Source of the DNA: Solirubrobacter phytolaccae | Lineage (GTDB): Bacteria > Actinomycetota > Thermoleophilia > Solirubrobacterales > Solirubrobacteraceae | Length of the DNA: 42,755 nt | NCBI RefSeq assembly: GCF_027587195.1 | Contig: NZ_JAPDDP010000071.1 | Span: 1 to 42,755 of the forward strand | Reading direction: 5' to 3' | Shown here: piece by piece, positions 1 through 42,755 of the stretch | Layout: every line of letters starts with the position of its first letter | Numbering within the stretch: position 1 is the first letter of the stretch | Translations under genes and position numbers: made by a program | Notes under the pieces: model-generated | Told to the model about the DNA's origin: nothing | The model's database searches: none | Seen by the model: the letters and a program-made list of their open reading frames with translations, nothing else

Positions 1-427
1 CCGGCTGAGCGGGCGTCGCGGCAGCGCCAGGCTGAGCCGGCGTCCCCGGCTTCGCGGGCGCCCCGGCGCCGCCAGGCTGCGCGGGCGCACCCGGCAACTT
101 GATCGGCGGCGCGTACACCCCCGACGGGACCGGCGGCTTCGGCACCGGCGGTCGCGCCGGCGCCGCTTCGCCGCCCGCCTGCGACTGCTCGGGCTCGATC
201 TGCATCCACACGCGCTCGGCGGTGACCTCCTTGACGCGGAGCCGCAGGGTCGCCCCCGCGGGGATCTCCGGCGGCAGCTGGGCGGTGATCGGCATGCCGG
301 CGATGACGATCACCGCGTGGGTCTGCCCACGCGAGGCGACGCGAGCCATCATCGACGCGCCCTCCCGGATCGGCACCTCCGGGAGCTGAGCGCGCAGCAG
401 GGCGGCGGTGACAGCGATCGGATCCAT
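1..427 (-). CDS. FliK-like flagellar hook-length control protein, N-terminal part (cut by window edge)
   Basis: An open frame begins with ATG at 427 on the minus strand and runs off the left edge without a stop, giving about 142 residues. The first 85 residues (MDPIAVTAALLRAQLP...) form a compact domain with short beta-like stretches such as AVIVIAGMPITAQLP and TLRLRVKEV. After that comes a Pro/Ala/Gly-rich linker with repeated PAQPG and PAKPG units. This layout resembles the N-terminus of FliK-type hook-length control proteins, and the gene lies head to head with flgF across 40 bp. The C-terminal domain that would confirm the family is outside the window, so the name is an inference from layout and neighbours. 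Confidence 0.55.
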   Translation of the reverse strand, partial: MDPIAVTAALLRAQLPEVPIREGASMMARVASRGQTHAVIVIAGMPITAQLPPEIPAGATLRLRVKEVTAERVWMQIEPEQSQAGGEAAPARPPVPKPPVPSGVYAPPIKLPGAPAQPGGAGAPAKPGTPAQPGAAATPAQP

Positions 428-430
428 GAC

Positions 431-458
431 TCAAGGATGCCGGTCCGGGCGCCGATGG
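431..458 (+). promoter_or_regulatory. sigma28/sigmaD-like promoter for flgF
   Basis: TCAA at 431-434, then 16 bases, then GCCGATGG at 451-458. This fits the flagellar sigma pattern TAAA-N14-16-GCCGATAT. It lies wholly in the 40-bp gap between the divergent FliK-like gene and flgF. The start codon follows nine bases after the -10, so the transcript would have almost no leader. The GGGAG at 457-461 would then not be transcribed. Confidence 0.4.
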
Positions 459-467
459 GAGTCCCGT

Positions 468-1163
468 ATGGATCGCGGCCTCTATCTCGCAGCCTCAGGC
501 ATGCTCGCCGAGCAGATCCGCCAGGACCAGATCGCGAACGACCTCGCGAACGCGTCGACCGCCGGCTACAAGGCCGAGCGCACCACGCAGCAGTCCTTCG
601 GCGAGATGCTCCTCACCAACTCCGTCACCGGCCAGCGCGTGGGCAACGTCACCACCGCCGTGGCCGTCACGAACACCGTCACCGACTGGACGCCGGGGAT
701 CATGAAGGACACGGGCGAGCCGCTCGACTTCGCGATCAACGGCGACGGCTTCTTCGCCGTCCAGACCAACGACGGCACGCGCTACACGCGCAACGGCCAG
801 TTCGCCTCCGACGGCGAAGGTCGGCTGACCACGCTCCAGGGCGATCTCGTCCTCGGCCGCAACAACCAGCCGATCACGCTCGGCGCCGACGGCAAGGTCG
901 ATCCGCGCCTGCTCAGCGTCGTGAACCTCAACAACCCGGAGAAGGTCGGCAACTCCTATGTGACCGGCACCCCCGGGAACGTCCCCGGCCAGGTCGCGGG
1001 CTCCGTCCGCTCGGGTTCGCTCGAAGCCTCGAGCGCCGATCCGACCCAGTCGATGGTGGACATGATGGCGTCACTGCGCGCCTACGAGTCCGGCCAAAAA
1101 GTGATCCAGACCATTGACGAGACGCTCGGCAAGGCCGCCGGCGCCGTCGGTTCCCTGACCTAG
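468..1163 (+). CDS. flgF: Flagellar basal-body rod protein, FlgF/FlgG family
   Basis: This 231-residue protein is a rod subunit of the flagellar basal body. Residues 1-35 carry the rod-protein N-terminal motif (ANDLANASTAGYK at 23-35), the middle has GDGFFAV (92-98) and TRNGQF, and the C-terminus has GSLEASS at 183-189 followed by a long helix, as in FlgE/F/G proteins. I chose the ATG at 468 because MDRGLYLAASGM is the usual family beginning; an upstream ATG at 408 would add 20 unrelated residues. It is shorter than the usual FlgG and precedes a second FlgG-like gene, so FlgF, the proximal rod protein, is the better guess. Which of the pair is the true FlgF is not certain. Confidence 0.85.
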   Translation: MDRGLYLAASGMLAEQIRQDQIANDLANASTAGYKAERTTQQSFGEMLLTNSVTGQRVGNVTTAVAVTNTVTDWTPGIMKDTGEPLDFAINGDGFFAVQTNDGTRYTRNGQFASDGEGRLTTLQGDLVLGRNNQPITLGADGKVDPRLLSVVNLNNPEKVGNSYVTGTPGNVPGQVAGSVRSGSLEASSADPTQSMVDMMASLRAYESGQKVIQTIDETLGKAAGAVGSLT

Positions 1164-1164
1164 T

Positions 1165-1191
1165 TCAAGTCGTCCGCCCGAAAGCCGATCT
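1165..1191 (+). promoter_or_regulatory. sigma28/sigmaD-like promoter for flgG
   Basis: TCAA at 1165-1168, 15 bases, then GCCGATCT at 1184-1191, inside the 36-bp gap between flgF and flgG. The ATG of flgG lies eight bases after the -10, again implying a leaderless or nearly leaderless message. There is no Shine-Dalgarno sequence in the gap, which supports that reading. Confidence 0.45.
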
Positions 1192-1199
1192 AGATATCA

Positions 1200-1940
1200 A
1201 TGCTCGAAGGACTCCGAACCGCCGCGGCGGGCATGAAGGCGCAGCAGTTCAAGCTCGACGCCGTCTCGAACGACCTCGCCAACGCCAACACCACTGGCTA
1301 CAAGCGTCTGCGCGTCGGGTTCTCGGACCTGCTGTACGAGCAGGGCGGGCGCCCCACGATCTCCAACGAGGCGCAGCTCGGCACGGGCTCTCGCGCCGTC
1401 CAGGGCGGTCGCACCTTCGAGCAGGGCAACCTGACCCGAACCGACAAGCCCACGGACGTCGCGCTCCAGGGCCCCGGCTTCATGAAGGTCAAGCTCGCCG
1501 ACGGCCGTGACGCGCTGACGCGCGACGGCAACTTCCACATCGACTCCAGCCGCCGCCTCGTCACGAGCTTCGGCGGGATGCTCAACCCGAGCATCACGGT
1601 CCCGGAAGGCACGACAGAGTCCGACATCTCGATCGCCCGCGACGGCACCGTGGCTGCCAAGGGCCAGGCCCTCGGCCGCATCCAGCTCGTCAACGTGCGC
1701 TCGCCGCAGAACCTCGAGTCGGTCGGCGACAACGCCTTCACCACCAACGCGCGCTCCGGCAACGCCGTCGCCGCGCCCGCCACGACGACGCTCGAGCAGG
1801 GCACGCTGGAAGCCTCCAACACGGACATGGCGCAGGCCATGACCGACATGATCGAGGCGCAGCGCACCTACCAGCTGACGTCGAAGGCGATCCAGACCGC
1901 CGACCAGATGATGGAGATCGCGAACGGGGTCAAGCGATGA
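1200..1940 (+). CDS. flgG: Flagellar basal-body distal rod protein FlgG
   Basis: This 246-residue protein has the full FlgG architecture: an N-terminal rod helix with NDLANANTTGYKR at 24-36, a central D1-type region (GPGFMKVKLADGRDALTRDGNF), and the C-terminal GTLEASNTDM motif followed by a helix ending the protein. It forms the distal rod of the flagellum outside the cell membrane and is exported by the flagellar type III system, so it has no cleavable signal peptide. The start ATG has no ribosome binding site and lies just after a sigma28-like -10 element. Its stop overlaps the next gene by four bases (ATGA), showing translational coupling. Confidence 0.92.
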   Translation: MLEGLRTAAAGMKAQQFKLDAVSNDLANANTTGYKRLRVGFSDLLYEQGGRPTISNEAQLGTGSRAVQGGRTFEQGNLTRTDKPTDVALQGPGFMKVKLADGRDALTRDGNFHIDSSRRLVTSFGGMLNPSITVPEGTTESDISIARDGTVAAKGQALGRIQLVNVRSPQNLESVGDNAFTTNARSGNAVAAPATTTLEQGTLEASNTDMAQAMTDMIEAQRTYQLTSKAIQTADQMMEIANGVKR

Positions 1941-2197
1941 GCGCGATCAACTCGATCTCCACGACTTCGCTGCCGGCGGACATCCGCGCCGCAGGCACGG
2001 ACGCGGTCAAGGACTACAAGTCGGCCGTCGGCTTCGAGCAGATGCTCGCCGGACAGCTCGTCAAGAGCATGGTGAGCGAGAGCTCGCTCGGTGAAGGTCC
2101 GTACGCGTCGACGATGCAGGACACGCTGACCAGCGCATTGACCGGTGGTCAAGGTCTGGGCCTCGCCCGTCAGATCTACAAGGAGATGCAGTCGTGA
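1937..2197 (+). CDS. flgJ: FlgJ-type rod-binding (rod cap) protein, single domain
   Basis: This 86-residue protein matches only the N-terminal rod-binding domain of FlgJ: FEQMLAGQLVKSMVSES at 33-49, a small-residue region with GPYASTMQDTL, and the ending GLARQIYKEM. The muramidase domain found in enterobacterial FlgJ is absent, as in many other bacteria where a separate enzyme opens the cell wall. It should cap the growing rod. The ATG overlaps the flgG stop and its own stop overlaps the next start (GTGA), so it is translated as part of the block. Confidence 0.8.
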   Translation: MSAINSISTTSLPADIRAAGTDAVKDYKSAVGFEQMLAGQLVKSMVSESSLGEGPYASTMQDTLTSALTGGQGLGLARQIYKEMQS

Positions 2198-2703
2198 GCA
2201 CGGTTCTCGAGGCCGAGCTGCTGGTCCACCTGGATCAGCAGATCAACTCGGCGCGCCAGCTGCTCAAGCTCGTGCTCGCCCAGGGCGGTGCCATTCGCGA
2301 GCGCGACACCGAGGCCGTCCTTGCGCGGCTCGCCGACATCCAGTCCGAGATGGTCCGTCGCAACGGACTCGAGCAGGAGCGCACCAAGCTGCTCCAGCGT
2401 GCCGGCATCGCGCTCGGCATGCCCGCCACGAACGTGACGCTCGAGCGCCTGTGCAGCCTGATCACCCCGCCCGCCGCCACCGCGGCGATGCAGCGCTCCG
2501 CCGAACTTCGTGGCCTGCTCGCCGAGATCGCTCGCGAGCACGGCATCAACCGCGCCCTGATGCGCCAGGAGCTCACGTTCCTGTCACACCTGACCCGCCT
2601 GATCGGCCAAGAGGCCGAGCCGGGCTACAGCGCGCCCAACGGCGCACGCCCCAACGCCGCACCAGCACCTTCTGCCTACCGCGCTCTGGACCTCCAGGCC
2701 TGA
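2194..2703 (+). CDS. flgN: FlgN family flagellar export chaperone
   Basis: This 169-residue, largely helical protein has the size and heptad-like character of FlgN, the cytoplasmic chaperone that binds the C-termini of FlgK and FlgL and delivers them to the export gate. The N-terminus is VLEAELLVHLDQQINSARQLLKLV and a Pro/Ala-rich tail follows residue 145. The strongest support is position: it sits directly before flgK and flgL. The GTG start overlaps the preceding TGA. Sequence conservation in this family is low, so the call rests partly on gene order. Confidence 0.8.
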   Translation: MSTVLEAELLVHLDQQINSARQLLKLVLAQGGAIRERDTEAVLARLADIQSEMVRRNGLEQERTKLLQRAGIALGMPATNVTLERLCSLITPPAATAAMQRSAELRGLLAEIAREHGINRALMRQELTFLSHLTRLIGQEAEPGYSAPNGARPNAAPAPSAYRALDLQA

Positions 2704-2719
2704 CCCCACCTGAATCCTG

Positions 2720-4069
2720 ATGCCCATCTCATCTTTCTACGGCATGCAGACATCGCTGAAGGGCCTACTGGCTCATCAGCGCATGCTCGACACGACCGGC
2801 CACAACATCGCGAACGCGTCGACCCAGGGCTACTCGCGCCAGGAGGTCACCCTCCAGGCGTCGCGCGCCATGCAGCTGACGGTCGCGACCCCGACCGGCG
2901 GTGTCGGCGCCCAGCTCGGCTCCGGCGTGGACGTGACCGGCTTCCGTCGCATCCGCGACCAGTTCCTGGACTCGCAGTACCGCGCGCAGAACACGAACCT
3001 GAACGAGTGGACCGCGAAGGCCGACGCCCTCGACACGGCTGAGCTCTCGCTCTCCGAGCCGGGCACGGACGGCATCAACGCGCAGCTCGCGACGTTCTGG
3101 AACGCCTGGTCGGACCTGGCCGGCGCCGCCAACGACTCGTCGGCGAAGCAGTCGCTGATCCAGAAGTCCAACGGCCTCGCCGACTCGATCCAGTCCGTGC
3201 GCGGGCAGATGCTCGCCGCGCAGCAGGGCGCCCAGGGCCAGTACGACGCCATCGCCGGCGCCGGTGGCGAGGTCGAGAAGATCGCGGCCGAGCTCGCGGG
3301 CCTGAACAACGTGATCGCGCGCTCCATGACGATCGGCGAGACGCCGAACGACCTCCTGGACCGTCGCGACGTGCTGATCGACCAGCTCTCGGGCTACGGC
3401 CAGGTCTCGGTCGAGAACCTCGACAACGGCTCCATGAACGTCTCGTTCGTCGACCGCGGCACGGGCACCTCGTACCCGGTCGTGACCGACCGCACGGCGT
3501 CCTGGTCCGGCCCGCCCGTCGGCGGCTGGGACCCGGGTGGAGAGATGGGTGGCCTGCTGGCCGTCGGCAAGTCGCCGGGCGGCACGATCGACGGCTACCT
3601 GAACCAGCTCGACACGATCACCTCCTCGCTCGTGAGCACGGTCAACGCCGCGTACGGCGGCGAGTTCTTCAGCGTCGGCACGCCCGCGGGCGCCACGATC
3701 AAGGTCGCGGACGCGCTGCAGGCCAACCCGACGTCGGTCACCTCCGGCAGCGGCGCGGCCGGCTCCAACGACATCGCCCTCAAGATCTCCCAGCTGCGCG
3801 GCAACGCGTCGATCGACGGCGCCTACAAGTCCTTCGTCGCCAAGGTCGGTGGCGACCTCAACGAGTCCCAGCGCATGCAGGGCAACGCGTTGATCCTCGC
3901 CGACTCGGTCGAGAACCGCCGCCAGAGCGTCGCCGGCGTCTCCATGGATGAGGAGATGTCGAACCTCGTCCGCTTCCAGCGCGCCTACCAGGCGTCGGCG
4001 CGCGCCATGTCCACGATGGACGAGATGCTCGACGTCCTGATCAATCGCACCGGAAAGGTTGGCCTCTGA
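2720..4069 (+). CDS. flgK: Flagellar hook-associated protein 1, FlgK
   Basis: This 449-residue protein joins the hook to the filament. The N-terminus has the hook/rod signature NIANASTQGYSRQ at 29-41, and the C-terminus has the matching helical motif NLVRFQRAYQASARAMSTMDEML. The length is at the short end for FlgK, consistent with a small variable middle domain. It starts 16 bases after flgN and shares one base with flgL (TGATG), so flgN-flgK-flgL are translated together. No signal peptide is expected because export is through the flagellar channel. Confidence 0.95.
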   Translation: MPISSFYGMQTSLKGLLAHQRMLDTTGHNIANASTQGYSRQEVTLQASRAMQLTVATPTGGVGAQLGSGVDVTGFRRIRDQFLDSQYRAQNTNLNEWTAKADALDTAELSLSEPGTDGINAQLATFWNAWSDLAGAANDSSAKQSLIQKSNGLADSIQSVRGQMLAAQQGAQGQYDAIAGAGGEVEKIAAELAGLNNVIARSMTIGETPNDLLDRRDVLIDQLSGYGQVSVENLDNGSMNVSFVDRGTGTSYPVVTDRTASWSGPPVGGWDPGGEMGGLLAVGKSPGGTIDGYLNQLDTITSSLVSTVNAAYGGEFFSVGTPAGATIKVADALQANPTSVTSGSGAAGSNDIALKISQLRGNASIDGAYKSFVAKVGGDLNESQRMQGNALILADSVENRRQSVAGVSMDEEMSNLVRFQRAYQASARAMSTMDEMLDVLINRTGKVGL

Positions 4070-4980
4070 TGCGCGTCACGACTTCGATGGTTCAGCGCAA
4101 CGTCCTTGCTGATCTCAACACGCTGTCGGAGAAGCTCTCCAAAACCCAGAGCAAGGCGTCCTCCGGCAAGGAGATCACGCGCCCTTCGGACGATCCGTTC
4201 AACGCGGCCCGCGCCATGGGCCTGCGCCAGACGCAGGACGCGAACAAGCAGTACACGCGCAACATCAACGACGCGCAGGGCTGGCAGGACGCGACCGAGT
4301 CCGCCCTGGCCTCGATGACCGACCTGGTCGGGCGCGCCAACACGCTCGTCCTGCAGGGCGCGACCGACACGGCCGACGCCGAGTCGCGGCTCGCGATCGC
4401 CGCGGAGCTCGACCAGATCATCCAGGGCATCAAGGAATCGGCGAACGCCACCTACGGCGACACCTACCTGATGGGTGGCACCGCCACCGACATCCCGCCG
4501 TACAAGCTCGGCGCCGACGACACCTTCCAGGGCAACGAGGCCGGCCTCGACCCCTCGATCCCGGGCATCGTGCGCGAGATCGGCCCCGGCGTGACGATGA
4601 CGATCAACCTCGTCGGCCGCGAGGTGCTGGGCGACGGCGGTGCCGACGGCAAGCTCCTGAGCACGCTGCGCCAGATCTCGACGAACCTGAAGGCCAACGA
4701 CGGCCCCGCGCTGCTGGCCGACACCGGCGCGCTGAAGGCGCAGCAGGACACGCTGCTCAACGTCCGCGCCCGCAACGGCTCGATGACGAACCGGCTCACC
4801 GCCGCCGCCACGCGCCTGGACCAGATCCAGGGCGCCGTGACCGAGCAGCTCTCCAACACGGAGGACGCCGACATCGTCAAGACGATCATCGACTTCAACT
4901 CGCAGTCGGCCGCCTACCAGGCCTCCCTGCGCGCCGGCGCGAACATCGTGCAGACGTCGCTAATGGATTTCCTGCGCTAG
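4069..4980 (+). CDS. flgL: Flagellar hook-associated protein 3, FlgL
   Basis: This 303-residue protein is flagellin-like at both ends: MRVTTSMVQRNVLADLNTLSEKL followed by SSGKEITRPSDDP (31-43), and a C-terminal helix with IIDFNSQSAAYQASLRAGANIVQ. These features and the place after flgK identify it as FlgL, the second hook-filament junction protein. It is about the normal FlgL length. The start overlaps the flgK stop by one base. Its last codons overlap a predicted flagellar promoter for fliW. Confidence 0.95.
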   Translation: MRVTTSMVQRNVLADLNTLSEKLSKTQSKASSGKEITRPSDDPFNAARAMGLRQTQDANKQYTRNINDAQGWQDATESALASMTDLVGRANTLVLQGATDTADAESRLAIAAELDQIIQGIKESANATYGDTYLMGGTATDIPPYKLGADDTFQGNEAGLDPSIPGIVREIGPGVTMTINLVGREVLGDGGADGKLLSTLRQISTNLKANDGPALLADTGALKAQQDTLLNVRARNGSMTNRLTAAATRLDQIQGAVTEQLSNTEDADIVKTIIDFNSQSAAYQASLRAGANIVQTSLMDFLR

Positions 4981-4988
4981 GCCGATAG
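4961..4988 (+). promoter_or_regulatory. sigma28/sigmaD-like promoter for fliW-csrA
   Basis: TAAT at 4961-4964, 16 bases, then GCCGATAG at 4981-4988, right at the end of flgL. The leader to fliW would be about 65 bases and is unusually pyrimidine-rich (runs of CCCTCC). This is the third site of the same layout in the flagellar block. Confidence 0.35.
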
Positions 4989-5060
4989 GTCCCTAGAAGC
5001 GATCCGCTCCATCCCTCCCTCCTCCGTTCCATTCCCTCCCTCCAGGACCCCTCTTCGCCC

Positions 5061-5498
5061 ATGAGCATCACCATCGACTCTTCGCGCTTCGGCACGCTCG
5101 AGATCGCGTCCTCGGACGTCATCGAGTTCCCGACGGGCCTGATCGGCCTCGGCGGCAAGTCCTACGCGCTCGTCGCCCCTTCCGAGGACGGCGCCTTCGC
5201 CTGGCTGCACTCGCTCGACGATGCGGAGCTCGCGCTCCCCGTCGCGAACCCCTGGCACTTCTTCAGCGACTATGAAGTCGACCTCTCGGACGAGGCGGCC
5301 AAGCCGATCTCCGCCGATCCCGCCGACGTCGCCGTCTGGGTGACCGTCCGCGCCGGGGCCGAGCTCGCCGACTTCTACGCCAACCTGCGTGCCCCGATCC
5401 TCGTCGCCGAGGGCAAGGGCCACCAGATCATCAACGAGGCCGCTGACGCTCCCGTCCGCGCCCCGCTGTTCCCCGCCGCTGTCGCGGCGGCTGCCTAA
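5061..5498 (+). CDS. fliW: Flagellar assembly factor FliW
   Basis: This 145-residue protein has the FliW pattern: an early FGTLEI...VIEFPTGLIGLG, then the acidic WLHSLDDAELALPVANPWHFFSDYEVDL region, and YANLRAPILV near residues 110-119. FliW binds CsrA and flagellin alternately, releasing CsrA repression as flagellin is exported. It lies after flgL and before csrA, as in Bacillus. There is no good ribosome binding site close to the ATG; the leader is pyrimidine-rich. The Ala/Val tail is not informative. Confidence 0.93.
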   Translation: MSITIDSSRFGTLEIASSDVIEFPTGLIGLGGKSYALVAPSEDGAFAWLHSLDDAELALPVANPWHFFSDYEVDLSDEAAKPISADPADVAVWVTVRAGAELADFYANLRAPILVAEGKGHQIINEAADAPVRAPLFPAAVAAAA

Positions 5499-5541
5499 GA
5501 CCGCAAGTCAAACCCGCCGCAGCTGAATCCAAGGAGGAACC

Positions 5542-5760
5542 ATGCTGCTCATCACCCGCCGTGTCGGCGAGAAGATCATGGTCGGCGACGATGTCGTCGT
5601 GCACGTGATGGAGATCGTCGGAAACACCGTTCGCGTGGGCATCCAGGCCCCGCGCAGCACCCCGGTCTACCGCGAGGAGATCTGGCACGCCGTTCGTGAG
5701 GAGAACCGCGCCGCGGCCCACGCCGCGCCCGTCGAGTTCCCAACTCCGTCCAAGGCATAG
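5542..5760 (+). CDS. csrA: Carbon storage regulator CsrA (translational repressor)
   Basis: This 72-residue RNA-binding protein begins MLLITRRVGEKIMVGDDV and continues with VRVGIQAPRSTPVYREEIW, the conserved CsrA core that binds GGA motifs in mRNA leaders. The last 15 residues form a short Ala/Pro-rich tail. A very strong Shine-Dalgarno (AAGGAGGA, 5531-5538) lies before the ATG and itself contains two GGA motifs, so autoregulation is plausible. Pairing with fliW indicates control of flagellin translation. Confidence 0.96.
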   Translation: MLLITRRVGEKIMVGDDVVVHVMEIVGNTVRVGIQAPRSTPVYREEIWHAVREENRAAAHAAPVEFPTPSKA

Positions 5761-5780
5761 CTCGAAGAGCGATACGGGTA

Positions 5781-5809
5781 CGGTCTTGGCATGAAGCTTG
5801 CCAAGACCG
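5781..5809 (+). repeat. Perfect 11-bp palindrome around a start codon
   Basis: CGGTCTTGGCA (5781-5791) and TGCCAAGACCG (5799-5809) pair perfectly around a seven-base loop that holds the TG of the ATG at 5791. The palindrome lies 20 bases after csrA. It could end csrA transcripts, hide the start codon in RNA, or be a protein-binding site. There is no T-run after it. Confidence 0.7.
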
Positions 5810-6465
5810 CCCGCAACCTCGCGGTTGCTGACATCGCTCTCGCCTTCGCTCGCGATCGCGTTGCGGCGATGGTCCCGGGCGTCGAGCCGCGCAAGAAGCG
5901 GCGTCCGGGCGCCAAGACCCTCCTGCTCGGCGGTGGCGTGGCCGCCGCCGTCGCAGCCCTGTTCTTCAAGCGCGACAGCGTCAAGGGCCTCCTGCCCGGC
6001 GGATCGAGCGACACCGCTCCCGCCCCGGAGCCCGACGCGTACACCCCGCCGCCGGTGTCCAACTACGACGCCTCCGGTCCCGTCGCCAACACCGCGACCT
6101 CCGTGCCGGTCCCGCCGGCCTTCGAAGAGCCGGCGATCGACGAGGCCGCCGAGGAAGCCGCCGCCGCGGCCGAGGCCGCCAACATCGGCGGCAGCGTGTC
6201 CGACTACGCCGGCCCGGAAGGCGAAATCGCCGACGAGGCGTTCGCGCCGCTGGCCGAGGCCGGCGAGGGCGAGTCCGAAGGTGAGGAGCAGGCCGAGGAC
6301 GAGCTGCGGATCGCCGCCGAGTCCGACGAGGGCACGTCTGACGCGCAGCACCAGATCGAGGACGCGATCGAGGCGGCCGACAACCCGACCGAGCAGATCG
6401 AGCCGGTCAAGCCGGGCGACGACTCGGAGTGGAACACGTGGTCCGGGCGGTCCGTCAACCCGTAA
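5791..6465 (+). CDS. Acidic single-pass membrane protein of unknown function
   Basis: I do not recognise this 224-residue protein. A basic N-terminal part (residues 1-45, with RKKRRPGAK) is followed by one hydrophobic stretch (about 46-62, LLLGGGVAAAVAALFF) and then a long, Pro/Ala/Glu-rich, strongly acidic low-complexity tail. That suggests a cytoplasmic basic end, one membrane pass and a disordered acidic part. No Shine-Dalgarno is seen; TACGGT at 5779-5784 resembles a -10 element placed for a leaderless message. The ATG lies inside a perfect palindrome. Eight bases separate its stop from the next start. Confidence 0.7.
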   Translation: MKLAKTARNLAVADIALAFARDRVAAMVPGVEPRKKRRPGAKTLLLGGGVAAAVAALFFKRDSVKGLLPGGSSDTAPAPEPDAYTPPPVSNYDASGPVANTATSVPVPPAFEEPAIDEAAEEAAAAAEAANIGGSVSDYAGPEGEIADEAFAPLAEAGEGESEGEEQAEDELRIAAESDEGTSDAQHQIEDAIEAADNPTEQIEPVKPGDDSEWNTWSGRSVNP

Positions 6466-6472
6466 GGGGGAC

Positions 6473-7411
6473 GTGAAGCTCGGATTCGCGGTCAAAGTCC
6501 TGGGTGAAGGCGGGCTGCCGAGCCACGACGCGCGGCGCTGGCAGTCCGGTCCTCACCTGCGCCACTCGCTGGAGCACCTCACCGCGATCCTGGAGTACCT
6601 CGGGCGCCACGACATCCGGATGTACCGGATCACCTCGGACCTGGCGCCCTACGCGACGCATCCCGACCTGCCCCAGTTCCACCGGCAGGTCGAGGAGTGC
6701 GCGGACGAGCTGGCGCGGGTCGGCGCCCTCGCCCGCGAGCTCGACATCCGCCTCTCCAGCCACCCGGGGCAGTACATCGTCCTGAACTCGGAGAACGACC
6801 GGGTCGTCGAGGGGGCCGCCCGCGACCTCGAGGTGCAGGCCGCGCTGCTCGACGCGATGGGCTGCGGGCCCGAGGCGGTCGTCGTGCTCCACGTCGGCGG
6901 TGGCCAGGGCGACGCGCTCGGGCGCTTCGAGGCCGGCTTCGAGCGCCTCTCGGACCGCGCGCAGGCGCGGCTGGTGATCGAGAACGACGACCGCACGTTC
7001 GGCCTGCGAGACGTGCTCGGCCTGCACGAGCGCACCGGCCTGCGCGTGGTCTGGGACATCCTGCACCACCACTGCCACGACCCGGACGGCATCCCGGACC
7101 GCGAGGCGCTGGAGCTCGCGCTCGCGACCTGGCCGGACGACGTCACGCCCAAGATCCACTACTCCACGCCCAAGACGGCGATGGAGGAGCGCAAGAAGAA
7201 GGTCGGCCGCAAGACCGTGACCGAGTGGGTGCTGCCGCAGCTGCGCGCCCACGCGGACCTGATCGACCCGATCGCGTTCGGCCAGTTCCTGCGCGAGATC
7301 GCCACGGGCCTGGACTTCGACGTGATGCTCGAGGCCAAGGGCAAGGACCTGGCGCTTTTACGCCTTCGTGAGCAAATCGAGCGGGAGATGGCGAAGCCGC
7401 AGCGAACTTAA
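6473..7411 (+). CDS. uvsE: UV DNA damage endonuclease (UvsE/UVDE family)
   Basis: This 312-residue TIM-barrel enzyme nicks DNA 5' to UV photoproducts and starts an alternative excision repair. Family features are the opening KLGFAVKVLG, the MYRITSDLAPYATHPDL region, the metal-site segments LSSHPGQYIVLNS, VLHVGGG, VIENDD, WDILHHHCH and PKIHYSTPK, and the ending DFDVMLEAKGKDLALLRLREQ. I chose GTG at 6473 because the family motif begins there and AAGGGGG precedes it, although the spacing is very short. It follows the acidic membrane protein closely, so both may be on one message. Confidence 0.93.
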   Translation: MKLGFAVKVLGEGGLPSHDARRWQSGPHLRHSLEHLTAILEYLGRHDIRMYRITSDLAPYATHPDLPQFHRQVEECADELARVGALARELDIRLSSHPGQYIVLNSENDRVVEGAARDLEVQAALLDAMGCGPEAVVVLHVGGGQGDALGRFEAGFERLSDRAQARLVIENDDRTFGLRDVLGLHERTGLRVVWDILHHHCHDPDGIPDREALELALATWPDDVTPKIHYSTPKTAMEERKKKVGRKTVTEWVLPQLRAHADLIDPIAFGQFLREIATGLDFDVMLEAKGKDLALLRLREQIEREMAKPQRT

Positions 7412-7452
7412 CGCGAGCCCGTGCCCGGATCGGCCACAATACGACGCATTCC

Positions 7453-8976
7453 ATGAGCACGCTCGTGGGCATGCAGCTCAGTGGCCGGTACCGGCTCGAC
7501 GCCCAGATCGGCGCGGGAGGGATGTCGACGGTCTATCGGGCGTTCGACCAGAACCTGGAGCGTCGGGTCGCGATCAAGCTCCTGCACCGGGAGATGTCCA
7601 GCGACTCCGACCAGCTGGAGCGCTTCCGGCGCGAGGCGCGCGCGGTCGCGCAGCTCTCGCATCCGCACGTCGTCGGCGTGATCGACACGGGCGAGGACGA
7701 GAACCGCCCGTACATCGTCTTCGAGTACGTCGAGGGCGAGACGCTCAAGGACCGCATCCGCCGGCTCGGGCGGCTGCCCGTCGACGAGTCGCTGGCGTAC
7801 GCGATCGAGATCGCCCGCGCCCTCGGCTCCGCGCACGCGCACGACATCGTGCACCGCGACGTCAAGCCCCAGAACGTCCTGCTGGACCCCGAGGGCTCGG
7901 CCAAGGTCACGGACTTCGGCATCGCCCGCTCCCTGCGCGACGACGGGCTCACCGCGGACGGCCGCGTGCTCGGGACGACGGACTACGTCTCGCCCGAGCA
8001 GGCGCTCGGCCACGACGTCGACGGCCAGTCCGACATCTACTCGCTCGGCGTCGTGCTGTTCGAGATGCTCACCGGCGACGTCCCGTTCGGGGGCGAGAAC
8101 CAGATCGCGGTGGCGATGAAGCACGTCCGCGAGGACCTCCCGGACATCCAGGCGCTGCGGCCGGAGGTCTCCGCGACCACCGCCGCCGTCCTGGACCGGA
8201 TGACGGACAAGGACCTCGCGCACCGCTACCCCGACGTGCCGGCGCTGATCGCCGACCTCGAGGACGCGCTCGCGATCGAGGCCGCACGCTCCGGCACGTC
8301 CACGGGCGAGGCGACCGCGGTCATCCGCACGCTCCCGGCGCGCACGCAGCGGCGGCTGCCGTTCCGCATGCGCCACTCGATCCCGCTCCTGGGCGTGCTG
8401 GCGCTGATCGGCGTCGGCGTGGCGATCGTCGCGATCCTGGCCGGGATCGGCGACGTGCCCGAGCGCGTCGAGCGCGGGACGGGTCCGGGCCGCGTCGAGT
8501 CCACGCCGCAGGGCACGAAGACCGTCTCGGTTCCGCGTGGCTCGGCCCAGGACTACGACCCGCTGGGCGACGAGGAGGAGCACTCCGAGGAGGCCAACCG
8601 CGTCGTCGACCGCGACGATGGCACGACCTGGACGACCGAGACCTACGAGGCCGGCATCGAAGGCGCCGGCAAGGCGGGTGTCGGCATCTACATCGACGCC
8701 CGGCCCGAGGTCGAAGCCGTCGCGATCCAGGTCAAGACGCCCAAGCCGGGCTTCAAGGCGACGATCTACGCCGCGCCCGCCGGCACCGCGCCCAAGTCCG
8801 TGCCGGACGGCTGGACCAAGGTCGGCGGCGGCACGGTCAAGGACAAGGACCAGCGCTTCAAGCTCGACACGGGCGGCAAGAAGTACCGCTACTACCTGGT
8901 CTGGATCACGGATCTCGGCGACAGCGACAGCGCCGAGATCTCCGAGATCCGCCTGTTCCAGGAAGTTGCGGCGTAA
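7453..8976 (+). CDS. Transmembrane Ser/Thr protein kinase with an external discoidin-like domain
   Basis: This 507-residue receptor-type kinase has a complete catalytic domain: glycine loop IGAGGMSTVY (19-28), Lys42 in VAIK, HRDVKPQN (Asp136), DFG (Asp154) and the SPEQ segment. A linker with TAVIRTLP leads to one membrane helix at about 310-331, and residues 350-507 lie outside. The outer part (ANRVVDRDDGTTWTTETY...VAIQVKTPKPGFKATIYAA...) resembles the F5/8-type, discoidin-like jelly-roll domain seen in some actinobacterial MviN- and kinase-linked proteins. No ribosome binding site is clear; CACAAT at 7435-7440 may be a -10 element for a leaderless message. The ligand is unknown. Confidence 0.92.
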   Translation: MSTLVGMQLSGRYRLDAQIGAGGMSTVYRAFDQNLERRVAIKLLHREMSSDSDQLERFRREARAVAQLSHPHVVGVIDTGEDENRPYIVFEYVEGETLKDRIRRLGRLPVDESLAYAIEIARALGSAHAHDIVHRDVKPQNVLLDPEGSAKVTDFGIARSLRDDGLTADGRVLGTTDYVSPEQALGHDVDGQSDIYSLGVVLFEMLTGDVPFGGENQIAVAMKHVREDLPDIQALRPEVSATTAAVLDRMTDKDLAHRYPDVPALIADLEDALAIEAARSGTSTGEATAVIRTLPARTQRRLPFRMRHSIPLLGVLALIGVGVAIVAILAGIGDVPERVERGTGPGRVESTPQGTKTVSVPRGSAQDYDPLGDEEEHSEEANRVVDRDDGTTWTTETYEAGIEGAGKAGVGIYIDARPEVEAVAIQVKTPKPGFKATIYAAPAGTAPKSVPDGWTKVGGGTVKDKDQRFKLDTGGKKYRYYLVWITDLGDSDSAEISEIRLFQEVAA

Positions 8977-8993
8977 ATAAAGACCCAGGGCCT

Positions 8994-9989
8994 TTAGAAA
9001 GCGACCGAGCGCTCGGCTTCAAAGCGCTCGATGGCCAGCGCGATCAGGCGATCGCAGAGCTGCGGGAACGGCACGCCGGTCCGCTCCCAGAGCTTCGGGT
9101 AGACGCTCGTCTTGGTGAAGCCCGGCAGCGTGTTGAGCTCGTTGACCAGCACGCGGTGGCCGTCCTCGACGAAGAAGTCCACGCGGGCGAGGCCGGAGCA
9201 GCCGACGCGCACGAACGTGTCGATCGCCAGCCGGCGCACGTCCTCGAGCACCGCTTCGTCCAGGCGCGCGGGGACGACGAGCTCCATGCCGCCGTCCGTG
9301 TACTTGGCCTCGTAGTCGTACCAGTCGGCGCCGCCGGTGAGGACGATCTCGCCGGGCACCGACGCCTCGGGCTCGGTGCCGAAGCCGAGCACGGCGCACT
9401 CGACCTCCAGGCCGGGCGAGAAGCCCTCGACGATCACGTGGCTGTCGTGGCCGAACGCGGTGTCGAGCGCCGGGCCGAGCTCGGTCTCCGAGGACACCTT
9501 GGCGATGCCGACCGAGGAGCCGAGCCGTGCCGGCTTGACGAACACGGGCGTGCCCAGCGCGGCCAGCTCACGCAGGACGGCCTCGGGCTCGGCGCGCCAG
9601 CGCGCGAGGTGGACGCCCGCGTACGGCACCTGCGGCACGTCGGCCGCGGCGAGCACCTCTTTGAAGACGACCTTGTCCATGCACAGCGAGGACGCGAGGA
9701 CCCCCGCGCCGACGTAGGGCACGTCCAGGAGCTCCAGGAGGCCCTGCAGCGTGCCGTCCTCGCCGAACGGGCCGTGGAGGACCGGGAAGACGACGTCGGC
9801 GTCGAGCAGGCCGCCCCCGGGTGTGAGGGCCAGCGTGTCAGCGCCATGACGCCATTCGCCACTGCGCTCGATCAGCACGTCGACCACTTCATGGCCCGCG
9901 GCGGCGATGCCCTCGCGGACGGCCGCGGCGGAGTTCAGGGAGACGTCGTGTTCAGAAGAACGACCGCCGGCGAGGACGACGATCCTCAT
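8994..9989 (-). CDS. ddl: D-alanine--D-alanine ligase
   Basis: This 331-residue ATP-grasp enzyme makes the D-Ala-D-Ala dipeptide for peptidoglycan precursors. Markers are GGRSSEHDVSL (8-18), HGPFGEDGTLQG (72-83), FVKPARLGSSVGI, LARVDFF and the metal and substrate loop NELNTLPGFT (283-292). It is the last gene of the fhaA-to-ddl operon, its start overlapping the pknB stop by four bases. Placing Ddl under the same promoter as a PASTA kinase, a SEDS polymerase and a PBP ties precursor supply to wall synthesis. It converges with the kinase at 7453-8976. Confidence 0.96.
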   Translation of the reverse strand: MRIVVLAGGRSSEHDVSLNSAAAVREGIAAAGHEVVDVLIERSGEWRHGADTLALTPGGGLLDADVVFPVLHGPFGEDGTLQGLLELLDVPYVGAGVLASSLCMDKVVFKEVLAAADVPQVPYAGVHLARWRAEPEAVLRELAALGTPVFVKPARLGSSVGIAKVSSETELGPALDTAFGHDSHVIVEGFSPGLEVECAVLGFGTEPEASVPGEIVLTGGADWYDYEAKYTDGGMELVVPARLDEAVLEDVRRLAIDTFVRVGCSGLARVDFFVEDGHRVLVNELNTLPGFTKTSVYPKLWERTGVPFPQLCDRLIALAIERFEAERSVAF

Positions 9990-11788
9990 GGCGTGGGGGT
10001 GGCGGTCGGGGTGGCGTTGGGGTCAGGCACGACGGCAATGGTGACCGTGCCACCGGTCGAACGCCGCGTTCCGGCCGCCGGCGACTGCCCGATCACGCGG
10101 CCGACAAGCGACGGATCGCCTTGGCGCTCGACCGTCTTGACCTTGTAGCCCGCGTCCTCGAGCGCCTGCGTCGCCTCCTCGACCGTCGGGTTGTCGGTCG
10201 TCACGTCCGGGATCTGCGGGCGCTCCTTGGCGACGACGATCGCCACGGCCGAGCCCGGCTCGACGGTCGCGCCGCTCGCCGGGTTCTGCTCGAGCACCGT
10301 GCCGGGCGGCTCCGAGCTCTCGCGCTCGGTCACCTGCGCGGTCAGCCCGGCGCTCTGGAGCGCCTGCTCGGCACCGTCGCGCGTGTTGCCGACGACGCCG
10401 GGCACGGTGACGCCCGCCTTGCCACGGCTGACGGTCAGCGTGATCGTGCGGCCCTTGGACACCGCGCGCCCCTGCTCGGGCGAGGCGCTGATGACGTCGC
10501 CTTCGGGGACGGTGTCCGAGTACTCGCGCTCCACCTTGCTCTTGAAGCCCGCGTCCGCGAGCGCCTGCTCCGCATCGTCCTGGGAGGAGCCGACCACGGC
10601 GGGCACGGTCACCTGCTCGCGGCCGGCGGAGACGCGGATCTCGACGGAGCCGCCCTCGCGCACCTCCGAGCCGGCGTCGGGGTTCTGCGAGATGACCTCG
10701 TCGCGCGGGACCTCGTCGCTGACGACGTTCTCGATGTCCGGCTCCAGCCCGCGGCGCTGCAGGATCGCGATCGCGTCGTCGGCGTTGCGGCCGACGAGGT
10801 TGGGCACCGTCACCTTCTCGCCGCCGGCGAGGGCGAAGTACGCCGCGACGGCGATCCCGACGGCCACGAGCGCGACCAGCGCCCAGATCCACCAGCGCGA
10901 CCGGCGCACTTCCTCCTCGGCCCACGGCTCGACGGGCGGAGGCTCGACGACGATCGGCCGGGTCGGCGCGTGGCGCGCCTGCTCGAGCGCCGCGATGAAC
11001 TCCTCCGCGCTCTGGAAGCGCAGGTTCGGGTCCTTCTCCAGCGCGCGCAGCACGACCGCCTCGAGCGCCGGCGGGATCCCGGGACGCAGCTGGCCGGGCG
11101 GGACGGGCCGCTCGTTGACGTGCTTGAGCGCGATCGAGACCGGCGCCTCGCCGTCGAAGGGCACCTGGCCGGTGAGCAGCTCGTAGAGCACGATCCCGGC
11201 CGAGTACAGGTCCGAGCGGCGGTCGACGGGATGGCCGTTGGCCTGCTCGGGCGAGAGGTACTGGACCGTGCCGACGATCGACCCGGTCTGCGTCATCTCC
11301 GAGTGGCCGGCGCGGGCGATCCCGAAGTCGGCGACCTTCGCCTCGCCCTCGGGGTCCAGGATCACGTTCTGCGGCTTGATGTCGCGATGGACGATCCCAC
11401 GCCGGTGCGCGTAGGCGAGCGCCCGCAGGATCTGCTCGACCAGCCCGACCGCGATGTGCGGCGGCAGCGGGCCGCGCTCGGTCACGAGCTCCTTGAGCGT
11501 CTGCCCGTCCACCAGCTCCATCGCGATGTAGGGCGTGCCCTCCCACTCCGAGCGGTCGAAGACGCCGACGATGTTCGGGTGCGTAAGCCCGGCGGCGGCC
11601 TGCGCCTCGCGGCGGAAGCGCTCGCGGAACTCGGGGTCGGAGGCGTAGCGCCCGCCGAGCAGCTTGAGCGCGACGCGGCGACCGAGCACCTCGTCCTCCG
11701 CACACCAGACCTCGGCCATGCCGCCGGCGCCCAGGCGTTTCATCGCCCGGTAGCGGCCGTCGATGATGGTGTCGCGGGAGACGATCAT
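9986..11788 (-). CDS. pknB: PASTA-domain Ser/Thr protein kinase PknB
   Basis: This 600-residue kinase senses cell-wall fragments. The catalytic domain has RLGAGGMAEVW (18-28), Lys42, HRDIKPQN (Asp136), DFG (Asp154) and a TQTGSIVGT activation loop. One membrane helix (about 299-321) is followed outside by four PASTA repeats (roughly 325-390, 392-458, 460-526 and 527-590) and a short Thr/Pro tail. PASTA domains bind muropeptides or lipid II in known relatives. The ATG at 11788 comes two bases after the pbpA stop and gives the family's usual kinase beginning; the open frame extends further upstream but only in antisense to pbpA. Its operon holds the cognate phosphatase and two FHA proteins. Confidence 0.97.
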   Translation of the reverse strand: MIVSRDTIIDGRYRAMKRLGAGGMAEVWCAEDEVLGRRVALKLLGGRYASDPEFRERFRREAQAAAGLTHPNIVGVFDRSEWEGTPYIAMELVDGQTLKELVTERGPLPPHIAVGLVEQILRALAYAHRRGIVHRDIKPQNVILDPEGEAKVADFGIARAGHSEMTQTGSIVGTVQYLSPEQANGHPVDRRSDLYSAGIVLYELLTGQVPFDGEAPVSIALKHVNERPVPPGQLRPGIPPALEAVVLRALEKDPNLRFQSAEEFIAALEQARHAPTRPIVVEPPPVEPWAEEEVRRSRWWIWALVALVAVGIAVAAYFALAGGEKVTVPNLVGRNADDAIAILQRRGLEPDIENVVSDEVPRDEVISQNPDAGSEVREGGSVEIRVSAGREQVTVPAVVGSSQDDAEQALADAGFKSKVEREYSDTVPEGDVISASPEQGRAVSKGRTITLTVSRGKAGVTVPGVVGNTRDGAEQALQSAGLTAQVTERESSEPPGTVLEQNPASGATVEPGSAVAIVVAKERPQIPDVTTDNPTVEEATQALEDAGYKVKTVERQGDPSLVGRVIGQSPAAGTRRSTGGTVTIAVVPDPNATPTATPTP

Positions 11789-11790
11789 CG

Positions 11791-13179
11791 CTATTGCCCC
11801 AGCGCCTGCAGGACTTGCTTGGCGATCGGTGCCGCGACGGTACCGCCCTGGCCCTGCTCGCGCTCGATGATCACGGCCACGGCGACGTCCTCGGTGAAGC
11901 CGATGAACCAGAGGTCGTTGATGCGCTGGGCGATGTTGATCTCCGCGGTGCCGGTCTTGCCGGCGACCTCGACGCCCTGCAGCGCGGCCGCGGTGCCCGA
12001 GCCCTCGCGCACGACGGACTTCATCATCGTCCCGACCTTCGCGGCCGTGTCCTCGGACATCACCCGCGTGGCCTCCTTGGGCATCGGCTCGTCCACGGTC
12101 CGCCCGTCCGGGTCCACGACCTTCGCCACGAGCCGCGGCTCCATCCGCACGCCGCCGTTCGCGATCGTCTGCGCGACGGTCGCCATCTGCAGCGGCGTGA
12201 CGAGCAGCAGGCCCTGGCCGATCGCGGTCCGGCCCACGTCCACCCGGCCCGACGACATCGGGATGAGCTCGTTCTTGACGGTGTCCCGCGGCCCGCTGGA
12301 CTGCATCTGCTCCTCCGGGTAGTCCAGCGGCGGCTTGGAGCCGAACCCGAACCGGTCCATGTACTCCTGCATCCGGTTGCGGCCGAGCTTCACGCCGACC
12401 TCCGCCCACACCGTGTTGACGGAGTTCGTGAGCGCCTCGGTGAGGGTGATGTCGCCATAGTCGCGCTGTCCGAAGTTGTTCAGCGGCGTACCCGAGATCA
12501 CCTTCCCGTTCTTGCCGTTCACGCGCGAGTCGGGTTCGTAGCGGCCGCTGTCGATCGCGGCGGTCGCGGTCACCGTCTTCATCGTCGAGCCGGGCGGATA
12601 CAGGCCCTGGGTCGCGCGATTGAGGACGCTCTTGGCGTCCTCGGGGTGGTCCGGGTCGAACGACGGCGTGCCCGCCATGACCTTGACCGAGCCGTCCTTG
12701 ATGCCGAGCGCGACGACCGCGCCCTGGTGGCCCTGGAGCAGGTCGTAGGCGAGCTCCTGGGCGCGCGGGACGAGCGTCGTCTGCAGGTCGTCGCCGATCT
12801 GCGTGTCCTTGGTCAGGGAGTCGATCAGGCTCGTCAGCTCCTGCTTGCGGCCGACGAGCGCGTCGTTGTAGTACTTCTCGATCCCGGCCCGCCCGAACCG
12901 CACGTTGTCGTACCCGACGGGCAGCGCGAACAGGCTCCCGGTCGGGTAGCGGCGGCCGTAGCGGTCGCCCGACAGCCGCGTGCTGCCGGCCAGCACCTCG
13001 CGGTTCGCGGCCCGGATCACGCCGCGCTTGATCCGCTGCTCCTCGATCCGCACGCGCGCGTTCTTCGGGTTCTCGCGCAGGCGCTCGGAGCCGAACACCG
13101 CCCAGCGCGACGTGAACCCGATCAGCACCGCGAACAGGACGAGGAAGACGACGTAGAGGCGCAGGATCGGGGCGTTCAT
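11791..13179 (-). CDS. pbpA: Class B penicillin-binding protein (transpeptidase)
   Basis: This 462-residue enzyme cross-links peptidoglycan outside the cell membrane. An N-terminal membrane anchor spans about 7-25. The transpeptidase motifs are all present: STMK with nucleophile Ser198, SVN at 253-255, and KTGT at 408-411. It lacks PASTA repeats and is of the size of mycobacterial PbpA. It starts four bases inside the rodA end, so the SEDS glycosyltransferase and this PBP are made as a pair, the usual partnership for elongation or division synthesis. Confidence 0.96.
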   Translation of the reverse strand: MNAPILRLYVVFLVLFAVLIGFTSRWAVFGSERLRENPKNARVRIEEQRIKRGVIRAANREVLAGSTRLSGDRYGRRYPTGSLFALPVGYDNVRFGRAGIEKYYNDALVGRKQELTSLIDSLTKDTQIGDDLQTTLVPRAQELAYDLLQGHQGAVVALGIKDGSVKVMAGTPSFDPDHPEDAKSVLNRATQGLYPPGSTMKTVTATAAIDSGRYEPDSRVNGKNGKVISGTPLNNFGQRDYGDITLTEALTNSVNTVWAEVGVKLGRNRMQEYMDRFGFGSKPPLDYPEEQMQSSGPRDTVKNELIPMSSGRVDVGRTAIGQGLLLVTPLQMATVAQTIANGGVRMEPRLVAKVVDPDGRTVDEPMPKEATRVMSEDTAAKVGTMMKSVVREGSGTAAALQGVEVAGKTGTAEINIAQRINDLWFIGFTEDVAVAVIIEREQGQGGTVAAPIAKQVLQALGQ

Positions 13180-14474
13180 GCCGGCGTCCTCGCGCGGTTG
13201 GAGATCAGCAGCAGCAGCGCCAGCAGGATGAAGTTGGCGACGATCGACGAGCCGCCGTAGCTCACGAACGGCAGCGTGACGCCGGTCAGCGGGATCACGC
13301 GGGTGACGCCGCCGACGATCACGAACACCTGCAGCGCCATCACGGCGGTCAGGCCCGTGGCCAGCAGCTTGGAGAAGCTGTCCGCCGCGAGCGTCGCGAT
13401 CTTGAAGCCGCGCTCGGCGATCAGCATGTACGTGGCGATCACACCGAGGCCGCCGACGAGCCCGAGGTCGTTGACGATCACCGCGTAGATCATGTCCGTC
13501 TCCGGCGCCGGGATCAGCGGCCCGCCGTCCGGCACGCGCAGCACCGCGGCGCCCAGCCCACGGCCGAAGAGCCCGCCGTCGGCCATCGCGAACATGCCGT
13601 TGGCGATCTGGTAGGAGCCGCCTTCCGCGTCATAGAGCCCGGGCGCGAACGGGTTCAGCCAGACGTCGATGCGGTCCTGCACGTGCCCGACGGTGGAGGC
13701 GAAGAAGTAGGCGCCGGCCGCGAACATGCCGAGCCCGATGACGACGAAGCTCAGCCGGTTCGTGGCCACGTAGATCAGCGCCAGGAACGCGCCGAAGTAC
13801 ATCAGCGACGAGCCGAGGTCGCGGATGAACACGAGCATGAACATCGCCGCGCCCCAGACCACGAGCAGCGGGCCGAGGTGCTTGAACGGCGGGATCGTGA
13901 CGCCGAGGAAGCGGCGCGAGCCCTGCACGAGCACCTGGCGCGTGTCGCGGAGGTAGGCGGCGAGGAAGATGACGATGGCGATCTTGCCCAGCTCTGCGGG
14001 CTGGAACGAGACCGGCCCGATCCCGACGCCGAGGTAGGCGCCGTTGACCTGCTGGCCGATGCCGGGCACGCGCGGGAGCAGCAGCAGCGCGAGGCCGGCG
14101 AGCGCGATCGTGTAGCGGTAGCGCTCCAGCACGCGGAAGTCGCGCAGCAGGAAGATCGTCGCCACGAAGGCGATCAGGCCGATCACGAACCACTGCGCCT
14201 GGTCGCGCGCGAGCACGTCGTCGATCCGGTAGATGACGACGAGCCCGAAGCACGCCAGGACCGCCACCAGCGGGAACAGGTACGGATCCGCGTACGGCAG
14301 CGTGAAGCGGATCACGAGGTGCGCGACGAAGCACAGGCCGAGGAAGATCCCGCCGTAGGTCAGCGAGACGTTCGAGAGCAGCTCGTTGCGTTGGATGAAG
14401 ATCGCGGCGAACCCCAGCGTCACCAAGAGGGACGCCGGGATGAGCGCCAGCAACTCGCGGTTGCGGGCGCTCAT
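13176..14474 (-). CDS. rodA: SEDS-family peptidoglycan glycosyltransferase (RodA/FtsW)
   Basis: This 432-residue polytopic membrane protein has about ten membrane segments and the SEDS signatures VFIRDLGSSLMYFGAF and, near the C-terminus, TLPFVSYGGSSIVANF. SEDS proteins polymerise lipid II into glycan strands together with a class B PBP, here the adjacent pbpA. RodA is the name used for this operon position in actinobacteria; sequence reading alone cannot separate RodA from FtsW. One base separates it from the upstream phosphatase gene. Confidence 0.94.
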   Translation of the reverse strand: MSARNRELLALIPASLLVTLGFAAIFIQRNELLSNVSLTYGGIFLGLCFVAHLVIRFTLPYADPYLFPLVAVLACFGLVVIYRIDDVLARDQAQWFVIGLIAFVATIFLLRDFRVLERYRYTIALAGLALLLLPRVPGIGQQVNGAYLGVGIGPVSFQPAELGKIAIVIFLAAYLRDTRQVLVQGSRRFLGVTIPPFKHLGPLLVVWGAAMFMLVFIRDLGSSLMYFGAFLALIYVATNRLSFVVIGLGMFAAGAYFFASTVGHVQDRIDVWLNPFAPGLYDAEGGSYQIANGMFAMADGGLFGRGLGAAVLRVPDGGPLIPAPETDMIYAVIVNDLGLVGGLGVIATYMLIAERGFKIATLAADSFSKLLATGLTAVMALQVFVIVGGVTRVIPLTGVTLPFVSYGGSSIVANFILLALLLLISNRARTPA

Positions 14475-14475
14475 A

Positions 14476-15813
14476 TCAGGAGATTTCGCCGTCCTCGAGG
14501 GCCTTCAGCAGCGCTTCGGCGTCGTCCTTGGACCGCAGCTTGTGGTCGGTGAAGGTCGAGCGCCGCGCGGGCGGGACGTTCTGGATCGTCACGCCCGATG
14601 GACGAACCGGCTGGTAGAGCTCGATGCCGAGCGGGAGGTCGTACGGCAACCCGTGGTAGAGCGTCACGACGTCCCCACCGGCCTTGTCGACGCCGACGAA
14701 GTACACCTGTCGGGTCGCGAGCCAGAACGCGGCCAGCAGGCCGAAGAGCGAGCCCAGGACGATCAGCTTCCCGGGCGAGAACAGGCGGAAGCGACGGCGC
14801 CTGCGGGGCGGCGCCTCCTCCCGGCGGGGAGGCGCGTGCGGACGCTCCTCCTCTTCATCGATCGGCTGCGCGCGCGGACGCACCGCGGAGAGCGCGACGG
14901 TGCCCGAGGCGCGGTACGCGGCCTCCCGGGCGACGGCCTCGTCGCCCGTGCGCGTGTGGCCCGTCGGGCGGCTCACGCCCTGGCGCGGCTCGGCGACCGC
15001 CTCGCCCGTGAACGTCTGGTACTCGTGCGTGTCCCCGTCGTTGGGGATCTCGTAGGCCTCGGTGGGCTGGTCGAGCGACGAGCCGCCCACGGGGATCTCT
15101 TCGATCCGGAAGAGGATGATCGTGATGTTGTCGCGCCCGCCGGCGTCGTTGGCGGCGGCGATCAGCGCCCGGCCGAGGTCGGCGAGCGGGCGCTCGGAGT
15201 CGGCCAGCAGCGCCTTGAGCTCGGGCTCGCGGACCATCGCGGTGAGGCCGTCCGAGCAGACCATGAACAGGTCGCCGGCGTGGGCGGGCTCCTCGAAGAC
15301 GTCGACCTGCACGCTGGGCTCCGGCCCGAGCGCGCGCGTGATCACGGAGCGCTGCGGGTGCGTCTCCGCCTGCTCCTCCGTGAGCTTCTCGCGATCGATC
15401 AGCTCCTGCACGAGCGAGTGGTCCTTCGTGATCCGGCGCAGCTCGCCGTCGCGCAGCAGGTAGCAGCGCGAGTCGCCGACGTGGGCGACGGTCACGGTGC
15501 GCTCGCCGACGTACGCGGCGGTCACGGTCGTGCCCATCCCGTGGCGACCCGACTGGGTACGGGAGCGCTCGTGGATGGAGCGGTTGGCCTCCTCGATGAT
15601 GCGCTTGAGGCCCTCACCGGGCGGGCCGCCGTCGGGCAGCCCGGGGGCGAACGACTCGACCGCCATCTCCGAGGCCACCTCGCCGGCCTGGGCGCCGCCC
15701 ATGCCGTCGGCGACGACGAACAACGGCGCACGCACGAAGTAGTTGTCTTCGTTGCCCGTGCGCTGGAGGCCGAGGTCCGACCCGTGCCAATGCTCAGCGA
15801 TTCGCAGCATCAC
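14476..15813 (-). CDS. pstP: PP2C-type Ser/Thr phosphatase with membrane anchor
   Basis: This 445-residue protein should reverse the phosphorylation made by the operon's kinase. The PP2C domain (about 1-245) has GLQRTGNEDNYF, VADGMGG (34-40), GTTVTAAYV, VAHVGDSRCYL, VCSDGLT and GRDNITIILF, which hold the metal-binding aspartates. A charged linker rich in Arg and Glu follows, then a membrane helix at about 350-368 and an external tail of roughly 75 residues that ends in a Leu/Ala/Glu helix. The tail contains YHGLPYDLPLGIELYQPV, a feature also seen in actinobacterial PstP. It overlaps the fhaB stop by four bases. Confidence 0.95.
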   Translation of the reverse strand: MMLRIAEHWHGSDLGLQRTGNEDNYFVRAPLFVVADGMGGAQAGEVASEMAVESFAPGLPDGGPPGEGLKRIIEEANRSIHERSRTQSGRHGMGTTVTAAYVGERTVTVAHVGDSRCYLLRDGELRRITKDHSLVQELIDREKLTEEQAETHPQRSVITRALGPEPSVQVDVFEEPAHAGDLFMVCSDGLTAMVREPELKALLADSERPLADLGRALIAAANDAGGRDNITIILFRIEEIPVGGSSLDQPTEAYEIPNDGDTHEYQTFTGEAVAEPRQGVSRPTGHTRTGDEAVAREAAYRASGTVALSAVRPRAQPIDEEEERPHAPPRREEAPPRRRRRFRLFSPGKLIVLGSLFGLLAAFWLATRQVYFVGVDKAGGDVVTLYHGLPYDLPLGIELYQPVRPSGVTIQNVPPARRSTFTDHKLRSKDDAEALLKALEDGEIS

Positions 15814-16301
15814 CGCTCGTAGGAGAAGACGCTGTCGCCGATCCGGATCTTGTCCCCGGCATGCAGAGGCTGAGGCCCGCGCAGCGGCTCCTCATTGAGA
15901 TACGTGCCGTTCGTGGACCCGAGATCCTCCAAGACCATCACATCTCCCTGCGGGGTCAGCCGCGCATGCTTTGAAGACGCGAACCCGTCCTCGAGGCGAA
16001 TGTCCGCTTGGTCACCACGACCGAGCAGCGCCCCCTCGCTGAGATCATAGGCGGAGCCGGCCGCCAAGCCCGCCGCGATGTCGACCCGCAGCTTCGGTCG
16101 CCCGATGTCCCGCGCCATCGGCGTCGACGCGCTGTACATGCCCGTCGCGCCCTCGTCGTAGTCCGCGCTGGGCCCGCTGTAGGCCGGTTCCGCGCCGCGC
16201 CGCAGGTCCTTCAGGGCCGAGCGGGCGACCCACAGCAGGAACAGGTACAGCACGGCCAGGAACCCGAACTTGAGCGCGACGGAGATCGGTTCGAGCTCCA
16301 T
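15810..16301 (-). CDS. fhaB: FHA domain protein FhaB, membrane-anchored
   Basis: This 163-residue protein has an N-terminal membrane helix (about 9-27) and a C-terminal FHA domain (about 90-160) with LLGRGDQADI, SSKHARL and DLGSTNGTYLN, the residues that read phosphothreonine. The linker contains DEGATGMYSAS with Thr53. Nearly the same motif occurs in the neighbouring fhaA product, suggesting a common phosphorylation site. In mycobacteria FhaB links PknB signalling to wall synthesis and division. It starts three bases after fhaA. Confidence 0.94.
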   Translation of the reverse strand: MELEPISVALKFGFLAVLYLFLLWVARSALKDLRRGAEPAYSGPSADYDEGATGMYSASTPMARDIGRPKLRVDIAAGLAAGSAYDLSEGALLGRGDQADIRLEDGFASSKHARLTPQGDVMVLEDLGSTNGTYLNEEPLRGPQPLHAGDKIRIGDSVFSYER

Positions 16302-16304
16302 CCG

Positions 16305-17063
16305 CTACTCCAGCTCGAAGGTCACGCGTGAGGTCCCGAGCTCGATCACGTCGCCGGAGCGGATCGACTGCGGGCCATCGACGCGGCGGCCGTTGATCTT
16401 GATGCCGTTCGTGGAGCCCAGGTCGTTGACGATCCACGATCCTCCGGACGGCCGCACCTCGGCGTGACGCCGGGAGACGTTCGCGTCGTCGAGCACGACC
16501 TCGCAGTCCCGGCTGCGGCCGAGCACCGCGCCGCGCGCGGACAGCTCGACGGTGCCGCCGTGCTCGACGTGCAGGACCGCGTGGCCGCGCTGCGGGTTCG
16601 GCTCGCGCAGGGGCTCGGAGAGCCGCGCGGACGCCGAGTAGACCTGCGTATGCCCTTCGTCGCCCTGGCTGGGCGCCTCGTGCTCGCGCGCGGGCGGCTT
16701 CACGAGCCGCGCCTGGATGCCGAACTCGCCGAGCCGCAGCCGGTCGTCGGTCCGGAACGTGATCTGCGGGCTCGTCATCAGCGCGATCCGCTCCCGGCGC
16801 GCGTGCTCGAGCAGGTAGCCGGACAGCTCACTGGCGAGCTCGTCCTCGTAGCCCTCGAACTGCTGGCGGTCCTGCTTGGACAGCCAGACCGCGTACTCGT
16901 TCGGCGCGTAGACCCGCGAGAGGGACTGCACCTTGTGCTCGTCCATCTCCTTCGTGAGCTTGCGCGCGATCTCCACAGGCCGCACCTCGGACTTGAAGGC
17001 ACGCGAGAACGTGCCCTCGACGAGCCCAGCGAGCTTGGATTCGAGGTTGCGCAGTACGCTCAT
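16305..17063 (-). CDS. fhaA: DUF3662-FHA protein FhaA
   Basis: This 252-residue protein begins with a DUF3662 domain (1 to about 115: MSVLRNLESKLAGLVEGTFS, EVRPVEIARKLTKEMDE) and ends with an FHA domain (about 165-250: LGRSRDCEVV, VSRRHAEV, DLGSTNGIKIN). The linker carries DEGHTQVYSAS with Thr139. FhaA of mycobacteria binds the phosphorylated pseudokinase domain of MviN and slows late peptidoglycan synthesis. It is the first gene of the operon. A GATACT at 17110-17105 on the minus strand is a possible -10 element; no good ribosome binding site is seen. Confidence 0.94.
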   Translation of the reverse strand: MSVLRNLESKLAGLVEGTFSRAFKSEVRPVEIARKLTKEMDEHKVQSLSRVYAPNEYAVWLSKQDRQQFEGYEDELASELSGYLLEHARRERIALMTSPQITFRTDDRLRLGEFGIQARLVKPPAREHEAPSQGDEGHTQVYSASARLSEPLREPNPQRGHAVLHVEHGGTVELSARGAVLGRSRDCEVVLDDANVSRRHAEVRPSGGSWIVNDLGSTNGIKINGRRVDGPQSIRSGDVIELGTSRVTFELE

Positions 17064-17120
17064 GCGCCGCTACGCGGATGGGAAGGCCATGATTGCCGGT
17101 GCACAGTATCCGCCTCGGCG

Positions 17121-18770
17121 TCACGGCTCCACCACCCCGGGCCGCCGGACGTGTGGGATCGCCACCGCCACCGCCCCGGCAAGGACGCTCGCGAGGATGA
17201 CGCTGCGTGGCTCTGGAGCGCCGATCGCGTCCGTCACGGCGATCGTCGAGGCGCCCAGCGCGGCGGCCCAGGCGGACGCGCCGACGAGATCGAACGCGAA
17301 CCACCGGCCGCGGACGATCCAGGGCAGGACGGCCGCGGCGACCGCCCAGACGGCGAGGTGCAGCAGTGCGCCGCTCTCGAAGATCGGCGCGAGCACCCGG
17401 TCCACCGCGTCGTCGGCCGTGGCCGGCGTGGCCGTGGGGGTGCCGGTGAAGAGGTCGCGGGCGACCAGCGGGGCCGCGAGCAGCGTCCACCAGGCGCCCA
17501 GCGCGCCGAGCGCGGCGCGCGTGAACCAGCCGCGGGCCCGGCCCGCCAGCGCGGGATAGGCGAGCGCGACGGTCGCCACACCGAGCAGCGGCGCGGCGGC
17601 GGGCAGCGTCCACGTCATCCCGTGGTGACGGAGGAGCAGTGGGACCGGGGCGAGCGCGCAGACGGCGAGCACCGCGGCGCCGGGCTGCTCGACCGAGACC
17701 GCGCCGATCGTCACGGCCGCGACCACGAGCCAGCCGAGGCGCGGGAAGAGCGCGACGGCGAGCACCGCGGCCAGGGCGCCGAGCGCGGGCTGCTCGGCCC
17801 AGGCGAGCGCGAGTGCGGACAGCCCACCGGCCGCGGCGGCGGCGAGCCCGCGCGCGAGGCCGCGGGGCAGCGGCGGCGCTTCACCCTCGAGCGGGTGACG
17901 GGCGACGGTCCCGCCCTCGTCGGAGACCTCGTTGAGCGCCGCGGCGAGCTCGTCGGCCAGCTCGTCGAGCGTGCCGCGCTCGGCGGGCTTGGGCCGGAGC
18001 GCGCGATCGATCGCGGCGCACAGCTCGGGCGGGAGGTCCTTGCGGGCGCGCTTGAGCGGCGGCAGGACGCTGCCGAGGCGCTTCGCGGTCGCGGCGGGGG
18101 AGCCGGCGCGCACGGGGTTGACGCCCGCGAGCGCCTCGTAGAGCACGAGCGCGAGGCTGTAGAGGTCGCAGCGATGGTCGATCCGCTTGCCCTCGGCCTG
18201 CTCGGGTGCCATGTACGCCAGCGTGCCGACGACGTCCCCGGTTCGCGTGAGCGGCTCGTCGCCCGCGAGGTGCGCGACCCCGAAGTCGGCGAGCTTGGCG
18301 ACCCCCGCCGCGGAGCGGGGCGCGTCCGGGATGAGCACGTTCTGCGGCTTGACGTCGCGGTGCACGACGCCGCGCTCGTGCGCGTGGCTGAGCGCGCCGC
18401 ACAGCGCCAGGCCGATCCGCAGCACGTCGCGGTCGCTCAACAGGCCGTCGGCGCTGAGGTCGTCGACGGTGCGCCCGTAGATCAGCTCGGAGACCAGGTA
18501 CCGCGCCTGCTGGTCCTGCCCGGCGTCGAAGATCGCGACGATCCCGGGGTGGTCGAGGCGGCCGGCGGCGAGCGCCTCGCGCTGGGCCCGGACCGGATCA
18601 CCGTGTCCGCCCGACGGGATCACCTTGACCGCGACGGCACGCTGGAGCCGCTCGTCCGTCGCGGCGTAGACCGTCCCGAACCCGCCGGCGCCCAGGCGCT
18701 GGCCGAGCCGGTAGCGGTTCAGGACGAGGTCGGCCGCGAACGTCGCCGGGAGCTCATCCGTGATCTCCAT
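17121..18770 (-). CDS. Ser/Thr protein kinase with polytopic membrane C-terminus
   Basis: This 549-residue protein has a complete kinase domain (GAGGFGTVYA, Lys49 in VAVK, HRDVKPQN with Asp139, DFG with Asp162, MAPEQ). After about residue 300 it turns into a long series of Leu/Ala/Val/Trp-rich segments, probably seven to nine membrane helices, ending in RRPGVVEP. It differs from the two single-pass kinases nearby, because it has no outer sensor domain and might sense within the membrane. The ATG at 18770 begins the family-like MEITDELPATFAADLVLNRYRLG; there is no clear ribosome binding site. It is divergent from the CARDB protein gene across 87 bp. Confidence 0.9.
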   Translation of the reverse strand: MEITDELPATFAADLVLNRYRLGQRLGAGGFGTVYAATDERLQRAVAVKVIPSGGHGDPVRAQREALAAGRLDHPGIVAIFDAGQDQQARYLVSELIYGRTVDDLSADGLLSDRDVLRIGLALCGALSHAHERGVVHRDVKPQNVLIPDAPRSAAGVAKLADFGVAHLAGDEPLTRTGDVVGTLAYMAPEQAEGKRIDHRCDLYSLALVLYEALAGVNPVRAGSPAATAKRLGSVLPPLKRARKDLPPELCAAIDRALRPKPAERGTLDELADELAAALNEVSDEGGTVARHPLEGEAPPLPRGLARGLAAAAAGGLSALALAWAEQPALGALAAVLAVALFPRLGWLVVAAVTIGAVSVEQPGAAVLAVCALAPVPLLLRHHGMTWTLPAAAPLLGVATVALAYPALAGRARGWFTRAALGALGAWWTLLAAPLVARDLFTGTPTATPATADDAVDRVLAPIFESGALLHLAVWAVAAAVLPWIVRGRWFAFDLVGASAWAAALGASTIAVTDAIGAPEPRSVILASVLAGAVAVAIPHVRRPGVVEP

Positions 18771-18857
18771 TGCAGGCGATTTCGCCGCAAAGGCGTACTT
18801 CCCTCCGATACCCCTGTCATCCTGGGACAACCAGCCGCCGCTGAGGAGACCCCTACT

Positions 18858-20018
18858 TTGTCCTTCTTCGACGAGGACGACGAGCCCACTCGCACCACCT
18901 CGCGTACACGCACCCAGGCGCGTGTCCGTCCCCGCTCCGCCCGGCCTTCCGGCTCTGGCGGCGCTCCCGATGCCCAGGCGCTGCTCGTGCGCCGCATCGT
19001 GGCGGTGGTTGCCGGCGCGTTCCTGCTGTTCGCGCTGTTCTTCATCGTGAAGTCGTGCAACAGCAACCGGCATGAAGCCGCGCTCAAGGACTACAACCGG
19101 CAGGTCGCGAACATCGCGACGGCGTCGCAGCAGACCGGCGACTCGCTGTTCAAGGCCCTCAGCGAGGCCGGCTCCGGGTCGCCGAACGACCTTTACCAGC
19201 GGATCATCGCGATGAAGAGCTCGGCCGACGGCTCGCTCAAGCAGGCGCAGGAGCTCAAGGTCCCCGGGGACATGACGGACGCGCAGCAGTCGCTGCTGAT
19301 CGCGCTCGAGCTGCGCCGGGACGGACTGGAGGCGATCGCGGCGAAGATCCAGCCCGCGCTGGGCGACGAGGGTCAGGTCGCCAACGACGCGATCGAGGCC
19401 ATCGCCGGTCAGAACCGGTCGTTCGACGCCTCGGACGTCCTGTACCAGGCACGCGTGCAGCGCTTCATCGACGACGCGCTCAAGAGCTCGGGCATCGGCG
19501 GGCAGACGCGGGCGAACTCGCAGTTCATGCGTGACATCTCCTGGGTGTCGCCCACGTTCGTGGCCTCCAAGCTCGGCAAGACGCTGTCCACGGACGGCGG
19601 TGACGGCGAAGGCAACACCGCGAGCGACGAGCCCACCGGGCCCGGCCTGCACGGCTCGGGGCTCAACGGCACCTCGTACGGCAACGTGAACCTGCAACCC
19701 GGCACGCCGAACCGGATGGTCTACACGGCCGACCAGCCGTTCACGGTCTCGTTCACCAACCAGGGCGAGAACGAGGAGTTCAACGTCGACGTGACGCTGA
19801 AGATCGCTCGCACGAGCGGCGGCGGCGGCACGATCACGCTGAAGGAGACCGTGCCCAAGATCTCCCCGCAGGAGAAGGTCACGGTGTCCCTGCCGCTCAC
19901 CAAGGAGCCGGCGGCCGACACCGCGCTCACCATCACGGTCACCGTCGCCAAGGTCCCGGGCGAGGAGAAGACCGACAACAACAAGGCGACGTACCCCGCG
20001 ATCTTCAGCCAGGGGTAG
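18858..20018 (+). CDS. Single-pass membrane protein with C-terminal CARDB-like domain
   Basis: This 386-residue protein begins with TTG at 18858, chosen because GAGGAG (18843-18848) lies nine bases before it and the acidic FFDEDDEP start follows. An Arg/Ser/Thr-rich cytoplasmic region (1-44) precedes one membrane helix (about 45-64) and an external helical part with many Gln and Ala. The last 100 residues (PFTVSFTNQGENEEFNVDVTL...VTVAKVPGEEKTDNNKATYP) look like a CARDB or Ig-like adhesion fold. Function is unknown. It faces away from a membrane kinase gene and is followed ten bases later by a DUF4446 gene. Confidence 0.85.
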   Translation: MSFFDEDDEPTRTTSRTRTQARVRPRSARPSGSGGAPDAQALLVRRIVAVVAGAFLLFALFFIVKSCNSNRHEAALKDYNRQVANIATASQQTGDSLFKALSEAGSGSPNDLYQRIIAMKSSADGSLKQAQELKVPGDMTDAQQSLLIALELRRDGLEAIAAKIQPALGDEGQVANDAIEAIAGQNRSFDASDVLYQARVQRFIDDALKSSGIGGQTRANSQFMRDISWVSPTFVASKLGKTLSTDGGDGEGNTASDEPTGPGLHGSGLNGTSYGNVNLQPGTPNRMVYTADQPFTVSFTNQGENEEFNVDVTLKIARTSGGGGTITLKETVPKISPQEKVTVSLPLTKEPAADTALTITVTVAKVPGEEKTDNNKATYPAIFSQG

Positions 20019-20028
20019 CCTCCGAGCC

Positions 20029-20556
20029 GTGTCGGAGTTCTCGGACGGGCCAGGCATCGTCGCGCTCGCCGCCGCGGGGGTCGCGGTGGTGGCGTTGGTC
20101 TGGCTGCTCGTCCTGAGCCTCCGGTTCCGGAAGCTGCGAGCGGCCCAGCGGCTGGTGCTCGGCGAGCACGGCCAGCAGGACCTCATCGCCCACGCGAGCG
20201 AGCTGCAGCGCGCCTTCTCCGCGCTGCATGCCCGCGTCGACGAGGTGTCCGAGCACCTCGCGGAGCGGATGGCGGCGGCCGAGGATCGCCTGGACGGCTC
20301 GATCGCCTACCGCGCCCTGGTGCGCTATGACGCGTACAACGAGATGTCCGGCCACCAGTCCACCACGCTCGCCCTGCTCGACGCCGATCACAATGGCGTC
20401 GTGATGTCGTCGATCGTGCACCGTGACTCGGCCCGCCTGTACTGCAAGCAGGTGCACGGCGGCCGCGGCGAGCACCAGCTCTCACCCGAGGAAGAAGAGG
20501 CCATACGCCTCGCGCTCGCCGGCGAGGTCGGCTCCGTGATGTTGGAGACGCACTAG
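20029..20556 (+). CDS. DUF4446 family membrane protein
   Basis: This 175-residue protein has a single N-terminal membrane helix (about 9-30), a coiled-coil-like helical stretch (about 45-95) and the characteristic later part ALVRYDAYNEMSGHQSTTLALLDADHNGVVMSSIVHRDSARLYCKQV of the DUF4446 family. No activity is known for the family. The GTG at 20029 is ten bases after the previous gene, so both are probably cotranscribed. About 160 gene-free bases follow before pheA. Confidence 0.88.
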   Translation: MSEFSDGPGIVALAAAGVAVVALVWLLVLSLRFRKLRAAQRLVLGEHGQQDLIAHASELQRAFSALHARVDEVSEHLAERMAAAEDRLDGSIAYRALVRYDAYNEMSGHQSTTLALLDADHNGVVMSSIVHRDSARLYCKQVHGGRGEHQLSPEEEEAIRLALAGEVGSVMLETH

Positions 20557-20719
20557 CGGTGCCCGGCACAAGTACGGCGCATCGCTCGCGACTGCAACGG
20601 TCGTCGCTGCCGGTGCATCGTGGCCGGTCGCATACTGGTGGTACGTGTCCGGCCGCGGGGTGCCGGCAGCGGCGGGCGGGGCTCGCGAGAATGCGTCGTA
20701 CTTGGGCTGGGTGCCGCTC

Positions 20720-21553
20720 TTGAGAGTTGCCTACCTGGGGCCGCCAGGCACGGTCAGCGACGAAGCCTTGACCGCGGCGGCGCCAGCTCTCGAAGGCGTG
20801 CCGCTGCCGACGCTGCGGGACGTCGTGATGTCCGTGCAGGAGGGCCGCTTCGAGCGGGCGCTCGTGCCGATCGAGAACGCGCTCGAAGGCGGCGTGGACC
20901 CCGTGCTGGACTGCCTCGCGCTCGAGGCGCACGACGTGGCGATCATCGGCGAGGTCGTGCACCCGGTCTCGTACTGCCTGGCGGCCGGCCGCGAGCTCGC
21001 GTTCGACGAGGTGACCGTCGTCCTCTCGCACCCGCAGGCGCTCGGGCAGTGCCAGACCTGGATCGCGACGAACCTGCCCCACGCCCGGGTCGTGCCCGCG
21101 GTGTCGACCGCCGACGCCGTGCGCGAGGTCGCGACGGACACGACCGGCACGCGCGTCGCGATCGGGCCGCGGCTCGCCGCCCGGCACTACGGCGCGTTGA
21201 TGCTGGCCGAGGACCTCGAGGACGATCCCGGCAACGCCACGCGGTTCGGCTGGCTCGCCCGCGCGGAAGCCGCCCCGGCACCACCGCCGGACGGTCCCGG
21301 GAAGACGATGTTGATCTTCTGGGGCGCCGGCTCAGCCTCACCCGGGTGGCTCGTCTCCTGCCTGGCCGTGTTCGCCTTCGCGGGCGTGAACCTCGTGCGG
21401 ATCGAGTCGCGTCCGTTGCGCCGGAAGATGGGCGAGTACATGTTCTTCCTCGATCTCGAAGGCTCGACGGGCACGCCCGCCGTGGAGAGCGCCGTCGCAG
21501 ATCTCCATAAGCACGCCGAGGTGGTTCGAGTCCTCGGCTCGTTCGGGACGTGA
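20720..21553 (+). CDS. pheA: Prephenate dehydratase with ACT domain
   Basis: This 277-residue enzyme turns prephenate into phenylpyruvate on the way to phenylalanine. The catalytic domain has VAYLGPPGTVSDEA, LVPIENALEGGV and the active TRF triad within GNATRF. The C-terminal ACT domain has FAGVNLVRIESRPLRRKMGEYMFFLDLEG, the phenylalanine feedback site. I place the start at TTG 20720 because the conserved family sequence begins there, but GTG 20711 or GTG 20645 are possible; CATACT at 20631-20636 would suit a leaderless start at 20645. Stand-alone PheA without chorismate mutase is usual in actinobacteria. Confidence 0.93.
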   Translation: MRVAYLGPPGTVSDEALTAAAPALEGVPLPTLRDVVMSVQEGRFERALVPIENALEGGVDPVLDCLALEAHDVAIIGEVVHPVSYCLAAGRELAFDEVTVVLSHPQALGQCQTWIATNLPHARVVPAVSTADAVREVATDTTGTRVAIGPRLAARHYGALMLAEDLEDDPGNATRFGWLARAEAAPAPPPDGPGKTMLIFWGAGSASPGWLVSCLAVFAFAGVNLVRIESRPLRRKMGEYMFFLDLEGSTGTPAVESAVADLHKHAEVVRVLGSFGT

Positions 21554-21591
21554 CTTCGCGGTCCGGAAGGACCGCTACACTCCCGCAGCAG

Positions 21592-22194
21592 ATGGCTACA
21601 GCCGTCCCCCCAGGCCCACTGGGGTCCGTGCCGCCTGATGACCACCAGCGGCGCGGACCTGATACCGACGGCTCGCCAAGCCGTTGGAGCGGTGGTCGTG
21701 TGCTGGTGCTCAACGCTACGTACGAGCCCATCAACGTGTGCACGGTGCGGCGTGCCACGGTCCTTCTGCTGAAGGACAAGGCCGAAGTCGTCGAGGTCGG
21801 CACGGTCGACCTGCACTGGGCCACCGGCTCGCTGCCGCGCCCGGTCGTCATCCGCCTGGTCACCTACGTGCGGATCCCGCGGGACTCGCACAAGCGCAAG
21901 ATCACGCGCCGCGCCGTGTTCGCCCGCGACGGCTGGATGTGCCAGTACTGCGGCGCCCGCACGAGCCTGACGGTCGACCATGTGATCCCCCGCTCCAAGG
22001 GCGGCGGGTCCGGCTGGGACAACATCGTCGCGGCCTGCGCGCCGTGCAACCGCCGCAAGGCCGACCGCCTGCCGCACCAGATCCACATGCACCCGCGGAC
22101 CAAGCCGCACACCCCGGGCGCCCACATCTTCATCCAGCTCGCGTCGCCGACCATCCCGGCGACCTGGCGGCAGTACTTGCCCCAAGCCGCCTGA
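21592..22194 (+). CDS. HNH endonuclease family protein
   Basis: This 200-residue protein has an N-terminal domain (RVLVLNATYEPINVCTVRRATVLLLKDKAEVVE) and a C-terminal HNH zinc nuclease fold: CQYC (117-120), DHVIPRSKGG (129-138), WDN and ACAPCN (148-153). This two-part form is common and highly conserved in actinobacteria, usually as a housekeeping gene of unknown role. I chose ATG 21592 because TACACT at 21576-21581 fits a -10 for a leaderless message. A GTG at 21550 overlapping the pheA stop would add 14 residues and imply coupling. It is not linked to phage or restriction genes here. Confidence 0.88.
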   Translation: MATAVPPGPLGSVPPDDHQRRGPDTDGSPSRWSGGRVLVLNATYEPINVCTVRRATVLLLKDKAEVVEVGTVDLHWATGSLPRPVVIRLVTYVRIPRDSHKRKITRRAVFARDGWMCQYCGARTSLTVDHVIPRSKGGGSGWDNIVAACAPCNRRKADRLPHQIHMHPRTKPHTPGAHIFIQLASPTIPATWRQYLPQAA

Positions 22195-22209
22195 ATTCCG
22201 GCGTAGTGC

Positions 22210-22237
22210 CACGCGCTCTGGGGAACTAGAGCGCGTG
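22210..22237 (+). repeat. Perfect 10-bp stem with GGGGA in the loop, before the M48 gene
   Basis: CACGCGCTCT (22210-22219) pairs perfectly with AGAGCGCGTG (22228-22237). The eight-base loop starts GGGGA, the only Shine-Dalgarno-like sequence near the ATG at 22240. The hairpin may end the HNH message or display the ribosome binding site. Confidence 0.7.
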
Positions 22238-22239
22238 CA

Positions 22240-23736
22240 ATGGCTTCGACACCCTCACCTGCCGCGGGGCCTTCTCTCGCGGGTCGTATCGCCGCCGCGA
22301 TCGCGCTGACGATCGCGTTCTACGTGCTTGCCCTCGTCATCGGCGTCGGGCTGATCGCCGGCCCGATCATCGGCTGGGCGAACGGCACGGGCAACATCTT
22401 CCTCACGATCACCGCGTTCTTCCTCGGCGGATCGATCCTGTACGCGATCGTGCCGCGGCGCAGCCAGTTCGTGCCACCCGGCGTCAAGCTCACCGACGCG
22501 ACGGCGCCGGACCTGATGCGGCTCATCCGCGAGGAGGCCGAGGCCGGCGACGAGCCGATGCCCGACGATGTCTTCGTGGAGCTCGGGGTCAACGCGGCGG
22601 TGACGCAGGCCAAGGGCGGACGGCGCGTGCTGGTGGTCGGCCTCTCGCTGGTCCAGGCCTTGACCGAGCGGGAGCTGCGCGGCGTGATCGCCCACGAGTT
22701 CGGGCACTACCGCGGCGGCGACCTGAAGGCCGGCCCGTTCATCTGGCGCACGCGCGCCACGATCGGCCGGACGATCGACCAGCTCAGCGACGAGGACGGC
22801 AGCGAGTCGTGGACGCAACGGCTCGTCCGGCTCCCGTTCATCTGGTACGGGAAGGCGTTCATGCGGATCACGTCGGCGATCTCGCGCCGGGAGGAGTTCG
22901 CCGCGGACCGCTGCGCCGTCGAACGGGTCGGGCGCGATGTGCACTGCTCCGCGCTGCGCAAGGTCCGTGGCCAGGCCGCCGCGTTCGACGCCTACTGGCA
23001 GCAGGAGGTCGTCGCCGTGCTGGAGGCCGGGCGCCGGCCACCGATCGCCGAGGGCTTCATGCGCTTCATGGCCGACGAGGAGGTCCGCGACTCACGCGAC
23101 GCGTTCGTCGAGGAGTCGCTGAAGCGCAAGACCGACCCGTACGACTCGCATCCGTCCCTCGCGGAGCGGATCGCGGCGGTCGACTCGCTGCCCGCGGGTG
23201 AGCCCGACCACTCGCCGCCGGCCGTGGCGCTGCTCGCCGACCCGGAGACGCTCGAGCGCGACGTCCTGGAGGACCTGATCGGCGAGCAGGCGGCCGAGTT
23301 CACGTCCGTGAGCTGGGACGACGTCGGCGTCGAAGTGTACGGCGCGCGGGCCCGCGCCAACGCGGAGCAGTTCGCCGACTTCCTCGAGGGCGCGACGATC
23401 GGGACCGTCCCCGAGACGCTCGAGACGGTGCCGGCGACGGCCTACGAGCTGGTGGACCGCGACACGGACCAGCAGCCGTACGCCGAGCACGTGCTGACCT
23501 CGGTGCTCGGCGACGCGGTCCTGGCCACGCTCCACGCGCACGGGTGGGACCTGCACGCCCCGCCGGCCGAACCGGTCAGAGCCGTGCGCGGCGAGCACGC
23601 GTTCGTGCCGATGCAGACCGTCCACGCGCTGCGCGACGGGAAGCTGACCGCGGACGCGTGGCGGGCGCAGGTGGCCGGGCTCGGCGTCACCGACCTGCCG
23701 CTCGGCGTCGGCGCGCGCCAAACGGCCACCGCTTAA
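22240..23736 (+). CDS. M48 family membrane metallopeptidase
   Basis: This 498-residue protease has two N-terminal membrane helices (about 20-45 and 52-72), then the zinc motif HEFGH (152-156) and the third ligand Glu219 in REEFAADRCAVE. This is the order found in HtpX-like M48 enzymes. The region after about residue 330 is not part of the usual peptidase core and lacks a family I can name; it includes acidic helical parts. It may act in membrane protein quality control. The ATG lies just after a strong hairpin. The gene converges with gyrA across a bidirectional-type terminator. Confidence 0.9.
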   Translation: MASTPSPAAGPSLAGRIAAAIALTIAFYVLALVIGVGLIAGPIIGWANGTGNIFLTITAFFLGGSILYAIVPRRSQFVPPGVKLTDATAPDLMRLIREEAEAGDEPMPDDVFVELGVNAAVTQAKGGRRVLVVGLSLVQALTERELRGVIAHEFGHYRGGDLKAGPFIWRTRATIGRTIDQLSDEDGSESWTQRLVRLPFIWYGKAFMRITSAISRREEFAADRCAVERVGRDVHCSALRKVRGQAAAFDAYWQQEVVAVLEAGRRPPIAEGFMRFMADEEVRDSRDAFVEESLKRKTDPYDSHPSLAERIAAVDSLPAGEPDHSPPAVALLADPETLERDVLEDLIGEQAAEFTSVSWDDVGVEVYGARARANAEQFADFLEGATIGTVPETLETVPATAYELVDRDTDQQPYAEHVLTSVLGDAVLATLHAHGWDLHAPPAEPVRAVRGEHAFVPMQTVHALRDGKLTADAWRAQVAGLGVTDLPLGVGARQTATA

Positions 23737-23741
23737 AAGGA

Positions 23742-23771
23742 CGAGGCCCCCGTCGACAAACGGGGGCCTCG
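23742..23771. terminator. Strong GC hairpin between converging M48 and gyrA genes
   Basis: CGAGGCCCCCG (23742-23752) and CGGGGGCCTCG (23761-23771) form a perfect 11-bp stem with an eight-base loop, six bases after the M48 stop. A T-run is missing on both strands, which is common in GC-rich genomes. Its place between converging genes favours termination in both directions. Confidence 0.7.
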
Positions 23772-24005
23772 CGAACAACCTGCTGGACTTCTGCCGTCGC
23801 CGAACTTTCTAGCGGCCAGAGGGACTACTCCTGGCATCGACTACGGCGGTGCACCGGTGTGGATTCCGCTAAACGCGGGGTCCAGCGCCGGCTGGTCTAG
23901 CGGCCGGGCACCTCCAGGGTCCCACAAGAACTGTCACTCAACTTCGGACCACCCCCTTTCTCTGGTGATTCGAAGAGTACAGAACCAGCCGACGGAAAAC
24001 GACGG
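23772..24005. other. Gene-free 234 bases between the M48 terminator and gyrA
   Basis: No convincing reading frame is present. The sequence TCTAGCGGCC occurs twice (23808-23817 and 23896-23905). Several short stems can form, such as CCAGC/GCTGG around 23882-23895. The region may be only the gyrA 3' end, or a small RNA; no known RNA family was recognised. Confidence 0.4.
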
Positions 24006-26594
24006 TTAGGTCGTCTCCTGACCATCCTGGTCGTCCGACGGGGTCTCCGGAGTGTCCTCACTGACCGGCTCGGACGGCTCCGCGCCACCCTCCTCGACGT
24101 CGATCTGGATCGGCAGCTCCTCGTCCGGCACCGCGGCGGTGGTGGACGACTCGCTCTCCACGACCAGCGCGACGGCGGACACGCTGTCGCCGGCGCGGAG
24201 GTTCATCACCTTCACGCCCTGAGAGGCCCGGCCGTAGCGGTTGATGCCGCGCACCGAGGTCCGCTGGACCATGCCGTTCTGGGAGATGAAGACGAGCTCC
24301 TCGTGCTCGCGGACCACCAGGGCACCGGCGAGCAGGCCCTTGGTCTCCGTGAACGTGATCGTCTTGACGCCCTTGGCGCCACGCGACGTGAGCCGGTACT
24401 CGTCCACGGACGTCCGCTTGCCGTAGCCACCCTCGGTCACGACGAGCAAGTCCTGGCCGGGGCGCGCGACGTCCATCGCCAGGACGTAGTTGTCCTTGTC
24501 GGCGACGTCCATGCCGCGGACGCCGCTGGTGTCGCGGCCCATCGCGCGGGCGTCCGACTCCTTGAAGCGCACCGCGAGGCCGGCGTGCGAGACGATCAGG
24601 ATCTCGTCTTCCTCGTCCACGCGCCGCACGGCGACGAGCTCGTCGTCCTCGCGGATGTTGATGGCGATGATGCCGTCGGCGCGGATCGGCGTGTTGTACG
24701 CCTGGAACGCGGTCTTCTTCACCGTGCCGTTGCGGGTGGCGAACATGATGTACGGGGCTTCCGAGAAGTCCCGCGTCGCCAGCACCGACTGGACCCGCTC
24801 GCCCTCGCGGAGCGGCAGCACGTTGCCGAGGAAGCGGCCCTTGGAGGTGCGGCTCATCTCGGGCAGGTCGTAGACCTTGGACCGGTAGACCTTGCCGCGG
24901 TTCGTGAAGAACAGCAGGTAGTCGTGGGTCGAGGACACGAACAGGTGCTCGATGAAGTCCTCGTCCTTCATGTCCATGCCGATGATCCCGACGCCGCCGC
25001 GCCGCTGGGCGCGGTAGGTGGCGAGCGGCAGGGACTTGATGTAGCCCGTGTTCGTGATCGAGATGACCATCTGCTGGTCGGCGATCAGGTCCTCGATGTC
25101 GATGTCGTCCTCGGACGGGGCGATCTTCGTGCGGCGCTCGTCGCCGTAGCGGTCGGAGATCTCCGTGAGCTCGGTCTTGATCAGCTCGAGGACCATGTCC
25201 TCGTTGCCGAGCAGCTCCTTGAGCTCGCGGATGCGCTCCATCTTGTCCGAGTGCTCCTGGCGCAGCGTGTCGGCCTCGAGGCCGGTGAGCTGCTGCAGAC
25301 GGAGCTCGAGGATGGCCTGGGCCTGCACGTAGGAGAGCTCGAAGCGCTCCATCAGGCCCGTGCGCGCAGTGTCGCGGTCCCGCGAGGAGCGGATGAGGGC
25401 GATGATCGCGTCGATGTGATCGAGGGCGATCAGCAAGCCCTCGAGCACGTGGACGCGGCGCTCCAGGCCCTTCAGCTCGTGCTTGGCCCGCCGCACGATG
25501 ACCTCGCGCTGGTGGCGGACGTAGTACTTGATGACGTCCTTCAGGCCCAGCAGGCGCGGCACGTTCTCGACGAGCGAGACCATGTTCACGCCGAACGTGG
25601 TCTGCATCGGCGTGTGCTTGTAGAGCTTGTTGAGCACGACCTTCGGGTTCGCGTCGCGCTTGAGCTCGATCACGACCCGCATGCCGTTGCGGTCCGAATG
25701 GTCCTGGACGTCGGAGATCTCGGTGAGCTTCTTCTCCGCGACCAGCTCGGCGATCTTGCGGATGACGCCGCCGTCGCCGCCCTTCTTGACCATGAACGGC
25801 AGCTCGGTGACGACGATCGCCTCGCGGTTGCCGCGGATCTGCTCGTAGTGCGCGGTCGCGCGGACACGGACACGGCCGCGGCCGGTCTCGTACGCGTCGC
25901 GGATCCCGCTGAGGCCGAGGATGACGCCGCCGGTGGGGAAGTCCGGGCCCTTGATGTGCTGCATCAGCCCGGTCGTGTCGATGTCCGGGTTGTCGATGAA
26001 CGCGATGGTCGCCGCGATCGTCTCTTTGAGATTGTGCGGCGGGATGTTCGTCGCCATGCCGACGGCGATGCCGGACGAGCCGTTGACGAGCAGGTTCGGG
26101 AACCGCGCCGGCAGGACGAGCGGCTCCTGCTCGGAGCCGTCGTAGTTCGGGCCGAAGTCGACGGTGTCGGCGTCCAGGTCGCGCAGCAGCTCGCGCGCGA
26201 TCGGCGCCAGCCGCGCCTCGGTGTACCGCATGGCCGCGGCCGGGTCGTCGTCGACCGAGCCGAAGTTGCCCTGGCCGTCGACGAGCGGGTAGCGCAGGGA
26301 GAAGTCCTGCGCCATGCGGACGATCGTGTCGTAGATCGCCGAGTCGCCGTGCGGGTGGTACTTGCCCATGACGTCGCCGACGATGCGGGCCGACTTCACG
26401 TACGGGCGGTTCGGCTGCAGGCCGTTCTCGTGCATCGAGAACAGCGCGCGGCGGTGGACGGGCTTCAGGCCGTCACGGACGTCGGGCAGCGCGCGCCCGA
26501 CGATGACGGACATCGCGTAGTCGAGGTAGGAGGAGCGCATCTCCTCCTCGAGCCCGCGGGGCTCGACGTTTCCGGACTGAATGGTGGTCGACAT
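24006..26594 (-). CDS. gyrA: DNA gyrase subunit A
   Basis: This 862-residue subunit cuts and rejoins DNA during negative supercoiling. The catalytic tyrosine is Tyr124 in [11 protein letters not shown]. The quinolone region reads [10 protein letters not shown] with Ser85 and Asp89, the residues of sensitive enzymes. The C-terminal beta-pinwheel starts near residue 510 and contains the GyrA box as QRRGGVG. The last 40 residues are an acidic Glu/Asp/Ser/Pro-rich tail of the sort that tunes supercoiling in other species. The ATG at 26594 lies 14 bases after the gyrB stop, so the two are one operon. Confidence 0.98.
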
Positions 26595-26608
26595 GCTTTA
26601 CCTGGGAG

Positions 26609-29173
<2,565 letters not shown>

Positions 29174-29176
29174 GAC

Positions 29177-29473
29177 TTAGGAGCGGTTCGCCTGAGCTTT
29201 GAGTCGGGTGATCGCGGGCTGCCCGAGCGCCGCGTTCAGACGCTCCACGACGAGCTCCGACATCAGCTGGAGCTCGTTCGCCTGGACCGAGCTGTCACAC
29301 GCCACGACGAGCTCTCCGTCGCGTTCGTAGCGCGGTTCACACGTGTTCGCGAACGCCCCGGCGACCGCGGGCCAGTGGCGCTGGATCTTGGCCAGCAGCG
29401 TCGCCGGCTCGAGCCGATCGCCGACCACGTCGAGCGCGAACGAGATCGGGCGTGGGCTTCGCCGGCGCCTCAC
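29177..29473 (-). CDS. DUF721/DciA family protein
   Basis: This 98-residue protein matches the DUF721 fold found in DciA: ALLAKIQRHWPAVAGAFANTCEPRYERDGELVVACDSSVQANELQLMSELVVERLNAAL, where the Trp, the Ala-Asn-Thr, the beta hairpin and the Trp/Gln-like turn are usual. DciA proteins help load the replicative helicase DnaB in bacteria lacking DnaC or DnaI. Its place after recF and before gyrB is the typical actinobacterial order. Its start overlaps the recF stop by four bases. The short length means the helicase-loading tail is minimal. Confidence 0.85.
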   Translation of the reverse strand: MRRRRSPRPISFALDVVGDRLEPATLLAKIQRHWPAVAGAFANTCEPRYERDGELVVACDSSVQANELQLMSELVVERLNAALGQPAITRLKAQANRS

Positions 29474-30570
29474 ACCGGGAGCTCGGATCGAATCTCGCCG
29501 TCGACGATCTCGATGCGGGTCACGTCGGGCTCCTCCCCGCCGGGCACGTGCTCGAGCTCGGTGGTCGTGATCACAGCCTGCCCCTCGCGGCGCAGGAGGT
29601 CCACCAGACGGCCGCGGCGGGTCGCGTCCAGCTCCGACATCACGTCGTCGAGCAGGATCAGCGGAGCGGCCCCGTGCTCGGCGGCCAGCTCCTCGCGCTC
29701 GGCGAGCAGCAGCGCGAGCAGGCCGAGGCGCTGCTGACCGCGCGAGCCGTAGGACCGCAGCTCACGCCCTTCGCGCTTGAACCCGAGGTCGTCGCGGTGC
29801 GGCCCGTGGCCGGTGAAGCCGCGTTCGAGGTCGGAGTCCACGCGCTCGGCGAGCTCGGCGGCCAGCGCCTCCGCGGTGTCGGCCGACGACCGCGGCTTGA
29901 AGCGCAGCTCGACCACGCCCTCGAGGCCCAGCGCCTGTGCATGCTGTGCATAACGAGGGCGAAGCCTGTCGACGGTGGCGGCGCGATCGGCCATCAGCGC
30001 CACGCCGTGGCGGGCGAGCTCCGCGTCCCAGGCCGGCAGCGAGGCCCGTGACGCGCGGCCGGCGCGGATGCTGGCGAGCAGCGCGTTGCGCTGCGCCAGG
30101 GCGGCGCTATAGGAGCGACGCGTGCCCGCACGCGAGGGCCAGAGCGCCGCGACGACCTGGTCCAGGTGGGCGCGACGCAGCGCCGGGGCGCCGAGCACAA
30201 GCTCCAGCCGGTCGGGCAGGAAGACCGAGACGAGCGGCCGCGCGCCGGTGCCGACGAGGTTCTCCACCGGCGCGCCGTCGGCCTTCAGCCGCTTGGCCTC
30301 CCCGGGCTTGAAGCCGACCGTCACCTCGTGGCGGCCGAGCCCGTCCTCGCTCGTGAGCTCCAGCCGCGTCAGCTCCGCGCCGAAGCGGACGACCTCGCGC
30401 TCGTTCGACGTCCGGCACGAGCGGGCGGTGCAGGCGAAGTAGATCGCCTCCAGCAGGTTCGTCTTCCCGGCGCCGTTGCGGCCGGTGATGACGGTGAGTC
30501 CCGGGCCCAGCCGGACTTCCGCAGCGGTGTATGTGCGGAAGTCTCGGAGGCTAAGCCCGGTCAGGATCAA
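29470..30570 (-). CDS. recF: DNA replication and repair protein RecF
   Basis: This 366-residue SMC-like ATPase acts in gap repair together with RecO and RecR. It has Walker A GRNGAGKT (30-37), the signature-like SRGQQRLGLLALLLAE and Walker B LILLDDVMSELD, in the expected order. It begins four bases inside the dnaN end, so dnaN, recF and DUF721 are translated as one coupled block. Length and motifs are normal for the family. Confidence 0.97.
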   Translation of the reverse strand: MILTGLSLRDFRTYTAAEVRLGPGLTVITGRNGAGKTNLLEAIYFACTARSCRTSNEREVVRFGAELTRLELTSEDGLGRHEVTVGFKPGEAKRLKADGAPVENLVGTGARPLVSVFLPDRLELVLGAPALRRAHLDQVVAALWPSRAGTRRSYSAALAQRNALLASIRAGRASRASLPAWDAELARHGVALMADRAATVDRLRPRYAQHAQALGLEGVVELRFKPRSSADTAEALAAELAERVDSDLERGFTGHGPHRDDLGFKREGRELRSYGSRGQQRLGLLALLLAEREELAAEHGAAPLILLDDVMSELDATRRGRLVDLLRREGQAVITTTELEHVPGGEEPDVTRIEIVDGEIRSELPV

Positions 30571-31664
30571 ACGTTGAGGCGGATTGGCATCAGGAGGTAC
30601 TGGAACCCGGCACCGTCATCGAGGAGGCCGGGGCGCAGCGGCGAGATGAGCTTGATGATCACGTCACCGTCGATGGCGTCCAGGCCGTCGCGCAGGAACT
30701 CCGGGTTGAACCCGATCTCCAGCGGCTCGCCGGCGAACGGGACGGGGATCGTCTCGCGCGCCTCGCCGACGTCCGGCGTGCGGGCCGACACCGTCAGCTC
30801 GCCCTCGGTGAACGCGAGCCGCAGCGGCGCGTTCTTCTGCGCCAGCAGCGAGATGCGCCGGACGACCTCGCCGACCTCGCCACCGGCAAGGCGCAGCTCG
30901 TGCTCGTACGTGTCGGGCAGCAGCTGGCGGTAGTTCGGAAACTGGCCGTCGATCAGCCGCGAGGACAGCACGATGCCGCCGGCCGCGAACACGACCTGGT
31001 TGGCGCGCACGGAGACGTTGAGGATCTCCGCGTTCTCGTGCTGGACGATGCGCGTGAGCTCCTGCAGCGCACGAGCCGGCACGTTGGCCTCGAAGCTGCC
31101 GGCCAGCGGCGCTTCGAGCTTGGTCTCCTTGACCGAGAGCCGGTAGGAGTCGGTCGCGACCATCCGCAGCTCGTCGCCCGCGGCCGAGACGAGGATGCCG
31201 GTGAGCACCGGGCGCGTCTCGTCGCGTGACGCCGAGCGGGCGACCATGTTCACGGTGCTGACGAACGCGGCGCCCGGAACCTCGACGACGTCGCCGTCGA
31301 CCTCCGGGAACGGCGGGAAGTCCTCCAGCCGCAGCGTGCGGATGTGGAACGAGGCGGTGCCGCCGAGGATCTCGACGTCCTGCTCGACGGGCCGCAGCTC
31401 GAGCGAGACCTCCTTGCCGGGCAGGGCGCGGACGACGTCCACGACCAGGCGGGCCGGGAGCACCAGGGAGCCTTCGCGGACGACTTCGCCTTCGAGCGGC
31501 ACGCGCAGGCCGATCTCCATGTCGGTCGCGCGCAGCTCGATCCCGTCCTTGGTGGCGAGGAGCTGAACGCCGGACAGCGCCTGGACGGCGCTGCGCGTGG
31601 ATGCGGCGCGCGTGACCGTCTGCAGCTGGGCGAAAAGCGCGTCGCGCCGGGTGGTGATCTTCAT
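30567..31664 (-). CDS. dnaN: DNA polymerase III beta sliding clamp
   Basis: This 365-residue protein is the ring that holds the polymerase on DNA. It begins MKITTRRDALFAQLQTVTRAASTRSAVQALSGV and ends FQYLLMPIRLNV, the conserved clamp tail that carries the hydrophobic pocket for binding partners. Three repeated clamp folds fit the length. AAGGCGG before the ATG is a fair ribosome binding site. It is separated from dnaA by 153 bases that carry DnaA boxes, so it likely has its own promoter. Confidence 0.98.
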   Translation of the reverse strand: MKITTRRDALFAQLQTVTRAASTRSAVQALSGVQLLATKDGIELRATDMEIGLRVPLEGEVVREGSLVLPARLVVDVVRALPGKEVSLELRPVEQDVEILGGTASFHIRTLRLEDFPPFPEVDGDVVEVPGAAFVSTVNMVARSASRDETRPVLTGILVSAAGDELRMVATDSYRLSVKETKLEAPLAGSFEANVPARALQELTRIVQHENAEILNVSVRANQVVFAAGGIVLSSRLIDGQFPNYRQLLPDTYEHELRLAGGEVGEVVRRISLLAQKNAPLRLAFTEGELTVSARTPDVGEARETIPVPFAGEPLEIGFNPEFLRDGLDAIDGDVIIKLISPLRPGLLDDGAGFQYLLMPIRLNV

Positions 31665-31732
31665 TCGGCTGCCGCCTTACGCGTCGAGATCGGGTGATGA
31701 ATCAGTTCAGTGGTCATCGAGGCTGTTCAGTG

Positions 31733-31854
31733 TGTGCACAAGCCTGACGAAGCCCGCTCCAGAGCGGACGTGGCCTGTGCATGAACTGTCGAAGTCTGTC
31801 AGGAGTGCCGGACCGCATCAGTGACCACCCAGTGACCGGAGCAGGTTGTGCACA
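31733..31854. other. oriC: DnaA box cluster between dnaN and dnaA (origin part 1)
   Basis: Two identical boxes TTGTGCACA face each other, at 31741-31733 (minus) and 31846-31854 (plus, inside the end of dnaA). A weaker box TCATGCACA lies at 31784-31776 (minus). CAGTG-containing repeats surround them. The dnaA-dnaN gap is the usual actinobacterial origin position. Confidence 0.6.
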
Positions 31855-33155
31855 GCCTCGTAGGCCTCGCGGTCGGACGCCATCCGCTCCGTGGTGCGGC
31901 GGCAGGCGTGCAGGACGGTGGTGTGGTTGCGGTTCCCGAACGCGCGTCCGATCGTCGGCAGCGTGGCGCCGGTCAGCTCGCGCGCGAGGTACATGGCGAC
32001 CTGGCGGGCGAGTGCGGCGGGCTGGGTCCGGCTCGAGGAGAGCAGGGCGTCCATCGAGACGCCGAACGCCTCACACGCCTGTTCCTGGATCTCCTGGATG
32101 GTCGGGATCGCCTTCTTCTTGGTCAGCTCGGGGTAGAGGCCCGCGAGAACCTCGCGGGCGAGCTCGGCGGTGACCGGCCGGCCTGTGAGCGAGCCGAAGG
32201 CGACCACGCGGATGAGCGCGCCCTCGAGCGCGCGGATGTTCGCGTCCACGCGGTCGGCGATCAGGTCCAGCGCGGCCGGGTCGACCTCGCCGACGTCATC
32301 CTGCGCGACCCGCTTGCGCAGGATCGTCAGGCGCGTGGCGTGGTCGGCCGGCCGGACGTCGCACACGAGCCCGGCCTCGAAGCGCTCGCGCAGCCGGTCC
32401 TCGAGCGCGTCCATATCGCGCGGGAGCCGGTCGGAGGTGAGGACGAGCTGGGCGCCGGCCTGGTGCAGGACGTTGAAGGTGTGGAAGAACTCCTGCTCGG
32501 TCTTCGCCTTCTGGGCCAGGAACTGGACGTCGTCGACGAGCAGGACGTCGACGCCGCGGTACGCGCCTTTGAAGGCCTCCATGTCCCCGCCCTGGATCGC
32601 GGCGACGAAGTGGTCGGTGAACGCCTCGGCCGTCGTGTAGCGGGCGGTCATGCCGCCGCCGTGGTCGTGGACGTAGTTCGCGATCGAGTGCAGCAGGTGG
32701 GTCTTGCCGAGGCCGGGTGGCCCGCAGATGAACAGCGGGTTGTAGGCGAGGCCCGGGGTCTCGGCCACGGCCAGGGCGGCCGCGTGCGCGAGCCGGTTGC
32801 TCTCGCCGATGACGAACTGGTCGAAGGTCAGGCGCGGGTTCAGCTGCTGCGACGCGGGCGCCTGCACGCGGGGGGTCGGGGCGGCCGGCGTCGCGGGCGG
32901 CGCCTCTTCGGGGTCGGCGATCCGGACCGTTGCCCCGGGCCCGAGCACGGTCTCCGCGCAGGCGGTGAGGACGCGGCCGAACCGGGTCTGCGCCCACGAG
33001 CGGACATCGTCGGGCGCCTCGAGGACGATCGTCGTCCCGTCGATCTCCCGGAAGCCCATGCGCTCGAGCCAGATGTGCCAGGTGGACTCGTTGACCGCCT
33101 TGCGGAGCTCACCGCGGAAGCGGTGCCAGACAGTGGCGGAGTCGAGGGCTGACAC
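31818..33155 (-). CDS. dnaA: Chromosomal replication initiator DnaA
   Basis: This 445-residue AAA+ protein opens the origin. Domain I is SALDSATVWHRFRGELRKAVNESTWHIWLERM (1-33), followed by a short Pro-rich linker (84-103). The ATPase has Walker A GPPGLGKT (145-152) and Walker B LLVDDVQF (205-212). Domain IV ends with FGNRNHTTVLHACRR; the usual signature reads RDHTTV, so Asn410 replaces a DNA-contacting Asp. I chose GTG at 33155, since the family sequence begins there and GAGGAGG lies 13 bases before it; an ATG at 33239 would add 28 unlike residues. DnaA boxes occur on both sides of the gene. Confidence 0.97.
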   Translation of the reverse strand: MSALDSATVWHRFRGELRKAVNESTWHIWLERMGFREIDGTTIVLEAPDDVRSWAQTRFGRVLTACAETVLGPGATVRIADPEEAPPATPAAPTPRVQAPASQQLNPRLTFDQFVIGESNRLAHAAALAVAETPGLAYNPLFICGPPGLGKTHLLHSIANYVHDHGGGMTARYTTAEAFTDHFVAAIQGGDMEAFKGAYRGVDVLLVDDVQFLAQKAKTEQEFFHTFNVLHQAGAQLVLTSDRLPRDMDALEDRLRERFEAGLVCDVRPADHATRLTILRKRVAQDDVGEVDPAALDLIADRVDANIRALEGALIRVVAFGSLTGRPVTAELAREVLAGLYPELTKKKAIPTIQEIQEQACEAFGVSMDALLSSSRTQPAALARQVAMYLARELTGATLPTIGRAFGNRNHTTVLHACRRTTERMASDREAYEAVHNLLRSLGGH

Positions 33156-33314
33156 GGGCGCGGAAGAACCTCCTCGGCGGGACCGAGGACGGGGATGAGG
33201 CTGGAAAAGGGGGCCGCGAGACGGCCGGAGCGCGAACATAGCAAAGGGTCGGGAGCCCGATACGCCCCTTCCCCGGAGGGCTCCGCAAATCGCGCACGAA
33301 TGTGAACGCGGACG

Positions 33315-33356
33315 TTGTCCACATCTGTCCGCAGCATGTGCATTGCCCTGTGCACG
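33315..33356 (+). other. oriC: DnaA box cluster between dnaA and rpmH (origin part 2)
   Basis: A clear box TTGTCCACA lies at 33315-33323, then CTGTCCGCA at 33325-33333 (two mismatches) and CTGTGCACG at 33348-33356. They lie in the 305-base divergent gap between dnaA and rpmH, which otherwise has no gene. dnaA autoregulation is an alternative role for this group. Confidence 0.55.
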
Positions 33357-33374
33357 GGCTCGGCGTTGTATCCT
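33343..33374 (+). promoter_or_regulatory. Candidate rpmH promoter
   Basis: TTGCCC at 33343-33348 with TTGTAT (33366-33371) after 17 bases, or TATCCT (33369-33374) after 20. It overlaps the DnaA box at 33348, so initiator binding could influence it. It would give a leader of roughly 80 bases before the GTG of rpmH. Confidence 0.35.
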
Positions 33375-33460
33375 TCTTCGCCGCCGCGCAGCGTGCTCGG
33401 CTCGGTGCTGCGCCGAGCCACGCGAACCATCCCGGCCCGCGGCTAAGGAGTCCACGAACT

Positions 33461-33604
33461 GTGAAGCGCACCTATCAGCCCAAGAAGCGCAAGCGCGCCC
33501 GCACCCACGGGTTTCGTCAGCGTATGAGCACCAAAGCGGGTCGCATCGTCCTGAAGCGACGTCGCGACAAGGGCCGCAAGCGGCTCAGCGTCAGCGACAA
33601 GTAG
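33461..33604 (+). CDS. rpmH: 50S ribosomal protein bL34
   Basis: This 47-residue, very basic protein reads [20 protein letters not shown] and continues with [21 protein letters not shown], a nearly complete match to bL34. The start is GTG at 33461 with AAGGAG at 33445-33450. It opens the rpmH-rnpA-yidD-yidC-khpB-rsmG run on the right of the origin, an order kept in most bacteria. Confidence 0.98.
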
Positions 33605-33614
33605 CCCAAGACCG

Positions 33615-33998
33615 TTGCGCGATCGCGCCCCCCGTCGCCGCAGGTTGTCCCGCAGCGCGGAGTTCGAGCGCGTCTATCGCCAGGGTCGTTCCAAGGGCAA
33701 CCGCTTTCTCGTCCTCTACGCGTTCCCACGCGAGGAGGACGAGCGCCGTGAGGAGCAGGACGGGCCGCGTCTGGGCCTGTCCGTCTCCCGCAAGGTCGGC
33801 GGCGCCGTCGACCGCAACCGGGTCAAGCGCGTGCTGCGCGAGGCGTTCTGGCAAGAGGCCGAGCGGCTGCCGGCCACCTCGGACTACGTCGTCGTCGCGC
33901 GCCCGGACGCGAAGGACCTCGCCGAGCGTGAGGGCACCGAAGGTGTGCGCCTCCAGCTCGCGGAGCTCGTGGACGGCCTTGGCGGCACGTCCGCGTGA
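33615..33998 (+). CDS. rnpA: Ribonuclease P protein component
   Basis: This 127-residue basic protein helps RNase P RNA mature the 5' ends of tRNAs. It has the [19 protein letters not shown] opening, the [25 protein letters not shown] motif (RNR..KR..RE) and an acidic C-terminal tail. The start is TTG at 33615, ten bases after rpmH; the motif placement supports it. Its stop overlaps the yidD start (GTGA). Confidence 0.95.
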
Positions 33999-34228
33999 AG
34001 GTCCTGGCCCTCGGCCCGATTCGCTTCTACCAGCGGTTCATCTCGCCGGCGTTTCCACGCCGGTGCAAGTATCACCCCACTTGTTCGCAGTACGCGGTCC
34101 AAGCCATCCAGCGCTATGGCATCCTGAGGGGCGGCGCCCTCGCGGCGTGGCGTCTCCTGCGCTGCAACCCGTTTAGCCACGGCGGTTACGACCCCGTGCC
34201 CGTCCGTGACACCTCTCCCGTTAGCTAA
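33995..34228 (+). CDS. yidD: Membrane protein insertion efficiency factor YidD
   Basis: This 77-residue protein has the family core [34 protein letters not shown] and [16 protein letters not shown], with the conserved cysteines at CKYHPTC and RCNP. It is a small amphipathic protein on the inner face of the membrane that aids YidC-dependent insertion. The GTG overlaps the rnpA TGA and its stop comes three bases before yidC. Confidence 0.96.
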
Positions 34229-34231
34229 CTC

Positions 34232-35143
34232 GTGATCAACCTCTTCGCTGATGCCCACGGTGGCACGCCGATCATCCAACCGCTGATCGACTTCTTCCAC
34301 TGGATCCTGCTCTTCATCCACGACGAGCTGATCGGTTCCTGGGGCTGGTCGATCATCGCCCTCACCGTGCTCGTGCGCGCGTGTCTTCTCCCGCTGACCT
34401 TCAAGCAGTTCCACTCGATGCAGCGCCTTGCGCACCTGCAGCCCGAGATGAAGAAGGTCCAGGAGAAGTTCAAGGGCGACAAGGAGCGCATGAACCAGGA
34501 GATGATGAAGTTCTACCGCGAGAACAAGGTGAATCCGTTCGCCTCGTGCCTGCCGATGCTGGCGCAGTTCCCGGTCTTCATCTCGCTGTACTACATGCTC
34601 CGCATCGATCTGCGGTACGACATCTGCCCGCAGATCAACAACGGCCGCGAGAGCCCGATCCCGTGTGGATCGGACGACGCGTCGCAGTTCCTGTTCATCA
34701 GCGACCTGACGGACAAGGCGACCGGCGGCACCCTCGCGATCCTGATCATCCTGTACGTCGGCTCGCAGCTGCTGTCCACGCTGCTGATGTCGACGACGAC
34801 GGATCGCACGCAGCGCCTGATCTTCATGGCGCTGCCGTTCATCTTCGTCCTGTTCGTCATCCAGTTCCCGGCCGGCCTGCTGGTCTACTGGATCACGACG
34901 AACATCTGGACGATCGTGCAGCAGGCGATCATCAAGAAGCGCCTCGGCCCGATGCGTCCGCCGCTGGCCGAGGGCGAGAAGCCGCCGAGCCTGTTCGACA
35001 GCTTCAAGCAAGCGAGCCCGGCGACGGCCGCCGTGCCCGAGAAGAAGCCGAAGGTCCGCGGCGAGGAGCCCAGGGGCAAGACGGCCGGACCGCCGCCGAG
35101 ATCACCGCGTAAGAAGAAGAAACGTTCTGGGAGGCGTCGATGA
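34232..35143 (+). CDS. yidC: Membrane protein insertase YidC
   Basis: This 303-residue insertase has five likely membrane segments (about 16-35, 40-60, 107-125, 165-183 and 195-225) of the short Oxa1/YidC form without the large outer domain of Gram-negative bacteria. The conserved arginine lies in LTVLVRACLLPLTFKQ. The cytoplasmic loop LQPEMKKVQEKFKGDKERMNQEMMKFY is typical. The last 60 residues are strongly basic (KKKKRSGRRR), likely to touch ribosomes. The first residue is GTG at 34232. Its end overlaps khpB by four bases. Confidence 0.96.
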   Translation: MINLFADAHGGTPIIQPLIDFFHWILLFIHDELIGSWGWSIIALTVLVRACLLPLTFKQFHSMQRLAHLQPEMKKVQEKFKGDKERMNQEMMKFYRENKVNPFASCLPMLAQFPVFISLYYMLRIDLRYDICPQINNGRESPIPCGSDDASQFLFISDLTDKATGGTLAILIILYVGSQLLSTLLMSTTTDRTQRLIFMALPFIFVLFVIQFPAGLLVYWITTNIWTIVQQAIIKKRLGPMRPPLAEGEKPPSLFDSFKQASPATAAVPEKKPKVRGEEPRGKTAGPPPRSPRKKKKRSGRRR

Positions 35144-35601
35144 GCGATTCCGCCGATCGCGTGCGGGACCTGCTGGAGCACGTGAGCGATGCGCTCGCGC
35201 TGGATGCGGACGTCGTCATCGAGGAGGAGGGCCGGATCATCAAGGCCACGCTCGAAGGCGACGACCTCGGTCTGTTCATCGGCCGTCACGGCCAGACGAT
35301 CGATGCCGTCCAGCACTTGGCGTTCAAGACCGCGACGCGGGATCAGCCGCCGTCCGCGGGTGTGCGCGTGGTCGTGGACGCCGCCGGCTACCGGGAGCGT
35401 CGCGAGCTCGCGCTGCAGCGGCAGGCCGATGAGGCCGCTGCCGAAGCGGTGCGCTCCGGCCGTCCGGTCGCGCTCGACGCCATGAGCGCGACGGAGCGCA
35501 AGGTCGTGCACGAGTACCTGAAGGACCGCGAGGACGTGGAGACCTACTCCGAGGGCGCTGAGCCCGATCGTCACCTCGTGGTTGCTCCGCTGGACAGCTA
35601 G
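35140..35601 (+). CDS. khpB: KH-R3H RNA-binding protein KhpB (Jag/SpoIIIJ-associated)
   Basis: This 153-residue protein has a KH domain with the GxxG loop as GRHG (in LFIGRHGQTIDAVQHLAFKTA) and a C-terminal R3H domain (ALDAMSATERKVVHEYLKDREDVETYSEGAEPDRHLVV). The N-terminal Jag domain found in firmicutes is missing, which is common in actinobacteria. Such proteins bind many RNAs and affect cell length and envelope growth. It is read directly after yidC. Confidence 0.95.
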   Translation: MSDSADRVRDLLEHVSDALALDADVVIEEEGRIIKATLEGDDLGLFIGRHGQTIDAVQHLAFKTATRDQPPSAGVRVVVDAAGYRERRELALQRQADEAAAEAVRSGRPVALDAMSATERKVVHEYLKDREDVETYSEGAEPDRHLVVAPLDS

Positions 35602-35605
35602 TCCG

Positions 35606-35621
35606 CGTTTCACGTGAAACG
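35606..35621. promoter_or_regulatory. parS: parS site 1 (overlaps the rsmG start)
   Basis: CGTTTCACGTGAAACG matches the parS consensus in 14 of 16 positions and is a perfect palindrome. The GTG start of rsmG at 35614 lies inside it. Confidence 0.9.
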
Positions 35622-36279
35622 TCTCGAGGAGGTCGCGCCGGCGCACGCCGTCGAGCCGCTGGCGCGGATCCTCGGGCTGCAGTCGGTCGACCCGACCGCG
35701 TCGACCACGGTCCGTGACCCGGCCGAGGCGGTCGGCCGACACGTTGCCGACTCGCTCTCCGCGCTGCCGTTGCCCGCGGTGAGAGGCGCCCGGCGGATCG
35801 CGGACCTTGGCTCCGGCGCCGGCTGGCCCGGTCTCGCCCTGGCCGCCGCCCTGCCCGACGCCCACGTGTGGCTCGTCGAGAGCGCGATCCGCCACTGCCG
35901 GTACCTGGAGCGGGCCGTCGAGATCAGCGAGCTCACGAACGTGAGCGTCGTGCATGCCCGGATCGAGGAATGGAGCGGCGAGCACGACCTCGTGACGGCT
36001 CGCGCGCTGGCCGCGCTGCCGGTGCTCGTCGAGTACGCCGCGCCGCTGCTGGAGCTCGATGGACACTTCGTCGCGTGGAAGGGCGCCGTGTCCGAGGAGG
36101 AGGCGGCCGCCGGCGCGCTGGCCGCGGACATCGTGGGCCTCGAGTTGGTCGAGCGCGTTGCCGTAGCCCCGTACGCGGGCGCGCGGGACCTTGCCCTGCA
36201 CGTCTTCCGCAAGATCGCTGTCACGCCCGATCGCTTCCCGCGGCGGGCCGGCATGGCGACCAAGCGTCCGCTGGCCTGA
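35614..36279 (+). CDS. rsmG: 16S rRNA (guanine527-N7)-methyltransferase RsmG
   Basis: This 221-residue enzyme methylates G527 of 16S rRNA. The SAM site is IADLGSGAGWPGLALA (62-77), followed by VWLVESAIRHCRYLERAVE and VVHARIEEW, and TARALAALPVLVEYAAPLL in place of the usual VSRAVAPL. The start is GTG at 35614; no other start codon occurs in the next 30 codons. The start lies inside a parS site, and no Shine-Dalgarno is visible between the khpB stop (35601) and the GTG. Loss of RsmG in other species gives low-level streptomycin resistance. Confidence 0.94.
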   Translation: MKRLEEVAPAHAVEPLARILGLQSVDPTASTTVRDPAEAVGRHVADSLSALPLPAVRGARRIADLGSGAGWPGLALAAALPDAHVWLVESAIRHCRYLERAVEISELTNVSVVHARIEEWSGEHDLVTARALAALPVLVEYAAPLLELDGHFVAWKGAVSEEEAAAGALAADIVGLELVERVAVAPYAGARDLALHVFRKIAVTPDRFPRRAGMATKRPLA

Positions 36280-36296
36280 GCTCCGCGCAAATAGCG

Positions 36297-36312
36297 CGTT
36301 TCACGTGAAACG
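36297..36312. promoter_or_regulatory. parS: parS site 2
   Basis: CGTTTCACGTGAAACG, identical to the copy at 35606-35621. It lies in the gap between rsmG and parA, 26 bp centre to centre from the third site. Confidence 0.92.
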
Positions 36313-36322
36313 CTCGGCGGGG

Positions 36323-36338
36323 TGTTTCACGTGAAACA
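36323..36338. promoter_or_regulatory. parS: parS site 3 (perfect consensus)
   Basis: TGTTTCACGTGAAACA, a perfect 16-bp parS, 40 bases before the parA start. ParB binding here and at site 2 could also regulate parA. Confidence 0.95.
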
Positions 36339-36378
36339 CGCGGGTCCGACCGAACCCGCCGCTAGCTTCGGAGTCCGC

Positions 36379-37134
36379 ATGGGCACCATCTACGCGATCG
36401 CGAATCAGAAGGGCGGGGTCGGCAAGACGACCACCGCGGTGAACGTCGCCGCGTGCATCGCCGCCGCCGGCTACGAGACGCTCGTCGTGGACGTCGATCC
36501 GCAGGGCAACGCCACCGTGGGCTTGGGCGTCGCCCGAGAGGGCGTGGGGGTCTATGACGTCCTCGGAGGGGACGTTTCCGCCCGGGAAGCCGTCCGCGCG
36601 ACGGACATCGAGCGGCTCTCCATCCTGGTCTCGACGCCCGACCTCGCCGGCGCGACCATGGAGCTGCCGCGGCTCCCCGGGTCCGAGCGCCGCCTGCGTG
36701 AGGCGCTCGAGCCGCTCCGCGAGGACTACGCGTTCATCCTCCTGGACTGCCCGCCGTCCCTCGGGCCGTTGACCGTCAACGCCCTGGTCGCTGCCGAGCG
36801 GGTCATCGTCCCGGTTCAGACGGAGTACTTCGCGCTGGAGGGCCTCGCCGGCCTGCTGGACACGCTGTCGCTGATCCAGCGCGACCTGAACCCGCGCCTG
36901 ACGGTCGCGGGGATGCTCCTGACGATGCACGACGCGCGCACGAAGCTGGCCCAGGATGTCGAGCGCGAGGTCCGCGCCCACTTCCCGGCGCTCGTGTTCG
37001 ACACCGTCATCCCGCGGAACGTCCGCCTGGGCGAGGCGCCGAGCTACGGCATCCCCGTCATCCATCACGATCCGCACTGCTCCGGGGCCGAGGCCTACTT
37101 CGAGCTCGCCAAGGAGGTGGCCGCGCGTGGCTGA
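36379..37134 (+). CDS. parA: Chromosome partitioning ATPase ParA
   Basis: This 251-residue protein moves newly copied origins apart. The deviant Walker A is KGGVGKTTT (from Lys11), with DVDPQGNATVGLG (switch region) and FILLDCPPSLGPLTVNAL (Walker B). I chose ATG at 36379 because GGAG lies five bases before it and the product then has normal Soj/ParA length; a GTG at 36322 lies inside parS and would add 19 unlike residues. TAGCTT at 36363-36368 could be a -10. It overlaps parB by eight bases. Confidence 0.97.
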   Translation: MGTIYAIANQKGGVGKTTTAVNVAACIAAAGYETLVVDVDPQGNATVGLGVAREGVGVYDVLGGDVSAREAVRATDIERLSILVSTPDLAGATMELPRLPGSERRLREALEPLREDYAFILLDCPPSLGPLTVNALVAAERVIVPVQTEYFALEGLAGLLDTLSLIQRDLNPRLTVAGMLLTMHDARTKLAQDVEREVRAHFPALVFDTVIPRNVRLGEAPSYGIPVIHHDPHCSGAEAYFELAKEVAARG

Positions 37135-37993
37135 GCGTCCCCGCGGCATGGGTCGCGGCCTCGCCGCGATTCTCGCCCCCACCGAAGGTGTCGCGCCGGC
37201 GGCGGAGCTGCGTCAGCTCCCGGTCGACCTGATCGCGCCGAACCCGCGCCAGCCGCGGCAGGTGTTCGACGAGGCGGCACTCCTGGGCCTCTCGGAGTCG
37301 GTCAAGGAGCGCGGCGTCCTCCAGCCCGTCCTCGTCCGGCCCTGTCCGGGTGGCTCCTACGAGCTCATCGCGGGTGAGCGCCGGTGGCGCGCCGCCCAGC
37401 TCGCCGGCCTGGAGGTCGTTCCGGCCGTCGTCCAGCCGCACGAGGACCGTGAGTCGCTCGAGATCGCCCTGATCGAGAACATGGCCCGCGAGGACCTCAA
37501 CCCGATCGAAGAGGCCCGCGCCTGCTCGCTGCTCGTGGACGAGCTCGGCCTCACCCGGGAGGAGGTCGGCCGCCGCGTCGGCCGCTCTCGCGTCGCCGTC
37601 TCGAACCTCCTGCGCATCCTGGACCTCCCGGACGAGGTCCTGGACATGCTCATCGAGGGTCGGCTCACCGAGGGCCACGGGCGCGCGCTCCTGATGGCGC
37701 CCGATCACGGCGACCGCCGCCGGCTCGCCCGTAGCGCCGCCGACGAGGAATGGACGGTCCGCGAGACCGAGGCCCGCGCGCGGGAGACCACACGCCCGGC
37801 TGAGCCCGTAAAGGCCGGCCGTGAGCTGCATCCGGACCAGGAGGAGGCCGCATCCCGGATCGGCGACGTCTTCCTACGGGCGTTCGGCGCCGACGTGAAG
37901 GTCAAGCCGCGAGGTGCGGGCTACACCGTGGCTCTGACCTTCGAGTCCCTGGACGAAGCTCTGGAACTCGCGTCACGATTCGACCGCGCATAA
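37127..37993 (+). CDS. parB: Chromosome partitioning CTPase ParB
   Basis: This 288-residue protein loads on parS and spreads as a sliding clamp. It begins with a ParA-interacting MGRGLAAIL segment, then has the CTP-binding GERRWRA (83-89) and IENMAREDLNPIEEA motifs, a helix-turn-helix (about 145-175: LTREEVGRRVGRSRVAVSNLLRIL) that reads parS, and a C-terminal dimer domain. GTG at 37127 has AAGGAGG nine bases ahead, so this start is well supported. Confidence 0.97.
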   Translation: MAERPRGMGRGLAAILAPTEGVAPAAELRQLPVDLIAPNPRQPRQVFDEAALLGLSESVKERGVLQPVLVRPCPGGSYELIAGERRWRAAQLAGLEVVPAVVQPHEDRESLEIALIENMAREDLNPIEEARACSLLVDELGLTREEVGRRVGRSRVAVSNLLRILDLPDEVLDMLIEGRLTEGHGRALLMAPDHGDRRRLARSAADEEWTVRETEARARETTRPAEPVKAGRELHPDQEEAASRIGDVFLRAFGADVKVKPRGAGYTVALTFESLDEALELASRFDRA

Positions 37994-38021
37994 GGCCTCA
38001 GGGTCGCTATCATGCCGCCTC

Positions 38022-38095
<74 letters not shown>

Positions 38096-38102
38096 CACTC
38101 GC

Positions 38103-38130
38103 AAGGCCACCCCACGGGTGGCCTTTCTCG
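38103..38130 (+). terminator. Rho-independent-like terminator after tRNA-Ile
   Basis: AAGGCCACC (38103-38111) pairs with GGTGGCCTT (38117-38125) across a five-base loop, followed by TCTCGT. It starts eight bases after the tRNA. Confidence 0.8.
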
Positions 38131-38144
38131 TGCTTGGGGTGCGT

Positions 38145-38792
38145 ATGCGTTTCGCCTGGATCGACGAGCGGCCGTTCAACTACGAGGGACCGAACGGGCT
38201 CACAGGCTGTGACGTCGAGCTGGCCAAGGCGGCCTTCGCCGCCGCGGGGTTCACGTTCGAGCCGGTGCACACGACGTTCCAGGAGCTGCTGCCCGGGCTG
38301 CTCGATGGTCGGTGGGACGTCACGACCGGGATGTTCATCACCGACGAGCGCCAGACGCAAGCGCGGTTCACGCGTCCGATCTGGACGCTGCGCGACGGTC
38401 TGCTCGTCCGCCGTGAGTGCGTGGAGGTCGACGGCTGCGCGGCGCTCGCCCGTGAAGGGCTCACGCTCGCCGTCCTTGGCGGCCAGGTCCAGGCCGACCA
38501 CGCGCGGCGGCTTGGCGTCGCTCCTGGCGCGCTCGTGGAGTTCGACACCTACCCCGACGCGGCCGCGGCCGTGCTGGACGGCCGCGTCGACGCGTACGCC
38601 AGCGTGGCGCTCGCGCATCGGCAGCACCTCTCGCTGCTTGGCGGCGAGTTGCGGTGCGTGACGGTCCCCGACGGCGAGGTCCCGCCGGCGCTCGGTGCCT
38701 TCGCCTGCGCCTCTGACGAGGTTCGCGCCGCGCTCGACGGCCCGCTCGAAGGGCTCCTCGGACCCGGAGTCCCGGGCGAGCCTGCGGCATGA
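38145..38792 (+). CDS. Solute-binding (SBP_bac_3-like) domain protein without signal peptide
   Basis: This 215-residue protein reads as a complete type-3 solute-binding domain: FAWIDERPFNYEGPNGLTGCDVELAKAAFAAAGF, WDVTTGMFITDERQTQARFTRPI (where relatives have MT.ER...F..PY), then LAVLGGQVQADHARRL and the VLDGRVDAYASVALAH hinge half. There is no signal peptide or lipobox, and no transporter genes are nearby, so it may bind an amino acid or keto acid in the cytoplasm, or act as an enzyme such as a dehydratase-like relative. I chose ATG 38145 over a GTG inside the tRNA terminator. Seven bases separate it from the next gene. Confidence 0.8.
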   Translation: MRFAWIDERPFNYEGPNGLTGCDVELAKAAFAAAGFTFEPVHTTFQELLPGLLDGRWDVTTGMFITDERQTQARFTRPIWTLRDGLLVRRECVEVDGCAALAREGLTLAVLGGQVQADHARRLGVAPGALVEFDTYPDAAAAVLDGRVDAYASVALAHRQHLSLLGGELRCVTVPDGEVPPALGAFACASDEVRAALDGPLEGLLGPGVPGEPAA

Positions 38793-38799
38793 TCGGTGG

Positions 38800-39747
38800 A
38801 TGGAGCTGCGTGGGATCTCGTACGCCACGGACGCCGGTGGCGACACGGCCCGCGATCTCGGCGTCATCCGCGAGGAGCTGCACTGCACCGCGGTGCTGCT
38901 CTACGGGTCCGATCTCGAGCGGCTGAGTGAGGCGGCGCGGCGCGCGCTCGACGTCGGGCTCGACGTGTGGTTCCAGCCGCGGCTCGCCGACCGGCCACGC
39001 CGCGCGCTGCTCAGGCATCTCGCTCGCGCCGCTGAGGACGCGGAACGGCTCCGGGTCGAGCATCCCGGCCGCGTGGTGCTCGTCGCCGGCTGCGAGTTCT
39101 CGCTGTTCACGCGCGGGATGATCCCCGGCCCACACACGATGATCCGGCTGCGCATGCTGCGGTTCATGCCGCGGCTGCGGCCACGGGTCACACGGAAGCT
39201 GAACGCGTTGCTGGCTCGGGTGGAGCCGCTCGTGCGGGCGCGGTTCAACGGGCCGGTGACGTACGCGGCGGCGTTCTGGGAGGACGTGGACTGGTCTCGG
39301 TTCGACCTGGTCGGCCTGAACCTCTACCGGATGGGCTGGAACGCAGCTGTCTACGAGGACACGGTGCAGGCGCAAGTCGGGGACAAGCCGGTCGTGATCA
39401 CCGAGTTCGGGTGCTGCGCGCACGTCGGCGGCGAGCTTTCCGGACCAGGCGGGTTCATGATCGTCAGGTGGCTCGGGTCGCAGCCGTCGATCCGGCCCGG
39501 ACACGTGCGCGACGAGCAGGTGCAGGCCCGGTACCTCGAGGAGTGCGTGGAGGTCTACGAGCGCGCCGGCGTCCACGGGGCGTTCGCGTTCACGTTCGCG
39601 ATGCCGGACTTCCCGCACCGGCCCGACGACCCGGAGCACGATCTGGACATGGCGGGCTTCGGGGTCGTGAAGGTCGCGCCGGACGATCCCTCGCGATGGG
39701 CGCGAAAGGCCGCATTCCACGCTCTGGAGCGGAAATTCGGTACGTGA
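38800..39747 (+). CDS. TIM-barrel glycoside-hydrolase-like protein
   Basis: This 315-residue cytoplasmic protein looks like a (beta/alpha)8 barrel of the GH-A clan: GISYATDAGGDT at the first strand, VWFQPRLAD, VLVAGCEFSLFTRG with an acidic residue, FDLVGLNLYR and VVITEFGCCAHVGG, where the Glu in TEFG is placed like a hydrolase nucleophile. It ends with FAFTFAMPDFPHRPDD. No signal peptide is present. Substrate is unknown and it may not be a hydrolase. It follows the solute-binding gene by seven bases, so the two may act together. Confidence 0.65.
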   Translation: MELRGISYATDAGGDTARDLGVIREELHCTAVLLYGSDLERLSEAARRALDVGLDVWFQPRLADRPRRALLRHLARAAEDAERLRVEHPGRVVLVAGCEFSLFTRGMIPGPHTMIRLRMLRFMPRLRPRVTRKLNALLARVEPLVRARFNGPVTYAAAFWEDVDWSRFDLVGLNLYRMGWNAAVYEDTVQAQVGDKPVVITEFGCCAHVGGELSGPGGFMIVRWLGSQPSIRPGHVRDEQVQARYLEECVEVYERAGVHGAFAFTFAMPDFPHRPDDPEHDLDMAGFGVVKVAPDDPSRWARKAAFHALERKFGT

Positions 39748-39786
39748 GAAGTCTCTAATCGGTTCCTCACGGTCGGCTTACGGCGC

Positions 39787-39803
39787 GAGGGGATTCTCCT
39801 CTC
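39787..39803 (+). repeat. Short hairpin before the Arg-rich gene
   Basis: GAGGGGA and TCCTCTC form a seven-pair stem (one G-T pair) with loop TTC, 40 bases after the previous stop and 19 bases before the ribosome binding site of the next gene. It may end the upstream message or shape the leader. Confidence 0.4.
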
Positions 39804-39834
39804 ACACCGTCAAACCACCCACGGGAGGAACCCC

Positions 39835-39972
39835 ATGGCTCACCGGTCTTTCAAGGCCATCACCGCCGCGGCGCGCATCTCCAGCGCCAACTCGGACTCC
39901 AACAGCAACACCGGCCGTCGCCGCAAGAAGGTCCGGCGTCGCCGGCGTCGCCGCAACCGCTCGAACACCTAA
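39835..39972 (+). CDS. Small Arg-rich basic protein (45 residues)
   Basis: I do not recognise this protein. It reads MAHRSFKAITAAARISSANS, then a Ser/Asn/Asp linker, then a block of about 14 Arg and Lys within residues 28-42 and the ending NRSNT. A strong ribosome binding site, GGGAGGAA (39823-39830), lies four bases before the ATG, and the stop is nine bases before the ABC transporter gene. The charge suggests RNA, ribosome or DNA binding, like the tiny basic proteins found in actinobacterial ribosomes, but no family match is claimed. Confidence 0.7.
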   Translation: MAHRSFKAITAAARISSANSDSNSNTGRRRKKVRRRRRRRNRSNT

Positions 39973-39981
39973 GCACCGACC

Positions 39982-41685
39982 GTGCGCCTGCTCGACCGCC
40001 TCAGCGCCGCGCTCGCGCCGGCCGCGGACGACGACCAGTTGGTCGCCGCCGCGCCGGCGCAGCGGGTGCGCGGGATCGTCCGCCGCTTCTGGCCGCTCGC
40101 TCGCCCCTTTCGGCGCAAGTGGATGGCCGGCCTGGTGCTGGCCGCGTTGCTGCCGGCGGTGGAGGCGGTCGAGATCTGGCTCTTCAAGTCCGTCGTCGAC
40201 GGGGTCCTCGTCCCGGCGGACCTCGGCGCCCTGTGGCCGCTCGCCGCCGCCATGGCGGGGCTCGCGCTGATCGGCGCCCTGCTCTCGTTCGGCGACGAGT
40301 ACATCGCCACCTGGGTGGGGGAGCGGTTCACGCTCGCGATGCGCGGCCGCGTGTTCGCGCACCTGCAGTCCCTCGAGCCCGACGCGCTCGACAAACGCCG
40401 CCACGGGGACGTCCTGTCCCGCCTGACCGGTGATCTCCACGCGATCGAGACGCTGCTGCTGTCCGCGCTCGCCGAGGCCGTGCAGGCCGCGGCGCGGCTC
40501 TTCTTCTTCGTCGGCGCGCTCTTCCTGCTCTCGTGGAAGCTCGCGCTCGCGTCGCTGATCGTGATCCCGCCGCTCTATTGGGCCGCGCGCCGCTTCGGGC
40601 GACTCGCGCGCCGTGCCGCACGGGAACGCCGACGGCGCTCCGGGACGGTCGGCGCCGTGCTCGAGGAGGCGCTCGCCAACACTGCGCTCGTCCAGACCGC
40701 CAATACGCAGGCTCGCGAACAGGCGCGGCTACGGCGCGAGAACGAGGGCGCCATGGAGGCCGAGCTGGCCGGCACGCGCATCGCCGGGCTCTTCGCGCCC
40801 GTGATCGACCTGATCGAGCTCTTCGGCGCGATCCTCATCCTCGCGCTCGGCACCTGGGCGCTGAGCTCCGGCGACCTGACCCTCGGCGGCCTGCTCGCGT
40901 TCCTCGCCTATCTCTCCCAGCTCTACCGCCCGCTCCGGGACCTCTCACGGCTCTACCAGCAGGTCTTCGAGGCCACCGCGGGCGCCGAGCGCGTCATGGA
41001 GCTGCTCGACACGCCCCCGAGCGTCACCGAGCGCCAGGGCGCGCGTGAGCTGTCGCGCGCCCGTGGGCGGCTGGAGCTGCGCGGCGTGCACTTCACCTAC
41101 GATCGCCAGGCGCTCGCCGGCGTGAGCCTCACGGTGGCGCCGGGGCGCTGCATCGCGCTCACCGGGGCGAGCGGCGCGGGCAAGTCCACCGTCGCCAAGC
41201 TGGCGGTGCGCTTCCTGGACCCGGACGCCGGCACGGTCCACCTCGACGGGCATGACGTCCGCGACCTCACGCTCGAGTCCTTGCGTCGCAACGTCGCGCT
41301 GCTGCTGCAGGACGCGCCGCTGATCGACGGCACGATCGGCGACAACGTCGCGTACGGGAACGACGCGAGCGAGGCCGACGTCCGGCGCGCGCTCGCCGCG
41401 ATCGGGCTGGACCTGCCGCCCGACACGCCCGTCGGGCAACGGGGCCGCGCGCTCTCCGGCGGCCAGCGCCGCCGCGTCGCGATGGCGCGCGCGCTGCTGC
41501 AGGACGCGCCCGTCCTGATTCTCGACGAGCCGACTGCCGGGCTGGACCCGGAGGCGGCCCGCGCGCTCGTCGGCCCGCTGCGCGAGCTGGCGCGCGACCG
41601 GGCGACCTTGATGATCACCCACGACCGCGAGCTGGCGGCCGCCGCCGACGAGGTCGTCGTCCTGGATGGAGGCCGGCTCGCATGA
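39982..41685 (+). CDS. ABC transporter, fused membrane and ATPase domains (exporter type)
   Basis: This 567-residue half-transporter has an exporter-type membrane domain (about 45-320, six helices) and an ATPase domain with Walker A GASGAGKST (395-403), Q-loop LLQDAPLIDGTI, signature LSGGQRRRVAMARAL (491-505), Walker B VLILDEPTAGLD (511-522) and the switch His in MITHDRE. It would work as a homodimer. Substrate cannot be read from sequence. It begins with GTG nine bases after the Arg-rich gene and ends overlapping the kinase gene start (ATGA), so transport and phosphorylation are translationally coupled. Confidence 0.94.
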   Translation: MRLLDRLSAALAPAADDDQLVAAAPAQRVRGIVRRFWPLARPFRRKWMAGLVLAALLPAVEAVEIWLFKSVVDGVLVPADLGALWPLAAAMAGLALIGALLSFGDEYIATWVGERFTLAMRGRVFAHLQSLEPDALDKRRHGDVLSRLTGDLHAIETLLLSALAEAVQAAARLFFFVGALFLLSWKLALASLIVIPPLYWAARRFGRLARRAARERRRRSGTVGAVLEEALANTALVQTANTQAREQARLRRENEGAMEAELAGTRIAGLFAPVIDLIELFGAILILALGTWALSSGDLTLGGLLAFLAYLSQLYRPLRDLSRLYQQVFEATAGAERVMELLDTPPSVTERQGARELSRARGRLELRGVHFTYDRQALAGVSLTVAPGRCIALTGASGAGKSTVAKLAVRFLDPDAGTVHLDGHDVRDLTLESLRRNVALLLQDAPLIDGTIGDNVAYGNDASEADVRRALAAIGLDLPPDTPVGQRGRALSGGQRRRVAMARALLQDAPVLILDEPTAGLDPEAARALVGPLRELARDRATLMITHDRELAAAADEVVVLDGGRLA

Positions 41686-42434
41686 CGGGCTACGCGACGA
41701 TCGCGCACCTGAACCGCTCGAACCGCTACGACACCTACGAGGTGTGGAGCGCCGAGCGCCTGTGCTCGTGCGTGGCCAAACGCCCGCGCGCCGACGCGCC
41801 GAAGAAGACCGCCGGTGAGCTGCGGCTCGAGGGCGAGCGGCTGGTGGCGCTCTGCCACCCGCACATCGTGCGCGGCTACGAGGTGCTCGAGGAGGGCCCG
41901 ACCGTGATCATGGAGACCCTCGACGGCGAGACCCTCGCGCACCTGATCGCGGCCCAGACGCTGGAGGCGGACGAGGTCGCGTGGCTCGGGCTCCAGCTCG
42001 CCTCCGCGCTCGAGTACCTGCATCGCCAGGGCCTCCTGCACCTCGACGTCAAGCCCGGGAACGTGATCGCCACCGGCGGGCGCGCCGTGCTGATCGACCT
42101 GTCGCTCGCCCGCGAGCCCGGCCGCTACAAGCGCGGCCTCGGCACCTGGTGCCACCTCTCGCCCGAGCAGGCCCGCGGGGACGCACTGACGACGGCTGCG
42201 GACGTCTGGGGGCTCGGCACGGTGCTGCTGGAGGCTGTGACCGGGCGGCCGGCCTTCGAGCAGGAGGAGCCCGAGTTCCCGCAGCTCGTCCACGCGCCGC
42301 CCCGCGCGGAAGGACCGCTCGGCGACGTGATCGCCGCCTGCCTGGCCTTCGAACCGCACGCTCGCCCGTCCCTGACCGAAGTCGCCGCCGCGCTGCGTCC
42401 GCACGCGCCCGGCGCCCGACCCTGGAGCGACTGA
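41682..42434 (+). CDS. Atypical soluble Ser/Thr protein kinase
   Basis: This 250-residue protein is a kinase domain only, with no membrane helix or sensor. The glycine loop is not recognisable (IAHLNRSNRYDTYEVW), Lys33 lies in CVAKRP, the catalytic loop reads HLDVKPGN (Asp122, with Leu in place of the usual Arg) and DFG is changed to DLS (Asp139). The SPEQ and ADVWGLGTVLLE segments are normal. The key Lys, Asp, Asn and Asp are present, so activity is possible, but control by activation-loop phosphorylation is unlikely because it lacks the Arg. It overlaps the ABC gene by four bases. Confidence 0.88.
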   Translation: MTGYATIAHLNRSNRYDTYEVWSAERLCSCVAKRPRADAPKKTAGELRLEGERLVALCHPHIVRGYEVLEEGPTVIMETLDGETLAHLIAAQTLEADEVAWLGLQLASALEYLHRQGLLHLDVKPGNVIATGGRAVLIDLSLAREPGRYKRGLGTWCHLSPEQARGDALTTAADVWGLGTVLLEAVTGRPAFEQEEPEFPQLVHAPPRAEGPLGDVIAACLAFEPHARPSLTEVAAALRPHAPGARPWSD

Positions 42435-42437
42435 CCC

Positions 42438-42755
42438 ATGCGCCGCTACGCCCTGACGATCGCCGGCTGCCTGATCGTGCTCGGAGGTGCGCTCGCGTTG
42501 ATCGGCGGCGCGCGCGGGTCCAGCACGCCCGCCCCGATCCAGCTGCGGGCGACGGTCACCTCGACCCCGACCCCGACCGCCTCGCCCACCGCCTCGCCCA
42601 GCCCGACGCCCACCCGCGAGGCGAGGGAGCGGCGGGAGCGATCGCGTGAGCGCCCCCGCCGGACCGCGACGCCCGCGCCGAGGACGGCGGCGCCGAGCCG
42701 GGCGACGACACCCGCGCCCACCGCGGCGCCCCGTCGGACCGCGGCCCCGCAGCGG
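42438..42755 (+). CDS. Secreted or anchored Pro/Thr-rich protein (cut by window edge)
   Basis: The frame starts with ATG at 42438, three bases after the kinase stop, and is open to the edge (106 codons). An N-terminal hydrophobic segment (about 5-24: ALTIAGCLIVLGGALALIGG) is followed by a low-complexity region of Thr/Pro/Ser repeats (TPTPTASPTASPSPTPT), an Arg/Glu-rich patch and more Thr/Ala/Pro. Such Thr-rich external stretches suit a cell-surface stalk. No function is assigned. The Cys after the basic start is not in a lipobox I can support. Confidence 0.65.
   Translation, partial: MRRYALTIAGCLIVLGGALALIGGARGSSTPAPIQLRATVTSTPTPTASPTASPSPTPTREARERRERSRERPRRTATPAPRTAAPSRATTPAPTAAPRRTAAPQR

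What the first reader, a model, noticed from the sequence alone, without database searches (positions are those of the whole stretch)
39823..39972. Unannotated 45-residue Arg-rich protein with a strong ribosome binding site
A strong GGGAGGAA, a clean short frame and a block of some 14 Arg/Lys residues suggest a well-expressed nucleic-acid-binding peptide. It is easily missed by gene finders. It may be a lineage-specific ribosome or nucleoid protein.
Basis: partly seen in the sequence, partly recalled or inferred. Interest (0 to 1): 0.65.

Follow-up and report, generated by a model that had tools for sequence, protein, structure and literature searches.

The report
Arginine-rich peptide with exporter and kinase
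The small arginine-rich gene is real, and it is the first gene of a three-gene cassette (peptide, export pump, protein kinase) that recurs patchily across actinobacteria with very different low-complexity peptides, so it is more likely an exported peptide than a ribosome or DNA-packing protein.

Summary
The 45-codon ORF (39835-39972, +) is a real gene: intact in three other genomes of its genus (two appear to be one strain) and constrained as protein (window vs G004: 11.0 of 35.0 synonymous, 4.0 of 100.0 nonsynonymous sites differ). It opens an operon with a 567-aa ABC exporter (39982-41685) and a 250-aa Hanks-type kinase (41682-42434). A small peptide gene was assigned upstream of related exporters in 99 of 109 loci (18 by eye). 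A shared N-terminal motif (F-x3/4-P) is in 79 of 106 exporter loci and 0 of 172 control genes; the window's own copy is degenerate and lacks the Pro. The rest of the peptide varies: Arg blocks with Asn/Ser/Thr, Gly/His/Asp runs, Lys/Pro runs; 12 of 99 loci hold two peptide genes. Best reading: a leader-plus-cargo peptide exported by the ABC protein, the kinase probably phosphorylating its Ser/Thr stretch (median 6 Ser/Thr after residue 10 in the kinase clade, 0 in the kinase-free clade; one evolutionary split). Promoter motifs suggest two-component control, and an ECF sigma factor in Streptomyces. No Pfam, NCBIfam or PADLOC family matched the window peptide. Export, phosphorylation and activity are inferred, not shown.

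The parts
39745..39758 (+). Operator-like inverted repeat TGAGAAGTCTCTAA, starting 90 nt before the peptide start
   Evidence: T[GT]AGA-N4-TCT[CA]A upstream of the peptide in 16 of 24 non-Streptomyces kinase-clade loci against 6 of 247 control genes (pattern drawn from these loci). Alone it is not significant in the window: 2 matches with up to 1 mismatch, 1.85 expected (both are this site). The composite with the direct repeat occurs twice in the 7.7-Mb own genome
39766..39781 (+). Direct repeat CTCAC-N6-CTTAC, 11 bp apart, the spacing usual for OmpR/PhoB-type response regulators (spacing rule recalled)
   Evidence: Read; same composite element in G001 and G004 upstream of the same gene
39823..39830 (+). 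Ribosome-binding site GGGAGGAA
   Evidence: 6 nt from GGAGG to ATG
39835..39972 (+). 45-aa peptide gene: N-terminal leader-like segment MAHRSFKAITAAA, Asn/Ser/Thr stretch, Arg/Lys block, NRSNT tail
   Evidence: relatives; pN/pS
39982..41685 (+). ABC exporter, half-transporter (membrane domain plus ATPase), 567 aa, no C39 peptidase domain found
   Evidence: Pfam ABC_membrane 1.1e-44 and ABC_tran 4.5e-34; starts 9 nt after the peptide stop codon
41682..42434 (+). Hanks-type Ser/Thr protein kinase, 250 aa, overlapping the exporter's 3' end by 4 nt
   Evidence: Pfam Pkinase 1.5e-26; K33, E50, D122, K124, N127 in 36 of 36 usable cassette kinases, D139 (of a DLS, not DFG, motif) in 35 of 36, the other unreadable

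Best explanation
The ORF encodes a precursor-like peptide: a short N-terminal recognition segment (common form M-[A/S]-x-F-x3/4-P-A; degenerate, without the Pro, in this genus) followed by a fast-changing, low-complexity cargo, here Asn/Ser/Thr plus poly-Arg. The neighbouring ABC half-transporter, acting as a homodimer, exports it. The kinase encoded last in the operon phosphorylates Ser/Thr of the stretch between leader and Arg block, probably to regulate or mature the peptide before or during export. Transcription is switched on by an envelope-type signalling system: a two-component system in Thermoleophilia, an ECF sigma factor in Streptomyces. In many cassettes, though not in this window, a hairpin after the peptide gene may let it be made in excess over the exporter. 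The exported product probably acts at or outside the envelope, by binding anionic polymers or metals or as an antimicrobial. Shown: the gene, its conservation, the cassette, the motif, the promoter elements. Inferred: export, phosphorylation, regulator identity and outside function.
For: Exporter relatives at 38% identity or more have an assigned upstream peptide gene in 99 of 109 loci. The strict motif is in 79 of 106 exporter loci with 450 nt upstream, against 0 of 172 other genes from 35 of the loci; any short ORF with a ribosome-binding site: 102 of 106 against 82 of 172. Twelve of 99 loci have two peptide genes, 11 of them among the 47 of the kinase-free clade, plus L041 seen by eye: expected of cargo, not of a regulatory leader. 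The minimal unit is peptide plus exporter (0 of 51 kinase-free-clade loci with a kinase). Kinase present in 52 of 58 first-clade loci, catalytic residues kept. Ser/Thr after residue 10: median 6 in 53 first-clade peptides, 0 in 56 second-clade peptides. Acidic residues in hydrophobic segments, E61 and E279, in over 90% of both clades, against 0.20 and 0.40 of 5 distant exporters, fit a cationic cargo. Hairpin z below -2 between peptide and exporter in 53 of 80 testable loci. Promoter elements.
Against: No export, phosphorylation or expression data. The motif was derived from the same loci that were then counted, so 79 of 106 is partly circular; the control zero is the informative half. The window's own peptide does not fit the strict motif. 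The kinase/Ser-Thr link rests on one split between two clades. One kinase-clade locus (L071) with 2777 nt downstream has no kinase. Net charge ranges from -9 to 20 in the first clade, so one common outside function is not obvious and an acidic channel need not mean a cationic cargo; the acids were not shown to face the channel. No protease or other maturation enzyme recurs. The two-component genes are not beside the cassette in the window's own genome, although two close homologues of the sensor exist elsewhere. The cassette is patchy: exporter hits in 14 of 146 family genomes and 22 of 396 phylum genomes (including low-identity ones).
Confidence: 0.62

Rival explanations
1. One reading: a small basic ribosome or nucleoid protein that binds RNA or DNA through its Arg block.
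For: Arg/Lys block, strong ribosome-binding site, and the Arg block is conserved within its own branch.
Against: In related Streptomyces cassettes Gly/His/Asp or Lys/Pro runs largely take its place; the gene goes with an exporter and is absent together with it from three same-genus genomes; no match to Pfam or NCBIfam models.
Confidence: 0.05
2. A regulatory leader ORF: ribosome stalling on the Arg or other low-complexity run controls transcription or translation of the ABC gene (attenuation).
For: Position directly upstream; hairpin between ORF and ABC in 53 of 80 loci; consecutive Arg codons can slow ribosomes (recalled).
Against: Diverged second copies in 12 of 99 loci; a conserved N-terminal protein motif with a compositionally different rest; protein-level constraint; in the window the gap is 9 nt with no room for a terminator.
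Confidence: 0.1
3. An intracellular partner: the disordered peptide stays in the cell and regulates the ABC protein or the kinase (for example as a kinase substrate or inhibitor), and the exporter carries something else.
For: Kinase in the operon; Ser/Thr-rich peptides mainly in the kinase clade.
Against: In the kinase-free clade peptide and exporter alone persist, with two peptide genes in 11 of 47 loci with an assigned peptide; cargo hypervariability is unusual for a regulatory subunit.
Confidence: 0.15
4. A kinase-dependent RiPP: phosphorylation is followed by elimination to dehydrated residues, as in class III-V lanthipeptides.
For: Leader-core layout, adjacent ABC exporter, and a kinase that matches the class IV lanthionine synthetase kinase region (6.7e-20, 71 bits against a cut-off of 650), although PknB-type kinases match better (1.4e-25; PDB PknB 2e-20).
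Against: No lyase or cyclase recurs beside the cassette; only 4 of 53 kinase-clade peptides hold any Cys.
Confidence: 0.08

Closest known systems
Class V lanthipeptides (cacaoidin; kinase-dependent dehydration)
   Same: Small precursor gene and kinase-dependent chemistry; PMC8068269 and PMC9486802 were seen only as search listings with the start of the abstract, the gene content is otherwise recalled
   Different: No lyase, cyclase, decarboxylase or methyltransferase recurs here; the core is low-complexity and rarely holds Cys
Bacteriocin and microcin operons with a dedicated ABC exporter lacking a peptidase domain (McjD type, recalled)
   Same: Short leader plus variable cargo next to a half-transporter related in sequence to MsbA and ABCB1
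   Different: Low-complexity charged repeats as cargo, no recurrent immunity or maturation gene, kinase in one clade
Peptide quorum-sensing operons (ComC-ComAB-ComDE, recalled)
   Same: Peptide, ABC exporter, and a histidine kinase within 5.5 kb upstream in 9 of 19 non-Streptomyces loci (control 7 of 102 genes), with a response-regulator gene called in six
   Different: The exporter lacks a C39 peptidase, the sensor scanned is a HAMP-type kinase, and peptide sensing is untested
ECF sigma factor SigK with RskA (mycobacteria)
   Same: 25 of 28 Streptomyces-group cassettes have a CATCC/CAATC-N16/17-CGTA promoter, and 5 of 10 with wide flanks carry an ECF sigma gene plus an anti-sigma-like gene nearby; the resemblance to the SigK consensus is recalled and was not found
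   Different: Not shown to be SigK; that promoter type is not what lies upstream of the window's gene

Membership tests
Exported leader-core peptide with dedicated ABC exporter | Small gene adjacent to a type IV ABC exporter, conserved as a pair | tested here: met
   99 of 109 loci, 18 of the 99 by eye; control
Exported leader-core peptide with dedicated ABC exporter | Conserved N-terminal segment, variable C-terminal part | tested here: met
   79 of 106 strict motif; core types; the window's own copy is degenerate
Exported leader-core peptide with dedicated ABC exporter | Peptide found outside the cell, dependent on the exporter | not testable with these tools
   Needs culture and mass spectrometry
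Class III, IV or V lanthipeptide | Lyase and cyclase genes or domains in the cluster | tested here: not met
   No such recurrent neighbour in 35 loci (clusters read by eye and ten proteins scanned); the kinase is a stand-alone 250-aa protein
Hanks-type Ser/Thr kinase | Catalytic Lys, Glu, HxDxKxxN and metal-binding Asp | tested here: met
   K33, E50, D122, K124, N127 in 36 of 36, D139 in 35 of 36; Pkinase 1.5e-26
C39-peptidase bacteriocin exporters | N-terminal peptidase domain | tested here: not met
   Only ABC_membrane and ABC_tran plus generic ATPase matches in the window protein
Ribosomal or nucleoid protein | Match to a known ribosomal or nucleoid family | tested here: not met
   0 families for the window peptide in Pfam and NCBIfam; one relative had a chance-level match to S19 (E 0.079)
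Ribosomal or nucleoid protein | Found on ribosomes or DNA | not testable with these tools
   Needs proteomics

The most novel reading that the evidence does not exclude
A previously undescribed class of actinobacterial secretion systems that exports disordered, low-complexity polyionic peptides (poly-Arg/Asn, Gly/His/Asp, Lys/Pro, Arg/Gly/aromatic) carried on one short leader, with a dedicated kinase in one branch that phosphorylates the cargo: an exported, phospho-regulated polyelectrolyte rather than a modified antibiotic.
Probability: 0.35. Interest if true: 0.85.

Novelty: new variant of a known kind. Interest (0 to 1): 0.7.

Why it matters
It turns an unannotated 45-codon ORF into the marker of an uncharacterised operon type found patchily across actinobacteria. 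If the peptides are exported, one family of exporters handles cargos that share a roughly ten-residue segment while the rest is swapped between Arg, His/Gly and Lys/Pro runs, which makes the leader a testable export tag and the cassettes a source of natural polycationic or metal-binding peptides. The presence or absence of the kinase gives a direct test of whether a bacterial Hanks kinase can have one dedicated, exported substrate.

Tried and rejected
Leads that went nowhere: Rfam found only a tRNA in the window; the sigma-70 and terminator scan of 39500-40200 found nothing. Seven peptides against Pfam and six against NCBIfam gave no family, only two chance-level matches (E 0.28 and 0.079); PHROGs was not searched. 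PADLOC gave strong E-values for the kinase (mad6 4e-34, PD-T4-6 3e-32) and the exporter (mad3 8e-31). I set them aside because they cover only the kinase domain and mainly the ATPase part, and the NCBIfam MAD6 model reaches 73 bits against a cut-off of 460; a defence role is not excluded. The two plasmid-collection hits had no annotated gene there (that gene table is incomplete). Weak peptide-profile hits in 19 genomes were set aside because no exporter lies beside them.

Rows dropped or chosen by eye: six exporters under 38% identity (L078, L182, L099, L102, L101, L055) were left out of the counts and had no peptide. One of them, L182 (37.6%), falls inside the kinase-free clade of the tree, so with it the count would be 99 of 110. 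Of the 109, ten had no assigned peptide: L053 (exporter start lies off the contig), L192 (likewise), L094 and L095 (match starts inside the exporter), and L135, L066, L188, L190, L093, L083. L066 has a leader-like sequence without a usual start codon in the right place, and a script hit in L190 was removed by eye. Eighteen of the 99 were assigned by a prefix picked by eye, so 99 of 109 is not a blind count.

Papers: seven searches for the cassette or like systems and one on SigK (50) were seen as listings; of PMC7794033 I saw passages (0 occurrences of 'kinase' and 'arginine' in the main text). No listing or passage seen described this cassette; this is no proof that it is unpublished. No structure prediction and no fold search was run.

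Full report
The frame 39835-39972 has 45 codons, a strong ribosome-binding site at 39823-39830 and an Arg/Lys block at residues 28-42. It has one match in its own genome and is intact in three of six other genomes of its genus (G001, G004, G006). Between the window and G004, 11.0 of 35.0 synonymous and 4.0 of 100.0 nonsynonymous sites differ, as expected of a protein under constraint. Pairs were chosen by protein similarity, so the pooled value (0.33 over 87 pairs, range 0 to 1.32) is biased low; the window-G004 pair is also fixed by synteny.

The surroundings explain the gene. It is followed after 9 nt by an ABC half-transporter, whose 3' end overlaps the start of a Hanks-type kinase by 4 nt. 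Searching with the transporter's membrane domain and taking DNA around the hits gave 115 distinct exporter loci, 109 of them at 38% identity or more. In 99 of these a small peptide gene was assigned upstream (18 by eye): 52 of 58 in the kinase clade, 47 of 51 in the other. Named hosts include Solirubrobacter deserti, Conexibacter arvalis, Patulibacter americanus, Nocardioides kribbensis and 12 Streptomyces records. Occurrence is patchy: exporter hits in 14 of 146 genomes of the family, 22 of 396 of the phylum (including low-identity ones), 11 of 39 of family f20 and 54 of 199 of the Streptomyces genus.

The peptides share the start, not the cargo. Beginnings such as MAIFSSLMPA, MAKFSEMSPA, MRFSKTSPA and MSFHKIAPV precede tracts of Arg with Asn/Ser/Thr (Thermoleophilia, f20, Nocardioidaceae), Gly/His/Asp (most kinase-clade Streptomyces), or Lys/Pro and Arg/aromatic (the kinase-free Streptomyces clade). 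A strict pattern of the start was found in 79 of 106 exporter loci and 0 of 172 control genes, a looser one in 81 and 4, any short ORF with a ribosome-binding site in 102 and 82. The motif came from these loci, so the control is the telling part. The window's own peptide has the degenerate form SFKAITAA; its membership rests on homology (E 7.4e-5 and 2.4e-4 to the Conexibacter and G011 copies) and on synteny. Within its own branch the Arg block is conserved. Two Thermoleophilia loci have odd peptides: L052 with 18 consecutive Arg and an acidic tail and L061 with the Arg block first.

A quick tree of 101 exporters (SH-aLRT, no bootstrap) separates a kinase clade (54 rows, 95) from a kinase-free clade (44 rows, 99, two of them on long branches), and cargo type, by composition thresholds of mine, is strongly clustered (25 changes against a shuffled mean of 57.5). 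A kinase follows the exporter in 52 of 58 loci of the first clade and 0 of 51 of the second (three kinase queries); 50 of these 51 have 800 nt or more downstream and 44 have 1500. Of the six without, L138, L110, L094, L121 and L093 have about 800 nt or less downstream, so only L071 is a real exception. Peptides of the kinase clade have a median of 6 Ser/Thr after residue 10 (53 peptides, 1 with none or one), the others 0 (56 peptides, 48 with none or one). This is the basis for proposing the peptide as the kinase's substrate; it is one evolutionary contrast, not many.

Regulation. Upstream of the window's gene lie an inverted repeat and an 11-bp direct repeat (39745-39781). The composite element was sought in 8 genomes: two sites in the own genome, one each in G001 and G004 (both at this gene), none in the other five, none for the reversed control pattern. 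The second site in the own genome lies 88 nt before a 184-aa protein with a signal-peptide-like start (no Pfam match). The inverted repeat is present in 16 of 24 non-Streptomyces kinase-clade loci against 6 of 247 controls. A histidine kinase lies within 5.5 kb upstream in 9 of 19 such loci with gene calls, against 7 of 102 control genes; a response-regulator gene was called in six of the nine. The sensors form two groups, L009/L038/L039/L040/L041 and L143/L144/L149/L152, not one family. The own genome holds homologues of the first group's sensor at 60% and 58% identity, the first with an OmpR-type regulator next to it. In the Streptomyces group 25 of 28 peptide genes have a CATCC/CAATC-N16-CGTA promoter (one N17) ending 32-51 nt before the start codon, against 0 of 247 controls, and 5 of 10 loci with wide flanks carry an ECF sigma gene with an anti-sigma-like gene (one pair scanned, the zinc-finger match just under its cut-off). 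Both regulator types usually report envelope or extracellular signals (recalled).

Mechanism. The evidence fits a leader-plus-cargo peptide exported by the ABC protein: regular pairing, two peptide genes in 12 of 99 loci (11 of them in the kinase-free clade), a conserved start with a changing remainder, acidic residues in hydrophobic segments (E61 and E279 in both clades; D105 in the kinase clade only), and a hairpin after the peptide gene in 53 of 80 loci with a gap of 32 nt or more (40 shuffles each; 19 loci with shorter gaps, the window among them, not tested), which could let the peptide be made in excess. Export and phosphorylation are inferences.

Known systems. It works like a small RiPP or bacteriocin operon, but no maturation enzyme other than the kinase recurs in 35 loci, no peptidase domain is present in the window exporter, and no curated family matches the window peptide. 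Seven literature searches for the cassette or like systems gave no description in the listings seen; only open-licence papers are covered.

Noticed in passing
L201 1501-1537 (G000:C81:217901-217937): The only other copy of the composite operator in the own genome lies 88 nt before a 184-aa protein with a signal-peptide-like start and no Pfam match, a possibly co-regulated secreted protein.
   Followed up: partly
window 28001-37200: The cassette lies near genes that read like dnaA, dnaN, recF, gyrB, yidC, rsmG, parA and parB (names by reading, shared order with L007, no family search), so probably close to the replication origin.
   Followed up: no
window 38024-38098: A tRNA-Ile (GAT) between the parAB-like genes and a family-3 solute-binding protein gene.
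   Followed up: no
L140 3690-6795 (similar genes in L146 and L148): Ferric-reductase-like, FMN-binding and ApbE genes upstream of a Streptomyces cassette (Pfam for L140 only; shared clusters).
   Followed up: partly
L194 3804-3920: A Nonomuraea exporter locus has a Cys/Trp/Arg-rich 38-aa ORF with a good ribosome-binding site, possibly another cargo type.
   Followed up: no
L010 3292-4632: A DUF2252 gene follows the kinase in G011.
   Followed up: no
L052, upstream of the exporter: A divergent peptide with 18 consecutive Arg followed by an acidic tail in G032.
   Followed up: no
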